Assembly: GCF_001886735.1 (NCBI RefSeq)
Contig: NZ_CP018076.1
Span: 1,488,001-1,552,000 of the forward strand
DNA from: Sulfitobacter alexandrii
GTDB lineage: Bacteria; Pseudomonadota; Alphaproteobacteria; Rhodobacterales; Rhodobacteraceae
Direction of reading: 5' to 3'
DNA length: 64,000 nt
This document shows positions 1 through 64,000 of this stretch, piece by piece. The notes beneath the pieces were generated by a model. It saw only the letters and a program-made list of their open reading frames with translations, did not search any database and had not been told where the DNA came from. The first letter of the stretch is position 1. Each line of letters opens with the position of its first letter. Both the position numbers and the translations under genes were made by a program.

Positions 1-1031
1 CGACCATGTTCTGGTTGGACCGCGAACGTCACCGCGAACGCGAGAAGGTGATGGCGGCGGAAATCGACCACCGTGCACGCAACATGCTGGCGGTTGTCCA
101 GTCCATAACCCGGATGGCCCAGGGGACGGATGTCGCCGACATCAAGGCCAAGTTGTCCGATCGCTTTACCGCCCTCTCGAGGGTGCATTCCCTGTTGGGT
201 CGGAAGCGTTGGATCACTCTTGAGTTCCGGGACCTGGTCGAAGACGAGCTTGCGCCCCTGGGCCAGGAGATTTCGGATCGGATCACCCTGAGCGGCCCGC
301 GCATCGTGCTCAAGCCCCAGCAGGCGCAGCTTTTCGCGATGATCCTGCACGAACTGACGACCAACGCCATGAAATACGGCAGCATCAGCCATGACGCCGG
401 CAGGTTGTCGGTGGCCTGGTCCAACGATACCGACGGCAGCATCACGCTCGACTGGGTCGAGACAGGGGGCGTGATCGGACGGGACGCCGAACTGCGTGAT
501 TCCGCGGGCGGTTTCGGTTCGGTCCTTCTGACCAATCTGGTCGAGACCCAGATGGGCGGTTCCGTTGAAAGGGTGCTTGGCGATCACGGTATCACCTATC
601 GGTTCGTCTTGCCGCTGAATCGGACGTCCCGTGTTGCGTCGGCGCGACCCGTGTCCGAGGATGTGCAGAACCCCGAGAAGCGGCCGCTGTCCGTCATGGT
701 CGTCGAAGATGATGCGATCATTTCGCTCGACCTCGCGGATCTGATGACCTCCGAGGGGCACCACGTGTTCGGCCAGTTCAGCACCGTTACTACCGCCCTC
801 GACGCCTTGCAGGGCGAGCTGCCCGATATCGCGTTGCTTGACGCGAACCTTTGCAGCGAGAGTTCCGCCCCGGTGGCCGAGGCGCTGAGCGCGCGGCGCG
901 TTCCTTTCATCGTGGTCAGTGGCAATGGCGGCGGCTTTCCCGAAGGGGACGCCCGTACGGCGGCACCGCTCATTGAAAAGCCGATCTCGAATGCCGAGCT
1001 GATGTCGGCGGTGCAACACACCCTCAACTGA
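1..1031 (+). CDS. HWE-family sensor histidine kinase with C-terminal receiver domain (5' end missing)
   Basis: Cytoplasmic signalling protein. The frame is open to the window edge; the first Met is at 6, but the text before the kinase (a charged linker, FWLDRERHREREK) looks like the end of a sensor domain, so the gene very likely starts upstream. Counting from that Met, the HWE-type H-box EIDHRARN has phosphoacceptor His22, the N-box HELTTNAMKYG has Asn120, and a G-rich ATP lid follows near 169. A receiver domain begins near residue 228 with acidic pair VVEDD (about 235-236), phosphoacceptor Asp279 in ALLDANL, and the conserved Lys in EKPIS near the C-terminus. This kinase-receiver order is common in alphaproteobacterial general-stress or light-response kinases. 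The signal sensed cannot be read here. Confidence 0.85.
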   Translation, partial: TMFWLDRERHREREKVMAAEIDHRARNMLAVVQSITRMAQGTDVADIKAKLSDRFTALSRVHSLLGRKRWITLEFRDLVEDELAPLGQEISDRITLSGPRIVLKPQQAQLFAMILHELTTNAMKYGSISHDAGRLSVAWSNDTDGSITLDWVETGGVIGRDAELRDSAGGFGSVLLTNLVETQMGGSVERVLGDHGITYRFVLPLNRTSRVASARPVSEDVQNPEKRPLSVMVVEDDAIISLDLADLMTSEGHHVFGQFSTVTTALDALQGELPDIALLDANLCSESSAPVAEALSARRVPFIVVSGNGGGFPEGDARTAAPLIEKPISNAELMSAVQHTLN

Positions 1032-1249
1032 AACCCGCGCTGGCTGACCAGTAATTCCCGGCGGCAGTCGGGGCTTGCGCGCCAAGCCGAGGGAAATTTT
1101 GCAATCGGTATCGGTCGCGGTCATAACGCGACAAATCGGTGATTTGCAGCGACATCCTCGAAAATCTACTGTTGATTCCCACATCGATATTGTGTGGTCT
1201 CCGCGACGGGCACCGGTGAGTCCGGATAAAATGCAGCGATGGGGAAATA

Positions 1250-1957
1250 ATGCACAGCATCGGGGAGTCCTTGGGTCTTGCGGTCGCGCTGGTGATTTCC
1301 GCTGACCGCGACCTGCTGGAAATCGTGCTGCTGTCGTTGCGCGTCAGCCTTTCCGCGACTGCGGTTGCGTGCCTCGTCGGTCTGCCCCTGGGGGGTCTTC
1401 TGGCCATCGTGCGCTTCCGGGGGCGGGGGGCTGTTCTCGTGCTGGTGAATGCGTTGATGGGACTGCCGCCCGTGGTCGTCGGTCTGCTCGTCTATCTTTA
1501 CCTGTCGCGATCGGGACCGCTCGGGTTTCTCGGGCTGCTTTATACCCCGACCGCCATGATCGTGGCCCAGACCATCCTGATCGCGCCGATCGTGGCGGCC
1601 CTGTCCCGTCAGGTGCTGGAAGACCTGCACGCGGAATATGCCGAACAGTTCCGCTCTCTCTGTCTCACACGGCTGCAGATCATGCGGGCGCTTCTGTGGG
1701 ATGCCCGCTACTCCCTGCTGACAGTGGGGCTTGCCGGTTTCGGCCGTGCCGTGGCCGAGGTCGGCGCGGTGATCATCGTGGGCGGCAACATCGACCATCT
1801 CACCCGCGTGATGACGACGGCCATCGCGCTCGAAACTTCCAAGGGCGATCTGGCGCTTGCCCTTGCACTCGGGATCGTCCTGCTGGTCATCGCGCTCGGC
1901 GTGAACGCCGCCGCGCAGTCGGTGCGGATGACGGCGACACGGCAGGCGCATGTCTGA
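1250..1957 (+). CDS. tupB: Tungstate ABC transporter permease TupB
   Basis: Inner-membrane permease of a tungstate importer, 235 aa, single-subunit type. The sequence is strongly hydrophobic with about five or six membrane spans and the permease signature region around EQFRSLCLTRLQIMRALLWD followed by the EVGAVIIVGGNI segment typical of TupB/ModB-like permeases. It overlaps the next gene (ATPase) by 8 bp and the binding protein follows directly, giving the order permease-ATPase-binding protein. The assignment to tungstate rather than molybdate or sulfate rests on the TupA-type binding protein and on the separate HTH-PBP gene downstream. No regulatory site was recognised in the 218 bp upstream. 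Confidence 0.88.
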   Translation: MHSIGESLGLAVALVISADRDLLEIVLLSLRVSLSATAVACLVGLPLGGLLAIVRFRGRGAVLVLVNALMGLPPVVVGLLVYLYLSRSGPLGFLGLLYTPTAMIVAQTILIAPIVAALSRQVLEDLHAEYAEQFRSLCLTRLQIMRALLWDARYSLLTVGLAGFGRAVAEVGAVIIVGGNIDHLTRVMTTAIALETSKGDLALALALGIVLLVIALGVNAAAQSVRMTATRQAHV

Positions 1958-2684
1958 GCGGCGCACGACATCTTCCGGTCCGCCGGCGCTGCTGCCGCTA
2001 AAGGTGCGCGACCTCGTCCTCCGGCTGGGCGGCGCGGCGGTGCTGGACGGGCTGTCGATGGATCTCCAGGGGGCGGGCTGCACCGTCATCATGGGGCCGA
2101 ACGGAGCGGGCAAGAGCCTGCTGCTGAAACTGCTGCACGGGCTCATCGCGCCCACGTCGGGCCACATCCGCTGGGGCGGTCAGCCGCCGGGCGCCGTGAC
2201 GGCCCGGCAGGCGATGGTGTTCCAGAAGCCGGTGCTGCTGCGTCGGTCCGTCGCGGCCAATATCGACTTCGTCCTGAAAGCCCGTGGCAAGGATCGCGCG
2301 TGCGGGGCGGGGCTGCTGGATCACGTGGGGCTGGCTCACAAGACAGACCAGCCCGCGCGCCTGCTGTCGGGCGGAGAAGCGCAGCGTCTTGCGCTGGCGC
2401 GGGCGCTCGCCACCGACCCCGAGTTGATGTTCCTCGACGAACCCACGGCCAGTCTCGATCCCGCGTCTGTCCTCGCGATCGAGCGCATCGTGGCGCAGGC
2501 CCGCGACGACGGCATGCGGATCGTCTTCGTCACCCATGACGTCTGGCAGGCACGCCGGATCGCTGACGAGGTGGTCTTTCTCCACCGGGGCCGCGTCGAG
2601 GAGCATGCCCGCGCGACCGACTTTTTCCCCGAGCCGCGCAGCGCCGTGGCCCGGGATTACCTGAACGGCAGAATTGTCCTCTGA
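1950..2684 (+). CDS. tupC: Tungstate ABC transporter ATP-binding protein TupC
   Basis: Cytoplasmic ATPase of the tungstate importer, 244 aa. Walker A is GPNGAGKS, the ABC signature is LSGGEAQR, Walker B is LMFLDEPTAS with the D-loop SLDP, and the H-loop is FVTHD. The length is that of a short ABC ATPase with no C-terminal TOBE/molybdate-binding extension, which separates it from ModC and fits TupC. It overlaps tupB by 8 bp, and its 3' end is followed after 25 bp by the tupA start, so the three genes form one operon. The ATG at 1950 is used because coupling to tupB is tight. Confidence 0.88.
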   Translation: MSERRTTSSGPPALLPLKVRDLVLRLGGAAVLDGLSMDLQGAGCTVIMGPNGAGKSLLLKLLHGLIAPTSGHIRWGGQPPGAVTARQAMVFQKPVLLRRSVAANIDFVLKARGKDRACGAGLLDHVGLAHKTDQPARLLSGGEAQRLALARALATDPELMFLDEPTASLDPASVLAIERIVAQARDDGMRIVFVTHDVWQARRIADEVVFLHRGRVEEHARATDFFPEPRSAVARDYLNGRIVL

Positions 2685-2709
2685 AACAGCAAAAAGGGAA
2701 GGAACCATA

Positions 2710-3525
2710 ATGCTCAAGAGATACCTCATCACCCCGGCGGTCCTGGCGCTGCTCGGCGGCGCGGCCATGGCGCAGGAATCGATCATCGTGCAGTCGACGA
2801 CGTCGACCGCGAACTCGGGCCTGTACGATTACCTGCTGCCGCTCTTTCAGGATGAAACCGGCATCCAGGTCAATGTCGTCGCGGTCGGCACCGGCCAGGC
2901 GATCAAGAACGCCGAGAACTGCGATGGCGACGTGCTGCTGGTCCACGCCAAGGCGGCGGAGATGAAATTCGTCGAGGCCGGGTTCGGCACCGACCGGACC
3001 GACCTGATGTACAACGACTTCGTCATCGTCGGCCCCGAGGCGGACCCGGCGGGCGTCGCGGGCATGTCCGATGTCGAGGGCGCGCTGACGCAGATCGCCG
3101 AGGCCGGTGCGCTGTTTGCGTCGCGCGGCGATGACAGCGGCACGCACAAGAAGGAAATGGCGCTCTGGTCGGACGCGGGGGTCGACCCGACTGCCGCCAG
3201 CGGCGACTGGTACCGCGAGACTGGCTCCGGCATGGGGGCCACGCTGAACGCGGGCATCGGCATGGGCGCCTACGTGATGACCGACCGCGCCACGTGGATC
3301 AGCTTCGAGAACAAGCAGGACTACGCCATCGCCGTCGAAGGGGACGAGGACATGTTCAACCAGTATGGCGTGATCCCGGTCAGCCCCGAAAAATGCCCGA
3401 GCGTGAATGCCGAGGCTGCCCGGACTTTTGCCGATTGGCTGGTCTCGGCCGAGGGACAGGCGGCCATCGCGGCATACAAGGTAGCGGACCAGCAGCTGTT
3501 CTTTCCCAACGCCCCCGGTAACTGA
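2710..3525 (+). CDS. tupA: Tungstate ABC transporter substrate-binding protein TupA
   Basis: Periplasmic tungstate-binding protein, 271 aa. The N-terminus MLKRYLITPAVLALLGGAAMAQ is a signal peptide ending in an AMA-Q type cleavage site. The mature protein opens with IIVQSTTSTANSGL, the anion-binding TTS motif of TupA proteins, and later has FASRGDDSGTHKKE, which supplies the second half of the oxyanion pocket. The start at 2710 is chosen over an in-frame ATG 36 bp upstream because it is preceded by GGAAGGAACC and gives a clean signal peptide. Together with tupB and tupC it supplies tungstate, in alphaproteobacteria usually for tungsten or molybdenum enzymes such as formate dehydrogenase. Confidence 0.88.
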   Translation: MLKRYLITPAVLALLGGAAMAQESIIVQSTTSTANSGLYDYLLPLFQDETGIQVNVVAVGTGQAIKNAENCDGDVLLVHAKAAEMKFVEAGFGTDRTDLMYNDFVIVGPEADPAGVAGMSDVEGALTQIAEAGALFASRGDDSGTHKKEMALWSDAGVDPTAASGDWYRETGSGMGATLNAGIGMGAYVMTDRATWISFENKQDYAIAVEGDEDMFNQYGVIPVSPEKCPSVNAEAARTFADWLVSAEGQAAIAAYKVADQQLFFPNAPGN

Positions 3526-3530
3526 TAGGC

Positions 3531-3565
3531 TCATCCGGGCAGAGGGCCGTCCTCTGCCCGGATGA
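3531..3565 (+). terminator. Strong hairpin after tupA
   Basis: A perfect 15-bp stem (3531-3545 with 3551-3565) with a 5-nt loop GCCGT starts 6 bp after the tupA stop. No T-tract follows on either side, so it may act as an attenuating or mRNA-stabilising structure between tupA and the downstream regulator gene rather than as a classical Rho-independent terminator. Confidence 0.45.
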
Positions 3566-3578
3566 CGGTGGACATGCC

Positions 3579-4475
3579 ATGACGGAACCTTCGATGCCCG
3601 ACCACGAATACCTGACGGTCAGGGAACTGGCCGACCTGCTGCGTCTGAAGGAGCGCAAGGTCTACGACCTGGCCGCGTCGGGCAGCGTGCCGTGTTCGCG
3701 CGCGACCGGCAAGCTGCTGTTCCCGGCCGACGAGATCCGCGCGTGGATCGAGCGGGCGAAGTCGGGCAGTGGCGTGGCCGCGCCGCCCTCGGTGGCGCGT
3801 GCGCCGATCCTGCTGGGCAGTCACGATCCCTTGCTTGACTGGGCGATCCGACAATCGCGTTGCGGGCTTGCCAGCTACTACGACGGATCGCTGGACGGCT
3901 TGCGGCGCTTCACGGCGGGCGAGGGGGTCGCGGCGGGGCTGCACATCCACGATCCCGTTTCGAACAACTGGAACGTGCCCGCCGTGGCGGCTGCGGCAGC
4001 GGGCCAGAATGCGGTACTGGTCACTTTCGCGCTGCGCCAGCGTGGCTTGGTCTTCAGGTCGGGTGGCGCGGCGCCGCGCAGTTTTTCCGACCTTGAGGGG
4101 CGCAGCTTCGTGCCCCGCCAGCCGGAATCGGGGACGGAGATCCTGTTCTGGGAACTGGCGGACAAGGCCGGTCTGGCGCGGGACGGGCTGCGGCTGGCGG
4201 ACGTGGCCCGGACGGAGGACGAAGCGGTCGAGGCCGTGCGCCGCGGCGATGCCGAGGCCACCTTCGGGCTGGAGGCCGCCGCGCGCGCCTACGGGCTGGA
4301 ATTCCTGCCGCTGGTCGAGGAGGAATTCTCCCTTCTGGTAGAACGCAAGGCGTGGTTCGATGCGCCGATGAAGAGATTGATGGCGTTTTTCGCGGAAGAA
4401 ACCTTTGCCCGTCGGGCGGCCTCCAGCGGGGGCTACGACATCGGACATCTCGGCCGCGTCACCTGGAACGCCTGA
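3579..4475 (+). CDS. HTH (excisionase-type) regulator fused to a periplasmic-binding-protein-like domain
   Basis: 298 aa. Residues about 8-55 form a MerR/excisionase-like helix-turn-helix (YLTVRELADLLRLKERKVYDLAASGSVPCS). Residues from about 70 to the end resemble the type-2 periplasmic-binding domain that binds molybdate, tungstate or related ligands, but there is no signal peptide, so it acts in the cytoplasm. This architecture is known beside molybdate and tungstate transporters. It lies 53 bp after tupA in the same direction, so it is probably the ligand-sensing regulator of the tup operon. That role is inferred from position and architecture, and no operator was identified. Confidence 0.72.
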   Translation: MTEPSMPDHEYLTVRELADLLRLKERKVYDLAASGSVPCSRATGKLLFPADEIRAWIERAKSGSGVAAPPSVARAPILLGSHDPLLDWAIRQSRCGLASYYDGSLDGLRRFTAGEGVAAGLHIHDPVSNNWNVPAVAAAAAGQNAVLVTFALRQRGLVFRSGGAAPRSFSDLEGRSFVPRQPESGTEILFWELADKAGLARDGLRLADVARTEDEAVEAVRRGDAEATFGLEAAARAYGLEFLPLVEEEFSLLVERKAWFDAPMKRLMAFFAEETFARRAASSGGYDIGHLGRVTWNA

Positions 4476-4478
4476 CCC

Positions 4479-5138
4479 TCAGATCAGCGCGTCGATCATC
4501 GCACGGGTCGACTCGAGGCACTGTGCGGGCGTCATCCGGTTCGGCTGCAGGTGCAGGTTCTGCCAGAACCCGTCCGTCAGCGTGTCGATCCACTGCGCCA
4601 CCTGCTTGACCTTCTGCTCTTCAGCGTCCTGCATCAGCGCGCCGCAGATTTCCCGGATCGCGCCGCTGCGATCGGTATCGAACTCCCTGCAGATCGCAGC
4701 GTATTGCGGCACGAAGGTCTGTTCACCCCAGAAAGCGAACCACAGCGACAGCGATTCGGGCGAGCAGACCTCCGGCGAGAAATCCGCCGCGATCAGGGCC
4801 ATCAGCCGGTCCCGCGGATCCGGCCCGGCCGTGTCGAGCGCCGCGCGCCAGGTGTCGGCGTAGAACTGGTAATGCGCCCGCAGGGTTTCCACCAGCAGCC
4901 CGTTCTTCGACTTGAAGTAGAAGACAGCAACGCCCTGCGACAATCCCGCTTCGGCCGCGACCGTGGCCAGCGTCGTCTTGGCCAGACCGTGTTCGATGAT
5001 CGAGCGCCGCGTCGCATCGAGCAACTGCCGACGCCGACGGTCCGCGTTGTCCTTGCGTTCCTTGCGGGGCTTCGTGCTGCTGTTGATCGTCTCGTCGGTC
5101 AATCGCCGTTCCTCCGGGGGTGTCGTCGTTTTTTTCAT
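4479..5138 (-). CDS. TetR family transcriptional regulator, BetI-like
   Basis: 219 aa. An N-terminal basic tail precedes the TetR DNA-binding domain at about residues 35-85, with recognition helix region TLATVAAEAGLSQGVAVFYF followed by KSKNGLLVETL, close to BetI-type repressors of choline and betaine genes. The C-terminal half is helical, with the BetI-like stretch SLWFAFWGE. It is transcribed away from the first FAD oxidoreductase gene. The 108-bp gap between them holds the palindrome TTTGAGCGCTCAAA, repeated in front of the other two promoters of the catabolic locus, so this protein is the obvious candidate repressor and probably controls itself. The ligand is unknown. Confidence 0.88.
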   Translation of the reverse strand: MKKTTTPPEERRLTDETINSSTKPRKERKDNADRRRRQLLDATRRSIIEHGLAKTTLATVAAEAGLSQGVAVFYFKSKNGLLVETLRAHYQFYADTWRAALDTAGPDPRDRLMALIAADFSPEVCSPESLSLWFAFWGEQTFVPQYAAICREFDTDRSGAIREICGALMQDAEEQKVKQVAQWIDTLTDGFWQNLHLQPNRMTPAQCLESTRAMIDALI

Positions 5139-5171
5139 ACCGGGGCGGCAATGTCATTCCATTTGTTTTTG

Positions 5172-5185
5172 TTTGAGCGCTCAAA
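5172..5185. promoter_or_regulatory. Putative TetR-family operator 1 (TTTGAGCGCTCAAA)
   Basis: A perfect 14-bp palindrome in the divergent gap between the TetR gene (start 5138) and the FAD oxidoreductase gene (start 5247). The identical 14-mer recurs at 13072-13085 and 20527-20540, each time in front of a gene of the same locus. Position and recurrence support an operator; binding is not shown. Confidence 0.75.
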
Positions 5186-5246
5186 AAAACTTTACGACAA
5201 ATTCGCGCTCCGGTAAGACTGGAGCCAAGCAGCGAGGAGAGGGCGC

Positions 5247-6881
5247 ATGTCCGGGGCAAAGTACGACGCGATCATCGTGGGGGCGGGGCACAACGGCCTG
5301 ACCGCCGGCTGCTACCTCGCCAAGGCGGGGCTCAAGACCCTGATTGTCGAGAAGAACGACTGGATCGGCGGGGCTGCGGTCAGCCGGTCCCTGCATGACG
5401 GCTGGACCTATTCCAATTGTTCCTATGTCTGCTCGCTCCTGCGCCGGGAGATCGTGCGCGACCTTGAACTGCCGCGTTTCGGCCTTCAGGTGATTCCCTA
5501 CGAGGGCGGGGCGACCTTCACCCGCGATAATGACTATTTTGCCTACATGTCGGATCACAACGCGCTGCTGCGTGAAATCGCCCGGCACAGCCCGCGCGAC
5601 GTGGATTCCTACGCGCGTTTCTCGCAGACGGTGATGCGCCAGTGCCGTTTCATCCGGCCCTTCCTGCTGCGCGGCGCGCCCGATCCCACGTCGCTGCATC
5701 CGCGGGACCTCGGTGAACTGGCGTTCCTCGTGAAAAAGGCGCATGGCCTCGGGGCGAAGGAACTGGGGGAGACGATCCGCTTCTGGACCATGTCCATCGG
5801 CGATTTCCTCGACGAGCATTTCGAAAGCGATCTCATAAAGGCGCATCTTGCCGGGTCCGGGATCATCGGAACGGGGCTGGGGGTGTATTCCCCCGGCACC
5901 GCCTACGTGCTGTTGCATCACTACATGGGCGACGTGGACGGCGCGATCGGCGCGTGGGGCTTCGCGCGCGGTGGCATGGGGGCGATTTCCAAGGCGCTCG
6001 GCATGGCCTTCGAAGAGGCGGGCGGCGAGATCCGCAAGGGCTCGGGTATCGACAGTTTCCGGATCAGAGACGGCAAGGTCGTGGGTGTCGCGCTGGAGAA
6101 CGGCGATACCTACGATGCCCCCATCGTGGCGTCGAACATGGATGTGAAGCGCACCTTCCTGCAGCATGTGGACCCGGTCGAGGTGCCCGACGACTTCACG
6201 AGGGCGGTCGAACGGTTCAAGATTCGCGGGTCGTCGGCCAAGCTGAATATCGCGCTGGACGGGATGCCGGAGTTTCCGGCCGCGCCCAAGGGGGCGCCGT
6301 TCCTGCGGGGCGATCTTCACTGCTCCACCTCCCTGGCCGAGCTGGAGCGCGGCTACGACGACTGGAAAGACGGCAAATGGTCGGCCGAGCCCTATTTCGA
6401 CATGCTGATCCCCAGCCAGATCGACCCGACCATGGCGCCGCCGGGCAAGCACATGATGACCGTCTTCGTGCAATACGCCCCCTACGACCTCGACGTGGAC
6501 GGCACACGGTCCGGCCGGAACTGGAACGCGACGACCCGCGCGGCGCTCGCCGATTGCGTCTATGACAAGATGGAGCAGGCGATGCCCGACATCCGCCAGC
6601 GGATCGTCCACGCGGAGGTGCGTACGCCGCTCGACATCGAGAACGAGGTGGGCCTGACAGAAGGCAACATCTTCCAGGGTGAACTGACCTTCGACCAGCT
6701 TCTCTTCAATCGGCCCGTGCCGGGTTATTCCGATTACACCACGCCGATCGAAGGGTTGTTCATGGTGGGGTCGTCCAGTCATCCGGGAGGCGGCGTGATG
6801 GCCGCGCCGGGCGCGAACGCGGCGCGCGAGATCCTGCGCCGGGCCGGCAAGGGGCGCGAGATGCCGAGGTTCGCGGCATGA
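5247..6881 (+). CDS. NAD(P)/FAD-dependent oxidoreductase, phytoene-desaturase-like (PYROXD2 type)
   Basis: 544 aa flavoprotein. The N-terminal dinucleotide-binding motif is IIVGAGHNGLTAGCYLAKAG followed by IVEKNDWIGG, as in the CrtI/amine-oxidase superfamily. The C-terminal FAD-contact segment is GLFMVGSSSHPGGGVMAAPG. There is no signal peptide. It starts the operon 5247-11018 behind operator 1, and the next gene, a paralogue, overlaps it by 4 bp. In this setting it probably oxidises an amine or an unsaturated intermediate made from an N-methylated substrate. The reaction cannot be specified, and carotenoid synthesis is unlikely because no other crt gene is present. Confidence 0.8.
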   Translation: MSGAKYDAIIVGAGHNGLTAGCYLAKAGLKTLIVEKNDWIGGAAVSRSLHDGWTYSNCSYVCSLLRREIVRDLELPRFGLQVIPYEGGATFTRDNDYFAYMSDHNALLREIARHSPRDVDSYARFSQTVMRQCRFIRPFLLRGAPDPTSLHPRDLGELAFLVKKAHGLGAKELGETIRFWTMSIGDFLDEHFESDLIKAHLAGSGIIGTGLGVYSPGTAYVLLHHYMGDVDGAIGAWGFARGGMGAISKALGMAFEEAGGEIRKGSGIDSFRIRDGKVVGVALENGDTYDAPIVASNMDVKRTFLQHVDPVEVPDDFTRAVERFKIRGSSAKLNIALDGMPEFPAAPKGAPFLRGDLHCSTSLAELERGYDDWKDGKWSAEPYFDMLIPSQIDPTMAPPGKHMMTVFVQYAPYDLDVDGTRSGRNWNATTRAALADCVYDKMEQAMPDIRQRIVHAEVRTPLDIENEVGLTEGNIFQGELTFDQLLFNRPVPGYSDYTTPIEGLFMVGSSSHPGGGVMAAPGANAAREILRRAGKGREMPRFAA

Positions 6882-8422
6882 GCGATTCCTTCGATGTGAT
6901 CGTGATCGGCGCGGGCCACAACGGGTTGACGGCGGCGACGGTGCTGGCGCGCAAGGGCAAGCGGGTCTGCGTGGTGGAAAAAACGGCGCAGCCCGGCGGC
7001 ATGGCGCGCATGGTGGACTATGCGCAAGGCGCGCGGGGGCCCGAAATCGCCCATCTGCTCTATAATCTCAGCCCGGCGGTGGCCAAGGATACCGGCCTGA
7101 CGGTGGATGCGCGCCGACTGCCCACCATCGCCCTGTCCCCGGACGGACGCCACGCCGAACTGCGCGGAGACAGCCTGCGTCATGCCGATGGCGAAGCCCA
7201 CCCGGATGCCGCGGCCTATGCGGAACTTCGGGCGCGTCTGGTGCGCTTTGCGGGGCTGCTGGGGCAGATGTCGGACGCGCCACCGCCCTCGCTTGCCGAG
7301 GGTCTGGCCAACCTCGCCAGCCTGCGCGACCTCGGCGGGTTGGCAAAGCTCGGTCTGAACCTCAAGCGGTTGGGCAAGGAGGACATGCGGGAGTTCCTTC
7401 GGATCGTGCTGTCCAACGCCTATGACCTGCTTCTGGACGATCTTTCCGACGGGCCGGTCGCGGGGGCGCTGGCCGCCGACGCGGTTCGGGGGGCATTCAG
7501 CGGGCCCCGCGCGCCGGGGTCCGTGTTCACGCTGATGTACCGCATGGGGCAGGGCGGCGAGTCCGCCTGGCCGATGGGCGGCTTCGGGGCCTTCGAAAAG
7601 GCGGCGGCGGATGCCGGGGCGGTCCTGCGGTGCGGCACCGGCGTGGCCTCCGTCTCGGTGGAGGATGACCGGGTGCGCGGCGTCACGCTGGAGGACGGCA
7701 CGGAGCTGCGCGCGCGGGCCGTGCTGTCCAGTCTCGGGGCCGCAACCACCATGCGGCTTGCCGGCCCCGCCCATTTCGACATCGAAGCCACGCGCCGGTT
7801 GCGCAAGATGCGGGCGAAGGGAACGGCAGCCAAGCTGAACCTCGTGCTGTCGGAGGCGCCCGACATGCCGGGTCTGAGCGACGCGCAGAAGGCGGGGCGG
7901 CTGATCGTGGCGCCTTCGGCAACCTACGTGGAAAGCGCCTTCAACCCGGTGAAATACGGCCGCGTTTCCGATGCGCCGGTGATCGAGGCCGTGCTGCCCT
8001 CGCTCACGGACCCGTCGCTGTGCAGGGACGGGCGGCAGGTGCTGTCGGCAATCGTCAGCTACGTGCCTTTCGACCCCGAGGGCGGCTGGACGGAAGAGGC
8101 GCGCGCGGATCTTGCCCGCAAGGTCATCGGCACCCTGGAAACCTACATGCCCGGCCTGTCCGGCCGCGTCACCGGTCAGACCCTTCTGACCCCAGACGAC
8201 ATCGCGGCCTCGACCGGGGCGCCGGGGGGGCACTGGCACCACGGCGAACTCAGCATCGACCAGGTTCTCACGGTGCGTCCCGTGAACGGCATGTCGCGCT
8301 ACGCCTTCGGCATCGGGGGATACTACCTGTGCGGTGCTTCCGCGCATCCGGGCGGGGATATCACCGGGTCTCCCGGTCGCAACGCGGCGCGCCGCCTGCT
8401 GGAAGAGGGAATACCGTCATGA
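6878..8422 (+). CDS. NAD(P)/FAD-dependent oxidoreductase, second phytoene-desaturase-like paralogue
   Basis: 514 aa. It has the same fold as the preceding gene: VIVIGAGHNGLTAATVLARKG, then VVEKTAQPGG, and the C-terminal YLCGASAHPGGDITGSPGRNA flavin-binding segment. It overlaps its neighbours by 4 bp on both sides (ATGA junctions), so the three genes are translationally coupled. Two clearly diverged paralogues side by side suggest either a heteromeric enzyme or two successive oxidations. As with its partner, the substrate is inferred only from context (aminomethyltransferase, aminotransferase and Rieske demethylases in the same regulon). Confidence 0.8.
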   Translation: MSDSFDVIVIGAGHNGLTAATVLARKGKRVCVVEKTAQPGGMARMVDYAQGARGPEIAHLLYNLSPAVAKDTGLTVDARRLPTIALSPDGRHAELRGDSLRHADGEAHPDAAAYAELRARLVRFAGLLGQMSDAPPPSLAEGLANLASLRDLGGLAKLGLNLKRLGKEDMREFLRIVLSNAYDLLLDDLSDGPVAGALAADAVRGAFSGPRAPGSVFTLMYRMGQGGESAWPMGGFGAFEKAAADAGAVLRCGTGVASVSVEDDRVRGVTLEDGTELRARAVLSSLGAATTMRLAGPAHFDIEATRRLRKMRAKGTAAKLNLVLSEAPDMPGLSDAQKAGRLIVAPSATYVESAFNPVKYGRVSDAPVIEAVLPSLTDPSLCRDGRQVLSAIVSYVPFDPEGGWTEEARADLARKVIGTLETYMPGLSGRVTGQTLLTPDDIAASTGAPGGHWHHGELSIDQVLTVRPVNGMSRYAFGIGGYYLCGASAHPGGDITGSPGRNAARRLLEEGIPS

Positions 8423-9606
8423 GCCATGCCGTTGCCGGGACCGTTCCGATCGGCCTGATTGCCGGTCCGTTCCACGATCGCCTGGAAAGCCTGAGCCATG
8501 CCAAGGGCTGGATGAACTGGGCGGGATACCTGTCGCCTTCCGTTCTCGACACGGCGGAGTTCGAGTATTTCGCGATCCGCAACCAGGCGACGCTTTTCGA
8601 CATCTCACCGATGCACAAGTACCGCGTCAGCGGGCCTGACGCGCTGGACATGCTCAACCGGGTGGTCACGCGGGATCTGCGCAAGATCGGCGACGGGCGC
8701 GTCGGCTACGTCCTTTGGTGCGACGAGGAGGGCATGCTGATCGACGACGGCACGCTTTTTCGGTTCTCCGCCACGGACTTCCGCCTGTGCTGTCAGGAAC
8801 GGATGATGGGCTGGCTGCTCGATGCGTCCTGGGGCTTCGACGTCGAGGTGCGCGATGAAAGCCACGAGGTCGCGGGCCTTTCCCTGCAGGGGCCGACCGC
8901 GTACTCGGTCCTCAAGGAGGCGGGGCTGGACGTGGGCGACATGAAGCCCTTCGATTGGCGCGAGGTTGAAACGGACCTCTGGATCTCGCGGACCGGGTTC
9001 ACCGGCGACCTCGGCTACGAGCTCTGGGTGCCGTGGGACAAGGCGCTGCCGCTGTGGGACCGGCTGTGGGACGCGGGGCACCACTGGGGGCTGCGCGCGG
9101 TCGGCTACGATGCGCTGCACATCGCCCGGATCGAGGCCGGGTTCATGGCGGCCGGGATGGATTTTCAGCCGGTGCACGCCACGATGCGGCTGCACCGGGG
9201 GCGCACACCGCTCGAACTGGGGTTCGACCGGCTGGTGCATTTCGACAAGGGCCACTTCAACGGGCGCCGCGCCTTGCTGGCCCAACGCGACAAGGGCCTG
9301 CGGACCCATCTGGTCAAGGTGGACCTCGGCGGGTTCAAACCCGCGCAGGACGCGTTGATCTACCACCGCAAACGGCGCGAGGTCGGCTATGTCACCTCGG
9401 GTGTCTGGTCGCCGACGACCAAGCGCAACATCGCCCTGGCCGAATTGAAGGCCCCGTTCGGCGTCGGCAAGGTCAAGGACCTCTGGGCCGAAATCTATGT
9501 CAATCAGGAGGGCCGCTGGGCGCGCCGCATGGTGCCCGTGACGGTCCAGGACAAGCCATTTTTCATCAACGGACGTGCGCGGGCAACTCCGCCCGCCGCC
9601 TTCTGA
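8419..9606 (+). CDS. GcvT-like aminomethyltransferase family protein
   Basis: 395 aa, related to glycine-cleavage T protein and the folate-binding domains of dimethylglycine and sarcosine dehydrogenases. Visible family features are FDISPMHKYRVSGPDALDMLNRVVTRDL near the N-terminus and SRTGFTGDLGYELW, the conserved folate-pocket segment. The family moves a C1 unit from an N-methyl or aminomethyl group to tetrahydrofolate. The ATG at 8419 overlaps the upstream stop (ATGA) and gives the usual family N-terminus; the frame is open further upstream but only inside the previous gene. It fits a route in which methyl groups released from the substrate are captured by folate. Confidence 0.83.
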   Translation: MSHAVAGTVPIGLIAGPFHDRLESLSHAKGWMNWAGYLSPSVLDTAEFEYFAIRNQATLFDISPMHKYRVSGPDALDMLNRVVTRDLRKIGDGRVGYVLWCDEEGMLIDDGTLFRFSATDFRLCCQERMMGWLLDASWGFDVEVRDESHEVAGLSLQGPTAYSVLKEAGLDVGDMKPFDWREVETDLWISRTGFTGDLGYELWVPWDKALPLWDRLWDAGHHWGLRAVGYDALHIARIEAGFMAAGMDFQPVHATMRLHRGRTPLELGFDRLVHFDKGHFNGRRALLAQRDKGLRTHLVKVDLGGFKPAQDALIYHRKRREVGYVTSGVWSPTTKRNIALAELKAPFGVGKVKDLWAEIYVNQEGRWARRMVPVTVQDKPFFINGRARATPPAAF

Positions 9607-9626
9607 TGACCAAGGAGAGCAAAGAC

Positions 9627-11018
9627 ATGACAACGCTTCCGCGCGACATGACCAACGGCACACCGCCGGACCTTCTGAACGAATGGGATCGCAATCACCA
9701 GCTGCATCCCTGGGCGGCGATGGACGCCTGGCAGGAGAGCGACTATCACCCGATCGAAAGCGCCGAGGGCATCTATCTGTGGGATGCCGAGGGCAAACGC
9801 TACATCGACGGGCCGGGGGGCATGTGGTGCGTCCAGATCGGCTATGGCCGCAAGGACATGGCGGCGGCGATTGCCGAACAGGTCATGCGTCTGCCCTACA
9901 CGTCGCCCTGGACCACGACCACCGACCCCTCGACGATCCTCGCCAAGAAGATCGCCGATCTCGCGCCCGGCGACCTCAACAACGTCTTCTTCACCACCGG
10001 CGGTTCCACCGCCGTCGACACCGCGCTGCGCACGATGCATTTCATGAACAACGCCCTCGGTCGGCCCGACAAGAAGATCGTGATCGCCCGTGAAAAGGGC
10101 TACCACGGCTCGACCTACCTCGCGTCGACCGTGACCGGCAAGGAACGTGACAAGAGCCGTTTCGACATCGAGAAACGCCTCGTCCGGTTTTTGCCCGACG
10201 TGAACCCCTACAACCGCCCCGACGGCATGAGCGTCGAGGACTGGTGCGATGCCAAGGTCGCAGACCTCGAGAACATGATCGAGGAGGTCGGCGCCGAGAA
10301 CGTCGGCGCCTTCATCGCGGAACCCATCCTGTGTTCCGGCGGTGTCATCGTTCCGCCCGAAGGCTATCACAAGCGCACGCATGAACTCTGCCGCAAGCAC
10401 GATATCCTCTATATCTCGGACGAGGTGGTGACCGCGTTCGGCCGGCTGGGGCACTGGTTCGCCTCGGAGGACGTGTTCGGCATCACGCCCGACATCATCA
10501 CCTGCGCCAAGGGGCTGACGTCGGGCTATCTGCCGCTGGGGGCCTGCATCATTTCCGACCGCGTGATGGAGCGGATGACCGGCCCGGACGAGAATGTCCT
10601 GTTTTCCAACGGTTATACCTATTCGGCGCATCCAGTCTGCTGTGTCGCCGCACTGAAGAATATCGAGATCATGGAAGAAGAGCGGATCCTCGAACACACC
10701 CGCGAGATCACGCCGCATTTCCAGTCCCGGCTGCGTGCGCTGGCGAAGTTTCCCATCGTGGGCGACTTGCGCGGCATGGGCCTGCTGGGCTGTATCGAGG
10801 GCCGTCCGGACACGCCCGGCACGTCGCTCGCGGCGGAACGCAAACTGGGCGCGCTGCTGGACGAAGCCTGCGAGAAGCGCGGTCTTCTGGTACGGCCCCT
10901 GATCAACATGGCGGTCTTCTCGCCGCCGCTGGTGATCACCAGGGCACAGGTGGACGAGATGTTCGATCTGCTCGAAGAGGCGCTGGAAGAGGTGACGGCC
11001 GAGATGGCGTCAGACTGA
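9627..11018 (+). CDS. Class III (omega-type) PLP-dependent aminotransferase
   Basis: 463 aa. Fold-type I class III aminotransferase: PLP phosphate site FFTTGGSTAVDTALR, the conserved Asp in LYISDEVVTAFGR, and the Schiff-base lysine in ITCAKGLTSGYLPLG. The family acts on omega-amino acids (beta-alanine, GABA, taurine and similar compounds), commonly with pyruvate. The start at 9627 has AAGGAG nine bases upstream; another ATG at 9606 overlaps the previous stop and is the alternative. It is the last gene of the operon and converges with, and overlaps by 9 bp, the DgcA-like gene. A likely role is deamination of the amine left after demethylation, inferred from context. Confidence 0.85.
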   Translation: MTTLPRDMTNGTPPDLLNEWDRNHQLHPWAAMDAWQESDYHPIESAEGIYLWDAEGKRYIDGPGGMWCVQIGYGRKDMAAAIAEQVMRLPYTSPWTTTTDPSTILAKKIADLAPGDLNNVFFTTGGSTAVDTALRTMHFMNNALGRPDKKIVIAREKGYHGSTYLASTVTGKERDKSRFDIEKRLVRFLPDVNPYNRPDGMSVEDWCDAKVADLENMIEEVGAENVGAFIAEPILCSGGVIVPPEGYHKRTHELCRKHDILYISDEVVTAFGRLGHWFASEDVFGITPDIITCAKGLTSGYLPLGACIISDRVMERMTGPDENVLFSNGYTYSAHPVCCVAALKNIEIMEEERILEHTREITPHFQSRLRALAKFPIVGDLRGMGLLGCIEGRPDTPGTSLAAERKLGALLDEACEKRGLLVRPLINMAVFSPPLVITRAQVDEMFDLLEEALEEVTAEMASD

Positions 11019-13034
11019 GGTCTCCCGCCGCCCGTAGCGGGCGGCGAGGTCCACCGTCTCGCCCAGTTCCATGCCCGCGCGGTGGCCCGAATACACCGCC
11101 GCGGCGATCAGTCCGGGCGCTTCGGCGTCTCCGATCAGGCTGATGCTTTGCAGGCCGTGATCGGTCGCGCGTACCGCATCGTACAGGGTTCGGTCGGGTA
11201 TGCGCCGGGTCAGCGGCAGGACCGCGTCGCAGGCCAGCGTGATATCCGCGCCGCCGAAGGGGCAGGCCAAGCGCGCGGCCCCGCCCGCCGCCTGCGTCAT
11301 CACGCGGTTCGTCACGATCCGCACGCCCGCGGCGATCAGCGCCGCGGTCGAGGCGTATTGTTCCTGCGTGAACGTCCCCCATTCACAGACCCGCCCCGCC
11401 GGGGTGACGAGCATCACGTCATGGCCGGCCCTGCGCAACGCCAGTGCGAGGACCGAGCCGTGGTAATAGTGGTCGTCGTCGTAGATCGCGATATGTTCCG
11501 CCTCCACCATATGCCCCGCCAGGACGTCGTCGGCGCTGACGATCATGTCCCTGTCCATCTCGTGCAGGCCGTAGGGATTGTTGCGCCCGACGGTATCGTC
11601 GGCCCAATGCGCGCCGGTGGCCACGATCAGGTGGTCGACGGACATGGCGGGCAGGTCGTCCGGCCCGATCCGGCTTTCGGGGTACAGGGTGACGTTGTCC
11701 ATTTTCGCGATCTGTCCCAGCCGCCAGTCGCGGACCCGCGCCCATTCCGACAGGCCGGGCAGGGCGGATTCACGCGTCACGCGGCCGCCCATGACCCGAC
11801 GCGCCTCTGCCAGCATCACCTCGTGGCCGCGCGCGCCCAGCACACGGGCCGCTTCCAGCCCCGCGGGGCCGCCACCGACCACGAGAACACGCGCCGCCGA
11901 CGGCGCGGCGGCAAGGCGTTCCGGGTGCCATCCCAACCGCCACTCATCCCCCATCGTGGGGTTCTGCGTGCAGCGGATCGGAACGCCCTGGCTGTCATGG
12001 GCGTAGCAGATGTTGCAGCCGATGCATTCACGGATGTCCGCGCTGCGCCCCTCGCGGATTTTCAGCGGCAGGAACGGGTCGGCGATGGACGGGCGGGCGG
12101 CGCCGATCATGTCCTGTGCCCCGCTGCGGATGACCTGCGCCATCATGTCCGGGTCGGTGAAACGGCCCACCGCCACGACCGGCCGGTCGGTCAGGGCCTT
12201 GGCCCTCGCCACGCTTTCGGTCAGCGCGCCCTGCCTGACGAAACGTGAATTGCTCATCTCGATGTCGTAGTCCGGCACCGTCAGGTCCCACAGGTCCGGC
12301 AGATCGGCGAGCAGGCCGAAGGCATCGTAGCTTTCCGCGTCTTCCAGCCCGACGCTGAAGCGGCACGCGACCGCGGCGCGGCCGGACAGGGCCTCCCGCG
12401 TGTCCTCGATCAGTTCGCGCACCAGCCGCACCCGGTTTTCCAACGGCCCGCCATAGGCGTCGGTGCGGGTGTTGGTCCGTGCGTCAAGGAACTGCGACAG
12501 CAGATAGCCGTGGGTGGCGTAGACATAGACGATGTCGAAACCGGCCTCGACGGCGCGCAGGGCCGCATCGCGGTGCCAGCGGCGCAGGTCGGCAATGTCG
12601 GTCAGGTCCATTGGGCGGGTCTGGCCCGGCTGGACCTCGCCATCGTCGGTCTGGGGCAGGCTGCGCAACCCCATCGGAGGAAGCCGGGTGGCATGGTTCA
12701 CGATCATGCCGCCCCCGGCCCAGAGTTCGACACCCGCCAGCGCGCCGTGTGCATGCACCGCATCCGTCATCAGCCGATGCGCACGGATGTCGCTGTCATC
12801 CCAAAGCGCGCAATAGGCGTAATAATCGTTGTCCGACGTGGGATGAATGGAGCAGTATTCGGTATTCACCACGCCCCAGCCGCCTTCGGCCTTCACGCCG
12901 CGCATCGCGGCAAGGCTGCGCGGCCGACGCCAGCCCATGCCGGTACAATGCGGGACCTGGTAGAACCGGTTCGGGGCGGTCACCGGGCCCAGTCGGAGCG
13001 GCTCGAAAAGGATGTCATGTCTTGAATCGCGCAT
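11010..13034 (-). CDS. FMN/[4Fe-4S]/FAD flavoprotein of the trimethylamine dehydrogenase / DgcA family
   Basis: 674 aa with the three-part layout of the family. An old-yellow-enzyme TIM barrel covers residues 1 to about 330 (HGYLLSQFLDARTNTRTD, typical active-site loop). A [4Fe-4S] cluster motif C337-x2-C340-x2-C343-x11-C355 follows, and then a dinucleotide-binding domain beginning VLVVGGGPAGLEA at about 383. Relatives include trimethylamine and dimethylamine dehydrogenases, DgcA of dimethylglycine catabolism and 2,4-dienoyl-CoA reductase. The betaine-like context favours oxidative N-demethylation. It is transcribed divergently from the binding-protein gene, with operator 2 between them. An electron-transfer partner (DgcB-like) is not present in the window. 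Confidence 0.85.
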   Translation of the reverse strand: MRDSRHDILFEPLRLGPVTAPNRFYQVPHCTGMGWRRPRSLAAMRGVKAEGGWGVVNTEYCSIHPTSDNDYYAYCALWDDSDIRAHRLMTDAVHAHGALAGVELWAGGGMIVNHATRLPPMGLRSLPQTDDGEVQPGQTRPMDLTDIADLRRWHRDAALRAVEAGFDIVYVYATHGYLLSQFLDARTNTRTDAYGGPLENRVRLVRELIEDTREALSGRAAVACRFSVGLEDAESYDAFGLLADLPDLWDLTVPDYDIEMSNSRFVRQGALTESVARAKALTDRPVVAVGRFTDPDMMAQVIRSGAQDMIGAARPSIADPFLPLKIREGRSADIRECIGCNICYAHDSQGVPIRCTQNPTMGDEWRLGWHPERLAAAPSAARVLVVGGGPAGLEAARVLGARGHEVMLAEARRVMGGRVTRESALPGLSEWARVRDWRLGQIAKMDNVTLYPESRIGPDDLPAMSVDHLIVATGAHWADDTVGRNNPYGLHEMDRDMIVSADDVLAGHMVEAEHIAIYDDDHYYHGSVLALALRRAGHDVMLVTPAGRVCEWGTFTQEQYASTAALIAAGVRIVTNRVMTQAAGGAARLACPFGGADITLACDAVLPLTRRIPDRTLYDAVRATDHGLQSISLIGDAEAPGLIAAAVYSGHRAGMELGETVDLAARYGRRETSV

Positions 13035-13068
13035 TTTCTGGTCGAAGCCCCCGGTTTTTCAATCATTA

Positions 13069-13088
13069 TTATTTGAGCGCTCAAATAA
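13069..13088. promoter_or_regulatory. Putative TetR-family operator 2 (extended 20-bp palindrome)
   Basis: TTATTTGAGCGCTCAAATAA is a perfect 20-bp palindrome whose central 14 bp equal operators 1 and 3. It lies in the 149-bp divergent gap between the DgcA-like gene (start 13034) and the binding-protein gene (start 13184), so it could repress both. It is the longest perfect copy and probably the strongest site. Confidence 0.75.
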
Positions 13089-13183
13089 ATGTTGTGTCAA
13101 CTCTCTTTCCCCCTTAGCCTCAGGGCCAGAGGTTTGCCGGAACGCGTCCGGCCGGCCGACAAGAACAGACAAGGGAGAGACGG

Positions 13184-14248
13184 ATGACCACTTCAAGACT
13201 GAAGGTCGCCGCGCTGGCCGGAGCCGCCGCGCTGCTGACATCGACCGCCATGGCGCAGGATGCCGAACTGACGGTATTCGACTGGGCCGGGTACGAGGAT
13301 CCCGAATTCTACAGCGCCTACATCGAAGAGCACGGCGAAAAACCCACCTTCGCCTTCTTCGGCGACGAGGAAGAGGCGTTCCAGAAGCTCCGCTCGGGGT
13401 TCAAGGCGGACGCCGCGCACCCCTGTTCGCAGTCCGTGCCGAAATGGATGGAAGCGGGCCTGCTGGAGCCGCTCGACACCTCGCGGATCGACCGCTGGGA
13501 CGAGCTGAACGAGGAGTTCCGCGAGATCGAGGCCTACAAGAAGGACGGCGAGTACTACTTCGTCCCGATGGACTGGGGCAACACCGCGCTGACCTACAAC
13601 ACCGAGAAGCTGACCGAGGAGCAGGTCCAGTCGCTGCAGATCTTCGCCGACCCGTCGATGGCCGGCAAGGTTTCCGTGGGCGACAGCGTGGACGACGCCT
13701 ATGCGCTCGGCTTCCTCGCCACCGGCGTGCAGGACTGGACGCAGGCCACGGACGAACAGTTCCAGGCGGCCTCAGATTTCCTGCGCAAGGTGCACCAGAA
13801 CGTGCTGTCCTACTGGGACAGTTCCTCCTCGCTGGCGCAGCTGATGCAGTCGGGGCAGGTGGAACTCGCCTGGGCCTGGAACGAGACCTCGGCCACGATG
13901 GGCGGCGAGGGCCTGCCCATCGCGATGAAGCGCGACACGGACGAGGGCGCCTCGAGCTGGGTCTGCGGCTACGTCAAGCTGAAGGACGGCGAGGGGTCCG
14001 ATGACAAGTTCTACGACTTCATCAACGCCTGGCTCGCCCCGGAATCCGCCGACTATATCGTGAATGCCTGGGGCTACGGCCATTCCAACGCGGCACGCAT
14101 GGCGGAGATGGACCAGGAGATGCTGAAATCGGTGGGGCTCGACAGCAACGACGCCCTGCGGGCGAACACCCTGTGGCAGGCGCCGCCCCAGCCCGAGATG
14201 CGCGAGAAGATGATCGCGGAGTTCGAGAACATCAAGGCCGGCTTCTGA
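13184..14248 (+). CDS. PotD-like periplasmic substrate-binding protein
   Basis: 354 aa extracellular solute-binding protein of the spermidine/putrescine class. The signal peptide is MTTSRLKVAALAGAAALLTSTAMAQ. The mature part opens LTVFDWAGYEDPEF, as in PotD/PotF proteins (usually xVYNWxxY). The gene has AGGGAGAG upstream, stands alone behind operator 2 and ends at a strong terminator. It is the only binding protein here, so it most likely serves the PotABC-type importer encoded at 16432-19235, although it is not in that operon. The ligand is probably a cationic or zwitterionic N-methyl compound rather than a polyamine. This is inference from the neighbouring enzymes. Confidence 0.85.
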   Translation: MTTSRLKVAALAGAAALLTSTAMAQDAELTVFDWAGYEDPEFYSAYIEEHGEKPTFAFFGDEEEAFQKLRSGFKADAAHPCSQSVPKWMEAGLLEPLDTSRIDRWDELNEEFREIEAYKKDGEYYFVPMDWGNTALTYNTEKLTEEQVQSLQIFADPSMAGKVSVGDSVDDAYALGFLATGVQDWTQATDEQFQAASDFLRKVHQNVLSYWDSSSSLAQLMQSGQVELAWAWNETSATMGGEGLPIAMKRDTDEGASSWVCGYVKLKDGEGSDDKFYDFINAWLAPESADYIVNAWGYGHSNAARMAEMDQEMLKSVGLDSNDALRANTLWQAPPQPEMREKMIAEFENIKAGF

Positions 14249-14278
14249 GCCGCCGGATCTTTTTGCAGAGGTCACATG

Positions 14279-14312
14279 CCGCCGCGATCCGAAGGGGTCG
14301 CGGCGGTTTCCT
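14279..14312 (+). terminator. Rho-independent terminator after the binding-protein gene
   Basis: A 12-bp GC-rich stem (14279-14290 with 14295-14306, one T-G wobble) with loop GAAG is followed by TTTCCTTTC. It begins 30 bp after the stop of the binding-protein gene and separates it from the convergent methyltransferase gene. Confidence 0.75.
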
Positions 14313-14328
14313 TTCGCGGGGTGCCGCC

Positions 14329-14370
14329 CCCTCACCCCAGCCCTCTCCCCCCCTTGGGGGAGAGGGGGTG
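14329..14370. repeat. REP-like palindromic repeat unit
   Basis: CCCTCACCCCAGCCC followed by a pyrimidine-rich arm CTCTCCCCCC, a TT loop and the complementary GGGGGAGAGGGG arm. This pattern matches the dispersed REP/RUP-like hairpins found between convergent genes in many proteobacteria. Only one copy was seen in this window, so its repetitive nature is inferred from the general pattern and not shown here. Confidence 0.5.
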
Positions 14371-14448
14371 GCGTCGCGCCCCTGGACGGGGGAGCGCGCA
14401 GTTGATGGTCTTTTCCGGGTTGGTGGCGAGAACGCTCGGGAAGCCGGG

Positions 14449-15225
14449 CTAGCCCGGCTTTTGCGCGAGCAGGTGGTGCGGGCAGTGTTCGCCGGTTTCC
14501 AGCACGAGGATCATGGCTTTCCAGGTCTCGATCGAGGCGGCGATCAGGTCGGCGCCGTGCGCCTGTTCCCAGGCCGGCCGGTCGGGGCCGGTGAACCGGG
14601 CGAGTTCCTGTCGGGCGAGATCCAGATACCAGCGGTTGCGGTTGGTGAGGCGGATGTTGCGGAAACCCGCGGCCGACAGGGCCTTTTCGTACCGCGCGGG
14701 CGAGGCCATGGCGAAATCGAGATCCTCCAGCGCGATATAGGCGGCCATCTCGGGAGAGGGGTCCCCGTCGTAAGACATCAGCCAGTCCGAGGCCGCGAAC
14801 CAGCCGCCGGGCCGCAGGATGCGAAAGACGTCCTGCGCCAGCGCTTCCTTGTCCGGAATATGGATGATCGAATCCTTGGAGAACACGACGTCGAACGTAC
14901 CGGGCTCGAAGGGCAGGGGGCCGGGGGTGACTTCCGTTATCGTGATCCGGTCCTGCAGCCCGGCTGCGTCGACACGTGTTTGCGCGGCGGCGCAGACCGG
15001 CGTTTCCACGTCGATCCCGGTGACATGCGCGGCGCCGTGATCGCGCACCAGTGCCACCGCGATGGCCCCCGAGCCGCTGCCGATGTCGAGCATCCGCGCT
15101 CCTTCGACGGGCGCGTCCTTCACCACGCGGGCCACTTCCTCGGGGCCGCCGGGAGAGAGGTAGCCTTCGCCCCAGAGTTCCTCGAGAAGCGCGATGTGGC
15201 GGTCGTCGTAGTTCAGGTCGGTCAT
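14449..15225 (-). CDS. Class I SAM-dependent methyltransferase
   Basis: 258 aa. The SAM-binding motif I is MLDIGSGSGAIAVAL; motif II/III text includes VTGIDVE and FDVVFSKDSIIHIPDK, and the post-motif LRPGGWFAASDWL resembles small-molecule methyltransferases such as phosphoethanolamine or sarcosine/dimethylglycine N-methyltransferases. The ATG at 15225 overlaps the stop of the Rieske gene by 4 bp (ATGA), so it is the last gene of the importer/Rieske operon behind operator 3. A methyl-adding enzyme inside a demethylation operon is unexpected. It may methylate an intermediate or accept a methyl group in the reverse sense. The substrate is unknown. Confidence 0.8.
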   Translation of the reverse strand: MTDLNYDDRHIALLEELWGEGYLSPGGPEEVARVVKDAPVEGARMLDIGSGSGAIAVALVRDHGAAHVTGIDVETPVCAAAQTRVDAAGLQDRITITEVTPGPLPFEPGTFDVVFSKDSIIHIPDKEALAQDVFRILRPGGWFAASDWLMSYDGDPSPEMAAYIALEDLDFAMASPARYEKALSAAGFRNIRLTNRNRWYLDLARQELARFTGPDRPAWEQAHGADLIAASIETWKAMILVLETGEHCPHHLLAQKPG

Positions 15226-16427
15226 GGCCGGTCCTCGTACCGTTGCAGGGTGGTCTGGTATGCGTCGATGAAACGGGCGACGTAGCGTTCCATCGGCACC
15301 AGCGGGCCCGGGCGGTAGTGGCGCGATGCCACGCCACGGGCGTTGTCCTCGACGATGCGCTTGTCGCTCTTCGTGGTGACGTCCCAGAGCCATGTCAGCC
15401 GGTCGATGTTGTAGTCGCGGCCGGGCCGGGCCCCCTCCCGGACGAGCCAGATGATCTCCTGCGCGCAGTGATCGGTGTCTGTCGGCAAAAAGCGGTAGAG
15501 CACCGCGTGATCGCAGTAGAGCAGCATGGGGTTCAGCATGCCGACGTAGGCATCCGAGGCGCCGCCGTCGTGCCCGGTGATCTGCCCCAGAAGCGGCGCC
15601 ACCGGCGTGCCGTCCTCGCTGCCCGTCCGGTAGCCGTCGAAGAGCGCGTACCGGTTGTAGGCGTGATCGGCGACGCCGGGCGTGCCGCTGCGGCCGATCC
15701 GGTCGATGAAGGTGGTCGGCACGCCGCAGGCGGCGGCGCGGGCCGCCATCGCGTCGTTGAGCGGGGCGACACGGTCCTCCGCCAGGTGGGTGGCGTGGCT
15801 GCGCGCGAACTCGGGGTGCGCGGGCGTGCAATGGTAGCATTCGTTGTAGTTCTCGACGAGCAGCTTCCAGTTCGCGCGAACCGGGTAGACTTCGCGGTGG
15901 GCGATCCGCGTCGCGGCCAGGTCGAAGGGGGCGAGGCAGGGCGTCAGGGCCGCGCGGAGGGGCGCGAAATCGGGCGGATCGTCCGCGAGCGAGACGTATA
16001 TCAATCCTTCGAGCACTTCCATCGCCACCGGGATGAGGCCGAGCGCCGCGCGGTCGTGGTGATCCTCCAGCATCCGGGCGCTGAACAGGCTGCCGTCGAG
16101 GTTGAACACCCAGGCGTGATAGGGACAGGTGAAGCGGCGGACATTGCCCCGCGGTTCGATGCACAGGCGCGAGCCACGGTGGCGGCAGACATTGGCAAAG
16201 GCGGCCAGGTCGCCCTTGGCGTCCCGCACCACGATCACGCTGTCGTCGAGGATGTCGAAAACGAGGTAATCTCCGGGGGCCGCGAGCTCAGACACATGAC
16301 CGGCGAGCAGCCATTCGCGCCCGAAGATCGCGGCGCGGTCCGCCTCGAAGATCTCGGGCGCGGTATAGAAGGGCTGCGGCATGGCGTAGCCCTCTCGCTG
16401 GGCGGCGATCAGTTCGGCCAGCTGCAT
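15222..16427 (-). CDS. Rieske non-haem iron oxygenase, quaternary-ammonium type (A)
   Basis: 401 aa oxygenase alpha subunit. The Rieske [2Fe-2S] ligands are C81-x-H83 (CRHRGS) and C101-x2-H104 (CPYHAW). The mononuclear iron site is in VENYNECYHCTPAH, with His199 and His204 as ligands. The residue three before the first His, normally the bridging Asp, is Glu196, as in the carnitine monooxygenase CntA. This favours a substrate with a quaternary ammonium group, such as a betaine. Such enzymes split off a methyl group as formaldehyde or cleave a C-N bond and need a separate reductase, none of which is encoded nearby. It overlaps the methyltransferase gene by 4 bp. Confidence 0.88.
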   Translation of the reverse strand: MQLAELIAAQREGYAMPQPFYTAPEIFEADRAAIFGREWLLAGHVSELAAPGDYLVFDILDDSVIVVRDAKGDLAAFANVCRHRGSRLCIEPRGNVRRFTCPYHAWVFNLDGSLFSARMLEDHHDRAALGLIPVAMEVLEGLIYVSLADDPPDFAPLRAALTPCLAPFDLAATRIAHREVYPVRANWKLLVENYNECYHCTPAHPEFARSHATHLAEDRVAPLNDAMAARAAACGVPTTFIDRIGRSGTPGVADHAYNRYALFDGYRTGSEDGTPVAPLLGQITGHDGGASDAYVGMLNPMLLYCDHAVLYRFLPTDTDHCAQEIIWLVREGARPGRDYNIDRLTWLWDVTTKSDKRIVEDNARGVASRHYRPGPLVPMERYVARFIDAYQTTLQRYEDRP

Positions 16428-16431
16428 CCGG

Positions 16432-17553
16432 TCACTCCCCGAAGACGACGATGGATTCCGTGCCCCAGCCCACCGAGACCTTGCTGCCCGGCGGCACGAC
16501 CGAACGGCCCGCGGTGTTGCGCATGGAAATCGTCAACGGTTTCTCGCTGCCGGGCAGACGCACCTCGTAATAGGTCATGTCGCCGTAGTACTCGGTGTCC
16601 ACGACCTCTCCCTCGACCCGGTTCTGGGTCCAGTCCTGGTTGTCGAAGATCACCGTCAGCATTTCGGGGCGCACGCCGATGGTGTCGATCGTCCGGGGGT
16701 CGATGTCGGGCCCCAGCCTGTCGCGCGGCATCTCGACCCGGCCGAGGCAGTCGATGTCGAGTGTCACGTGGCTTTCGCCGAGATCCGTCACCCGGGCGGG
16801 CAGGAAGTTCATCACCCCGATGAAGGAGGCGACCCGCTTGTTCACCGGATGCCGGTAGAGCCCTTCGGGCGTATCGAGCTGGGCGATCTCGCCCTCGAAC
16901 ATCACCGCGATGCGGTCGGACATGATTAGCGCTTCTTCCTGGTCGTGTGTCACCAGGATGAAGGTGATCCCGATCGACCGCTGAAGACTGCGCAGTTCCA
17001 TCTGCATCTGGTCGCGCAGCTTCTTGTCCAGCGCCGACAGGGGTTCGTCCAGCAGGATCACCTTGGGCTTCATCACCAGCGCGCGGGCCAGTGCCACGCG
17101 CTGCCTCTGTCCCCCCGACAGCTCATGCGCCTTGCGCTTGCCGTAGCCTTTCATGTCGACCAGCGCGAGGACCTCCTCGACCTCCCGGGCGATGTCCTTC
17201 TTCGACATCTTGCGGGTCTTCAGGCCGTAGCTGACGTTCTCCTCGACGTTGAGATGCGGAAAGATCGCATAGCTCTGGAACACCATGTTGGTCGGGCGCC
17301 TGTTGGCGGGAATGCCTTCCATGTCCTTGCCGCCGATGGCGACCGAACCGCTGGTCACCGGTTCGAACCCGGCGATGGTCCGCAGGAGAGTGGTCTTGCC
17401 GCAGCCGGACGGGCCGAGCAGGGAAAAGAACTCTCCCTCGCGGATATCCGCCGTGATGCCGTGCAGCGCGGTAAAGGTGCCGAATTTCTTGACCACGTCC
17501 CGGATCGCGATCATGGGGGTCTTGTCGTCGTTCATGTCTGTCTTTCCGCTCAT
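16432..17553 (-). CDS. ABC transporter ATP-binding protein, PotA type
   Basis: 373 aa. Walker A GPSGCGKTT, signature LSGGQRQR, Walker B VILLDEPLSALD and H-loop LVTHDQEEAL define the ATPase domain (about 15-240). The rest is the TOBE domain of PotA/polyamine-type ATPases (IGVRPEMLTV). It lies between the permease gene (3 bp apart) and the Rieske gene (4 bp apart) in one tightly packed operon read leftward from 20484. It powers the importer whose permeases are at 17557 and 18369. The start at 17553 gives a short extra N-terminus; an in-frame Met seven codons in is a possible alternative. Confidence 0.88.
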   Translation of the reverse strand: MSGKTDMNDDKTPMIAIRDVVKKFGTFTALHGITADIREGEFFSLLGPSGCGKTTLLRTIAGFEPVTSGSVAIGGKDMEGIPANRRPTNMVFQSYAIFPHLNVEENVSYGLKTRKMSKKDIAREVEEVLALVDMKGYGKRKAHELSGGQRQRVALARALVMKPKVILLDEPLSALDKKLRDQMQMELRSLQRSIGITFILVTHDQEEALIMSDRIAVMFEGEIAQLDTPEGLYRHPVNKRVASFIGVMNFLPARVTDLGESHVTLDIDCLGRVEMPRDRLGPDIDPRTIDTIGVRPEMLTVIFDNQDWTQNRVEGEVVDTEYYGDMTYYEVRLPGSEKPLTISMRNTAGRSVVPPGSKVSVGWGTESIVVFGE

Positions 17554-17556
17554 GGT

Positions 17557-18372
17557 TCAGACCCCCGCCAGCGTGGTGTCGACGCCCTGTCGCGCCGCCG
17601 ACCGGCGCCGAAGCGCCTCCGCCGCGATCAGCAGCAGCACGGAAACCGCCAACAGCAGCGTGCCGAGTGCCATGACCGACGGCAGCTTGGCCGGGAACCG
17701 CAGCTGGCTCCAGATGTAGACCGGCAGGGTCACGTCGGTGCCGGTCAGGAAGAAGGCGATGATGAATTCGTCGAGGCTGATGGTGAAGGTGATCAGCAGG
17801 CTGGAGATCACGCCGGGCAGCACGAGGGGCAGAGTGACCCGCCGGAAGGTGCCCCAACGGGATTCCCCCAGATCGAAGGAGGCTTCCTCCAGTTCACGGT
17901 CGAGGCCGCGGTAGGCGGAACTCAGGATCGCGATGGAGAAGGGCGTGCAGATCAGCACGTGGCCCCCGACCACGGTCCAGAGCGACAGGGGCATGCCCAG
18001 CTGGTTCAGCATCACCAGCAGGGCCACCGCCACGATGATCTCGGGCAGGACCAGCGGCAGCATGATCAGCCCCACGATCCCGGTCTTGCCGGGAAAGACG
18101 AACCGGGCCGAAGCGCGGGCGGCGAACGCCCCCAGCAGGGTGCTGAGAACCGCGGTGGTCAGACCCACGATCATGGAATTGCCAAGCGCGGTGTGCAGGG
18201 TTTCGGTGTACCACAGGCCCACGAACCACTCGGTGGTGAAGCCCGAAAGCGGAAAGGCGATGATCGTCGAGGTATTGAACGCGAAGAGCGGCAACAGGAT
18301 CACCGGCGCGTAGAGAAAGATCATGTAGACGACCGCGTAGACGGTCAGCCAACGCACGGAGAGCCATTTCAT
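17557..18372 (-). CDS. ABC transporter permease, PotC type
   Basis: 271 aa inner-membrane permease with about six transmembrane segments. The EAA-type loop (ELEEASFDLGESRWGTFRRVTLPLVLPG) that contacts the ATPase lies near residues 145-172. The C-terminal ATVISSLLITFTISLDEFIIAFF-like stretch is characteristic of PotC/PotI permeases of the polyamine/spermidine class. It overlaps the upstream PotB-type gene by 4 bp. Together they form the heterodimeric channel of the importer that is co-transcribed with both Rieske genes, which suggests that the transported compound is the oxygenase substrate. Confidence 0.87.
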   Translation of the reverse strand: MKWLSVRWLTVYAVVYMIFLYAPVILLPLFAFNTSTIIAFPLSGFTTEWFVGLWYTETLHTALGNSMIVGLTTAVLSTLLGAFAARASARFVFPGKTGIVGLIMLPLVLPEIIVAVALLVMLNQLGMPLSLWTVVGGHVLICTPFSIAILSSAYRGLDRELEEASFDLGESRWGTFRRVTLPLVLPGVISSLLITFTISLDEFIIAFFLTGTDVTLPVYIWSQLRFPAKLPSVMALGTLLLAVSVLLLIAAEALRRRSAARQGVDTTLAGV

Positions 18373-19235
18373 CGCACGCGTCCCCCCAGTTTCTTGCCGC
18401 CGAAGAAGATCGCGGCGCTGATCAGGCCGATCACCACCATCGCCGACACCGCCAGGGCCGCGCCGAGCGGCGCATTGTTCGCCTTGCCGAACTGGATCTG
18501 GATCATGTTCGAGATCATCAGCCCGTCGGTCCCGCCCACGAGCCGCGGCGTGATGAAATCACCCACCGTTGGGATCAGCACGATCAGCGTCGAGGCGACG
18601 ATGCCCGGCATCGCCAGCGGCAGGGTGATGCGGAAGAAGCGGCGCATCGGGCTGTCGCCGAGGTCGGTGGCAGCTTCCAGAAGCGACCGGTCGATCTTTT
18701 CCAGCGCCACGAAGATCGGCAGGATCGCGAAGGGCGCCCAGGCATGGGCCAGCGTGATGACCACCGCGTTCAGGTTGTAGAGGATGAAGGTCAGCGGCTC
18801 CTCGATGAAGCCGAGGCCCATCAGCGTGGTGTTGAACACGCCGTTGTACCCCAGGATCACCTTCCACAGGAAAACCCGGAGCAGGTAGCTTGTCCAGAAG
18901 GGGACGGTGATGAGGAACAGCCACAGCGCCTTGCGCTTCTGCACATGGAAGGACAGGAAATAGGCGATCGGAAAGGCGAGGATCACGGTCACCGCCGTCA
19001 CGATGAGCGAAATCTTCAGCGATCGCCACATCAGCACCTGGTAGATCGGCTTCGTCCACGCCTCGCGGTAGTTGTCCAGCGTCGGCGTCATGTCGATGGT
19101 CAGGTAGTCCTGCGTCCAGAAGCTGAAGGTGATTACCATCAGCAAGGGCGCGGCCAGCATCACCAGCACATAGGCGAACGTCGGGCTGATCAGCCTGAGG
19201 CCCTGCACCGCTTCCCTGTCAAAGCGCCACGCCAT
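18369..19235 (-). CDS. ABC transporter permease, PotB type
   Basis: 288 aa inner-membrane permease with a first hydrophobic span near residues 17-38, about six spans overall, and the EAA loop SLLEAATDLGDSPMRRFFRITLPLAMPG near residues 185-212. The family is PotB/PotH. It follows the upstream Rieske gene after 34 bp and overlaps the PotC-type gene by 4 bp. The pair plus the ATPase form an importer lacking its own binding protein within the operon; the PotD-like protein at 13184 under the same operator type is the likely partner. Confidence 0.87.
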   Translation of the reverse strand: MAWRFDREAVQGLRLISPTFAYVLVMLAAPLLMVITFSFWTQDYLTIDMTPTLDNYREAWTKPIYQVLMWRSLKISLIVTAVTVILAFPIAYFLSFHVQKRKALWLFLITVPFWTSYLLRVFLWKVILGYNGVFNTTLMGLGFIEEPLTFILYNLNAVVITLAHAWAPFAILPIFVALEKIDRSLLEAATDLGDSPMRRFFRITLPLAMPGIVASTLIVLIPTVGDFITPRLVGGTDGLMISNMIQIQFGKANNAPLGAALAVSAMVVIGLISAAIFFGGKKLGGRVR

Positions 19236-19269
19236 CAGCCAGCGCTCCTGCCGGGGGCGGCATCACCGC

Positions 19270-20484
19270 TCATTCGGCCGCGACCTTTCCGGCCAGCAGT
19301 TCCGCGTTGCGCGCGGCCACCGTCCCCTTGGGCGGCTCATCCTCGTTCAGGACGGGGAAATGCTCGCGCAGGCAGTCGTGATAGCTGCGCACCGTGTTCT
19401 CGAGATCCGACAGGAACACCCCGTCGTACCCGCTCGAGAATGCGGCCTCCCAGGACCAGCGGACCAGTTCCTCGTCCTCTTCCGAGGTCAGGCGGTCGAT
19501 CCTGCTGCTCAGGTAGCGCGCCAGCCGCATGCGACGGTCTTCCTTGCCCAGTCGGTAGGTGGTGCCACGCTGCATGGTCTTGCCAAATTCAATCGGGAAT
19601 TCCTGGTAGAATTTGACACAATCCGGATAAATGCCAAGCACGCAATTGGGAAAGAGCCCGATATAGAGCCAGGCCTTGGCGTGGCTTTCGTCCAGTTCCG
19701 GCGGCGCCTGCAGGATGGACGTATATGCCCGCACGCTCCAGAGCCGGTGATCGGCCTCGCGAAACTCCGAGTAGGACCGCGAGGCGCCGTTCTCGAAATC
19801 CTCGTCGTAATAGTTGGAGCCGAAGAGATCCTGAAGCCCGGGATGGGCCATCGGCACGTGATAGCCTTCGTTGTCCACGTCGCGCACGCACTTCCAGTTC
19901 ACTTCCGCCACATCGGCATAGAAGCCTTCGCCCGAGGGCATCAGCCCCTCCAGGTCGTACTGGTCGATCTCCTCGTCGAACCGCGCCAGCACTTCCGAGA
20001 TCGCGGGCTGGGGGCCGGGACGGAACCGCACGAAAACGAAACCGCGCCACGTGTCCAGCTCGATCGCCTTGAGCCCGAAAGCGACCGAATCGAGTTCCGG
20101 CAGCTTGTCGGGCTGTGCCGCGCCGCGCAGCGTGCCGTCGAGGTTGTAGACCCAGCCGTGGAAGGGGCAGATGATCGCGTTCTTGCAATTGCCCTGTTCC
20201 GCGGCGACGACCCGCGACCCCCGGTGCCGGCACAGGTTGTGAAAGGCCCGCAGCTCCCCGTCCTTGCCCCGGATGACCAGCGCGCGCTCGCCCACGCAGT
20301 CAAGCGTGACGAAATCGCCCGATTCCGGCAGGTCGTTGGCATGGCAGACCAGCTGCCAGTGAGAGCGGAACAGGAGATCCTTTTCCATCTCGAGCATCTC
20401 GGTGTTGAAGTAACTCCACGCGGGCAGACCCTTGCGGTCATGATCATTCGGCAGGTCTTTGGCCTGTGCGGCAGGGGACGTCAT
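19270..20484 (-). CDS. Rieske non-haem iron oxygenase, quaternary-ammonium type (B)
   Basis: 404 aa. Rieske ligands are C85-x-H87 (CRHRGS) and C106-x2-H109 (CPFHGW). The catalytic iron site is DVDNEGYHVPMAH, with His209 and His214. The inter-centre residue is Glu206 in place of the usual Asp, again as in CntA-like enzymes. It is only distantly similar to the second Rieske protein of the same operon, so the two probably act at different steps or on different substrates. It is the first gene of the leftward operon (Rieske-permease-permease-ATPase-Rieske-methyltransferase) and starts 43 bp from operator 3. No reductase gene accompanies it. Confidence 0.88.
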   Translation of the reverse strand: MTSPAAQAKDLPNDHDRKGLPAWSYFNTEMLEMEKDLLFRSHWQLVCHANDLPESGDFVTLDCVGERALVIRGKDGELRAFHNLCRHRGSRVVAAEQGNCKNAIICPFHGWVYNLDGTLRGAAQPDKLPELDSVAFGLKAIELDTWRGFVFVRFRPGPQPAISEVLARFDEEIDQYDLEGLMPSGEGFYADVAEVNWKCVRDVDNEGYHVPMAHPGLQDLFGSNYYDEDFENGASRSYSEFREADHRLWSVRAYTSILQAPPELDESHAKAWLYIGLFPNCVLGIYPDCVKFYQEFPIEFGKTMQRGTTYRLGKEDRRMRLARYLSSRIDRLTSEEDEELVRWSWEAAFSSGYDGVFLSDLENTVRSYHDCLREHFPVLNEDEPPKGTVAARNAELLAGKVAAE

Positions 20485-20526
20485 GGCAAACTCCGGGTTG
20501 ATGTTTACACCAGCTTAACAAGTTTT

Positions 20527-20540
20527 TTTGAGCGCTCAAA
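20527..20540. promoter_or_regulatory. Putative TetR-family operator 3 (TTTGAGCGCTCAAA)
   Basis: A perfect 14-bp palindrome, identical to the cores of operators 1 and 2, lies 43 bp upstream of the leftward Rieske/importer operon. It completes the pattern of one such site before every transcription unit of the 4.5-20.5 kb locus. Confidence 0.75.
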
Positions 20541-20806
20541 TAAATTTTTCACTTGACGATATCAGATCGGCCCTCCTGCCCGGTTTCCGGGCAGCGGTGC
20601 AGGGCGATCCCGCAATTGGGACCGATCGAGAGGTGATGGACAAGATGATTTGACAGGCACACCGCGGACACGCGACACGAGATCGATCTTCAGACCAATG
20701 CAAAGCCCGACTCTGCGCCCTTCGCCGGGAAATGGCCGGGCTTATGGAAACTGGGAAACACCAAACCCGCGCCGTGGCAGGCGGAATCGTCGCTGTCGGG
20801 GGATTT

Positions 20807-20823
20807 TGGCTCCGGCGGAAGGG
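20807..20823 (+). repeat. Candidate attL (tRNA-Asn 3'-end repeat)
   Basis: TGGCTCCGGCGGAAGGG, matching 16 of 17 bases of the tRNA-Asn 3' end at 46167-46183 in the same orientation. The first 12 bases are identical. It sits between the catabolic operon promoter and the first accessory gene, as expected for the far end of a tRNA-targeted island. Confidence 0.6.
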
Positions 20824-20893
20824 GGGCGACCCTTGCCGTAAAGCCAATTGAATCCTAACGATTTTTCTTTCGATTCCACGCCGAGTCCGACGG

Positions 20894-20941
20894 TGTGCAC
20901 ACGTTGTTGCTCAAGTATGTGCATACGGTCAAGAGGTGCAC
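20894..20941. repeat. Left cluster of GTGCAC motifs (candidate integrase/excisionase arm sites)
   Basis: GTGCACACGTT at 20895-20905, GTGCATACG at 20919-20927 and GTGCAC at 20936-20941 lie within 47 bp, just inside attL. The first is identical to an 11-mer at 46084-46094 next to the integrase gene at the other end of the island. Confidence 0.55.
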
Positions 20942-21175
20942 AAGAGGACATTAATAAAGCCGAAGTGAACCGCCCGACGCAGCACCTGACAGCCCCGCAA
21001 ACCGGTCGGGCGCGGAGCAGAGATTGCGGAGGACCTTTCGCGTTGCGGGGGAGGCTGAAGGGTTGCTCTGTAATGGCTTAGAGTTGCGCTCGCTTCGCGC
21101 CGAAGGATATCTGAATCCACTAACCGGGATGTGACGCGCTGTCCGGACCAAATCGAAAGACAGCGCGTCAGGTGT

Positions 21176-21877
21176 TCAGCGGAACCTGGCTGCATTCTCT
21201 GCAGCCGCGGCATCCGTGTCGCCCTGACCGAACGCCGACGGTCGCGGCTCCGGCAGTTGCAGCGCCTCCTGGACTCGGGGCTTGGCGTCGATGCGGTCGA
21301 ACCACGCTTGCAGGTTCGGCAACCCGTCGACGCTCACCGTGGCCCAGAAGTAGCTGCGCGCCCAGGGGTAGGTCGCGATATCCGCGATGGACATCGCATC
21401 ACCTACCAGCCAGTCGCGCCCGGCAAGCCGCGTGTCCAGCACCTCCAGCAGGCGGCGGCTTTCGGTCACGTAGCGGTCGATAGCATAGGGCACCTCGTCG
21501 CCATTTGGCTTGGCGATCCGCTGGAAGAACATCGCCTGGCCCATCATCGGGCCGATCCCACCCATCTGGAACATCAGCCATTGCAGCGTTTCCGAGCGCT
21601 CCTTGCGGTCGTGGCTGAGGAACCGGTCGTATTTCTCGGCAAGATACCACAAGATCGCGCCGCTCTCGAATACTGCGAAATCATCCGCGCCGCGATCCAC
21701 GATAGTCGGAATGCGCCCGTTTGGATTCAGGCGCAGGTAATCGGGCGCTTTCTGCTCCTTCTTCCCGAAGTCGATCGGCACCAGCTCGTAGTCGATCTGC
21801 GTTTCGTGCAGGAAAATCAGGGGCTTCCACCCGTTCATGGTGTTGGCGATATAGAGAACGATATCAGGCCGCGTCAT
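21176..21877 (-). CDS. Glutathione S-transferase family protein
   Basis: 233 aa. The N-terminal thioredoxin-fold domain starts IVLYIANTMNGWKPLIFLHE and has LNPNGRIPTIVDRG and the GSH-binding FESGAILWYLAEKY segment. The helical C-terminal domain has LVGDAMSIADIATYPW, the GST capping box region. It conjugates or reduces electrophiles with glutathione in the cytoplasm. The ATG at 21877 overlaps the upstream quinone reductase gene by 14 bp; an in-frame ATG nine codons further up is possible. With that reductase and the HxlR regulator it forms an electrophile/quinone stress module. Confidence 0.87.
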   Translation of the reverse strand: MTRPDIVLYIANTMNGWKPLIFLHETQIDYELVPIDFGKKEQKAPDYLRLNPNGRIPTIVDRGADDFAVFESGAILWYLAEKYDRFLSHDRKERSETLQWLMFQMGGIGPMMGQAMFFQRIAKPNGDEVPYAIDRYVTESRRLLEVLDTRLAGRDWLVGDAMSIADIATYPWARSYFWATVSVDGLPNLQAWFDRIDAKPRVQEALQLPEPRPSAFGQGDTDAAAAENAARFR

Positions 21878-22472
21878 TGGCGAGCTCCCCGAATGTCGTG
21901 GCAAGATGGGCGTCGAACCGAGCGAGGTCGGAGGCCACGTCGGGGTTCTTCATCACGTCGAAGGCCCCGAAGGTCGGCAGCGGCGTCATGCCAAAGAACC
22001 TGGCGTTCAGATGGACCGGACGCAGGAGGTCATCCAGAGACATGCCCCCGAAGAACGGCTCTGCCGGGTCGTCGAAGGCTTCAGCCGGGGCGTTCAGCGT
22101 GGCTGAGATAATGTAACGCGTGCCTGCCAGCTTGCCGCCCATGCCGTAATTCGCCTTCGGTGCGGCTGCGCTGCGTCCGTCGCCGTTGCTGAGCTGTCCG
22201 CCCATACCGACCGTGTAGACCTCATCCATGTATTTCTTGAAGGACCACGGCACGCCCATCCAGTTCACCGGGAACTGTAAGACGACCACGTCCGCCCACA
22301 GGTGGCTGTCCACCTCGGCCTGCACATCATAACCGGCTGCGACAGTGGTCAGGCGGACCTCGTGCCCCTGCGCTTCGAGTGTAGCTTTGGCGCGCTCCGC
22401 GAGCGTCTTGTTGAGTTTACCGGGGGCAAATTCATAAGGCTGCGCGCCGTTCAGTATGTGGATCTTGGTCAT
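21864..22472 (-). CDS. NAD(P)H-dependent quinone oxidoreductase, MdaB-like flavodoxin-fold protein
   Basis: 202 aa. It begins MTKIHILNGAQPYEFAPGKLN, the typical MdaB opening with the FMN/FAD phosphate loop, and carries VVLQFPVNWMGVPWSFKKYMDEV, the conserved flavin and quinone-site segment. Such enzymes make two-electron reductions of quinones and so avoid radical formation. The length equals that of family members. The ATG at 22472 is divergent from the HxlR gene, with a candidate operator in the 133-bp gap, and the gene is coupled to the GST gene by overlap. Confidence 0.87.
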   Translation of the reverse strand: MTKIHILNGAQPYEFAPGKLNKTLAERAKATLEAQGHEVRLTTVAAGYDVQAEVDSHLWADVVVLQFPVNWMGVPWSFKKYMDEVYTVGMGGQLSNGDGRSAAAPKANYGMGGKLAGTRYIISATLNAPAEAFDDPAEPFFGGMSLDDLLRPVHLNARFFGMTPLPTFGAFDVMKNPDVASDLARFDAHLATTFGELANDAA

Positions 22473-22555
22473 GTCGTCTCTTCCATCGTTGCTGCGCCCG
22501 CTTGACTTCGGCGGGGTCCGGGATGAAATGATCGTGGTGGGAAGTAAAAACAACC

Positions 22556-22570
22556 AGTATACTTTTAGTA
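22556..22570. promoter_or_regulatory. Candidate HxlR operator between mdaB-like and hxlR-like genes
   Basis: AGTATACT (perfect palindrome, 22556-22563) overlaps TACTTTTAGTA (22560-22570, a 4-3-4 inverted repeat). TACT/AGTA half-sites are typical of HxlR-family operators. It lies 36 bp before the regulator start and 83 bp from the reductase start, so it could serve both promoters. Confidence 0.4.
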
Positions 22571-22605
22571 ACCTAATCAGGCGCGGATCAGCGGAGCGTA
22601 AAACG

Positions 22606-22983
22606 ATGGATGCAAAGATCGAAGTAGACGGTGCCGGCCGACGGAGCGCGGCCAATGCCTGCACCGAGCCCTGCGCTATCGAGCGTGGCATGCGGATCAT
22701 CGGAGGCAAATGGACCGGCTCCATCCTCTGGCACGTCAAGGATGGGCCGGTGCGGTTCAACGACCTCGCCCGGATGATCGGCGGCGCGTCGAAGAAAATG
22801 ATCACGGAACGCTTGCGGCAACTCGAAGACCAGGGGCTGGTCAGGCGCGAGGTCTGCGACACCGCCCCGATCACTGTCGTCTACGAAATCACTGATTTCG
22901 GGCGCACAGCCTTGGGTTTTCTGGATGAGCTGCGGAAGTGGAGTGAGGGGCTTCCGAAGAGTTTGACCGCGGAAAAGCGATAG
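22606..22983 (+). CDS. HxlR family transcriptional regulator
   Basis: 125 aa winged-helix protein. The family opening CAIERGMRIIGGKWTGSILWHVKDGPVRFNDL is clear, including the Cys (near residue 21) that in many members senses electrophiles or disulfide stress. The recognition region is GGASKKMITERLRQLEDQGLVRRE, and the wing is VVYEITDFGRTAL. The ATG at 22606 gives the normal family length; the frame is open upstream without a better start. It is divergent from the MdaB-like gene, which together with the GST it probably represses until quinones or other electrophiles appear. That regulatory link is inferred from gene arrangement. Confidence 0.87.
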   Translation: MDAKIEVDGAGRRSAANACTEPCAIERGMRIIGGKWTGSILWHVKDGPVRFNDLARMIGGASKKMITERLRQLEDQGLVRREVCDTAPITVVYEITDFGRTALGFLDELRKWSEGLPKSLTAEKR

Positions 22984-23190
22984 CCTGTCGAGAGCGCGAT
23001 CGGCCCAAACCTGACGTTCAAAGCTGAGACTGTCGCCGCGCTGCGGCGCAGCCAAACCGGTCATTTACGAGTCGCGCAGAATTTGCGCGATTGGATTGCT
23101 ATTGCGCGGACCTTCCGGACCTTCGCTGCACGCGCTCGACTTCTGCTACCTGCCCTTGGTGAGGCGCCCGTAGGAGGTCAAACAGCGGCC

Positions 23191-23382
23191 ATGCGCTGCG
23201 TCGGAGATATCTGTAAGGATCGGCGCTACACCATAGTTTTTAGGGCCAACTTGTTCTCGCTCGAGTTGAAGAACTTGACAGGAACGCGACTGTATGAGCG
23301 ACAGTTGGAAGCGTGCGTTGACTACACCTTCGGATTCCAGAAGAACTGGGCTCCCGGAAACTACCCAAAGGATGTTCTGTGA
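23191..23382 (+). CDS. Possible small or remnant ORF before the SEC-C gene
   Basis: A frame of 63 aa from the ATG at 23191 (open to an ATG at 23083, 99 aa) ends in a TGA that overlaps the GTG start of the next gene (GTGA), the usual sign of translational coupling. The protein text (YTIVFRANLFSLELKN and TFGFQKNWAPGNYPKDVL) is not recognised. It could be a genuine small partner, the 3' remnant of a longer gene lost at a recombination junction, or chance. The rest of 22984-23378 shows nothing. Confidence 0.3.
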   Translation: MRCVGDICKDRRYTIVFRANLFSLELKNLTGTRLYERQLEACVDYTFGFQKNWAPGNYPKDVL

Positions 23383-24395
23383 GTGGTGATGAAAAAGTAG
23401 GTTTAATGGAGGCTCGCTCGGCTCTCCAGGCGGAGTGTTTGAGAGTTTTTCCTGTTGTTCGGAAGCAAGTAGACGCGCACCGCAATACATTTATTTGGCA
23501 AATGGACAAGGGGTTAGAAAACAGCGTATTCGGCACTCCGGTTGACCAGGCTCACAATGCAAATTTAACCACTGATCAAGTTAGGCGGATTGCCCGAGAG
23601 AATGGCAAGATATACAGCCAAGCGTGCATGGCAATCACACCAAAAGTCCTGGCTCTCTCCTCAAGCATTGAGAGCCTTTCTTATGGCACGCTTTCTCTTC
23701 ATGAAGAGCTCAACTGCTTTCGCTCTATCGTTGAGAGACTTGCAGTCCTGGAAGCATCTCTCAGAAAGATTGCGCACAAGACCAGCCTACCGGAAATAAA
23801 ATCATTTGGTGACTTGCTTGAGGTGCGAGAGTCTATTTGGCCGTTAATTGGAACAAGGTTCAGCTGGTCGGATCTTCAGGTCGTCGATTTTCCGGAAATG
23901 CCTTCGAAGACAGATTACCTTCATGATGCCGCCGAAACTCGGGTGGATCTTTCAGCGAGAAATATCCTCAATCAGATCGATAGACTTCAGAAAGAGGAAA
24001 GTTACAAGGGGATACGTCCATTCTATAATTTCTGCTGCGAGTTTGTTCACCCAAATATCGGTGACAACTTGGCGACCACCAGGAAAAAACGCATAGTAAG
24101 AACGCAGGGCGGTCAACTTGCCTACATGACGGAATACAATGAAAACCCATTGGTAACATCAAGCGACGACAGCGACTTCTTCATCCTGTTCTCAAAGGCT
24201 TACGCCTTCGGAACAATGCTGGCACGAGAGGCTGAAAGGGTAACGCTGCAATATGGGATTCTATTGAACAAGATAGAACGCGTTAACCAAAAATGCGCAC
24301 ACAAGGTGGTGAAAAGACAAAAAAATGTTTTCTCGAGGGATGACTTTTGCCCGTGCGGCTCAGGGAGAAGTATACGCGTATGTGCGTTCCGATGA
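23379..24395 (+). CDS. Uncharacterised protein with degenerate C-terminal SEC-C motif
   Basis: 338 aa, starting at a GTG that overlaps the preceding short frame. Most of the protein is helical and unrecognised. The C-terminus FCPCGSGRSIRVCAFR resembles the SEC-C zinc motif (CPCGSG followed by a CC or CH pair) but lacks the last metal ligand. SEC-C tails occur on many proteins of defence and mobile regions as well as on SecA. Codon use and base composition look more AT-rich than in the flanking chromosome, which fits transfer. An internal ATG at 23406 is an alternative start. The function is unknown. Confidence 0.65.
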   Translation: MSGDEKVGLMEARSALQAECLRVFPVVRKQVDAHRNTFIWQMDKGLENSVFGTPVDQAHNANLTTDQVRRIARENGKIYSQACMAITPKVLALSSSIESLSYGTLSLHEELNCFRSIVERLAVLEASLRKIAHKTSLPEIKSFGDLLEVRESIWPLIGTRFSWSDLQVVDFPEMPSKTDYLHDAAETRVDLSARNILNQIDRLQKEESYKGIRPFYNFCCEFVHPNIGDNLATTRKKRIVRTQGGQLAYMTEYNENPLVTSSDDSDFFILFSKAYAFGTMLAREAERVTLQYGILLNKIERVNQKCAHKVVKRQKNVFSRDDFCPCGSGRSIRVCAFR

Positions 24396-24654
24396 GAATG
24401 ATACTGAGAAAACAAGCCCAGAATTGGACGTGCCATGCAGGAAGGGCGGGTTGCCTTACTTAGACCTTGCGCCCCATTCACCTTGCCATGTTGGCAAACT
24501 TCGCATCGCTGACCGGAACGCGGCAAGACGCCTGGTGTCGAGAGCGGCCCTAACCGAACCTTGAGCCGCATCCAAAATGTTGCGTGGAAGCAATCTTTTG
24601 ACGACGTTCATTATTTGCGTTCCGTTACGGTGCGCTTTGAATGGGTCATGTCGG

Positions 24655-25104
24655 TTACCAGAAGAAATTCCATTCAACACGAGCCAAAATCTTTTTCTCT
24701 GGCGCTGAGAGCTGGTGCCCGGCTTGGCCGTTACAGATTGGGAAGGCGCCATGCATTCTTAGGAAATCGCTCAAGAAGAAACTTTCGACGTCAAATAGGT
24801 TGTCATTGCCGTAGTTGCGTAAAACTTCTGATGAGTAGGTGGTGAACTTCACTCTGTGGGTATTGGCGTAATTCGAAATCCCCAAATTACCCGACTGCCC
24901 TGTGAGGTGCCCCCGCAAGCGCATCGCAATACTATTCTGCTTTGACTCGCTCATCCCAATATAGATCAAGCGCGAGGGTCGAAACGGGTAGGCAATGCGC
25001 AGTTCGGTTAGAAAGATGAAGTAGATGCCCGCCACGCCCTGAACGAACTTGACCTCTTGCTCACGAAAATTGTAGGTTCGTGTGAAAATTATATTCATAT
25101 ACAA
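24655..25104 (-). CDS. GIY-YIG nuclease-fold protein
   Basis: 149 aa. The motif pair is GIYFIF (about residues 26-31) and LIYIGMSE (about 46-53), followed by the basic IAMRLRGHL region with the catalytic Arg position. A later ESFFLSDFLRMHGAFPICNGQ carries the metal-binding Glu and the terminal Asn of the fold. This is the minimal single-domain form, so it could be a nuclease with specificity supplied by a partner. AAGGA lies five bases before the ATG. Its start is only 23 bp from that of the divergent 72-aa gene, and it probably belongs functionally with the SMC-like ATPase operon. Homing or repair roles are alternatives. Confidence 0.72.
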   Translation of the reverse strand: MYMNIIFTRTYNFREQEVKFVQGVAGIYFIFLTELRIAYPFRPSRLIYIGMSESKQNSIAMRLRGHLTGQSGNLGISNYANTHRVKFTTYSSEVLRNYGNDNLFDVESFFLSDFLRMHGAFPICNGQAGHQLSAPEKKILARVEWNFFW

Positions 25105-25127
25105 ATCCTTAATGGAGCCGTTGATTG

Positions 25128-25343
25128 ATGGCTATCGAGAAAATTCAGTCCGCCAGCGAGGTGCTGGCAGCCTTCATGGGCGAACAGGCGCAAGATGAGA
25201 GCCTTGACCAAGCCACCATTGCGGTCATTGCTGGCCTGCGCGGCGACGACAAGCTCACCCGCACCAACCTCCTGCGCAAGCTCGACGAGGCTCGCAAGGC
25301 GGCACTCAAAGAAGGTGGCAGGCAACGCGAAAGCAGATCATGA
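25128..25343 (+). CDS. Small protein preceding the SMC-like ATPase
   Basis: 71 aa from the ATG at 25128 (GGAG upstream; a TTG codon directly precedes it). The sequence is helical and charged, with IEKIQSASEVLAAFMGEQ at the start and LTRTNLLRKLDEARKAAL near the end, and no recognised domain. Its stop overlaps the ATG of the ATPase gene (ATGA), so the two are made together in a coupled way. Small coupled partners of this kind often act as regulators or adaptors of SMC-like or Rad50-like defence ATPases. That role is inference only. Confidence 0.65.
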   Translation: MAIEKIQSASEVLAAFMGEQAQDESLDQATIAVIAGLRGDDKLTRTNLLRKLDEARKAALKEGGRQRESRS

Positions 25344-27736
25344 CCAAGCTGCGCAAGCTCTCCGTCTCGGGGTTTCGCGGGGCGCGCTTCGCGCTGCCGC
25401 TCGATTTCACCAACAAGAGCAGAAGCCTTGCCATCTTTGGAGAGAATGCCGCCGGGAAGAGCACCATCACCGACGCGCTGGAGTGGTTTCTGACCGACCG
25501 TGTCGGCCATCTCTGGCGTGAAGACTGCAAACAGGAGGCCCTGCGCCACGTCCTGATCGCGGAAGGCGATGACATCACGGTTGCGGTAGAATTTGTTGGA
25601 GATAGCCTCGCAGGCGAAAAACGCCTCTCTTCCGCTCTGAAGACAAGCACTGACTTGGCCAACGACAACACTCGTCGCGTTGTCGAAGGGCTTCAGGACG
25701 ACCGTATCATTCTTCGTCATGCCGATATTGTCGCCTTCCTTGACCAGCAAAAAGGCGCAAAGCGCAAGGCCATCGCCGATATCATCGGCTATGAAGAGAT
25801 AAACAAATTCCGGGATGCGATCCAGGGCACGCTCAATGCGCTCAAACGCGAGTCAACCTACACCGGAGCAAAGTCACATTCTGTTACTCTGGAAGGCGAC
25901 ATGGTCCGTGGCGTCGGCCAGATCGTGCCGGATCGGCAAGCATTCCTGACCATTGCTCAAAACATTGCCGCGCCTTTCAAAATCGGCACTGAAATTACGG
26001 ATCAGGCCACCTTCGCAGAAGCCGTGAAAGAGTTGAACGCCCTCGGCAACAGTGAAGAAAAGATCAAGAAAGCGCAGCGCCTGGATCAACTCGTCAAAGC
26101 GTGCAGCGCCTTGGCCGCCGAGATCACCACCTTCGCCCCAGACACCGAAGCTTTCGTCACCAGCTACAATGCACTCGCCAAGGAGAGCGAGAGCGTAAAC
26201 CAGCTCCGGCTGAGTGACTTTCTGGGCAAAGGGAGCGCCGTCATTGAATCCGAGGACTATGTCGATGATGCCTGTCCATTCTGCTTGAGCGCTTACGAGC
26301 TTGGCCTCTTGCGGGGCGAAGTTGCCAAACGCATCGAAGACATGAGCGAAATTCAGGAGCGCCTCGAAAACGCCAAGGCTCAGAAGGACTCGGTGCTACA
26401 GGCTATCCTCTCCATTGGAATCCAGGCCAAGGCTATCGGTGAGACATACAACGACCTCACAGGCTTCGATGATCTGATGGCCGAAACCACGACGGCGCGG
26501 AAGCTCTTGCGAGCGGCACATCAAGGCATCACGGCTGCCTACGAAGGCCTTTCTGTCTACGGAGCTCCCGATGGCTTCGAAGATGGCATTGCACGTCTCC
26601 AACATTGCTGTGAAACTGCTGCGGCCAAAGCTGAAGAAGAGGCGGGCAAACTCGGACTTAGCGAGCAGGAACAGAACGTTGCAACCGCGCTATCGACACT
26701 CCGGATGCTGGAGAGCCAAGTCCGCGATTATGAACGTGCACAGCGTGTCATCGATGCCTATGAAGCACAAATACTGACGCTTGATGCGATCTTTGAACGT
26801 TTCATTAAGGTCCAGAACGCGGCCCTTCAATCGGTTCTTGATACGATCAGTGCCGATGTCGGGAAATTCTATGCCAAGCTCCACCCCGATGAGAGCGTCG
26901 ATAACGTTCGACTGACGATGGTGGGCGAGGAAGGGGTCGAGTTTCAGTATGCTTTCCACGGCCACGAGGTTCAGCCGCCCCGGAAATATTTGAGCGAAAG
27001 CCATCTGAATTCTCTGGGTGTGGTGCTATTCCTCGCCAATGCCCGCATCTTCAATAAGCAAGCGAAATTTCTGGTGCTCGATGACATTGTCACCAGCTTC
27101 GACACTTCCCACCGGCGCCGGTTGCTGCGCCTGCTGCGGGACGAATTTTCTGACTGGCAGATTATCATTCTGACCCACGAGAATGTCTGGTTCGAAATCA
27201 TCAAGAAGGAGATGGCCCAGCACGGCTGGAAATTTCATGAAGTTTGTGCGGACGGCCCAAACGGCATTGTGTTAGACGACTCCCCGGCCAACCTCAAAGA
27301 GATCATCGCGCAGAAGAAGGGGAAGGATGATGTTACCAATGATCTGCGTAAACTACTGGAGTTAGTGCTCAAAGAGATCTGCGCCTCATTGGAGGTCAAA
27401 GTAGCCTTTCGTTTCAATGAGTGGAATGAAAAGCGCATGGCCGACGAGCTAATTGGCCAGCTTCGATCTACGCTCGGCGACAAGTCTCCCGATCTCAAAA
27501 AGCATGCTGTATTTTCTGATCTGGCCGGGTCCGCGCTCGTAGCCAATCTCGTGTCGCACGACAACAAGGACAAGATAGTTGGCGAAGATATCGATGTGCT
27601 CTTGGAGGACATTGAGAAGCTTACCGAACTCTTCACGTGTGCCGAATGCGATCGCTACATTTCGGCGAAGATTGAAGTCCCCGGCGAGAAAACTATTTCC
27701 TGCAAGTGCGGAAAAACGCGAATACCTTGGAAGTAG
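25340..27736 (+). CDS. SMC/Rad50-like AAA ATPase with CPFC hook and C-terminal zinc ribbon
   Basis: 798 aa. Walker A GENAAGKST is at 34-42. A central insert of about 400 residues contains CPFC at 312-315, like a Rad50 zinc hook flanked by predicted coiled-coil stretches. The ABC signature-like LSESHLNSLG is at 551-560, Walker B FLVLDD at 577-582, and an H-loop THEN near 612-615. The C-terminal region (about 665-760, helical) has LVSHDNKD, and the protein ends in a zinc ribbon (C767-x2-C770 ... C788-x-C790). The layout resembles chromosomal SMC-like defence ATPases (RloC, and other overcoming-lysogenisation or Abi-type proteins), but no known nuclease domain is clear. The coupled 72-aa gene and the divergent GIY-YIG gene are its likely partners. 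Confidence 0.8.
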   Translation: MTKLRKLSVSGFRGARFALPLDFTNKSRSLAIFGENAAGKSTITDALEWFLTDRVGHLWREDCKQEALRHVLIAEGDDITVAVEFVGDSLAGEKRLSSALKTSTDLANDNTRRVVEGLQDDRIILRHADIVAFLDQQKGAKRKAIADIIGYEEINKFRDAIQGTLNALKRESTYTGAKSHSVTLEGDMVRGVGQIVPDRQAFLTIAQNIAAPFKIGTEITDQATFAEAVKELNALGNSEEKIKKAQRLDQLVKACSALAAEITTFAPDTEAFVTSYNALAKESESVNQLRLSDFLGKGSAVIESEDYVDDACPFCLSAYELGLLRGEVAKRIEDMSEIQERLENAKAQKDSVLQAILSIGIQAKAIGETYNDLTGFDDLMAETTTARKLLRAAHQGITAAYEGLSVYGAPDGFEDGIARLQHCCETAAAKAEEEAGKLGLSEQEQNVATALSTLRMLESQVRDYERAQRVIDAYEAQILTLDAIFERFIKVQNAALQSVLDTISADVGKFYAKLHPDESVDNVRLTMVGEEGVEFQYAFHGHEVQPPRKYLSESHLNSLGVVLFLANARIFNKQAKFLVLDDIVTSFDTSHRRRLLRLLRDEFSDWQIIILTHENVWFEIIKKEMAQHGWKFHEVCADGPNGIVLDDSPANLKEIIAQKKGKDDVTNDLRKLLELVLKEICASLEVKVAFRFNEWNEKRMADELIGQLRSTLGDKSPDLKKHAVFSDLAGSALVANLVSHDNKDKIVGEDIDVLLEDIEKLTELFTCAECDRYISAKIEVPGEKTISCKCGKTRIPWK

Positions 27737-28081
27737 GATCGGGCCCGACCTTTAGCGAAAGAAAATTTGGGTGGTATTCAACCGACGACTGAAGGCGTTT
27801 CTAAACCTTTTCGGGCCACGACGATGATCGTCCAACCTGCTCACCGTCCGACTGCAACACCCATGTCTTTGAGCCTTGATTGCCTCGTTGAGTGCAAGCG
27901 CAACGAACGACCGCTTCCCGCCCTTCGAGCTGCAGATGGCAGGCCATGCTTCGGCCTGAAACATATCAACGAGTGCACGTGAAGGTGATTCTGGCCTTGT
28001 TCAATTGACCTTGCTTCGCGTGGCTGGCTTAAGGTCGGTGCTCCGCGCCAATGCTACCTGCCAGCCCCGAGGAGGCCCTTC
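27737..28081. other. Gene-free stretch between the ATPase and KptA genes
   Basis: 345 bp with no credible coding region, no strong hairpin followed by a T-tract, and no repeat. It probably holds the kptA promoter. Confidence 0.5.
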
Positions 28082-28624
28082 ATGCCGAGCCCCAGTCGCC
28101 TGCTTACGCTCGTGCTTAGGCATGAGCCGGAAAAAATCGGTATCCAGCTCGATGCTGCCGGTTGGACGGATGTTCCGCTTCTGCTGCGTGCCATGAAGCG
28201 GCAGGGGCAGGCTATCTCATTGGCGGAACTTGAAGCGATCGTCGGTGAGGACAACAAGAGCCGTTTCACGCTGTCGGATGACAAAAAACGTATTCGCGCG
28301 GCGCAAGGGCATTCGGTTCCAGTTGATCTTGGTTTGTCGCCACAGCTGCCTCCGCCCGTTCTCTATCACGGCACCGCCAGGCACTATCTCGATCCAATTT
28401 TCGTGGAAGGCTTGGTTCCCGGAGGACGGCAGCTCGTTCATCTGAGTTCCGACGTTGAGACTGCGACACGCGTTGGCGGCCGCCACGGCAAGGCCGTGGT
28501 CTTGTCTGTGGATTGTGAGGCCATGGTGACTGAGGGTCACGAGTTCTTGGTTGCCGACAACGGTGTCTGGCTGACAGCCTCTGTGCCAGCCAAGTTTCTG
28601 GGCTTTGTGCCGATTTCAGAGTAA
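28082..28624 (+). CDS. kptA: RNA 2'-phosphotransferase, Tpt1/KptA family
   Basis: 180 aa, the standard length. The opening SRLLTLVLRHEPEKIGIQLDAAGWTDV is the Tpt1 N-terminal lobe. RFTLSDDKKRIRAAQGHS contains the catalytic Arg and RxxxGHS. YHGTA and LVHLSSDVETATRVGGRHGK form the ART-type NAD-binding lobe. The family removes an internal 2'-phosphate from RNA using NAD+, giving ADP-ribose 1'',2''-cyclic phosphate. Bacteria have no known fungal-type tRNA splicing, so bacterial members are thought to act on damaged RNA or on ADP-ribose chemistry. Here it sits between a hook ATPase and a restriction-like gene, so repair or immunity to RNA-targeting toxins is a fair inference. Confidence 0.88.
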   Translation: MPSPSRLLTLVLRHEPEKIGIQLDAAGWTDVPLLLRAMKRQGQAISLAELEAIVGEDNKSRFTLSDDKKRIRAAQGHSVPVDLGLSPQLPPPVLYHGTARHYLDPIFVEGLVPGGRQLVHLSSDVETATRVGGRHGKAVVLSVDCEAMVTEGHEFLVADNGVWLTASVPAKFLGFVPISE

Positions 28625-28638
28625 TCTCGGCAGCGCTT

Positions 28639-30741
28639 TCACGCTGCTTCGGCTTGGTCCATCTGACGCTCCAACGCTTGTCGTGCCAAGCCGACGACGT
28701 AAGCAAGGTCTTCCATCTTGTTCAGCCGGACCTCCGAGTTGCCGTTGCCCCACCGGCCAACGCCCGTCACGTCTTCAACCATTCCTTGCGGATCGTTGAT
28801 GTCGTAGGGCTCGATATTGAGCGAGATGCGCAGGCCTTTCGCTTGGGGCACGACATCCGCAAAGTTTGTTTCGGCCTTAAAGGCGACATAGAGCTTTAGG
28901 AATTCGCGGGAAACACAGGGATCGAGGGCAAGGAGCCGCTGCTCAAAAGCGTCGAACAGTTCTCTGCTGTGGCCCCCTGATAGGTGGTGATGATCTTGGA
29001 TCGTGTATCCCGTCGTCGGCACATCCTTCGCCACGTTCATGGCATCGAGTTCGGCATCCGTTAGCACTGGTGCTGCCCAGACTTTTGTCGCTTCCTTTGC
29101 CAGCTTTGCGGCGCGCGCCTGAATGGCTTCCTCGTTCCATGCCTCAGTCGCGCCAAGGCCGTCATTCACGCGGAGCGGGCTGTGCTTGAAGCCATTCTCC
29201 ATGTCGCGCTTCTTGCGGAACGGGTGGTTTCTGTATTCGGGATTATAGCCGGTAAGGGTCAGGTTGCCGAGAGTGTGCAGCCAGCGCTCCTGGACCTGTT
29301 CAGCCTCAGGACCAAGCTCAGCCTGCCACTCGGCGGAAAGGTTAGGGTCTTGGGGCAGGATATGTTCGATCGTGTAATCATCCACATGCACGCGCTCTTT
29401 GCGGCCATGATTTTCAAAGCGGCGAAGCCAGTAGCTGCGTGGCGGGAAGTTGTAGAGGTCCCGGGTCTTCAGTTCTTGGATAAACTCTTCATCGCGCGGG
29501 AAGCGCCGATAAGACTTCATGCCAAAGAAGTAGGTCCGGACACTGCTGAGGTAGTCCGCCTTGTCGATGGAGCGCGCGAAGTTGGCAAAGGTTTTGTTCA
29601 GCGAGTTGGTCGGAATGGAGCAGATCGCACGACGGAAAACATATGCCTCCACCATACGCAGCACCTCGTGGAATTCTTCACAAGTCAGGCGCCCGTTATC
29701 GAAATCATCGAAGACCTCAAGCAAGAAGGGATAGGCCACGTCGACCTTTAGCTCGCGGATATCTTGGAATGCCTCGGCCAGCTTCGGGTCGGTTTGGTGG
29801 CCAAGCGCGATGACACAGTAGAAGCGTGCATAGCTGCGGACCTCCTTGACCAGATCCTCTATCGTGCCGCCTCTGGACTGCACTTGGCGTGCATAAGCTT
29901 TGTAGGCCTCATAGACATCTCCCAATCGGGGAATATTGCCTGTGCGGACCGTCAGATAATGGCGCATGAAGCTGTCAAAATGGGCCGTATAGGCGGCCTG
30001 GCCGAAATCTTGCTCCATGGGGTGCCAGTAATGCTCGTAGAGCCTTGTCTGGTAGTCCGGCTCAAGCCCCATGAGAATGAAGTTCCGGATAAGGTCTGCC
30101 TGACTGAGCTCGCGCCCGGTCGAGTTCATACTTTCGAAGATGAGCTGGGGATTATCATGTTCGCGGCTCAGCGCGATATCCACCATGATCAGCTTGCCGA
30201 GCCCCTTGCAGATCGTCTCGACGACAGCCTCTCCTGCCGCCAGGCGGTTCTTGAACGCGTCATAGTTTTCGACGATGCGGTCGGATTTTGGTGCGGGGTA
30301 ATCATGCTGACCGACGATGGCTTTCAAGGTGTCACGGTCGGTGCGGGTCAGCAACAGCTTGTAAAACTCATCACCACTGCGTCGGTGGTTGGTCAGGAGT
30401 GTCTCTCGGATTTCGTCAGCCGAGAAGCCCTCTACAGGCTCGCCATCACCCACAGTGTCGGCGAGGGCCGCCAGTAGCAATGTGATGGTGGTCAGGCGCT
30501 GCTGACCATCGATGACCAGGTTTGGAGCGCGCTTCGTGTTGTTAGACAGCCCATCTTCAATGTAGACGATGGAGCCGATGAAGTGCACATCGATACCGTC
30601 TTCCGATCCAGCTCGATAAACATCATCCCACAGCTGGGTGCATTCTTTCTCGGTCCAGGAATAGGTTCTTTGATAGATCGGAATGACAAATCTTGGGGCG
30701 GCTCTAAGGAACTGGAGGAGGCCGGCTTCGGTCGCTTTCAC
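28639..30741 (-). CDS. GmrSD-like type IV restriction protein (DUF262-DUF1524-DUF5655), single chain
   Basis: 700 aa. The N-terminal DUF262 (GmrS-like, ParB-like NTPase fold) shows IPIYQRTYSW at 20-29 and LVIDGQQRLTT at 75-85, then FESMNSTGRELSQADLIRN near 202-220. The DUF1524 (GmrD-like HNH) part has IEHILPQ at 458-464 and HTLGNLTLTGYN at 489-500. The last about 110 residues (from LSGGHSRELFDAFE) match a DUF5655-type tail. Family members use NTP to cut modified phage DNA, such as glucosylated hydroxymethylcytosine DNA. All motif residues appear intact, so it should be active. It converges with kptA, 14 bp between stops. It is the clearest antiphage gene in the island. Confidence 0.85.
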   Translation of the reverse strand: MKATEAGLLQFLRAAPRFVIPIYQRTYSWTEKECTQLWDDVYRAGSEDGIDVHFIGSIVYIEDGLSNNTKRAPNLVIDGQQRLTTITLLLAALADTVGDGEPVEGFSADEIRETLLTNHRRSGDEFYKLLLTRTDRDTLKAIVGQHDYPAPKSDRIVENYDAFKNRLAAGEAVVETICKGLGKLIMVDIALSREHDNPQLIFESMNSTGRELSQADLIRNFILMGLEPDYQTRLYEHYWHPMEQDFGQAAYTAHFDSFMRHYLTVRTGNIPRLGDVYEAYKAYARQVQSRGGTIEDLVKEVRSYARFYCVIALGHQTDPKLAEAFQDIRELKVDVAYPFLLEVFDDFDNGRLTCEEFHEVLRMVEAYVFRRAICSIPTNSLNKTFANFARSIDKADYLSSVRTYFFGMKSYRRFPRDEEFIQELKTRDLYNFPPRSYWLRRFENHGRKERVHVDDYTIEHILPQDPNLSAEWQAELGPEAEQVQERWLHTLGNLTLTGYNPEYRNHPFRKKRDMENGFKHSPLRVNDGLGATEAWNEEAIQARAAKLAKEATKVWAAPVLTDAELDAMNVAKDVPTTGYTIQDHHHLSGGHSRELFDAFEQRLLALDPCVSREFLKLYVAFKAETNFADVVPQAKGLRISLNIEPYDINDPQGMVEDVTGVGRWGNGNSEVRLNKMEDLAYVVGLARQALERQMDQAEAA

Positions 30742-31005
30742 AGGGGCACCTAATTCAAAAATGTAATCTGAGATCGAGCGCAGCCTAAAGGGTTCGTCGC
30801 CCCGAAACGATCATTGTCCATGAGCGAGGGGATAACAATTCGAATGTGTGCCGTGAGGGAACAGGGCCTGTAGGGTGATACGACATTAGAGCGTGCCCGC
30901 GGGCTTCGGGTAAGCAGTCGCGCCGGTTCTTATCGGTGAGCCTACTGTTTCTGCTTGAGGTTTTGCCGCTACTGACAAAGGTTTTCTCGTAGGAGAGGCA
31001 GGCAG

Positions 31006-31347
31006 ATGGTCGGCGGAATGAGCGAAGCGATAAACGATCGAGCAAAGTTGATGATGCACCGCCTGATCGCACGGCAAATCAGGATGCGGCCTGAGCTGTT
31101 GAAGCGAGCGCGCATACGGATGGGAGAGCCGTCGCAGCGTGAACTATCGGCTGCCGAGGAGTGGCGTCAAATTTTGAGGCGGGACGCAGACATCGTCGCG
31201 AGGCTTCTGTGCGAGCGCTCTGAGCGGATGTATCGTCTGCGTCTTTCATCACCCTTCATCGGTGTCATCGATTTTTCGGATCCGAATGTGCGGCGACGGA
31301 TCCACCGCCTGTGTAGGGATCGCCTGGTTAAACAAAATCATAGGTAA
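31006..31347 (+). CDS. Hypothetical basic protein
   Basis: 113 aa (or 109 aa from the ATG at 31018). AGGCAG lies upstream. It is highly charged, rich in Arg, and probably helical (MHRLIARQIRMRPELLKRARIRMGE). No family is recognised. The text AAEEWRQILRRDADIVARLLCERSERMYRLR could be a short DNA-binding or antitoxin-like protein. It stands alone, divergent from the GmrSD-like gene with 264 bp between, and is followed by a gene-free stretch with tandem repeats. Confidence 0.5.
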   Translation: MVGGMSEAINDRAKLMMHRLIARQIRMRPELLKRARIRMGEPSQRELSAAEEWRQILRRDADIVARLLCERSERMYRLRLSSPFIGVIDFSDPNVRRRIHRLCRDRLVKQNHR

Positions 31348-32131
31348 CGTTTCTTGGCCGGGGCTCATTTTACTTCAAGTTGGGCGTCAGGGCAGGGCGT
31401 GCAGATGGCTGGAGTGTAAATAGGATCATTCTTGGCACCGCCAAAATGTTCCGGTTTCGCTGACCGTCATAGGACGGCAGGCATGCGTCCGGAAGATGCC
31501 TGCAGGAACATCATTTGTGAGGTGCGCACGTTCGGTTCTAAAGAGCTGCCTTCTGCTTCCGAGAAAGTGCGACCTGTCTCTGGTATTTCTCGACCAGTTT
31601 CTGGTTTTTCTCGACCGGTTTCTGGTTTTTCTCGACCTTCCTCTGGTATTTCTCGACCTTCCTCTGGTTTTTCTCGACCTATCGCCCGGTAAAACTTTGA
31701 AATTAAAGGCCGAAATGCCCCTCTGAATCTTAGAATCAAGAGAATCTATATGAAAGGGGCGGAATGGCCACCTGCGATGTATGCCGCAGCCTCGGCGTAA
31801 GTTCTTGATTGACCCGTTTGGGCCACCGGCGAAACGTCCCTATTTCAATTCGGAGGCGGGCAACAGATGAAGAGCGCGGGAGTATCCCGATCAGGAAAAT
31901 TATAAAGATGCAGGTCGGAGCTGTCTTGCTTTTGAGAGGTGAACTCCGTCGTTCTGGGAAACGCGGCTCGGAAGTCCGCACTGATGACGACGTGCCTTCG
32001 TCGCTGTCGCACATTCTACGGTCCAGCTCCCAAGCGTCACCCGAAATGGCTTGAAGGTTTGGCGCTGTCGCAATTCCAATTCCTCACTGATGCGCGTAGG
32101 TTTGGACTGACACAACCTTGGGAAGGCCAAG
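31348..32131. other. Gene-free stretch containing a 21-bp tandem repeat array
   Basis: 784 bp without a convincing gene. The repeat array at 31569-31680 is the only clear structure. Frames of 80-90 aa occur on both strands, but they consist of the repeat or lack any family character. Confidence 0.5.
31569..31680. repeat. Tandem array of 21-bp direct repeats (five units plus a partial)
   Basis: Units begin at 31569, 31590, 31611, 31632, 31653 and (partial) 31674. Each reads TCGACC, four variable bases, TCTGGT, then (T/A)TTTC. The period is exactly 21 bp with no spacers, so it keeps reading frame and helical phase (two turns). It would code a heptad SRPVSGF on the + strand or a GREKPE(T/E) heptad on the - strand, but no gene around it is convincing. 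Iteron-like DNA binding sites are the other reading. Confidence 0.85.
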
Positions 32132-32770
32132 ATGCCTGTTTTCAAAGTTCAAACGGAAGGCCTTGGCGACGAGGAAGCGGCTGCTCTGGTTGCTGACATT
32201 GAAGCGTTGAACGCGGCCTTTGTAGACGACGCGAGACGAGACCTGGCTTCCATCGCGTTGCGCTTGGTTGCCGATATCGTCCGGGGGCAAAGCGGCGAAG
32301 ACGCCAAACCGATGACATTGACGGCTGAAGAACGGGAGAATCTTGCGGGCTTCGGGGTCACGCAGCTTGAACCGATGACGGCAGCGGAGAAGCTTGCGTC
32401 ATCGCCTGTGCAGGACGGTCTGAAATCACGCGCTGAGATGCTCGCGACTGCGGTGCCGCTTGAGGAGGCAGCGGAGCACATGGGGTGTTCTGTCGAGGCC
32501 GTTCAGCAGCGCATTGCCCGAGGCACGCTTGTCACTGTCGAGCGACCGACGGACGGCGTAGTGACGGTGCCGGTATTCCAGCTCGCGCAAGACGGAGAAC
32601 TGCCGCACTGGGAGCGCCTCATGGAATACGTGAGGGGAAAGCCATCTGCCTTGACTGTGCATCGCATGATGACCCTGCCTCAGGATGAAACTGATGGCAT
32701 GCCTCCGCGCGATTGGTTGATTGCAGGCGGCGCGCCAGGGCCTGTTGCGGTCCTGATGGCAGGGCTCTGA
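32132..32770 (+). CDS. Hypothetical DNA-binding-like protein
   Basis: 212 aa. Residues about 109-137 (PLEEAAEHMGCSVEAVQQRIARGTLVTVE) read as a helix-turn-helix followed by a strand, similar to DNA-binding excisionase or Xre/ParS-like domains. The N-terminal 60 residues are acidic and helical, and the C-terminal part is unrecognised. It is the first gene of the co-directional group that continues with three more genes and two tyrosine recombinases, and may be their regulator. There are 293 bp between it and the next gene, in which nothing is seen. The function is not known. Confidence 0.55.
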   Translation: MPVFKVQTEGLGDEEAAALVADIEALNAAFVDDARRDLASIALRLVADIVRGQSGEDAKPMTLTAEERENLAGFGVTQLEPMTAAEKLASSPVQDGLKSRAEMLATAVPLEEAAEHMGCSVEAVQQRIARGTLVTVERPTDGVVTVPVFQLAQDGELPHWERLMEYVRGKPSALTVHRMMTLPQDETDGMPPRDWLIAGGAPGPVAVLMAGL

Positions 32771-33063
32771 CATCGCACGCGCGGCGCGTTTTCGCATCGT
32801 TTGCAAAAGGGCAGTGTGGTTGGCAATTCAGCATATGCGGTCTGGTGGCCCCAAGGCTTGTTCAAGCGTCTGACCGAACTCTTCAAGCGAGCCCCAACAC
32901 GGCCGAGAAAGACAGACAGGCAGCGATAGAGCGGCCTCGCTCGGCGCATTTGGCGGCTCGCGGACCATGGCAACTGCTTTCGACGTAAGCTGCCCGAGCG
33001 ATCTTGCGCCCCCGCGGTATCCACGCCTTTCCGACAAATGCCAGCAAGACCAATCTCTGAGAG

Positions 33064-34173
33064 ATGGATACACTCGCAGATATCATCACTCGAGGAAACG
33101 CCGCAGCTTTGTCCGGCGCGCCCTTCGTAAACAACTGGCCGCAAGCGCGCGGCGCCATCTATATGATCGGTTGCGCTGGCGGTGGCCTTGACCAGGTGCG
33201 CTTGACTGAATTCGAAGAGCGGTTTCCGCAAGACTTCGAGGAGCTGGCTATGACGATAAAGATGGCTCTTCCAAGCAAAGAGACCTACGAACTGGCCCAT
33301 CTTCAAGTGACGCGCGTCCTATTAGGTCTGGGGCTCATAGACGGTCCTTGGGAACAGCTTCGAGTATTGATCCGCCGGGCAGGCCGAGATCATGATATCG
33401 AGAACGCGCTGTATGCGCTGCGGCGGGCGGCTCTCGATGCAGGCCTTGCACCGTCGGATATCCAAACGGACTGGGTCTGGTCTCTCGACGCCGAGTTGGC
33501 GGGGGGGCTGGCGCGGCAATCCTTGCGCCGCGCTGCGACAGTGTTCAACGAGCTATTCGATATCCCGGACGTTCTGGAAGCGGGCGTGCTGCCGGCAGAG
33601 CGGATCGGGGCGCCACCGACCTACGACCGTCAGGGCCGACCGCTGTGTCCGCTTCCGCCGACGCTGTCCGGCTACCTCTCCGGTAAGGAGACCTCGAAGA
33701 CGGGGCTGCCCCAAGTATGGCAGGCGATTTTCGTTTCGGGCGCCGTTGAACTTCCCGCTGATCCCTCGGCAGACGATCTTCTTGAACCTCAAACGTGGGA
33801 CCGGATCGCGGCGCTCCCGCAATCGACGACCGGGGTAGGGGCGGCGAGCTGGGCACAATACCTCCTTCGCACAAAACGCGTGCTCCTGCCTTATGCCACA
33901 ACCGCGCTTCCGGAGCGCTTGCCTGATCGTTTGGAGGCAATGCTCACGCGTCGAACTGATCGGAGCGCCCTTTGCGCTTTGTGGGGGGCTATGCGCGCGC
34001 AGGGCGTGACCGACGCCGGGCCGGAAGACCTGCTTAGCTCCGCGATTTGGGAGGGCCTGTGGGCGAACGTGCCGGAAGCGACAAAACCAGCGACATGGCG
34101 GCAATACAAGTCGCGGGCGAAGAAGGTCCTGAACGAGCATTGCCGTCAAACCCAAGGCGACAGCCTTCCATAG
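33064..34173 (+). CDS. Hypothetical protein of the recombinase cassette
   Basis: 369 aa, no recognised domain. The N-terminal part (MDTLADIITRGNAAALSGAPFV...) and the long helical middle give way to a C-terminal part with repeated short helices (RSALCALWGAMRAQGVTD; WEGLWANVPEATKPATWRQYKSRAKKVLNEH). The last segment looks like an integrase SAM-like or core-binding domain, but the catalytic Arg, His-x-x-Arg and Tyr are absent, so it is not an active recombinase. It lies 85 bp before the HTH-like gene of the cassette. A role as a DNA-binding accessory protein is possible. Confidence 0.55.
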   Translation: MDTLADIITRGNAAALSGAPFVNNWPQARGAIYMIGCAGGGLDQVRLTEFEERFPQDFEELAMTIKMALPSKETYELAHLQVTRVLLGLGLIDGPWEQLRVLIRRAGRDHDIENALYALRRAALDAGLAPSDIQTDWVWSLDAELAGGLARQSLRRAATVFNELFDIPDVLEAGVLPAERIGAPPTYDRQGRPLCPLPPTLSGYLSGKETSKTGLPQVWQAIFVSGAVELPADPSADDLLEPQTWDRIAALPQSTTGVGAASWAQYLLRTKRVLLPYATTALPERLPDRLEAMLTRRTDRSALCALWGAMRAQGVTDAGPEDLLSSAIWEGLWANVPEATKPATWRQYKSRAKKVLNEHCRQTQGDSLP

Positions 34174-34258
34174 TGCGTCACTCGACGACATGGCCTGTTT
34201 TCCTATCGAGTGACAAAATTCGGCCCCATCTCCTCTCCGAATTCAGGAGATGCGGGTC

Positions 34259-34909
34259 ATGCCAACAACACTATCAACGGAACGGAGAGCTGAACTGGAC
34301 GGAGCGCTGGCAAGCGGCTGCCAGCTGACTTCTGCGCAATTGGCTTATCATATCGGTGTTGATCGCAAGAACGCGCCCAAAATCGCCAAGTCATTCGGTC
34401 TCGAGCCCGAGGGGCGGCATTACCCTTGGCGTCGCATCTGGCGGTGCCTTCACAATACAGAAGGCGCTCTTCTGCCCGCGCATTTGGTGGGGTTGAAGGA
34501 CAGGTATCCTGGATCAGTGCTTTTGGCTGGTGTTGAGGATCTGGAAGTCGCGCTGCGCGTTCCGCTGATGTCCTTCGCGAGGATGTCCGAGGCTCTCGGT
34601 CGAAGATCCGACACCTTGAGCAAGGCCCTGCGTGAAGGGCGTGAAACTCTCCCTTTTCCATTGATCACGCTTGGGCCGCGCACGCGGGTCTTTCGCAAGC
34701 TCGAAGTCCGGCTATGGGCCGAGGAAGAGATCCGGCTCGATCTACCAAAGGCCCTCGGCTGGACCACTCCGGCACCGGAGCAGGTCGAAGGCGGGGTCGA
34801 AGAGACGGAAGGTTCGTCGTTCCTCGATGAGGACCCACTTTCGGCTGATCCTGCCAAAAAAGCCATTTTCGGACAGTTCGCCGGGCCCAAACAGAAGCCT
34901 GCGACATAG
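34259..34909 (+). CDS. Hypothetical HTH-containing accessory protein of the recombinase cassette
   Basis: 216 aa from the ATG at 34259, chosen because AGGAG lies nine bases upstream; an ATG at 34250 directly abuts that site. Residues about 22-50 (QLTSAQLAYHIGVDRKNAPKIAKSFGLEPEG) look like a helix-turn-helix, and a second possible one is at SFARMSEALGRRSDTLSKALREGRE. The tail after about residue 165 is acidic and probably disordered. It is followed by the 635-aa recombinase gene after 121 bp. It is a candidate excisionase or directionality factor for the two recombinases, which is inference. Confidence 0.55.
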   Translation: MPTTLSTERRAELDGALASGCQLTSAQLAYHIGVDRKNAPKIAKSFGLEPEGRHYPWRRIWRCLHNTEGALLPAHLVGLKDRYPGSVLLAGVEDLEVALRVPLMSFARMSEALGRRSDTLSKALREGRETLPFPLITLGPRTRVFRKLEVRLWAEEEIRLDLPKALGWTTPAPEQVEGGVEETEGSSFLDEDPLSADPAKKAIFGQFAGPKQKPAT

Positions 34910-35030
34910 CCGGAAAAAGGTCGAACTCCCCCTTCTTTCCGGCACAGGGAAACGAGTCAGAGAATGACCTTTCCTGCGACATTACCGGAAATCAGCGACT
35001 TTAACGGAACTTACGCAGAGAGAAGACCAA

Positions 35031-36938
35031 GTGACTTTCCCATTTATGCTACCAACGACGACTGAGCCGAAACGCCCATCAGAGGTCCGCAATATGCAGG
35101 ACGTCTGGGATTACTTTGCTTGCCAAGCGCCGGATCCGGCGAAGGCAAAAAAAGATGTCCCGGAAGGGTGGCGCCTGCAATATCTGACGAAGCTGAAGAG
35201 TCACTGTGGGGGGGGCCCTCTGGCAATGATCTTCGCGCATGGCGATATGCTGGCCGAGTTCGACGGGGCCTTTCCTAAGGTGCGGAAAGGCGTGCATCCG
35301 CGCCCGGACCTGCCGCAGAATTTGGAAACCTACAAGAAGTGGCGGCGGCAATGTCGCAAAGCCATCGAGATTGCCACGGGTGCTGCCAGCGAGAAAGCGG
35401 AGCTGCGGGCGCGGCAGGACGGCTGGGCTGATCTCCTTGTGGCGATCAAACTGCACACTACGGATGGGGGCATCGTGCATCATGCCGCGGCCAGCCCCGT
35501 CGTGACCCTCGCCGATGTAGGGCGACGTGCGGGAGTCTTGCCGCATGAATTGGCTGAGGAGGGCATCCTGGATCGCCTCGAAGCGTCCTTTGGGACAGCC
35601 CACGACCTTAAGGCGGCTCGCAAAGCCCAGAGCTTTTTACGGGACTTCGCTTGTATCCCTGAGATCGGCGCCGTGCTGCCAAATTCACCTGTGGAAGTTT
35701 TTCCCATCCGCCGGTCGCACGCAGCGATCCCTGCGCATATTGAGATCTACTTGGCGCAACTCGTTAAGCGCGCAGGTGGAGCAAAGGACGAGGTTTCAGG
35801 TGGCGACAGCGATGATGTTGGTCCTACAACAAAGCAACGCTGGTTTGCGGCCCTGCGTCATCACATCCGAACTTTGCCGCATTGTCCGGAAGAGCGGGAC
35901 CTCGGCTACACAAAGCCCATTTCCAATCTCGAAACGATTGACGATCTGGCCGGGTTGTTTGCGCGAGAGCATCTCTACGCCACATTGCGGCGAACAAAGG
36001 AAATGGAGCACCTACCAGGACACATCTGCCATGCCTCTGCCTATCAATATTACACCGACATCCTTCGGATTCTCTGGTCGAATAATCCCGAAACTGATGA
36101 CTTCGGGGAGCAGATCGAGCAGGATGCGCCGCAGCTGATCGACGCACGAACACATCGCGCGATCAAGAATTGCCGTATCATGACGCAGGGGCGCGAACTC
36201 GCCAATGGCATGACCAAGAAGAACCAGGAATGGTGCCAGGCGCTTGTGCAAGACAAAGCGAAACGCGTGCGATTTCGTCGATTGCATTTGAAGATGATGG
36301 CGATGGCAGAAGCCATTTTTGATGCTGCCGCTGCGGAGGGCCGAACGCTTACAGCGACGGAGATCAATCGGGTTCGACAACTTGGCACCTCTGCCGCCGC
36401 CTGCGCGATCGAGGTTGCCGGTCGGCCTATTCGCCTCGGCAATGTTCTCGGTTTGAGACTTTACGGCTCGCGACAGAACCTGTCGACCAAGGATCCGAAC
36501 TACAGCTTCACGCTGTATGCGGATGAGACAAAGTCGGGCAAAGACGAACCAAAGACACCGCTTGTCGCCGCGCTCGGTGGCCCGAAGGTGATGGCATGGT
36601 ATTTGAAGAAGATCCGGCCGCTTTTCCCGCACCACGAAACGAACATCTACTTGTTTCCAGCAATTATGACGGCCGGGAAGAGGCTTTGTGACAAGACATT
36701 TGATGCTTGGTTTCAGCGCGCGGCATCGGCCGCAGACCTGCCAATGACGTTTCACCAGTGGCGGCACGGCTACGCCTCGCTGCTTCTCAGCGCCAACTGG
36801 AATAATCTGCCGCTCGCTGCGGAGATGCTGGGCAATACACCAGGAGTCTGCGCGAAGAACTACGCGTGGATCGATAAAGAGCGCTTGATCCTCAAAGGGC
36901 AGGCGGAAACTCTCGCCGGACTGGAGGCCGACCTATGA
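35031..36938 (+). CDS. Large tyrosine recombinase/integrase family protein (1)
   Basis: 635 aa from a GTG (an ATG five codons in is the alternative). The catalytic part is C-terminal: AGRPIRLGNVLGLRL holds the first Arg region, TFHQWRHGYASLLLS is the His-x-x-Arg box, then AAEMLGNTP, and the likely nucleophile is the Tyr in KNYAWID close to the C-terminus. The N-terminal 400 residues carry core-binding and unknown domains, and the length recalls the TnpB recombinase of Tn554-type elements. It overlaps the next recombinase by 4 bp (ATGA), so the two are co-translated, as in elements that use two or three recombinases together. Confidence 0.72.
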   Translation: MTFPFMLPTTTEPKRPSEVRNMQDVWDYFACQAPDPAKAKKDVPEGWRLQYLTKLKSHCGGGPLAMIFAHGDMLAEFDGAFPKVRKGVHPRPDLPQNLETYKKWRRQCRKAIEIATGAASEKAELRARQDGWADLLVAIKLHTTDGGIVHHAAASPVVTLADVGRRAGVLPHELAEEGILDRLEASFGTAHDLKAARKAQSFLRDFACIPEIGAVLPNSPVEVFPIRRSHAAIPAHIEIYLAQLVKRAGGAKDEVSGGDSDDVGPTTKQRWFAALRHHIRTLPHCPEERDLGYTKPISNLETIDDLAGLFAREHLYATLRRTKEMEHLPGHICHASAYQYYTDILRILWSNNPETDDFGEQIEQDAPQLIDARTHRAIKNCRIMTQGRELANGMTKKNQEWCQALVQDKAKRVRFRRLHLKMMAMAEAIFDAAAAEGRTLTATEINRVRQLGTSAAACAIEVAGRPIRLGNVLGLRLYGSRQNLSTKDPNYSFTLYADETKSGKDEPKTPLVAALGGPKVMAWYLKKIRPLFPHHETNIYLFPAIMTAGKRLCDKTFDAWFQRAASAADLPMTFHQWRHGYASLLLSANWNNLPLAAEMLGNTPGVCAKNYAWIDKERLILKGQAETLAGLEADL

Positions 36939-38371
36939 CGCGTCGTGCCGCTTTGTTGAAAAGACCGCATATGCAGGTCTTGCTCGACCATCCTGAAATC
37001 GAGGCCCTCTCCGACACGGAAATCCGCGTCCTGGAGGGGTTCATGCGGTTCTGCGCCGAACATCGGTTGGCTGATCCGAATGGAGGTGACGTAAGGGCCT
37101 GGTGCCGTCTGGATAATGTCGCCTCAGATAGCCTCCCAGAACTCGCTGCAGCGCTGCGGCGCCTTGGGGTCGGCAGTGACCTCCTGAACGATCTCGAGAT
37201 CGCCCACAGCGCGCAGGATCGTAAAGCACGGTTTCGAGGGGTTCCGAAGGGCGCGACGCGCACCTTCAAACGCGTGGTTTCGGTTCCGCTCGCTGACCTA
37301 CCTGACGACTGGCAGAGAACGCTGCGACGCCTGCGATTTGGAGAGGCCTACGCCCCCTCGATCATGACGCGGATGGAATCTCGCCTTGGCATGTTCGTCT
37401 GGTCCGCGAAGCGTGCCGGATGTCCCGTAGACCTTGCGGACACGGTAGCTCTTCGGGCTCTCTACAGTGATCTGCGAGACCGATCGATCACTCGGCAGCG
37501 CGAGAGCGCCAGAAAGAGGGGCCTCAAAGACGACGTCGACACCCCTCGATGGGCCTACCTGCGCTCGACCTGGGAAGAGCTGCGACGCTTTGCGTGCGCC
37601 CATGGAATGCCGGATGAGCTCTGGGACAAGCTTACGGTAACTTATTCCGTGCTCGTCACAAAAGAGGGTCGGCAAGCCGCCGAGAAGTTTGCAAAAGCGG
37701 AAGCTGCTGGGACCCGAACCGAATTGCTCAAAAACGCTGAAGCCATGTTGGTGTTGGCTGGGAATATTGATTGCCCGCACATACGTCATGCGATGCGCAA
37801 CCGCGCGGCTGCAATTGCCTTGGGCTGTGGTATCCCCGCGCGCTCAGCTGATGTGCTCGTGCATCACCGGTTCGGGGTGGGGATCAGTTACGAACCCCAC
37901 CGGAACGCTTACAGGTTTCGCTATACGGCAAATAAGACCGCAGGCAGCACCGGCGTCCGAATCGATGTTCCGCTGTTGCCGTGGTGGAACAAGTTCATCG
38001 ACGCGCTCATCCTGCAAGACGACGATCCGCGTTACCTGGGTTCTTTGCGTGCGATGCTCATTGCGCAGCAACGTCCGCTTTATGTGCACTACGATGGCAC
38101 GCCGGCGACCTACGCATGGTATAGCCGCATGTGGTCGATCGTCACGGGAACTGGCGGGCATATCGCGCGCACGCTGATCTACGACGACGCCATCGAGCAG
38201 GGCGCTGAGGGTATCCAGTATGCTCGGCTGCTGAATGGGCACGCTCCGACGAGTCCGATCGTCCAATCCTATGAGAGCGAGCGCTTGAGGCGGGAGCGGG
38301 TTTTGCAGGCGCAAAGCGCTATGGCTGTCTTGTTCGGTGACGATGAAGAAGACCTCGCGGACTGGGATTAG
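36935..38371 (+). CDS. Tyrosine recombinase/integrase family protein (2)
   Basis: 478 aa. The first catalytic Arg lies in GIPARSADVLVHH. A strand pair with RYTANKT holds a possible catalytic Lys. GGHIARTLIYDDA is the His-x-x-Arg box. LLNGHAPTSPIVQSYES provides a GH pair and the probable Tyr nucleophile. These residues are in the right order but in unusual sequence surroundings, so it is a divergent recombinase. It is coupled to the preceding recombinase by a 4-bp overlap and ends the cassette; about 300 bp without a gene follow before the PIN gene, which is encoded on the other strand. Confidence 0.7.
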   Translation: MTRRAALLKRPHMQVLLDHPEIEALSDTEIRVLEGFMRFCAEHRLADPNGGDVRAWCRLDNVASDSLPELAAALRRLGVGSDLLNDLEIAHSAQDRKARFRGVPKGATRTFKRVVSVPLADLPDDWQRTLRRLRFGEAYAPSIMTRMESRLGMFVWSAKRAGCPVDLADTVALRALYSDLRDRSITRQRESARKRGLKDDVDTPRWAYLRSTWEELRRFACAHGMPDELWDKLTVTYSVLVTKEGRQAAEKFAKAEAAGTRTELLKNAEAMLVLAGNIDCPHIRHAMRNRAAAIALGCGIPARSADVLVHHRFGVGISYEPHRNAYRFRYTANKTAGSTGVRIDVPLLPWWNKFIDALILQDDDPRYLGSLRAMLIAQQRPLYVHYDGTPATYAWYSRMWSIVTGTGGHIARTLIYDDAIEQGAEGIQYARLLNGHAPTSPIVQSYESERLRRERVLQAQSAMAVLFGDDEEDLADWD

Positions 38372-38672
38372 TGGACCGTCATTCACCACTTCATCTGTCG
38401 TGCGGGGGGCATACGGACCTTTCTTCGGGGGCAGCACCCATATATCTCGCCCTCAAACTGGCACCCGCACGACGAGGAGGGCGGGAAGCCGACTTTCGCT
38501 GCATGTGGGAGCAACAACGATCTCAAACCAATAAGCGGATACTCTACGAGCCAAATGCTCTTGGGAATCTCGCATATCGGAGTGTGGGTTCACCAGTGTC
38601 GCACCGGACTATGTGATCCTCACGATGTGTCCGGTCCTCAGCCGTTTTGTGCGAAAAGGCCCTTCGGCTTGG

Positions 38673-39875
38673 TCATTCTTCGGGTTGGTCGTCATCGAGC
38701 CAAGCGTCTTCCGGTTCAAAGACATCGACTTCGCCCAATTCAATTTCGTGCTTCGGATCATCAATTTCACTGTCCAGATAGATGATCTCCTGATCATCCG
38801 TCCCAATGCCGTATATGTCGACAGTGATTGTTGCGCGAACCCTCATGCCCTCATCAACTTCGATGCACCGCCCGCCCATGCTAACGGACTCTTTGTCGAT
38901 GCCGTCCCAAACAGAGAAATCGAGTTCGACCATAACTCTAACGACCAATCCCAAAGGCATGCTCAGGACAAGTCGAGCCGCCTGATCTTCCTCACGATCC
39001 TCGAAATCGATAACATTGATTTCATCCTCTGGTGGCCAATCAATGCTCTGTAGTTCGCCTGCCCACGTGAAGACTTCTGCCTCACCAAACGACGGATAAG
39101 CGGAAGCTGAAAATTCAAGATTTTCTACGCGCAGCGCAAGGTTTGAAAATACCTCATCTGAACCGTCCCCCTCTTCTACCAGCCAAGTGTGAACCGCCAT
39201 CTTGAGGACGGGCGGCGCGTTTCGTATCAGCGCCAACGCCTTCTCAATTTCTGGCACAATGTAGAGGTTTTCGGACTTTTCGCAGTATGCTCGCCAGTCA
39301 CCGTCCTTCGACACGACAAGGACTCCAGTGCCGCGTTCCACTGCGGCGCATTCGAGAGCGTTCAATGCAAGAGCGTCTGGAAACTCGTCTTTTTTTCGTC
39401 CGGTGCCAAAGGGTGGTTCGCCAGAAAAGTAGGCGTCAAACAACGTCGATGTGTCGACCAGGGAATGATCATCAATGACCTTGCAACCGCTTTCGGCCAA
39501 ATATTTGTCCCAACGCTCTTTAGCTATCTCACTCGCCGATTTTCCCCCGGTAATCTGATCAAGAATTTCATCTCTAGTAGGTTTCTGGGTATCAAAAGCA
39601 AAGAGGGCCTTCCCGACCTCTTTCTTTGCTTTCTGCAAGGCAACTTGCGCTGCATTTTCGAGGTGGTTTTCGACCTCTTTCGCGACAGTGCTCGACAGCA
39701 TGTAGTCGAAAGAAAGCGGTTTCAGCCGCGCCGTAGCCTGCATTGCCGCCGAGTTCAAGTTGAGCTGTTTCTGATCGAAGATACTCGTGTCGATCGAGAT
39801 CGCGGTAATTCCGCCATCCGCAAGCAGTTTCTTGAGCTCTTCTTCGTCGGCTATCGGCATTAAAGAATAAACCAT
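38673..39875 (-). CDS. PIN-domain (DUF4935-like) protein
   Basis: 400 aa. Residues 25-195 form a PIN-type ribonuclease fold with the acidic set Asp29 (ISIDTSIFD), Glu67 (TVAKEVENH), Asp163/Asp167 (KKDEFPDALAL) and Asp191/Asp193 (VVSKDGDW). The remaining about 200 residues are beta-rich and very acidic, unrecognised, and may hold the activity in check or bind a target. PIN proteins cut RNA. Long members of this class occur as stand-alone toxins or defence effectors. No antitoxin gene is adjacent. Start 39875 or the in-frame ATG 15 bp further in are both possible. Confidence 0.75.
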   Translation of the reverse strand: MVYSLMPIADEEELKKLLADGGITAISIDTSIFDQKQLNLNSAAMQATARLKPLSFDYMLSSTVAKEVENHLENAAQVALQKAKKEVGKALFAFDTQKPTRDEILDQITGGKSASEIAKERWDKYLAESGCKVIDDHSLVDTSTLFDAYFSGEPPFGTGRKKDEFPDALALNALECAAVERGTGVLVVSKDGDWRAYCEKSENLYIVPEIEKALALIRNAPPVLKMAVHTWLVEEGDGSDEVFSNLALRVENLEFSASAYPSFGEAEVFTWAGELQSIDWPPEDEINVIDFEDREEDQAARLVLSMPLGLVVRVMVELDFSVWDGIDKESVSMGGRCIEVDEGMRVRATITVDIYGIGTDDQEIIYLDSEIDDPKHEIELGEVDVFEPEDAWLDDDQPEE

Positions 39876-39957
39876 CGATTGGGTTGGTGGATTAAATAGT
39901 CGAAATCGATTGAATTGTGAAGCTTGGTTTCATGCTGGGTGCAAAGATCGAGCAATC

Positions 39958-39994
39958 CGCTTTCAGGACGCCGCACTGCGGCGTCCTGAAAGCG
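39958..39994. repeat. 37-bp perfect inverted repeat
   Basis: Two perfect 18-bp arms (39958-39975 and 39977-39994; left arm CGCTTTCAGGACGCCGCA) are separated by a single base. It lies between the end of the LysR gene (40019) and the start of the PIN gene (39875), both read leftward. No T-tract follows, so a standard terminator is unlikely. A protein-binding palindrome, a mobile-element end or an mRNA hairpin are possible. Confidence 0.85.
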
Positions 39995-40018
39995 ATGAAC
40001 GGCTGCTTTGGGCCGATC

Positions 40019-40906
40019 TTAACGCTCCAAGGTGTCGCGCGCTTCTGCGACGACCTCTCGCAGGAATTCAGCAACGACCTTTACCCGGCGGGAGGACAGG
40101 AGGTCGCTCTGCGTCACCAGCCAAATGCCCTGATCGATGCCGAGATCGGCATCTAAGCAGATCAGCCCGCGTGGTGTCGCAAGGAGATGTGGCAGAACCG
40201 CCAGGCCCACGCCAGCAGAACACGCCGCGACCTGGGCTGCCAACGAGGTGGTGAGCCCCGCAGGCGCCCGTCCGCGTAACACGCGCTCGATCCATTGGGC
40301 CGCAGGCAGGTGGCTGTGGCTGTCGGCCCAGGCGATTACTTCGTCCTTATCGAGATCTACGGGGCCCGCGCCGCGCCGTTCCAGATAGGCAGGCGCAGCG
40401 TAAAGCCCGTATCCAAGCGTCCCCAAACGTTGCAGTGAGACATTGCCGCGATCCGGCTTCACCATGCGCAGCGCGATATCCGCGTCCCGGCGGTGCAAGT
40501 TGACCGTGGCGATGTCGGTCAGAACCTCTAGCACCAAGTTTGGATGTGCAAGGCGCAAGCGCGGCAGTGCGGGCAGGATCAGGGCCGTGGCGAGGTTCTC
40601 TGCCGTTGCGAGGCGCACGGTGCCGGAGACCTCCTGAGCGCTTGGGAGTGCGGCGCCGAGGGAGCGCGCGACGGCCTCCATCTCTTCGGCGCGCGCGACC
40701 AACTCTGACCCGTCGTCGGTCAGCCGATAACCGGTGTGGTGGCGCAGGAAGAGCGGCTGACCGAGGGCCGTTTCGAGCCGCTCAATCCGGCGAGAGACCG
40801 TCGCGATCCCGAGAGAAAGCGCCGCCGCCGCCGCGTTCAGCGAGCCGGAGCGTGAGACTGCGAGGAACACCCGCACGTCATCCCAGACCATGTTGCTGTT
40901 TTCCAT
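40019..40906 (-). CDS. LysR family transcriptional regulator
   Basis: 295 aa, the normal length. The HTH is at residues 7-65 ([39 protein letters not shown]) followed by the linker helix [19 protein letters not shown]. The rest is the periplasmic-binding-like effector domain. It is divergent from the aldo-keto reductase gene with 89 bp between, the standard LysR arrangement, so it probably controls that gene and the carboxymuconolactone decarboxylase-like gene behind it. The effector is unknown. Confidence 0.9.
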
Positions 40907-40995
40907 ATTTGGAAATCGGGTTGCCAGTAGAGCGCATTCTCGCTCAATTTTGGAAATGCCATTCTCCTGCTAAGTTATCAAGTCAGGAGATCACC

Positions 40996-41976
40996 ATGTT
41001 GAAACGCACACTCGGAACCGACCTCCACGTCTCCGCCATTGGCCTCGGCTGCATGGGTATGAGCGAATTCTACGGTCCGCGCGACGATGAGGTCTCGCTG
41101 CGCGTGCTGCATGAGGCGGCAGAGCTGGGGATCGACTTCTTCGACACCTCGGACATGTATGGGCCGCATCACAACGAAGAGCTGATCGGGACATTCCTCA
41201 AGAGCAGCAAGGCGCCAGTGAAAGTCGCCACCAAGTTCGGCATCGTCCGCGCGCCGGGCGACTACCGCCGCAGTCTCGACAATCGGCCCGATTACGCCCG
41301 CGCGGCCTGCGAAGGATCGCTGCGGCGCCTCGGGGTGGAGCAGATCGACCTCTACTATGTGCATCGCGTGGCGGCAGAGCAGCCCATAGAAGAGACGATG
41401 GAGGGCCTCGCTGCGCTGATCAGGGAGGGTAAAATCGCGCAGATCGGATTGTGCGAAGTCAGCGCAGAGACCTTGCGTCGCGCCCACGCGGTGCATCCGG
41501 TCAGCGCGGTGCAGACGGAGTATTCGCTCTGGACGCGCGAGCCGGAAACCGAGATTCTGCCGACCTGTCGCGCTCTCAGCGTGGGGTTTGTGCCTTACTC
41601 GCCGCTCGGGCGAGGCTTTCTGACCGGGCGGTTCCAGGACGGCGCTTTCGAAGAAGGCGACTTCCGCGCCTCGCTGCCCCGTTTCCAGAAAACAGCCCTT
41701 CAGGCCAACCGCGGGATCGCTGATCTTATCGCGATGATGGCCGCACGCAAGGGCATCACGCCTGCGCAGCTGGCACTGGCCTGGCTGCTGGCGCAGGGGG
41801 ACGACATCGTGCCGATCCCGGGCACCAAGCGGTCATCCAACCTGCATGACAACGTGGCAGCCGCCGAAGTGACCCTGTCAGAGGATGAAATGGCCGAGAT
41901 CGAAACCGGACTGCTGGCGCGGCCCGTCACGGGCGAGCGCTACACGGCCGAAGGCATGAAGGGGGTGAACGTATGA
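40996..41976 (+). CDS. Aldo/keto reductase
   Basis: 326 aa TIM-barrel NADPH oxidoreductase of the AKR13/YajO-like group. The opening [27 protein letters not shown] is typical. The catalytic Asp-Tyr pair is in [18 protein letters not shown], the Lys in VKVATKFGI, and the His in [20 protein letters not shown] text near the C-terminus ([16 protein letters not shown]) binds the cofactor. AGGAG precedes the ATG at 40996. It is divergent from the LysR gene and overlaps the next gene by 4 bp. The substrates are small aldehydes or ketones, not specified by the sequence. Confidence 0.9.
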
Positions 41977-42338
41977 CTGACCGTCTGAACGCCGCCTTCG
42001 CAGTCCTGAGCGACCTCGAGGAGGGCGCGCCAGAGCGCGTGAAAGCCAATCTCGATGCGTTTCATCCGGATGCGGCAGAGGTTGTCCTCGGGTTTGCCTT
42101 TACGGATGTGCTCAGCCGGGACGGCCTCGATCTGCGAACGCGTGAAATGCTCACCGTGGGAATGCTGGCCGCGATTGGCACCGCGCCCGGTCAACTCGAA
42201 TTTCACATGCGGGCGGCATTGAACACCGGCGTGAGCCGGGAAGAGCTGAGTGAAATCGTCTTGCAAGTAGCGGTCTATGCCGGAGTGCCGGCCTGCATGA
42301 ATGCCATCAGTGCAGCACGGAAGGCGTTCGAGGCGTAA
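41973..42338 (+). CDS. Carboxymuconolactone decarboxylase / AhpD-like family protein
   Basis: 121 aa helical protein. [45 protein letters not shown] is the family core. The CxxC of AhpD-type peroxidase partners is absent (the Cys in VPACMNAIS is isolated), so it belongs to the decarboxylase-like branch. It is coupled to the aldo/keto reductase gene by a 4-bp overlap. The LysR-AKR-CMD combination is a frequent small oxidoreductase module in proteobacteria. Its precise reaction is unknown. Confidence 0.85.
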
Positions 42339-43319
42339 AGGCAGAGTGGTCATTTGCCGTAGCGAAGGAACTGGCGCGCCTTTCGATTTAAGAAAGATGC
42401 GTCAGAGACTGGGCCAGGGCCCGGCATTGCAAGAGCTGCACGACGGCTCCTGCCTATCGTCCCTACGTCCGCGATTTCACGCCATGCCCTCTTCGAGCGA
42501 AGCGTTCTCCAGTGCGCTTGGCTCATACTCGGTATAGGTGCGCGAAGCTGAGATTGATGTCGCATCTGCAAGTCATGCCTTGCCCGATCGTCAGCCTATG
42601 GCTCAGCTGGCAATGTTGCGCACAGCTGAAGCTGATCGTTCAAGGAAGCTGCGCAGTGGCATCGATCCGCCCTGCCATTGTCTGCAGAGGGCCGGGATGA
42701 AATGCGCCGCCGTTTGGCGGCGGCGCAAATCTAATCAGACGCCCAGCCCGAAGTTGTCATCTTAACCCTATTGGGCGGTGCGCAAGGCGTTTGGGAGCGG
42801 CCTGTCCGGTGCGGATATTTCTGAGCGGCACCCCAGTCTTGCTGATATGTGCCGATGCCTCTCGCTGTGCAGTTTGGTTGAATAGCACAAGGCGCAGGTC
42901 GGACAGGGCTTCTGGAAGGCCATAATGACGCTCAAAAAATCGAGGGTAAGCGCTGAGAAGGGGAATTGGCTGGACGGCTGTTTGTGCGTGGTCATCTCGG
43001 TGAGACCACGCTCAATCAGCCGCCTGCCGGCGAAACGGGGAAGAGGAAGGTGTGTATGCCCCGCGGTTTTGCGCGATAGCAGAGACCGACAAAATCGAGC
43101 CGGACGCGCTGAAAGACATAAAAACAGAAAGGAAAATAGCCACTTAGAAATGACCCCGCCCGAAGGTTGCCGTTGGCAACTCATCGCGACGCTCAGGGCG
43201 CACGTAAGAGCATCGCAAAACCGTCCCGGCCGACCTCCCTGCCGAAGACGGGAATCTTGAACCGCGCAGTTTTCAACGATTGGTCCACTGGCCTTTCGCT
43301 GCGCAGGGAGGTTCACTTC
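42339..43319. other. Gene-free stretch
   Basis: About 980 bp in which no gene can be supported. Open frames exist on both strands (the longest on the minus strand covers 42768-43595) but have no family character and are rich in residues typical of chance frames in GC-rich DNA. It may hold decayed cargo. Confidence 0.5.
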
Positions 43320-43637
43320 ATGAATGATATGACAACGCGCCGCTTCGGCGGTTTCGCGCGCGCAGTTCAGGACGCGCATAAATTCATTTGCGCGAATGAC
43401 GCCAGCCTGTGCTGCATTCTTCGCATCGCTGGGGGAGACTATGGAGAGGATCTTCTCTGTGAAACCCGTCGGATTTTCGAAGAGGAAGACACACCGGATG
43501 TGAACCAACTCGGGCGCCTCTTTGCCGCGATGCGGATGATCTTGTCGGAAGCGGGGCACATGCCTGGCGATCAGCTTGCAGCACTTCGCTGGCATGGCGC
43601 GCGGGTCTCAGATCTGTCGTCGCGTCTCCCGATCTAA
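43320..43637 (+). CDS. Small hypothetical protein
   Basis: 105 aa from the ATG at 43320, preceded by AGGGAGG. The sequence (NDMTTRRFGGFARAVQDAHKFI, then CETRRIFEEEDTPDVNQLGRLFAAMRMILSEAGH) is helical and not recognised. It ends just before a strong Rho-independent terminator, which supports real transcription in this direction. It is the last gene before the integrase gene of the island, which is encoded on the other strand. Confidence 0.5.
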   Translation: MNDMTTRRFGGFARAVQDAHKFICANDASLCCILRIAGGDYGEDLLCETRRIFEEEDTPDVNQLGRLFAAMRMILSEAGHMPGDQLAALRWHGARVSDLSSRLPI

Positions 43638-43642
43638 CATCA

Positions 43643-43673
43643 AAACGCAGGCCCCTTGGTGGGGCCTGCGTTT
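43643..43673 (+). terminator. Rho-independent terminator
   Basis: A perfect 13-bp stem (AAACGCAGGCCCC, 43643-43655, with 43661-43673) and loop TTGGT. It has T residues at the 3' side and A residues at the 5' side, so it can work in both directions between the small protein gene and the convergent integrase gene. Confidence 0.8.
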
Positions 43674-43739
43674 ATGACGTGTTAGACTGAACGCACCGGA
43701 GGTCAGCATCTTGGCGAAGGCGCAGCGTATGAGATGGCA

Positions 43740-46046
43740 TCAGCTCACTACGCGGAGCCCATGTTCGGCTGCACGGCTTCCGATTTCTCTATCATCAGGA
43801 CCAAAGGGTTTCCTGATCATGGAGATATCAACCTGGACCGATTGCAGGCGATCAAACAAGGTCTGAATACCCAAGCTTTGAGCGTATGACGCTGCCCCTT
43901 CGTCCTTGGGCACGTGTCCCATCAAGCGACAGCGCACAGCATCTGACTTGTCATCCGTCAACAGGTCGGTGTGGAATGTTGTGCGGAGTGAGTGGAAATC
44001 CAAGCCTGCCCAGTAGCACCCATTCGTCTTGCGGTAGTATCCGAACCGCTTGCTGAAATTGGCCGAGAACGTGCCTTTCTGAACGCCACCCGTAAGGCAT
44101 GGGAACAGGCGAATATGGCCCTGCTTCTTGCGCAAATTGACAAGCTTTAGCAGGCCGAGTGAGAGGAGCTGCGGGTGCACGGGTAGGTCGCGTTCACTGC
44201 TCAGCGTCTTCGTTCCGTTGATGATGGTCCGCTCGATCCGCAAGTATGCAATGCCCTTGTCGAAACCAAAATCGTCCGGGCCAAGTTGAAGGCATTCTTC
44301 CATGCGCATGCCCATGTGGCGCGCGATGAGGGGAGCCCAAAACATCGGATCGCCGACGTCTTCAAGCGGCTCCTGGAAGATCGGCGTGTGAAAGAGATCG
44401 CAAAGCCTGTCATCCCAAGCGCGCCGTGCATGTGCGCCTTCGGTGCTCTTGAGTTGCTCCACCTCCTCAGTCGTCCAGTTGCAGATGCTGAATGGATCGT
44501 GGTCGATAATTTGCAAAGCGAAAAGCGTTTCACCGATCGCGCGAGGAACACGTCCGTGTTTCAGGTATGTATCTACTCGCAGGCGCTTCACGTGCTTGGT
44601 TGAGATCAGTTTGTCGATCTCTTCGGCAGATGCCCCACGGTCTTTCGCTGCTGCGATTTCTCGATCTGCTTTTGCCTGCTTGGCATCTGCAACTTCGATC
44701 AGTTCGATCATGCTGTATTTTTCGCGCTCGGCTGAGGAGCGGCCGTGGTTCTTCGGCACGCGCCACATTGTTTCGAGCGCGTCATTCACTTCATCGAACG
44801 AGATTTCATCAACCGGGACGTCCCCCAACACCCCAAGCCAGAAGTTCAGGGCGAACCGAAATTTTCCCTTATGGTCTTCGTTCAAGCGGTCTTCGACAGG
44901 CTTGGATCGTATATCGGGGTCGATGCGCATGCGCTTCTTCGGTGTGTCGAAGGGAGCCACATAGCCGAGGCTAATGAGTTCAAAATGAAGCACAATCGCC
45001 TCTCGCAGCGTGATGCCGCGCTTTTTCTCGAGCGCCGCGCGGGTTTCGTCGGTCAAGAGCTTCCGATCAATATAGATCTTCGGCGGCCTGGCGAGGATAC
45101 GGGCGTCTTGCCACTGCTGCGCGCTGTATCCATCGGGCGCGTCAAGATCGGCGGGAATGACCAGTGGTGTCGACGATAGATCCTCCGTCTGATCTGCCTG
45201 ACTGTCTTTCGACACAGGGGCTGCGGGTGCTTTCTCGAATGACGGCTCTTCCAACTGGACGCGGTGTGTCAGGGGCTCTGGAGCTGTGGCAATGGGCGCA
45301 TCGGCGGAAGGCATGACCCGGTTCTGCGCGACGGCGGTCGAAGCGAAAGAAGCGGGTGCCACCGAGCTACCCTGTGGCGAAGTCAAGGTCGCGGGACGGT
45401 GGTGAGTAACGTCCGTGGAGATTGCCCGCTGGAATACGGGTGTGGGCTGCTCGTAGAAGCCCTGTTGCCGCTTGTGACGTTCCTTACTGATATCCAGCAG
45501 GACCTTTGTCGCCTCATAGGCCAGTCGCGTCCAGTCCTCACAGTCCTCTGCTATGGAGAGGCCCAATTGGCTGGCGACGTGGCGAAGCGGCGCGCGTGCT
45601 ACTTCTCTGTCGCCAAGGTAAAGAGCCTGGCAGAGCGTAGATTGCAGCACTTCTTCCCGTTGCAGGTCGATGGCGGCCATCTCGGCGCTTCGCGGGGCAG
45701 CAATAGCGCGCGCGTGCTCGAACGCTTCGATTTCGAAGCGCGCGAGGTTTTCCAGCATCTGAACCTGTGTCTCGGGCGCAATCGCCATCGTCATCTCCGC
45801 ATTCGCGGCGAAGAGAAGGTCGCTCATCTCGGTGAGGCGGCGGGCCAGCATCTTCGCGTTGAAAGGGAGATTGGTTCGTAGCGAAAAACACAGGAGCAAC
45901 TTTGACGATGGGGTCCAGATATCGCTCCCGCCACCACCGATGGCCATCCGGTCAACGCCGTTGAACGCGGAGGGGATCCGGCGTCGCCAATAGTAGCCAT
46001 TTCGGCGGATCTCGAGGTGAGGGGGGAAGCTCCGACTCCGGGCCAT
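43740..46046 (-). CDS. Site-specific tyrosine recombinase, island integrase
   Basis: 768 aa, unusually long for an integrase. The catalytic residues are complete: Arg in HMGMRMEECLQL, Lys region in TIINGTKTLSSERDLPVHP, His-x-x-Arg in DFHSLRTTFH, GH in RLMGHVPKD, and the Tyr in ASYAQSLG. The long N-terminal part (about 370 aa) includes a proline-rich, low-complexity stretch. The start at 46046 has AGGAGGG upstream and gives a basic MARSRSFPPHLEIRRNGYYWRRRIP opening; the frame is open a further 63 bp. It lies 120 bp from the tRNA-Asn 3' end and reads away from it, the normal place for the integrase of a tRNA-targeted island. Confidence 0.9.
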   Translation of the reverse strand: MARSRSFPPHLEIRRNGYYWRRRIPSAFNGVDRMAIGGGGSDIWTPSSKLLLCFSLRTNLPFNAKMLARRLTEMSDLLFAANAEMTMAIAPETQVQMLENLARFEIEAFEHARAIAAPRSAEMAAIDLQREEVLQSTLCQALYLGDREVARAPLRHVASQLGLSIAEDCEDWTRLAYEATKVLLDISKERHKRQQGFYEQPTPVFQRAISTDVTHHRPATLTSPQGSSVAPASFASTAVAQNRVMPSADAPIATAPEPLTHRVQLEEPSFEKAPAAPVSKDSQADQTEDLSSTPLVIPADLDAPDGYSAQQWQDARILARPPKIYIDRKLLTDETRAALEKKRGITLREAIVLHFELISLGYVAPFDTPKKRMRIDPDIRSKPVEDRLNEDHKGKFRFALNFWLGVLGDVPVDEISFDEVNDALETMWRVPKNHGRSSAEREKYSMIELIEVADAKQAKADREIAAAKDRGASAEEIDKLISTKHVKRLRVDTYLKHGRVPRAIGETLFALQIIDHDPFSICNWTTEEVEQLKSTEGAHARRAWDDRLCDLFHTPIFQEPLEDVGDPMFWAPLIARHMGMRMEECLQLGPDDFGFDKGIAYLRIERTIINGTKTLSSERDLPVHPQLLSLGLLKLVNLRKKQGHIRLFPCLTGGVQKGTFSANFSKRFGYYRKTNGCYWAGLDFHSLRTTFHTDLLTDDKSDAVRCRLMGHVPKDEGAASYAQSLGIQTLFDRLQSVQVDISMIRKPFGPDDREIGSRAAEHGLRVVS

Positions 46047-46060
46047 TTTCGGGCCCTCCT

Positions 46061-46101
46061 GTGCACACGCTGTGCACCGCCGAGTGCACACGTTCGTGCA
46101 C
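46061..46101. repeat. Right cluster of four phased GTGCAC motifs (candidate integrase arm sites)
   Basis: GTGCAC occurs at 46061, 46072, 46084 and 46096, with spacings of 11, 12 and 12 bp, about one helical turn each. The copy at 46084 reads GTGCACACGTT, identical to 20895-20905 at the other end. The array lies between the integrase start and the tRNA 3' end, so it could serve recombination and integrase autoregulation. Confidence 0.6.
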
Positions 46102-46166
46102 CTCGTCATCGAGCCTCGTTTGCCAGTATCGAAAAACTCTGCCTTATCAGCAGGTTGTGAGGATAA

Positions 46167-46241
46167 TGGCTCCGGCGGTAGGGATCGAACCTACGACCAA
46201 TTGATTAACAGTCAACTGCTCTACCGCTGAGCTACGCCGGA
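46167..46241 (-). tRNA. tRNA-Asn (GTT)
   Basis: 75 nt with encoded CCA. It starts TCCGGCGTAGCTCAG, has anticodon loop CTGTTAA (anticodon GTT) and a normal T arm GGTTCGATCC. The acceptor stem pairs TCCGGCG with CGCCGGA. The gene is intact. Its 3' end (46167-46183 on the + strand) is repeated at 20807 and is the probable attachment site of the island to its left. Confidence 0.96.
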
Positions 46242-46322
46242 ACGGTCCCGGGCATATAGCAGTGCCGATTTTCCGCGTCCAGAGGGGAAAGGTGCAAAAG
46301 TGCGGGTTTTTTTCTCAGGCCG

Positions 46323-47234
46323 TCAGAGCAGGTGAAATGTGGCGTCCGCCTGCAGGGCGCCCGTCGGTGCGATGCGCGATTTCTGCGTCAGATCAACGAG
46401 ATGGGCCAGAACGTTGCGGGTGGCGGCCGGCAGCAGGGCGGCGGGCGTGTCGGCGTAGATACGGGCCGCGAGGGTCGCCGCGTCGGCGGGGCCGTCCCCG
46501 AGCGCCTCGAGGATCGCCGCCTCGCGGGACAGGCGGTGACCGGTCAGCCAGTCCAGCCGGGCGGCGGGGTCCGTCACCGGGGCGCCGTGGCCGGGGTAGA
46601 AAACGCGCCAGTCCCGTGCCGCCAGCCGGGCGCAGGAGGCCATGAAATCCGTCAGGTCGCCGTCCGGCGGCGAGACCAGCGAGGACGCCCAGCCCATCAC
46701 GTGATCCGCGGTGAAACAGGCATCGTTCCAGCCGAGGCTGATGTGGTTGCCCAGATGGCCGGGCGTGTGCAGCACCTCGAGCGTCCAGCCTTCGGCCTCT
46801 ACCATCTCGCCGTCGGTCAGGGTCCGGTCCGGCACGAAGCCGTGGTCGATGCCCTCGCCACCGCCCATCGGGCCACTGCGCGCCAGCCGCTCCATGATGG
46901 CGGAGCGCCCGGCAAGGGGGCCGCCGAAACCCAGCACCTGCGCGCCGGTGCGGTCGGCGAGCGGACGGGCGAGGGGCGAGTGATCGAGGTGGCTGTGCGT
47001 CACGATGACATGACTGATCCGTTGACCGGCTTTCACGGCGTCGAGGATCGCCTGCAGGTGCGCTTCGTCGGGCGGGCCGGGGTCGATCACCGCCAGGTCG
47101 GTGGTGCCGAGGATATAGGTGTTCGTGCCGCGATAGGTCATGGGCGAGGGGTTCGGCGCCACGATCCGGCGCAGCCCCGGCTCCAGCTCGATCGCGTCCC
47201 CCACGGGCGGATTGAAATCGTCGGGTGGCAGCAT
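46323..47234 (-). CDS. MBL-fold metallo-hydrolase (LACTB2/glyoxalase II-like)
   Basis: 303 aa. The metal-binding motif THSHLDH lies at residues 79-85, with a preceding Asp (VIDPGPP), a later His in HTPGHLGNHISL, Asp in CFTADHVMG, and YPGHGAPV near the end, which completes the two-zinc site. The C-terminal winged-helix part (AATRNVLAHLVDL) is typical of LACTB2-like proteins. These act as RNases or thioester hydrolases. It is divergent from the kinase gene with 57 bp between and marks the return to ordinary chromosome right of the tRNA. Confidence 0.85.
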   Translation of the reverse strand: MLPPDDFNPPVGDAIELEPGLRRIVAPNPSPMTYRGTNTYILGTTDLAVIDPGPPDEAHLQAILDAVKAGQRISHVIVTHSHLDHSPLARPLADRTGAQVLGFGGPLAGRSAIMERLARSGPMGGGEGIDHGFVPDRTLTDGEMVEAEGWTLEVLHTPGHLGNHISLGWNDACFTADHVMGWASSLVSPPDGDLTDFMASCARLAARDWRVFYPGHGAPVTDPAARLDWLTGHRLSREAAILEALGDGPADAATLAARIYADTPAALLPAATRNVLAHLVDLTQKSRIAPTGALQADATFHLL

Positions 47235-47291
47235 CGGCGGGACCTTTCATTTCGGCTTTCACGCGGGTCTGGCGCTGGCTAAGGTCTAGAC

Positions 47292-48617
47292 ATGTTTTTT
47301 GTCTGGCTCAAACGCTATGTGCCGCGGGGCATCTACGGGCGCGCGGCGCTGATCCTGCTGTTGCCGGTGGTGATCCTGCAGCTGGTCGTCGTCGTGATCT
47401 TTGCCCAGCGTCACTTTGAGGGTGTGACGAACCAGATGTCGGACACCGTGGCGCGCGAACTGGCGCTGGTGCTGGAGGTCGTGGACGATGCCGCCCCTGG
47501 CGCGAATGTGGCCGCCACGGTCAATGATCGGCTGGGCCTGCTGGCGATTGCCGCCGAAGCGGTGCCGGAGGCAGCGGTGCCGGGGGCCAACATCTACCAC
47601 TGGTACGACTACTCGGGCCGGGTGCTCGCGCGGCGGCTCGACCTGCGCCTGCCGGGGTACCGGGCGGTCGACCTCGGCGATGACAATGTCGTGGATCTCT
47701 ACGTCGATACCGACAGGGGGCCGCTGAGGCTGCGGTTCGACCGGCGGCGCATCTCCGCGTCGAATCCGCACCAGCTTTTCGTCTACACGGTGTTCTTCGG
47801 CGTCGTGCTCAGCCTCATCGCGTCGATCTACCTGCGCAACCAGCTGCGCCCGATCAAGCGGCTGGCCCGCGCGGCCGAAGCTTTCGGGCGCGGCCGCCAC
47901 GAACCCTACAGCCCTTCCGGCGCGGTGGAGATCCGCGCGGCGGGCAACGCCTTTGTCGACATGCGTGCCCGCATCGAACGGCAGATGGAGCAGCGCACTC
48001 TGATGCTGTCGGGGGTGAGCCATGACCTGCGCACGCCGCTGACGCGCATGCGACTCGGTCTTTCGATGCTGGACGACGAAGAGGCCGAACCGCTGCTTCA
48101 GGACGTGGAGGACATGCAGCGGATGCTGGACGAATTCCTGAACTTCGCCAAGGGCGCGGCAGAGGGCGATCCCGAACCGGTCGATCCGCATGCGCTGATG
48201 ACTGAGGTCGTCGAGGACGCGCGCCGCGCCGGGCGCAACGTCACCCTGCTGCCGCCCGAGGGCGAGGGCACCGGAACGGTCAAGCTCCGGCGGGTCGCCA
48301 TGCGCCGGGCGGTGGACAACCTGATATCGAACGCGGTCCGATACGGGGCCAAGGCCGAGGTTTCGGTCATGCTCAGCGACAGGACGCTTCGCATCCGGGT
48401 CGAGGACGACGGCCCCGGTATCCCCGAGGCGCGCCGGATCGAGGCCGTCAAACCCTTTACGCGGCTCGATCCCGCGCGCAACCAGGACAAGGGCGGGGGC
48501 GTCGGGCTGGGTCTCGCCATCGCCACCGACATCGCACGCGCCCATGGTGGCGTTCTGAGGCTGGGAGAATCGCCGCGCCTGGGCGGATTGCGCGCCGATA
48601 TCGTGATCGCGCGATAG
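47292..48617 (+). CDS. EnvZ-like sensor histidine kinase
   Basis: 441 aa. The first membrane span is near 18-39, a periplasmic domain follows of about 120 residues, the second span is near 163-181, then HAMP. The H-box is GVSHDLRTPLTRMRLGLS with phosphoacceptor His244. The N-box is RRAVDNLISNAVRYG, and ATP-binding boxes are EDDGPGIPEARR and GGGVGLGLAIATDI. No response regulator gene is next to it on either side inside the window, so its partner is elsewhere; in related genomes an OmpR-type regulator is usual. The osmotic or envelope signal is not deducible. Confidence 0.88.
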   Translation: MFFVWLKRYVPRGIYGRAALILLLPVVILQLVVVVIFAQRHFEGVTNQMSDTVARELALVLEVVDDAAPGANVAATVNDRLGLLAIAAEAVPEAAVPGANIYHWYDYSGRVLARRLDLRLPGYRAVDLGDDNVVDLYVDTDRGPLRLRFDRRRISASNPHQLFVYTVFFGVVLSLIASIYLRNQLRPIKRLARAAEAFGRGRHEPYSPSGAVEIRAAGNAFVDMRARIERQMEQRTLMLSGVSHDLRTPLTRMRLGLSMLDDEEAEPLLQDVEDMQRMLDEFLNFAKGAAEGDPEPVDPHALMTEVVEDARRAGRNVTLLPPEGEGTGTVKLRRVAMRRAVDNLISNAVRYGAKAEVSVMLSDRTLRIRVEDDGPGIPEARRIEAVKPFTRLDPARNQDKGGGVGLGLAIATDIARAHGGVLRLGESPRLGGLRADIVIAR

Positions 48618-49193
48618 CGGCTTCTCGCGTCGCGGCGGGGCGCTTCGGGCGAATCTTGGTGAATCGGGTCGGGCCGAAGGTTTCACGGTGCGGAAACAGA
48701 ATTAACCAACATCCAAAATCGTTTCGGCGTGATTCAATTGAAGGTTGAATTCTTGCGGAAACCGCCCTGAATTTCTCAACCATAAATAGAATCCAGACAT
48801 TAATTGGCCGTTCGGTTTGCTCAATTGCCCAATTTATGGCTAATTTCAGAACGTGGGATGAAAGATCAGGGAGAGGAATTCGGCGATCGGGAAAGCCAGC
48901 GGTCATGCGACCTTGGCATCGGATCGGCGAAGTTTGTCAGCCGTCCGTTCGCGCGGATCGCCGACGAAGCGGAAGCATTTTCAACTGGGATCATGGGCGC
49001 GCTGCCGTGCCGCGCAAGGTCGGCAGGGATACGGCGTCTTTTCAGGTCTCCCTTCGGTGAAACCGCGAACCGCACTCCCCTTGGCCTCTTTCATCGCAAG
49101 ACCGCCGCGGCGTCATCGCGTCGGGGTCTCAAGTAGTTTTGTCCGGCCATTGAGGGCGGGCAGGTTTATGGAATGAAAAAGGAATTGGACGAC
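48618..49193. other. Gene-free region upstream of the curlin-repeat gene
   Basis: About 576 bp, AT-richer than its flanks, with no convincing gene. A long upstream region before a surface-amyloid gene often carries several regulator sites, but none was recognised here. Confidence 0.5.
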
Positions 49194-50675
49194 ATGACCA
49201 GACATTTTCTCGGAACAGCAGCCATCGCCGCACTGATGAGCACCGCAGCCTATGCAGGCGAGGGCAACGATGCCACGCTTGACCAGATCGGGGCGGGCAA
49301 CTCCGCGCTCATCGAACAGATCAGCGACAACAACCAGGCGGGTGGACCGCGCGGGTTGTTCCAGGACGGTGACAACAACGAGATGACCGTCGAACAGTCC
49401 GGTTCCATCGGCGGAAACCGCCTGGCCACCGCGAACCGCAACAACGCCCAGTACGGCCAGAACGGTGACAACAACGTCGCCGAGATCGAACAGTCCGGCA
49501 ACAACAACACCGTGCTCGAACTGTTCCAGAACGCACCCGATACCGGCGCGCCTGCCGACACCAACGTGCTGTCGCTGACGCAGTCCTCCGACGGCAACCT
49601 GATCGACTACGTGCTGCAGACCTTCTCGGGTGCCAGCCCGGTCGGCGCGAACGACATGTCGATCGAACAGTCCAACGGTGACGACAACCGCATCTTCAAC
49701 GCGTCCCAGCAGGGCAACGGCAACACGATGGATGTCGAGATGACCGGCACCTCGAACTTCCTGCGCGTGTCCAAGCAGGCCGGCGTGGCGAACAGCTCCA
49801 CCGTGATCATCTCGGGCGACGAGAACGGGTTCGACTCGTCCGCTCAGTACAACATCCGTCAGTTCCCGCTAGGCGGCGCCTATGCCGGCACCAAGACCAG
49901 CGTGCCCAACGCGGGCGGCCGCCTGCCGCTGGCACCGTCGAGCGTGCAGCAGAATGGCACCGGGAACGGGACCTACGTCGAGCTTCAGGGTAATCGCACC
50001 GCCTTTGGCGTCTCGCAGAACGGCAATGGCAACGACGCGCTCGGCATCGTGATCCGCGGCGATGACAACGCCTTCAGCTCGGACCAGTACGGCGACGGCA
50101 ACACCATCGCGCTGACCACCGTGACCGGCATGGGCAACTCCATCGGCTTCGCGCAGGAAGGCGACGACAACCTCGCCAGCGCGGACGTCGCGGGCGATGA
50201 CAACCGCGTGCGCCTGACCCAGTTCGGCGATCGCAACGACACGACCCTGTGGGTCGGCACCAGCGACAACACCGCGACGCTGGACGTGATCGGCGACGAC
50301 AACCGTCTCGAAGCACAGCAGCGCTTCGGCGGGTCGAACGTGATGACCGTGAACGTCACCGGCGACAACAACAACAACAGCGGCGCGCTGTTCACCGGTG
50401 CTGCACTCGATGCGCGCAATGCGGCCAACGGTGCGACGGGCCTGACCTTCGGTCGCGGCCGTCTGTGGCAGCACGGCGCCAACAACGACCTGACCCTGAC
50501 CGTCAGCTCCAGCGACAACCTGTTCGCCACGCTGCAGCAGGGCGACAACAACACCATCAACGGCACCATCGGTGGCGGTGACGGCAACAAGGCCGCCGTG
50601 GCACAGCTGGGCAGCGACAACACCGCGACCTTCAGCCAGATGGGCAGCGGCAACAACGCGGGCATCATCCAGTAA
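49194..50675 (+). CDS. Curlin-repeat (CsgA/CsgB-like) secreted amyloid-type protein
   Basis: 493 aa. The signal peptide MTRHFLGTAAIAALMSTAAYA ends near residue 21. The whole mature part consists of about 20 curlin-like repeats, each near 20-25 residues with the pattern Q-x-G-x-x-N followed by small or hydrophobic residues (QNGDNNVAEIEQ, QYGDGNTIALT, QEGDDNLASAD, QQGDNNTING). These build a stacked beta-solenoid as in curli fibres. It is about three times the length of CsgA. The start at 49194 gives the signal peptide; an ATG at 49173 would add seven residues. No csgE/F/G secretion genes are present in the window. It ends at a strong terminator. Confidence 0.82.
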   Translation: MTRHFLGTAAIAALMSTAAYAGEGNDATLDQIGAGNSALIEQISDNNQAGGPRGLFQDGDNNEMTVEQSGSIGGNRLATANRNNAQYGQNGDNNVAEIEQSGNNNTVLELFQNAPDTGAPADTNVLSLTQSSDGNLIDYVLQTFSGASPVGANDMSIEQSNGDDNRIFNASQQGNGNTMDVEMTGTSNFLRVSKQAGVANSSTVIISGDENGFDSSAQYNIRQFPLGGAYAGTKTSVPNAGGRLPLAPSSVQQNGTGNGTYVELQGNRTAFGVSQNGNGNDALGIVIRGDDNAFSSDQYGDGNTIALTTVTGMGNSIGFAQEGDDNLASADVAGDDNRVRLTQFGDRNDTTLWVGTSDNTATLDVIGDDNRLEAQQRFGGSNVMTVNVTGDNNNNSGALFTGAALDARNAANGATGLTFGRGRLWQHGANNDLTLTVSSSDNLFATLQQGDNNTINGTIGGGDGNKAAVAQLGSDNTATFSQMGSGNNAGIIQ

Positions 50676-50697
50676 GGACGCCCCGCGCAGGATAACG

Positions 50698-50730
50698 CCC
50701 CCGGCCGGATCGCTCCGGCCGGGGGTTTTT
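50698..50730 (+). terminator. Rho-independent terminator after the curlin-repeat gene
   Basis: A perfect 12-bp GC stem (50698-50709 with 50714-50725) and loop TCGC, followed by TTTTTCTTTG. It starts 22 bp after the stop codon. Confidence 0.9.
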
Positions 50731-50903
50731 CTTTGTGTGATCCCCGAACAGGGCAGGGGCCCGTCGCCGATCATTGCCGCGCCGCCGGTCGCGCGACGGC
50801 CCTTGGGCCGTCAACGGTCGCGCCTCGCGGGCGTGACGCAGCGCGACGGTTGATCCCGCCGCCGGGGCAGGCCAGTCTGAAGCCGAACCCACCGGAGCCC
50901 CGC

Positions 50904-51356
50904 ATGACCCCTTATGACATGATAAAGGCGCATCTCGACAGCGCCGTACCCTTCGCCACCCACACCGGAATCGACTTGCTCGAGATCGCGGACGGCACCG
51001 CCAGCGCCCGGCTGGTGCAGCGGCAGGAAGTATCCAATCACATCAAGTCGGTGCACGCCGGTGCGATGTTCACACTGGGCGAGGCCGCCTCGGGCGCGGC
51101 GATGGCGGGCGCACTGGCGCCGATGATCTTCGACCTGCGCCCCGTCGCCGCCACCGCCCGGATCGCTTACGTCAAGGTCGCCCACGGCACGCTGACCGCC
51201 CACGCCAAGACCTCTGAGCCGGGTGCCACCCTGCTCGAAACGATCAGGACGGAGGGCAAGGCGGCCTTCGACGTTGAGGTGGATATCCGCGACGAAAGCG
51301 ACGAGACCGTCGCGGAAATGACCGTGAACTGGCATGTAAGCGCGGCAAGAACCTAG
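50904..51356 (+). CDS. PaaI/DUF4442-type hotdog-fold thioesterase
   Basis: 150 aa. The hotdog core shows VSNHIKSVHAGAMFTLGEAASGAAMAG, with the long central helix and catalytic acidic residue, and RIAYVKVAHGTLTAHAKT as the following strand pair. Such proteins hydrolyse small acyl-CoA thioesters. The ATG at 50904 is preceded by CCGGAG and matches the usual family length. It is a single-gene unit between the curlin terminator and the tRNA. The physiological substrate is unknown. Confidence 0.8.
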   Translation: MTPYDMIKAHLDSAVPFATHTGIDLLEIADGTASARLVQRQEVSNHIKSVHAGAMFTLGEAASGAAMAGALAPMIFDLRPVAATARIAYVKVAHGTLTAHAKTSEPGATLLETIRTEGKAAFDVEVDIRDESDETVAEMTVNWHVSAART

Positions 51357-51381
51357 CGGCGCTGGAACGTGGCAGGTGAAA

Positions 51382-51458
51382 TGGTAGGCCCGGCAGGACT
51401 TGAACCCGCAACCAAAGCGTTATGAGCGCTCTGCTCTAACCAATTGAGCTACAGGCCC
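51382..51458 (-). tRNA. tRNA with CAT anticodon (Met elongator or Ile2)
   Basis: 77 nt with encoded CCA. It starts GGGCCTGTAGCTCAATTGG, has anticodon loop CTCATAA (CAT) and T arm GGGTTCAAGTCC. It lacks initiator features. Whether it is elongator Met or the Ile2 tRNA whose C34 becomes lysidine cannot be settled by eye; the G1-U72 end and overall sequence lean to Ile2. It has no adjoining integrase. Confidence 0.9.
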
Positions 51459-51572
51459 GCCACGACGGTTGGGTAGGCGCGCGGAACGGTTTCGTCAAGG
51501 CTTACCGTTGCGCAGAAGGCGACGATGCACTAACCCCGGCGCCAACGGGATCACTGCGCCGGGGGCCATGAC

Positions 51573-52619
51573 ATGTCGACACCAAGTAACGGGATCACCT
51601 ACGCGGATGCGGGCGTCGACATCGACGCCGGCAACACGCTGGTGGAGCGGATCAAGCCCGCGGCGAAACGGACCGCGCGGCCCGGCGTCATGTCGGGGCT
51701 GGGCGGGTTCGGCGCGCTCTTCGATCTCAAGGGTGCGGGCTTCTCCGACCCGGTGCTGGTCGCGGCGACGGACGGCGTGGGCACCAAGCTGCGGATCGCC
51801 ATCGACACCGGCAACGTGGACAGCATCGGCATCGACCTTGTCGCCATGTGCGTCAACGACCTCGTGTGTCAGGGGGCAGAGCCGCTGTTCTTTCTCGACT
51901 ATTTCGCCACTGGCAAGCTGGAGATCGACAGCGCCACCCGCATCATCGAAGGGATCGCCGAAGGCTGTGCCGCTTCGGGCTGCGCGCTGATCGGCGGCGA
52001 GACGGCCGAGATGCCGGGCATGTACCATGCGGGCGACTTCGATCTCGCGGGCTTCGCGGTGGGCGCGATGGAGCGGGGCACCGAACTGCCCCGCGCGGTG
52101 GCCGAGGGCGACGTGCTGCTGGGCCTGCCCAGCGACGGCGTCCATTCCAACGGCTATTCGCTTGTCCGCCGCATCGTCGAACTCAGCGGCCTCGGCTGGG
52201 ACGATGCCTGCCCCTGGGGCGGGGGAACGCTGGGGGCGGCGCTGCTCACCCCGACGCGGCTCTACGTCAAGGGCGCGGTGGCCGCCCTGCGCGACGACTG
52301 CGTGCGCGCGCTGGCGCATATCACCGGCGGCGGCCTGACGGAGAATCTGCCGCGCGTGCTGCCCGACGGGCTCGGCGCCGAAATCGATCTCGACGCATGG
52401 GCGCTCCCGCCTGTCTTCGACTGGCTGGCGGAACAGGGCGGCATGGCACAGGCCGAACTGCTCAAGACCTTCAACTCCGGAATTGGCATGATCGCCGTCG
52501 TCGCGCCCGACAGGGTGGAGGCCGCCCGCGCCGCCTTTGCCACGGACGGCCACGACGCCATCGAGATCGGGCGCATCACCGCCGGCAACGGCGTGACGTA
52601 CCGGGGCAGCCTGAGGTGA
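51573..52619 (+). CDS. purM: Phosphoribosylformylglycinamidine cyclo-ligase PurM
   Basis: 348 aa, normal length. It catalyses ATP-dependent closure of FGAM to aminoimidazole ribotide, step five of purine synthesis, in the cytoplasm. Family text is clear: [40 protein letters not shown] (ATP/metal site), the [11 protein letters not shown] motif, and [11 protein letters not shown] near the end. purN follows with a 4-bp overlap, so the two steps of the pathway are co-translated. No purine-responsive site was recognised upstream; the tRNA gene precedes on the other strand. Confidence 0.96.
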
Positions 52620-53212
52620 CGAAACGGGTTGCGATCCTTGCCTCCGGCGGCGGGTCGAACATGCGCGCGCTGGTCGCGGACATGACGGGCGACCACCCCG
52701 CGCGGCCCGCCGTTGTGCTGTCCAACAACGCCGACGCCGGCTGCATCGCTTGGGCCAGGGCGCAGGGAATCGCGACCGAGGTGGTCGATCACCGCCCCTT
52801 CGGGTCCGACCGCGCGGCCTTCGAGGACGCGGTAAGCGCCGCGCTGGCCCCCCATGCGCCGGACATCATCTGCCTCGCGGGTTTCATGCGCAAGCTGACC
52901 GCCGGTTTCACCGATGCCTGGGCCGGGCGCATGATCAACATCCACCCCTCGCTCCTGCCCAGGTACAAGGGCCTCGATACCCATGCCCGCGCGCTCGCGG
53001 CGGGGGATGCGGAACACGGCTGCACCGTGCACGAGGTGACCGCCGCCCTCGACGACGGCCCGATCCTCGGCCAGGCGCGCATCCCCGTTCTCCCCGACGA
53101 CACGCCCGAGACGCTCGCCGCCCGCGTGCTCGTGCAGGAGCATCGCCTGTACCCGGCCGTCCTGCGCCGCTTTGCGGCGGGCCTGCGCGACCGGATCGAC
53201 CTGACGGGGTGA
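52616..53212 (+). CDS. purN: Phosphoribosylglycinamide formyltransferase PurN
   Basis: 198 aa. It transfers formyl from 10-formyl-THF to GAR, step three of purine synthesis. It begins at a GTG whose last two bases lie in the purM stop (GTGA overlap). The sequence [15 protein letters not shown] is the phosphate loop. The catalytic Asn-His pair is in [14 protein letters not shown], and the Asp is in [12 protein letters not shown]. The frame is open far upstream inside purM, but the GTG gives the family's usual N-terminus. Confidence 0.95.
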
Positions 53213-53272
53213 CTGGCAAAGGCCGCGGACATGCTGTAGCTGTGTCCGGACCAGCAGTTCAGAAGTGACTCC

Positions 53273-54430
53273 ATGAAAACGATCACCAGTACCGCCGACC
53301 TGGCCGCCTTCTGCAAGGAGGCCGCCGACCACGACTACGTTACCGTCGACACGGAGTTCCTGCGCGAACGCACCTATTATTCCAAGCTGTGCCTCGTGCA
53401 GCTGGCCATGCCCGGCAAGGACGACAGCAACGCCGTGCTGGTCGATCCGCTGGCCGAAGGCATCTCGCTCGATCCGCTCTACGAGCTGTTCCGCGACACG
53501 TCGGTGGTCAAGGTGTTCCACGCCGCCCGGCAGGATCTCGAAATCTTCTACGTCGATGCGCAGGTCTTTCCCGAGCCGCTGTTCGACACGCAGGTCGCGG
53601 CCATGGTCTGCGGATTCGGCGAACAGGTGGGCTACGAGACGCTGGTGCGCAAGATCTGCCACACCGGCGTGGACAAGACCTCGCGCTTCACCGACTGGTC
53701 CCGCCGTCCGCTGACCGAAGATCAGAAGAAATACGCCCTGGCCGACGTGACCCACCTGCGCCAGATCTACGAATTCCTGCGTGACAAGCTGGAGGAAAGC
53801 GGCCGCGCCCGCTGGGTCAGCGAGGAACTGGAAACGCTGACCAGCCCCGACACCTACGTGACCCAGCCGCGCGAGGCGTGGAAGCGGGTCAAGACACGGA
53901 CGTCCTCGCCCAAGTTCCTCGCCATCGTCCGCGAACTGGCGGCCTTCCGCGAGGACTATGCCCAGAACCGCAACGTGCCCCGCAACCGGGTGTTCAAGGA
54001 CGATGCACTGGTCGAACTTGCCAGTCTCAAACCGTCCACCCCCGAGGAACTGGGCCGCGCTCGGCTGCTCCTGCGCGAAGCGCGGCGCGGCGACATCGCG
54101 GACGGCATCCTTGCGGCGGTGAAGGCAGGTGTCGCCTGCAAGCCCGCGGACATGCCCCAACCGGACCGGAGCCGCGACAAGCTTCAGGTGAACCCGGCCC
54201 TCGCCGATCTGCTGCGTGTGCTGCTCAAGGCCAAGACGGAGCAGGCCGGCGTCGCCGCCAAGCTCATCGCCCCGGCGTCCGATCTCGACGGCATCGCGGC
54301 AGGACTGCGTGACGTGCCCGCCCTCAGCGGCTGGCGGCGCGAAGTCTTCGGCAACGACGCCTTGCGCCTGTGCGACGGGGAAATCGCCCTCACGGCCCGC
54401 GGCAACGATGTCAGGGTGGTTGAACTTTGA
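53273..54430 (+). CDS. rnd: Ribonuclease D
   Basis: 385 aa, normal length. A DEDD-type 3'-5' exonuclease domain comes first: Exo I YVTVDTEFLRERTYY (Asp26, Glu28), Exo II VKVFHAARQDLEIFY, and Exo III with KKYALADVTHLRQIY. An HRDC domain follows (REAWKRVKTRTSSPKFLAIVRELAAFREDYAQ), as in the standard enzyme that trims tRNA 3' ends. It follows purN after 60 bp and is followed by the RidA gene after 26 bp, all in the same direction. Confidence 0.94.
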   Translation: MKTITSTADLAAFCKEAADHDYVTVDTEFLRERTYYSKLCLVQLAMPGKDDSNAVLVDPLAEGISLDPLYELFRDTSVVKVFHAARQDLEIFYVDAQVFPEPLFDTQVAAMVCGFGEQVGYETLVRKICHTGVDKTSRFTDWSRRPLTEDQKKYALADVTHLRQIYEFLRDKLEESGRARWVSEELETLTSPDTYVTQPREAWKRVKTRTSSPKFLAIVRELAAFREDYAQNRNVPRNRVFKDDALVELASLKPSTPEELGRARLLLREARRGDIADGILAAVKAGVACKPADMPQPDRSRDKLQVNPALADLLRVLLKAKTEQAGVAAKLIAPASDLDGIAAGLRDVPALSGWRREVFGNDALRLCDGEIALTARGNDVRVVEL

Positions 54431-54456
54431 CACCCAAACCATTTAAGGAGAACACA

Positions 54457-54804
54457 ATGTCTGAAATCACCCGCAAACATACCAATACCCGGATGAGCCA
54501 GATCGTCACGCACAACGGCACCGTCTACCTCGCGGGCCAGGTCGGTACGCCGGGCGCCAGCGTCGCGCAGCAGACCCAGGATTGTCTCGACAGCATCGAC
54601 AAGCTGCTGGCAGAGGCGGGGTCGGACAAGTCCCGCATCCTGCAAGCCGTGATCTGGCTGGCCGACATGTCCGATTTCGAAGAGATGAACGGCGTCTGGG
54701 ATGCCTGGGTTCCCGAAGGTCAGGCGCCCGCCCGCGCCTGTGGCGAGGCCAAGCTCGCACGCGCCGACTTCACGGTGGAAATCATCGTGACCGCCGCCGC
54801 CTGA
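54457..54804 (+). CDS. RidA/YjgF family protein
   Basis: 115 aa. The start at 54457 has AAGGAG six bases upstream; a TTG further up is less likely. YLAGQVGTPGASVAQQTQDCLDSIDKLLAEAGSDKSRILQAVIWLADMSDFEEMNGVWDAWV is the family body. Near the end ARACGEAKLARADFTVEI holds the position of the substrate-binding Arg, here shifted to A-R-A-C, as in several Rid subgroups that are not RidA itself. RidA hydrolyses reactive enamines and imines made by PLP enzymes. The subgroup is unsettled. Confidence 0.85.
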   Translation: MSEITRKHTNTRMSQIVTHNGTVYLAGQVGTPGASVAQQTQDCLDSIDKLLAEAGSDKSRILQAVIWLADMSDFEEMNGVWDAWVPEGQAPARACGEAKLARADFTVEIIVTAAA

Positions 54805-54868
54805 GCCCGGTCGCGGGATCAAGAATTTCCCGTAAGTTATTGAAAATGCAGCCTTCGCTGATCTCGTG

Positions 54869-55390
54869 TCAGCGGCGGCGCGTTTCCTGGGCGTTCAGCG
54901 CGCCCTCCACGCGGATCACGTCGACATTGCGCAGTTGCTGGTCGGTCAGTTTGCGGCCCGCCGTCACTTCGCGCGTCGGCACGGTCCCGACGGGCGTGTT
55001 CGCCTTGGGGCGAACCCCTTCCAGCCGGTAGGTCAGCACGCCGTTCACGGGTTCTTCGTCCTCGTTCGCGGGGGTCAGCTGCACCGCGTAGATGCCCTGC
55101 CGCGCGGCAAGGCCGGTCGCGCGGATGATCGCGCCGCCGGGCACCCGTTCCACCGTCAGGTCGGTGACCTGCTCGAACGGGCGGCCAAGGTAGATCTCCT
55201 CGTTCGCACGACCGCGCGAAAAGAAACCGTTGCTGCGCGGTATCAGCGGGTTGGTCGATTCCGGTGCGGTCGTGGCGACCGAACGGGACTGTCCGAACCA
55301 GTTGAACGGGTTGACCCGGCTGTCGCGGATGGCCCCGCAGGCCGACAGGGTCAGGCTCAGAGCCGCGAAAAGGGTCAGGGTCTTGCGCAT
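54869..55390 (-). CDS. Predicted lipoprotein
   Basis: 173 aa. The N-terminus MRKTLTLFAALSLTLSACGA has a lipobox LSAC, so Cys18 is the likely lipidated residue and the protein sits in the periplasm, probably on the outer membrane (no Asp at +2). The mature part, with EEIYLGRPFEQVTDLTVERVPGGAIIRATGLAARQGIYAVQL, is beta-rich and conserved-looking but not assigned to a known function. It is convergent with the RidA gene and divergent from sufE, with 122 bp to the latter. Confidence 0.78.
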   Translation of the reverse strand: MRKTLTLFAALSLTLSACGAIRDSRVNPFNWFGQSRSVATTAPESTNPLIPRSNGFFSRGRANEEIYLGRPFEQVTDLTVERVPGGAIIRATGLAARQGIYAVQLTPANEDEEPVNGVLTYRLEGVRPKANTPVGTVPTREVTAGRKLTDQQLRNVDVIRVEGALNAQETRRR

Positions 55391-55512
55391 TGTGCCGCCT
55401 CGGGTGTTTTCTTGATCTTTGACTAGCCTATTCGACAGTCCTTGGGAAGGGGGTGGACCTTTGCCGGGGCGCTGCTTACCTCTGGCCCAGGTGCAATTCA
55501 GGGGAACCGTCC

Positions 55513-55923
55513 ATGGCCAACGCCGCTTTCGAAGAGCTTGTCGAGGATTTCGAATTTCTGGACGACTGGGAAGACCGCTATCGCCACGTCATCGATCTGG
55601 GCAAGGCGATGGACCCGCTCGACGAGGCGCTGCGCGTGCCCGCGACCAAGGTGGACGGTTGCGCCAGCCAGGTCTGGCTTCACGCGCAGTTCGACGACGG
55701 CACGCTGCATTTCGACGGGGCGAGCGACGCGATGATCGTGTCGGGCCTGATCGCGGTGCTGCGGGTGCTCTACAACGGGCTGAGCCCGGACGAGGTCGTC
55801 GCGGTCGATGCCCGCGCGGAAATGGGCCGCCTCGGGCTGAACGATCACCTGTCGGCACAGCGGTCGAACGGTCTGCGCGCGATGATCGAACGGATCAGGG
55901 AACTGGCGGCGCAGGCGGCCTGA
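55513..55923 (+). CDS. sufE: SufE family Fe-S cluster assembly protein
   Basis: 136 aa. It accepts sulfur from the cysteine desulfurase SufS and stimulates it. FEELVEDFEFLDDWEDRYRHVIDLGKAM opens the family fold. The active-site loop is VDGCASQVW, with the sulfur-accepting Cys near residue 50. GLIAVLRVLYNGLSPDEV and LSAQRSNGLRAMIERIR follow. The ATG at 55513 gives the usual length. The gene stands apart from a suf operon, which is common in alphaproteobacteria. Its 3' end overlaps the convergent YqaA gene by 29 bp. Confidence 0.93.
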   Translation: MANAAFEELVEDFEFLDDWEDRYRHVIDLGKAMDPLDEALRVPATKVDGCASQVWLHAQFDDGTLHFDGASDAMIVSGLIAVLRVLYNGLSPDEVVAVDARAEMGRLGLNDHLSAQRSNGLRAMIERIRELAAQAA

Positions 55924-56362
55924 GCGCGAGGTCCGGCATCCACGCCAGCGTCACCGCGGCAAGCACGATATACCGGCCCCCCTTGGCCAGCGTCACCAGC
56001 AGCACGAAGGGGCCGATCGGCATGCGCATCACTCCCGCCACCACCGTCAGGGGATCGCCCACCAGCGGCAGCCAGCTGCCCAGCAGGGACCATCGCCCAT
56101 AGCGCGCGTACCAGCCCTGCGCGCGCGCAAGCTGGCGCGGCGACACGGGAAACCAGCGCCGGTCGCGAAAGTGCAGCAGGTACCGGCCCAGCACCCAGTT
56201 GAGCACGGACCCCAGCACGTTGCCCGCCGTCGCCACCAGCACCAGCAGCACCACCGGGTGCGTCCCGGCCACCATCAGGCCGACCAGCACCGCCTCGGAT
56301 TGCATCGGCAGGAGCGTCGCCGCCACCAGCGCCGCAAGGAACAGGGCAAGATATCCGATCAC
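55895..56362 (-). CDS. YqaA/DedA-like inner-membrane protein
   Basis: 155 aa with four or so membrane spans. ALFLAALVAATLLPMQSEAVLVGLMV, then NVLGSVLNWVLGRYL and ARAQGWYARYGRWSLLGSWLPLVGDPLTVVAGVMRMP, are the marks of the YqaA branch of the SNARE-associated/DedA superfamily, involved in membrane homeostasis and possibly lipid scrambling. It has a proline-rich C-terminal end. Its 3' end overlaps sufE by 29 bp in a convergent way. Confidence 0.85.
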   Translation of the reverse strand: MIGYLALFLAALVAATLLPMQSEAVLVGLMVAGTHPVVLLVLVATAGNVLGSVLNWVLGRYLLHFRDRRWFPVSPRQLARAQGWYARYGRWSLLGSWLPLVGDPLTVVAGVMRMPIGPFVLLVTLAKGGRYIVLAAVTLAWMPDLALRPPAPPVP

Positions 56363-56393
56363 CCTCCGCGATACCCCACCGGGTCCGCCGTGG

Positions 56394-57029
56394 TCACAGC
56401 CGGGCCAGCGCCGTTTTCAGGTCACCATACCCGGTATAGCGCCGCTCGAACGCCAGCCCCAGCGTCTCGGCGCAGGCGCGGGCCTTCTCCGTCAGCGCGG
56501 GGTCGTCGGTCTGGGCCTGGTACACCAGCTTTTCGTAGTTGCCGAAATACATGTCCCGCAGTTCGGGATGCCGGTCGAGCCCCATCGGCTTCATGATGAA
56601 GGCATCGAACTGCCGGACGAGGAAATCGGTCAGGTAAAAGGCGGTGAATTCCTCTTCGGCCTTTGCCGCAAAGGCATCGTTGCCCTCGAAGAAGCTGTAG
56701 CAATGCGGCCCCGCCACCATTTCCACCCCCAGCTCGGCACAGGCCGCCTGAAGCTGCCCGCCGGTGCCGCAATCGGCGTAGACCACGAAGATGTCGTCGT
56801 AATCGGCCCGGTGTTTGGCGACGGCCTCGCGCACCGCGGCGGTGATCCGGTCGGGAAACAGGTGATACTTCGCGGGAAGACAGGTCAGGTCCAGGTGCGT
56901 CCAGCCGTTGACGGCTTTCAGGTCGAGGATCTCGCGCGCCAGCGCCCCGCAGGCGATCAGCAGGATCCGCCCCCGCGGCCGTTCCAGTTCCAGACCGGTT
57001 TCGGTCAGGGTATCGTCCGACGGGATCAT
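56394..57029 (-). CDS. DUF1638 domain protein
   Basis: 211 aa. ILLIACGALAREILDLKAVNGWTHLDLTCLPAKYHLFPDRI and DDIFVVYADCGTGGQL are diagnostic of DUF1638, a family found next to corrinoid methyltransferase genes in alphaproteobacteria and methanogens. YFGNYEKLVYQAQT is also conserved. The start at 57029 overlaps the YbjQ-type gene stop by 4 bp (ATGA). The neighbourhood with a corrinoid protein and a homocysteine methyltransferase suggests a role in cobalamin-dependent methyl transfer, but the activity is unknown. Confidence 0.82.
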   Translation of the reverse strand: MIPSDDTLTETGLELERPRGRILLIACGALAREILDLKAVNGWTHLDLTCLPAKYHLFPDRITAAVREAVAKHRADYDDIFVVYADCGTGGQLQAACAELGVEMVAGPHCYSFFEGNDAFAAKAEEEFTAFYLTDFLVRQFDAFIMKPMGLDRHPELRDMYFGNYEKLVYQAQTDDPALTEKARACAETLGLAFERRYTGYGDLKTALARL

Positions 57030-57361
57030 CGCAGGCGCACGGCGGTGCCGTAGGCGACGATCTCGGAAGCGCCGTTCATGATCGACGATGTCTCCATCCG
57101 GCACCCGACAACGGCATCCGCGCCAAGGTCACGCGCGGCGGCGGCCATCCGGTCCAGCGCCTGTTCCCGCGCGCCCGCCAGCATCGAGGAATAGCCCTTC
57201 ATCTCGCCGCCAACGAGGTTGCGCAGGCTCGCCAGCACGTCCGTGCCGATGTGCTTGGCCCGTACCGTCGCCCCGCGCACGAGGCCCAGCGTCTCGACCA
57301 CCTCGCGGCCCGCGATCCCTTCGGTCGTGGCGATCAGCATGTCACTTCTCGATGCGATCAT
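57026..57361 (-). CDS. YbjQ family protein (UPF0145/DUF74)
   Basis: 111 aa from 57361, or 104 aa from the ATG at 57340 (MLIATTEG), which is nearer to the usual family start and avoids overlap with the upstream gene. VETLGLVRGATVRAKHIGTDVLASLRNLVGGEMKGYSSMLAGAREQALDRM, then GADAVVGCRMETSSI, is the standard pentameric YbjQ fold. No function is established (heavy-metal binding has been suggested). It sits in a run of leftward genes ending in DUF1638. Confidence 0.86.
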   Translation of the reverse strand: MIASRSDMLIATTEGIAGREVVETLGLVRGATVRAKHIGTDVLASLRNLVGGEMKGYSSMLAGAREQALDRMAAAARDLGADAVVGCRMETSSIMNGASEIVAYGTAVRLR

Positions 57362-57563
57362 AGTGATCGTCCTCCCTGTTCGACAGCCGCTCGCCGATCA
57401 CGCGGGCGACGATGTAGGCCACCAGCGCGGTCGGCACGGCAAGGGTCATCCCCGCCCAGGGCGATACGCCGACGGCCACCAGCAGCAGCCAGCCCAGCCA
57501 CAGCGTGGCACCGGCGGCGGCGATCACCGCGATCAGGATGAGGACAAGGCGTTCCAATGGCAT
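57342..57563 (-). CDS. Small inner-membrane protein
   Basis: 73 aa. Two membrane spans are clear: LVLILIAVIAAAGATLWLGWLLL and AGMTLAVPTALVAYIVARVI. A short basic and acidic cytoplasmic tail ends in NREDDHYDRIEK. No named family was recognised. It is immediately upstream of the YbjQ-type gene, overlapping its longer version by 20 bp, so it is probably co-transcribed. Confidence 0.65.
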   Translation of the reverse strand: MPLERLVLILIAVIAAAGATLWLGWLLLVAVGVSPWAGMTLAVPTALVAYIVARVIGERLSNREDDHYDRIEK

Positions 57564-57672
57564 ATTGAGGCTCCTTTCCCGTCAACATGGTGCTTCCGCG
57601 CCGCAATGAAAAGAGCCTGCCGTGCGCCGCAAGGCTCCGCAGGGCAGGGCGGGTCTCCGACCCCGGCGGCAG

Positions 57673-57703
57673 CAAAAAGGCCCCCGGAACGCACCGGGGG
57701 CCT
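57673..57703 (-). terminator. Rho-independent terminator of the corrinoid protein gene
   Basis: A 10-bp stem AGGCCCCCGG/CCGGGGGCCT (57678-57687 with 57694-57703), loop AACGCA, and an A-tract on the left that reads TTTTT on the minus strand. It starts 29 bp past the stop of the leftward corrinoid gene. Confidence 0.85.
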
Positions 57704-57731
57704 GTCAGGATCTCGCGGTCTATCGACCTGC

Positions 57732-58433
57732 TCAGGCGCTCTTGGCGCTGTTGTGCTTGCGGTGCATCCATTCCTTGGCGGTTTCCACCGCCACGGCGGC
57801 ATCGCGGCAATAGGCGTCCGCGCCGATGGCCTTGCCGAATTCCTCGTTCAGCGGCGCACCGCCCACGAGGATGATGTAATCGTCGCGGATGCCCTGTTCG
57901 ACCATCGTGTCGATCACGACCTTCATGTAGGGCATCGTCGTGGTCAGCAGGGCGGACATGCCAAGAATGTCGGCCTTTTCCTTCTCGATCGCCTCGAGAT
58001 AGTTTTCCACGGGGTTGTTGATGCCCAGGTCGACGATCTCGAAACCGGCGCCTTCCATCATCATGCCGACAAGGTTCTTGCCGATGTCGTGAATGTCGCC
58101 TTTTACCGTGCCGATCACCATCTTGCCGATGGTCGGCGCACCGGTTTCGGCCAGCAGCGGCTTGAGGATGGCCATGCCGCCCTTCATCGCGTTGGCCGCC
58201 AGCAGCACCTCGGGCACGAAAAGGATCCCGTCGCGGAAGTCGGCGCCGACGATGGTCATGCCGCCCACGAGGGCCTTCGTCAGGATGTCGTAGGGTTCCC
58301 AGCCCCGGTCCAGCAGGATTTGCACGGCCTCTTCGATCTCTTCCTTGAGACCGTCGTAGAGGTCGTCGAACATCTGTTGGACAAGCTCTTCGTCATCGAG
58401 CTCGGAGAGGATGATTTCTTCATCGTCAGACAT
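57732..58433 (-). CDS. Corrinoid (B12)-binding protein, likely subunit of split methionine synthase
   Basis: 233 aa. An N-terminal helical cap (about 1-100, B12-binding type 2) precedes a cobalamin-binding Rossmann domain with the base-off motif DIHDIGKNLV (Asp-x-His-x-x-Gly, the His being the lower axial ligand) and later ILVGGAPLNEEFGKAIGADAYC. This is the MtbC/MetH module. In Rhodobacterales a three-part MetH is known, made of separate homocysteine-, folate- and B12-binding proteins. The nearby homocysteine methyltransferase (59809) supports that role. The ATG at 58433 gives the acidic family N-terminus. The pterin-binding and reactivation partners lie outside the window. Confidence 0.88.
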   Translation of the reverse strand: MSDDEEIILSELDDEELVQQMFDDLYDGLKEEIEEAVQILLDRGWEPYDILTKALVGGMTIVGADFRDGILFVPEVLLAANAMKGGMAILKPLLAETGAPTIGKMVIGTVKGDIHDIGKNLVGMMMEGAGFEIVDLGINNPVENYLEAIEKEKADILGMSALLTTTMPYMKVVIDTMVEQGIRDDYIILVGGAPLNEEFGKAIGADAYCRDAAVAVETAKEWMHRKHNSAKSA

Positions 58434-58622
58434 GGTGGTCCCTTCTGCCGTCTTTGCAGGTGCGGTGCGCTTTCGCCTACATGTCACGAATTCCCGCCAT
58501 CGGAAGAGCGAATTGCGACATGGGCCGCGTAAAGCGCGACGCCATCGGCCCAAGACTACGCTTTTTATGCCCGGGGAGACAAGGCGTTGACGCCTCGAAT
58601 GCCATCTAACCGGATTGCCCAT

Positions 58623-58637
58623 GTTCCCATTTTGTTC
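58623..58637 (+). promoter_or_regulatory. Putative LexA (SOS) box, GTTC-N7-GTTC
   Basis: GTTCCCATTTTGTTC matches the alphaproteobacterial LexA operator GTTC-N7-GTTC exactly. It ends 11 bp before the start codon of the SPL-like radical SAM gene, a fitting position for repression. SPL-like genes belong to DNA-damage regulons in related bacteria. Confidence 0.75.
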
Positions 58638-58648
58638 TAACGTTCGGC

Positions 58649-59725
58649 ATGGATAGGGAAGATCGGCGATTCAGGGTGGTCGGACGCGCGGCGGGCAGCA
58701 ACCATGCCGGCCGGTTCGAACGGCACGCGCGGGTGCAGGTGGACGATGGCTGGACGCCGGAGGACGATCTGCCGGTGCTGCGCACCCATACCGCGATCGA
58801 GGTGCCGCGCAAGGTCATCACCTACAACACCTCGCCCGATCTGCCCTTCGACCGCTCGATCAACCCTTACCGGGGCTGCGAACACGGCTGCGTCTACTGT
58901 TTCGCGCGGCCCAGCCACGCCTATCTCGGTCTCTCGCCGGGCCTGGATTTCGAGACACGGCTGGTGGCGCGGCCCGAGGCGCCGTCGGTCCTGAAACGCG
59001 AACTGGCGGCGAAATCCTACCGCGTCGCGCCCATCGCCATCGGCACCAACACCGATCCCTATCAACCGATCGAGCGGGAGCACGGGATCATGCGCGCCTG
59101 CCTCGAGGTGTTGTCGGACGCGGGCCATCCCGTCGCCATCGTGACCAAGGGCGCGCTGATCGAACGCGACCTCGACATCCTGTCGGACATGGCCGCGCGC
59201 GAGCTGGTGCGTGTCGGCATATCGGTCACCACGCTGGATGCACGGTTGAGCAGGTTGATGGAACCCCGCGCCCCCGCGCCGCAACGACGCTTGCGGGTGA
59301 TCCGGGCCTTGTCGGACGCGGGCGTGCCGGTGCGCATCATGGCCTCGCCGCTGATCCCCGCGCTGACGGACCCCGAGCTCGAGGCGATCCTCGCCGCGGG
59401 CCGCGATGCGGGCGCACGCCATGCCAGCTGGATCATGCTGCGCCTCCCGCGCGAGGTGTCGCCGCTGGTGCAGGACTGGCTTGCCACCCATTATCCCGAC
59501 CGGGCGGACCGGATCATGGCCCGCCTGCGCGAGATGCACGGCGGCAAGGAATACGACGCCACGTGGCATCGCCGCATGCGGGGGGAGGGGCCCTACGCCG
59601 AGATCATCGCGCGGCGATTCGACGTGGCGATCAGGCGGCTGGGGCTCGACCTGCGCTCTGGTCCGATGCGCTGCGACCTGTTTCGCCCGCCGTCCAGGGA
59701 CACGGCCCAGCTCTCCCTGTTCTGA
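58649..59725 (+). CDS. PA0069/SPL-like radical SAM protein
   Basis: 358 aa. The radical SAM cysteines lie in GCEHGCVYCFARPSH (Cys-x3-Cys-x2-Cys). INPYRGCEHGC, IGTNTDPYQPIERE and VTKGALIERD are the typical segments of the spore-photoproduct-lyase-like family called PA0069 or Rv2578c. The protein is cytoplasmic and uses SAM and a [4Fe-4S] cluster. A repair or tolerance function is suggested by the LexA box 11 bp upstream, but its substrate is not established. It starts 215 bp from the divergent corrinoid gene and converges with the methyltransferase gene. Confidence 0.88.
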   Translation: MDREDRRFRVVGRAAGSNHAGRFERHARVQVDDGWTPEDDLPVLRTHTAIEVPRKVITYNTSPDLPFDRSINPYRGCEHGCVYCFARPSHAYLGLSPGLDFETRLVARPEAPSVLKRELAAKSYRVAPIAIGTNTDPYQPIEREHGIMRACLEVLSDAGHPVAIVTKGALIERDLDILSDMAARELVRVGISVTTLDARLSRLMEPRAPAPQRRLRVIRALSDAGVPVRIMASPLIPALTDPELEAILAAGRDAGARHASWIMLRLPREVSPLVQDWLATHYPDRADRIMARLREMHGGKEYDATWHRRMRGEGPYAEIIARRFDVAIRRLGLDLRSGPMRCDLFRPPSRDTAQLSLF

Positions 59726-59808
59726 CTGCGGCGGGCGACGGGTTAACGCATTTTTATCCAATATTAACAGTGCGTTAAGTTACCCATGGGTAACGTGCTG
59801 CCGGGGTG

Positions 59809-60825
59809 TCAGCCGCGGCGGCGGCCACCGCGCCGCTCGCGCTTGGGCGCACCGCCGTCACCGGTGCCGTCACTGTCCGAAGAGAACGGCCCGAGAACCG
59901 ATACGATCTCCTCCAGCGTCGGCGCGGGCCCCTTGGGCTGGCTGTCCAGCGCCGCCCGCATCGCCACCAGATGCTCCGGCATGGTCCCGCAGCAGCCGCC
60001 GATGATCGTCGCGCCGCAGTCGCGTGCCATCACCGCGTATTTGCCCATCAACTCCGGCGTGCCGTCATAGTGGATATGGCCGTCCTTGTACTTCGGGATC
60101 CCCGCGTTGCCCTTGGAAATGATCGGAAGCGCGGGATTCTTCGAGGCGAAACCCAGCACCGTGCGCAACAGGTCGGAGGCCCCGGTGCCGCAGTTCGCGC
60201 CAAAGGCGAGCGGCCCGTCGTCCAGCCCCTCGACCATGTCCACCATCCCTTCCGAGGTCACGCCCATCATGGTGCGTCCCGCCGTGTCGAAGCTCATGGT
60301 GCCGCACCACGGCAGGCCCGCGCGGGCAAAGCCCTCGGCGGCGGCCTTGTATTCCTCGGGCGCGCTGATCGTCTCCAGCCAGCCGATGTCGACGCCGCCG
60401 GTCTTGAGCCCGTCCGCGGCCTCGTGGAACATCTCCACAGCGGCGGCATGGCTCAGCGTGCCGACGGGTTCCATGATGTCCCCGGTCGGGCCGACCGATC
60501 CCGCGACGATCACCTTGCGCCCTGCCGTATCGGCCACCTCGCGCGCCAGTTCGGCGGACACCCGCGCCAGTTCATGCACCCGGTCCTGCGCTCCGTGCAG
60601 CTTGAGCCGCGATGCGTTGGCGCCGAAACTGTTGGTCAGGAACAGGTCGCTGCCGCTGTCCACCGCACCGCGGTAAAGCTTGATGATCTTCTCGGGCTCT
60701 TCCACGTTCCACATCTCGGGCGCGTCGCCGGACATCAGCCCCATGTTGAACAGGTTGGTGCCGGTGGCCCCGTCGGCCAGCAGATAGCCCTTTTCGGCCA
60801 GAAGATCGGTCAGTGCATTGGACAT
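59809..60825 (-). CDS. Homocysteine S-methyltransferase, B12-dependent methionine synthase subunit (Bmt/MetH N-domain type)
   Basis: 338 aa. The TIM-barrel homocysteine-binding domain shows ADGATGTNLF, LFLTNSFGANASRL, the zinc Cys in FGANCGTGASDLL, and the Cys pair in IIGGCCGTMPEHL near the C-terminus. The protein ends in a basic RRGGRRRG tail. It is usually labelled betaine-homocysteine methyltransferase. In Rhodobacterales this type acts with a free corrinoid protein (57732 here) and a folate-binding protein as methionine synthase. It starts 32 bp after the MprF-like gene's end and may share its promoter. Confidence 0.87.
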   Translation of the reverse strand: MSNALTDLLAEKGYLLADGATGTNLFNMGLMSGDAPEMWNVEEPEKIIKLYRGAVDSGSDLFLTNSFGANASRLKLHGAQDRVHELARVSAELAREVADTAGRKVIVAGSVGPTGDIMEPVGTLSHAAAVEMFHEAADGLKTGGVDIGWLETISAPEEYKAAAEGFARAGLPWCGTMSFDTAGRTMMGVTSEGMVDMVEGLDDGPLAFGANCGTGASDLLRTVLGFASKNPALPIISKGNAGIPKYKDGHIHYDGTPELMGKYAVMARDCGATIIGGCCGTMPEHLVAMRAALDSQPKGPAPTLEEIVSVLGPFSSDSDGTGDGGAPKRERRGGRRRG

Positions 60826-60857
60826 GATTTTACTCCGCGCGTGTTTCCCTGCCTATT

Positions 60858-62738
60858 TCACGCGGTCCGCGCTGTCGCAAGTTCATATTCCTCATCTTGT
60901 TCATGAAGCGCGGTTCCGTGGATCAGCGGCGGCGGATGGTGCACCTCGCGGGCGATGTCCGCCAGCGCCAGCAGCAGTACCCCACCGCCGGGAGCGGCGG
61001 CATAGCGCGGCGACCAGCGCGGCGCGAAAGCGGACTTGAACCGTGTCAGCCCGTCGGCCCCGGCCCGGTCAAGCACCGCCCGGCAAAGCCATGCCGGCAA
61101 GGGGCGCTTCAGCGCCGCGATATCGGGCACGGCGGCAAGGCTCAGGCGGGTCAGCCCGCGCGCTCGCGCCTCCGTAACGGCCGCCGTCACCAGCGCCTGC
61201 ATCGTGCCATCGGGGGCCCGCGCCGCCAGCCGCATCAGGTCCAGTGCCATGTCGCGGGGCCCCGCGTGAAAGGTCGCGAAACCGACCAGTTCCGCGCCCT
61301 GCAGGGCAAGGAAAACCCGCTGCCCCGCCACGTAGTCGGGACAGAACCGCCCCATGGTGCCACCTCGGGCGCCGCCGTTGCGATGCTGCCACTCCGCATC
61401 GAGCGCGGCCATCCGGGCAAGCGGCAGCCGCGCCGCCGGCCGAACCTCGACGCCCGCCTTCGCCGCCTGGCGCAGCTTTCGCCGGAGGCTCCGGCAGCCC
61501 GGTCGGTCGAGATCGAAGCGCTGCGGATCCAGCAGCGCCTCGCGCGCGATGCGCGTCACGTGCCAGCCCGCCGCCCGGACGCGGGCCGCTTCCCGCGCGC
61601 TGCACTTGTAAAGCACCGGCACCCTGTTCCGGGCGCGCGCCTCGCGGTGCAGGGCCATGAGGGCTTTCCGGTGAAGAATGGCCGCGCCGCCCGGCAGCAC
61701 CACCAGCGCCTGCGGAGTCGGCCACAGGGCGGCGGGGCGGCCGCCAAGCATCGCCAGATGACCCCCGTTCTGGCGCAGCAAGCCCAGCTCCGCGCCGGTA
61801 TCGCCGCAGGGCACCGCCCCGGTCCGGCGGGACGTGCCGCGCGGCAGGGGCCGCACCAGCGCCACGGCCCCCAGAAGGGCGGGCAGGGCGTAATAGAGCG
61901 CACGGTAGCCCATCACAGCCGCCAGCAGATCGGCTTTCGGCACGTCGGGCAGCAGGGCCAGCAAGGTCAGTTCGAACGGCCCGGCGCCCCCCGGCGCCCC
62001 CGACAGCAGCCCGGCGCCGAAGGCGAGCAGGAAGACCGGCACGAAGCCGGGCAGCGTGACCGTGCCCTGCGGCAGCAGCAAGTAGAGCACCAGCGCCGCG
62101 GCCAGCAGGTCCACCAGCGCCCAGAACAGGATCGATCCCATGGCCGGCAGGCTCGGCACGGCCCGCAGCCAGCGCGCGACCCGCGGCAGGGGCGGGGGCG
62201 GCCCGAAGGCCGCGAGCGTCGCGCACAGCGGAAGCGCCGTCACTGCGGCCAGCGCGGGCGGCAGGGTCCACGCCGGCGCGGGCAGCAGCAGGCAGGCCAG
62301 CGCGGTGATCCACCCCCATGCCAGCAGGAAGCTGGCTGCCACGCACGCCGAGAGCCGCAGCGCCGTCGCGACCCCGAGTTGCGGCAGCAGCCGCTGGCGG
62401 ACGAGGGCACCCGTCAGCACGCCGAAGCCGAGGGTCTGGGACAGGGCGATGGCCACGGTCCCGCTGAAGCGGGCGTGGCGGGGCGACAGCCCGGTGTCCA
62501 GATGCCGGTGGAACAGGGCGTCGTACCGGCCCAGGGCGGCAAAGCTGACCGCGACGCAGGCCAGTGCCAGCGCAAGGGCGGGCGCGCCGACGTTGCGCAG
62601 GCCCGCGGGCAGGGCGCGCCAGGGCGTGTCCCCAAGCTGCAGGCCAACCAGCCAGAGGCTGCCGAGCGTGATGCCCGGCGGCACGGCCAGCCGCGCCGTG
62701 CGCGCGACCTGCCGTCCTGTCCAGATCCGCCTTGCCAT
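60858..62738 (-). CDS. MprF-like protein: flippase-type membrane domain plus DUF2156 (GNAT) domain
   Basis: 626 aa. The first about 330 residues carry eight or more membrane spans (UPF0104/LPG-synthase type, with LSGAPGGAGPFELTLL, the conserved loop). The rest is a cytoplasmic DUF2156 domain (GCRSLRRKLRQAAKAGVEV; AFATFHAGPRDMALDLMRL-like text; LSLAAVPD). MprF makes and flips aminoacyl-phosphatidylglycerol, and many alphaproteobacterial relatives instead make or handle ornithine-type or other lipids. The ATG at 62738 is chosen over one 33 codons up because it opens just before the first hydrophobic span. The exact product is uncertain. Confidence 0.8.
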   Translation of the reverse strand: MARRIWTGRQVARTARLAVPPGITLGSLWLVGLQLGDTPWRALPAGLRNVGAPALALALACVAVSFAALGRYDALFHRHLDTGLSPRHARFSGTVAIALSQTLGFGVLTGALVRQRLLPQLGVATALRLSACVAASFLLAWGWITALACLLLPAPAWTLPPALAAVTALPLCATLAAFGPPPPLPRVARWLRAVPSLPAMGSILFWALVDLLAAALVLYLLLPQGTVTLPGFVPVFLLAFGAGLLSGAPGGAGPFELTLLALLPDVPKADLLAAVMGYRALYYALPALLGAVALVRPLPRGTSRRTGAVPCGDTGAELGLLRQNGGHLAMLGGRPAALWPTPQALVVLPGGAAILHRKALMALHREARARNRVPVLYKCSAREAARVRAAGWHVTRIAREALLDPQRFDLDRPGCRSLRRKLRQAAKAGVEVRPAARLPLARMAALDAEWQHRNGGARGGTMGRFCPDYVAGQRVFLALQGAELVGFATFHAGPRDMALDLMRLAARAPDGTMQALVTAAVTEARARGLTRLSLAAVPDIAALKRPLPAWLCRAVLDRAGADGLTRFKSAFAPRWSPRYAAAPGGGVLLLALADIAREVHHPPPLIHGTALHEQDEEYELATARTA

Positions 62739-62899
62739 GGTCCCGACCCCCGCTCTTTCTCGACCGGGGTCGTATAGGCGGTGGCGGCCCTCCAAACTGT
62801 TAAGACCGGGCAGGCAACGCAAAAACGCGCCCTTCATTTGACTGAAAGGCGCGTCGAATGCGCGTCAATGCCCGCGTGGGATCGCGGGCGGGCCGGGGG

Positions 62900-63217
62900 T
62901 CAGTCGGTCTCGCTGACGATCTGGGCCTTGGCCTCGGTCATCAGCGAAGCCATCTTGGCGCGGATGGTCGCCTCGTCCGCGCGGTGGCCGAGATCGCCCG
63001 ACACCTTGCGGAACACGTCCTCGTCGCCCGCTTCCTCGAAGTCGGACTTGATGACCTCGCGCGCGTAGGCCGCGGCGTCGTCGCCCGTCTTGCCCAGCAG
63101 GTCCGCGGCCCAGAGGCCCAGCAGCTTGTTGCGCCGCGCCTCGGCCTTGAACTGCATTTCGGCGTCGTGGGCGTACTTGTTCTCGAAGGCGTTCTCGCGG
63201 TCTTTCATCGTGGACAT
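62900..63217 (-). CDS. DUF1476 protein, F1-ATPase inhibitor subunit zeta
   Basis: 105 aa (or 102 from MKDREN). Helical, with KDRENAFENKYAHDAEMQFKAEARRNKLLGLWAADLLGKTGDDAAAYAREVIKSDFEEAGDEDVFRKV, the DUF1476 signature. In alphaproteobacteria this family is the zeta subunit, whose N-terminal helix enters the F1 head and blocks ATP hydrolysis. It is a single-gene unit divergent from purC, with 174 bp between, the common arrangement in Rhodobacterales. Confidence 0.9.
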   Translation of the reverse strand: MSTMKDRENAFENKYAHDAEMQFKAEARRNKLLGLWAADLLGKTGDDAAAYAREVIKSDFEEAGDEDVFRKVSGDLGHRADEATIRAKMASLMTEAKAQIVSETD

Positions 63218-63391
63218 CTGGGTCTCCCTGGCAAAGATTGTCTGCGCCTAGATGTGGGTGCGGCCGCTGCGCGGCGCAAGGGAAAAGCGCCCCAAGGCGT
63301 GCTTGCGGTAAGCGCACCCATAGACTAAGAGGAGCGCGAACGGGCCACGCATCTCTCCTCCCGGCGGGCCCCCTTTGCGGAAAGGACGCCC

Positions 63392-64000
63392 ATGGCCCGG
63401 CGCAACAAGATCTACGAAGGCAAAGCCAAGATTCTCTACGAAGGTCCCGAACCCGGCACCATCGTACAGTACTTCAAGGACGACGCCACCGCCTTCAACG
63501 CGCAGAAGAAGGACGTGATCGAAGGCAAGGGCGTGCTGAACAACCGCCTGAGCGAATTCTTCATGACCGGGCTGAACCAGATCGGGGTGCCCACGCATTT
63601 CATCAAGCGGCTGAACATGCGCGAGCAGCTGGTGCGCCAGTGCGAGATCATCCCGCTCGAGGTCATCGTGCGCAACTTTGCCGCCGGGTCCATGGCCAAG
63701 CGGCTGGGGATCGAGGAAGGGATGCAGCTGCCACGCCCGATCGTCGAATACTGCTACAAGGACGACAAGCTGGGCGACCCGCTGGTCACCGAGGAACACA
63801 TCGCCGCCTTCGGCTGGGCCAGCCAGCAGGACATGGACGACATCCTGAGCCTTGCGCTGCGGGTGAACGATTTCCTCTCGGGCGTGATGATGGCCGTGGG
63901 CATCAAGCTGGTGGACTTCAAGATCGAGATCGGCCGCGTCTACGATGGCGACTTCCAGCGCCTGATCGTCGCGGACGAGATCAGCCCCGACAGCTGCCGC
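63392..64000 (+). CDS. purC: Phosphoribosylaminoimidazole-succinocarboxamide synthase PurC (3' end beyond the window)
   Basis: The first 203 codons of about 253. GGAAAGGA lies just before the [25 protein letters not shown], then [41 protein letters not shown] and [13 protein letters not shown] are typical of SAICAR synthetase, which joins aspartate to CAIR. The frame reads to the last base without a stop. In alphaproteobacteria it is usually followed by purS and purQ, which would be past the window. Confidence 0.96.

Follow-up and report, generated by a model that had tools for sequence, protein, structure and literature searches.

A three-gene module encoding a 147-aa GIY-YIG protein, a 71-aa protein and a 798-aa hook ATPase is identified here in the window (the whole 64,000-nt stretch of Sulfitobacter alexandrii DNA that was analysed), and it seems to be related to bacterial immune systems already known, though itself undescribed. 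The trio is present in 11 loci, eight of them intact, down to about 25% ATPase identity; its association is therefore more than chance, and the reading of the three genes as a conserved unit is supported. Judged by its motifs and genomic company, the module is read, with a probability of about 0.5, as a mobile three-component conflict system, most likely anti-phage or anti-plasmid, in which the ATPase would sense, the small protein would couple and the GIY-YIG protein would cut.

Architecture of the module

An earlier note on this DNA had placed three open reading frames here, and these stand (Table 1), except that the small protein is 71 rather than 72 aa and the GIY-YIG start has been set to the ATG common to its relatives. 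Translational coupling of the ATPase to the small protein, also proposed there, is borne out by a 4-nt overlap between the small-protein stop and the ATPase start, as is the divergent orientation of the GIY-YIG gene, which is found in 9/11 loci. The start-to-start distance in these nine loci is 25-29 nt, probably too short to hold two separate back-to-back promoters; a promoter scan found no promoter-like site in the gap of the window, promoter and terminator scans gave no more matches than in shuffles, and the gap has no notable fold. L048 and L027 instead carry a co-directional overlapping operon in the order GIY-YIG, small protein, ATPase, the L027 GIY-YIG gene having been identified by tblastn and hmmsearch.

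Table 1. Features of the three-gene module, with positions in the window
Feature	Positions	Strand	Remarks
GIY-YIG nuclease-like protein, 147 aa	24655..25098	-	start ATG at 25098
Divergent intergenic gap, 29 nt	25099..25127	.	between GIY-YIG and small-protein start codons
Small helical partner, 71 aa	25128..25343	+	start ATG at 25128
SMC/Rad50-like hook ATPase, 798 aa	25340..27736	+	SMC_N and AAA_23 above cut-off; family alignments
Walker A GENAAGKS, residues 34-41	25439..25462	+	
CPFC hook motif, residues 312-315	26273..26284	+	CPxC in 20/20 family ATPases; invariant alignment columns
Walker B LVLDD, residues 578-582	27071..27085	+	
HEPN-like helical domain, about residues 652-765, with R670, E674, N736, H740, N742	27293..27634	+	model, VIA, profile
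Zinc ribbon C767-x2-C770...C788-x-C790	27638..27709	+	C-terminal; after HEPN-like domain

The SMC-like head, CPFC hook and C-terminal zinc ribbon described earlier for the ATPase were all recovered, and the insert around the hook suggests a coiled coil. Its Walker B motif has Asp at the position where many ABC ATPases carry the catalytic Glu. The claim that the ATPase has no clear nuclease domain is not confirmed, as residues ~650-765 resemble a diverged HEPN domain of the kind found in RloC/PrrC: the model of this helical domain has a pLDDT of 73.8, its VIA matches include HEPN proteins (absence of a match from the VIA lists carries no weight) and it is profile-similar to AAA_13 C-termini. 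PF20815 had no match in 61 genomes, nor in 14 control genomes, so that this negative carries no information. The canonical HEPN Rx4-6H is absent from the window ATPase, which reads A-N736-x3-H740 with no Arg 5-7 residues before the His, and the canonical Arg motif was seen by eye in only 2/20 family ATPases; because the canonical catalytic Arg is absent, the activity of the domain is uncertain.

The GIY-YIG superfamily is recognised by its GIY...YIG motifs and by catalytic Arg, Glu and Asn. The set G-I/L-Y, YIG, R60, H64, E105 and N123 is kept in 11/11 GIY-YIG proteins (L027 and L052 scored by eye), which are single-domain proteins of 147-155 aa. Support for the fold comes from these motifs, from a Pfam match under threshold and from a low-confidence model, whose Foldseek list has unrelated APOBEC proteins at its head (E 0.4 or worse). 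Neither the GIY-YIG protein nor the 71-aa protein has a PADLOC match, and the latter matches no Pfam family above cut-off.

Co-occurrence and distribution of the trio

Co-occurrence in other genomes had been set beforehand as the test that could refute the module, and it did not refute it: searches with the GIY-YIG protein alone reached seven distinct places, the window included, all of which adjoin the small gene and the ATPase. Five matches lie among 390 genomes of the order (window included), making the module rare, with one more among 398 genomes of the phylum; the sole GIY-YIG match among 72,556 plasmid records likewise adjoins the other two genes. Three of the 11 loci were counted for co-occurrence only and left out of the trees: L024 and L026, both among the seven places, whose ATPase genes run off a contig end (the contig start in L024) and, in L026, also contain a stop codon, and L003 with its frameshifted ATPase. 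In a tree of 20 ATPases the eight intact GIY-YIG-bearing members form one side of a 100/99 branch, and the ATPase and GIY-YIG trees yield the same four locus pairs, although only one of five inner branches of the GIY-YIG tree is strongly supported.

Beyond this clade, the small protein and ATPase form a wider pair that occurs without GIY-YIG in 12/12 distant loci, so the GIY-YIG protein cannot be the sole effector of the wider family. A small ORF lies immediately 5' of the ATPase gene in 21/21 family loci examined; since a large ORF often has a small one ahead of it anyway (33 of 104 large ORFs from 15 of the sources, the 104 including some ATPases), the case depends on the small proteins being homologous, and close and distant versions do match one another by profile in a test that left out both Bacteroidota versions (L013 and L041). 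Excluded from the 20- and 21-member counts were L038, an annotated ORF lacking the C-terminal domain, the more distant L031/L058, and the incomplete L030/L057 and L032. In L057 (G507), where the ATPase is about 24% identical to that of L048 and cut by the contig end, no GIY-YIG was found by profile and the 68-aa upstream ORF did not match the small-protein queries; L058 (G623) likewise has no GIY-YIG by profile and only a 65-residue tblastn match at E 0.013. L015 and L004 retain only C-terminal pieces of the ATPase, and tblastn did not find the other two genes there.

The surroundings of several loci are of a mobile or defence type. TniQ, TniB and Mu-type transposase genes surround L010 and L025; DNA methylase, ResIII and SNF2 genes surround L014. 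The window module sits in a low-GC stretch with an integrase gene (a weak match, below cut-off) beside tRNA-Asn; no second tRNA-Asn end was found that would mark the far border of an island, and searching the flanks in the genus yielded no clean empty site. Neighbours of the window module (SEC-C-like, KptA and GmrSD) occur in none of the relatives examined for them, and family members are also found on plasmids (ATPase matches occurred in 49 plasmid records, of which 9 were examined); the trio may be transferred as a unit. Viral contigs gave no GIY-YIG match and four weak partial ATPase matches, whose ORFs, where readable, resemble by eye Rad50/SbcC-type phage proteins; phage records had no match for either.

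Relation to known systems

No curated family name could be given to the ATPase: the 25 listed of its 27 NCBIfam matches all fall far below cut-offs, and its AAA_13 score of 30.8 bits lies under the cut-off of 36. Its top PADLOC match is the LmuB profile PDLC03859 (E 6.5e-27, residues 20-637), but this profile also matches 5/5 AAA_13 (RloC/PrrC-type) proteins at E 6e-14 to 8.5e-21 and is therefore unspecific; it ranks top for the ATPases of L013, L016, L027 and L039 as well, and Lamassu membership based upon it was set aside. PbeC matches the ATPase weakly (E 5.5e-5, over residues 3-86), and the PtuA matches listed are confined to residues 3-103. Septu PtuAB and retron-Septu also join an SMC/RecF-type ATPase to a separate small nuclease, but PtuB is an HNH enzyme whereas the module nuclease is GIY-YIG.

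According to the portion of PMC10586767 drawn on here, Lamassu is thought to pair a hook ATPase with an effector and a small middle component, LmuB being about 650 aa with Gln generally in place of the Walker B Glu. The module resembles Lamassu/ABC-3C/DdmABC (LmuA-LmuC-LmuB) in having a hook ATPase with CPxC, a small middle component and a separate effector, in its top, though unspecific, LmuB match to the ATPase head and, in L048 and L027, in the order effector, small protein, ATPase, the small genes being alike by position only. It differs in that LmuA has a variable C-terminal docking domain, for which the short GIY-YIG proteins leave no room, in the longer ATPase with its extra HEPN-like domain, zinc ribbon and Walker B Asp, and in the divergent effector gene of most loci. 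The earlier note saw no obvious RloC; yet the ATPase head, hooked coiled coil and C-terminal HEPN-like domain together give an RloC-like layout of similar size (A. baylyi RloC has 826 aa; PMC3874168, in part). Unlike RloC/PrrC, the module ATPase lacks the canonical HEPN Arg, ends in a zinc ribbon, scores below the AAA_13 cut-off and has both a constant ~70-aa partner and a separate GIY-YIG nuclease. DndD or CxC ABC-ATPases are, in the sections of PMC10853773 used here, always paired with a small protein and have varying nucleases nearby, including GIY-YIG (URI) and HEPN. This resembles the module, but its hook is CPxC rather than the CxC of CxC ABC-ATPases (DndD has none), and DndE of Dnd and PbeABCD consists of two ribbon-helix-helix repeats, whereas the 71-aa partner gave no above-cut-off match in Pfam. 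The best reading is of a Lamassu/ABC-3C-like construction that carries an RloC-like tail, the module belonging fully to neither system.

Proposed function and its rivals

In the favoured conflict-system reading, the ATPase would form a dimer joined at the CPFC hook and the ATP heads and bind DNA that is foreign or broken, the 71-aa protein would act as a constant co-translated adaptor holding or gating the complex, and the GIY-YIG protein would be a DNA-cutting effector that the ATPase recruits or licenses; the HEPN-like domain may have diverged into an RNA-binding or docking platform, or may be a second weapon that cuts RNA, as it does in RloC. Co-occurrence, two gene arrangements, agreeing trees and kept nuclease and ATPase motifs speak for defence, and the mobile or restriction-type surroundings and the precedent of Lamassu and of RloC, whose nuclease is switched on by its own ATPase with linear DNA (PMC3874168, in part), are consistent with it. 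Thin support for the GIY-YIG fold, GIY-YIG-less pairs, rarity and the weakly supported GIY-YIG tree count against it, and a plasmid-maintenance or DNA-repair role is a less probable alternative.

In an RloC-like alternative the ATPase of the module would itself be the weapon: foreign or broken DNA would activate the HEPN domain, RNA such as tRNA would be cut and translation stopped, with the small protein as brake and the GIY-YIG protein only attacking or opening invading DNA first. This version is unlikely, at roughly a one-in-four level of belief. That the small protein is an antitoxin, the ATPase-HEPN protein a toxin and the GIY-YIG protein a passenger of an addiction module of islands or plasmids would suit the unfailing small ORF before the ATPase and the relatives on plasmids, but a passenger would hardly retain every catalytic residue, or a tree that agrees, throughout one clade, and this is rather improbable. 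Many GIY-YIG enzymes are structure-specific nucleases, and the Rad50/SMC-like head would fit an SbcCD-like motor working with a UvrC/Slx1-like nuclease in repair or structure resolution for mobile elements, not immunity; rare, patchy occurrence and mobile or restriction-rich surroundings make this improbable. Moreover, no linked Mre11/SbcD phosphoesterase was matched among the six proteins of 23379-30741 scanned, in keeping with the earlier view that this is not a standard Rad50/SbcC pair.

For the wider pair, a new immune family may tentatively be proposed, with somewhat less than even odds: its constant core would be a hook ATPase bearing a HEPN-like domain and a zinc ribbon, together with a partner of ~70 aa, mostly without the canonical HEPN Arg in the ATPase and spread over Alphaproteobacteria, Bacteroidota and haloarchaea, to which one clade would add a separate GIY-YIG DNase, linking systems with a fused RNA-cutting effector (RloC) to those with an exchangeable separate effector (Lamassu/ABC-3C). 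If immunity is its role, GIY-YIG would join the effectors commanded by a hook-ATPase sensor, and the family would offer a natural series for studying how a fused RNA-cutting domain and a DNA-cutting enzyme encoded apart from it substitute for or supplement one another. Present defence profiles miss the module, its ATPase having only generic matches, and some genes labelled only 'AAA family ATPase' would gain a system.

A three-gene unit retained in two arrangements

The GIY-YIG gene, small gene and hook ATPase gene that the earlier note had placed at 24655-27736 are present as ORFs in the window, almost exactly as they were described (table below). Whether the three genes co-occur in other genomes had been raised as one check, and they do: a search with the GIY-YIG protein alone found relatives in five of the 390 genomes covered for the order, the window's own included, and one in 72,556 plasmid records, a profile search added one genome among 398 of the phylum, and all seven of these places adjoin a small gene and an ATPase gene. 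Four further loci identified by way of the ATPase (L002, L003, L027 and L052) bring the trio to 11 loci, eight of which look intact.

The GIY-YIG gene is divergent in 9/11 loci, with 25-29 bases between the start codons, so the promoters probably sit within the opposite gene. In the remaining loci, L048 and L027, whose ATPases share about 30% and 25% identity with that of the window, the GIY-YIG, small and ATPase genes form an operon running in one direction with overlapping ends. That the partnership is kept despite the changed orientation is strong evidence that the three genes constitute a working unit. No GIY-YIG gene of this type was detected in 12 distant family loci (L011-L013, L016-L018, L028, L029, L037 and L039-L041), for which the flanking DNA covered was 1.5 to about 8 kb.

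Coordinates of the module and of annotated genes in its island (positions in the window)
Feature	Position	Strand	Description
GIY-YIG gene	24655-25098	-	147 aa
Small gene	25128-25343	+	71 aa, ATG start
ATPase gene	25340-27736	+	798 aa, 4-base overlap with small gene
KptA/Tpt1 RNA 2'-phosphotransferase gene	28082-28624		Directly downstream of module
GmrSD-like protein	28639-30741		GmrSD_N, GmrSD_C, C-terminal DUF5655
PIN_12 domain protein	38673-39875		Same island, farther right

The hook ATPase and its small partner

A CPxC hook and a Cys-rich C-terminal ribbon are found in each of the 20 family ATPases compared; all four ribbon Cys are retained in 18, the last being missing in L048 and L027. 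Against Pfam the ATPase matches SMC_N and AAA_23 above cut-off and AAA_13, the family of RloC/PrrC-type proteins, at 30.8 bits, below the cut-off of 36, and nothing approached the cut-offs among the best 25 of 27 NCBIfam matches. The best PADLOC match, over residues 20-637 (E 6.5e-27), is to the LmuB profile PDLC03859, but this profile also matches 5/5 AAA_13 proteins tested; it therefore marks the hook-ATPase type rather than Lamassu, an LmuB assignment from it alone is unsafe, and the match does not serve to identify the ATPase as Lamassu.

Near relatives share 60-87% identity (alignment A1; in L003, whose ATPase is frameshifted, the two halves are 85-92% identical), and many more at about 18-25% occur in Rhodobacterales, Rhizobium and Bradyrhizobium plasmids, Bacteroidota and haloarchaea. 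Identity alone does not set the GIY-YIG clade apart, since the L027 ATPase is only 24-25% identical to the window's (43% to L048) yet groups with the GIY-YIG set. In a midpoint-rooted tree of 20 ATPases, in which the L027 and L048 branches are long, the eight GIY-YIG-bearing members split off on one branch (support 100/99). Separate trees of eight ATPases and eight GIY-YIG proteins agree on four pairs, the GIY-YIG tree being less well supported (1/5 inner branches strongly supported). One pair, L014 and L052, joins genomes from different families, which suggests that the module is transferred as a unit.

An ORF of 58-93 aa stops no more than 26 bases from the ATPase start in 21/21 family loci examined, overlapping it by 4 bases in 12, and a small ORF was found in L048 and L052 as well. 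Small ORFs also precede large ones frequently by chance in the DNA examined (33 of 104 large ORFs), so stronger evidence than position comes from a profile match between nine small proteins from the GIY-YIG clade and ten from the distant set (two Bacteroidota proteins being left out), with a probability of 85.7 and a score of 32.1, compared with at most 12.1 for 50 shuffles. The window's small protein and eight others gave no Pfam match above cut-off, and the best match of the former to a solved structure had an E value of 0.7.

Mode of action and place among hook-ATPase systems

The module has parts of both RloC and Lamassu. In RloC a C-terminal nuclease is switched on by the ATPase together with linear DNA, and a regulatory role of the hook is suggested by mutations (PMC3874168); in Lamassu a separate effector is thought to be under the control of a hook ATPase and its small middle component (PMC10586767). 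The most likely reading, to which we give a probability of about 0.5, is that the ATPase dimer would sense DNA, the small protein would couple and the GIY-YIG protein would be the DNA-cutting effector. The main alternative, which we regard as rather unlikely, is that the weapon is the HEPN-like domain, the C-terminal helical part of the ATPase ahead of the zinc ribbon, and that the GIY-YIG protein assists.

GIY-YIG (URI) nucleases are present in Dnd-type ATPase neighbourhoods (PMC10853773), and one E. coli defence system includes a GIY-YIG domain (PMC9519451); none is mentioned in the consulted passages on Lamassu (PMC10586767). The combination of hook ATPase, small protein and GIY-YIG is not named in the titles and abstract openings of the open-licence literature searched. 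Since some defining features of Lamassu are present and others absent, and likewise for RloC, the module is filed as a new variant among hook-ATPase conflict systems.

Genomic company of the module and its relatives

The module lies in a region of low GC (0.50-0.57 in 2-kb windows, 22-33 kb), compared with 0.61-0.69 up to 22 kb and 0.63-0.74 beyond 45 kb; this region also contains the KptA-like and GmrSD-like genes. A gene with a sub-threshold integrase match adjoins tRNA-Asn in the surroundings, and no second tRNA-Asn end was detected to mark the far edge of the island. The window's SEC-C-like, KptA and GmrSD neighbours were not detected in the relatives compared, a set excluding L027, L048 and L052. 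TniQ, TniB and a Mu-type transposase adjoin the module on an Aliiroseovarius plasmid (L010), with the same set at L025 by Pfam; L014 has a DNA methylase alongside ResIII and SNF2 helicases, L003 a large serine-recombinase ORF and L002 a phage terminase. Such neighbours are typical of mobile defence cargo, and from this company we infer a defence role.

Within the island, the GmrSD-like protein gave strong PADLOC matches to both Orf5 and HEC-06. Adjacent ORFs of 369, 219, 635 and 478 aa run in one direction at 33064-38371 and may form a recombinase cluster; the ORF of 635 aa gives a weak match to phage integrase. At 31432-31739 an unusual tandem-repeat stretch, open on both strands, holds short ORFs built of near-identical units like PVSGFSRP.

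Related ATPases on Hymenobacter and Fibrella plasmids (L013 and L041) have a canonical HEPN motif, RNEVGAH, ahead of the zinc ribbon and a partner of ~80 aa upstream, with no GIY-YIG at either locus; at L013 a 642-aa gene and one for an MBL-fold protein come after the ATPase gene. A more distant hook ATPase in genome G623 (L058:1524-6688) has an overlapping 96-aa ORF upstream and, downstream, a 779-aa ORF that by eye resembles a restriction-endonuclease and NTPase protein, a possible swapped effector. On a conjugative plasmid (L012:4804-11233) the small protein and ATPase are followed directly by a 1240-aa gene with no assigned function, and on a Roseibium plasmid (L040:4288-8257) a DarT-family gene and a RES-family NAD+ phosphorylase adjoin the small-plus-ATPase pair.
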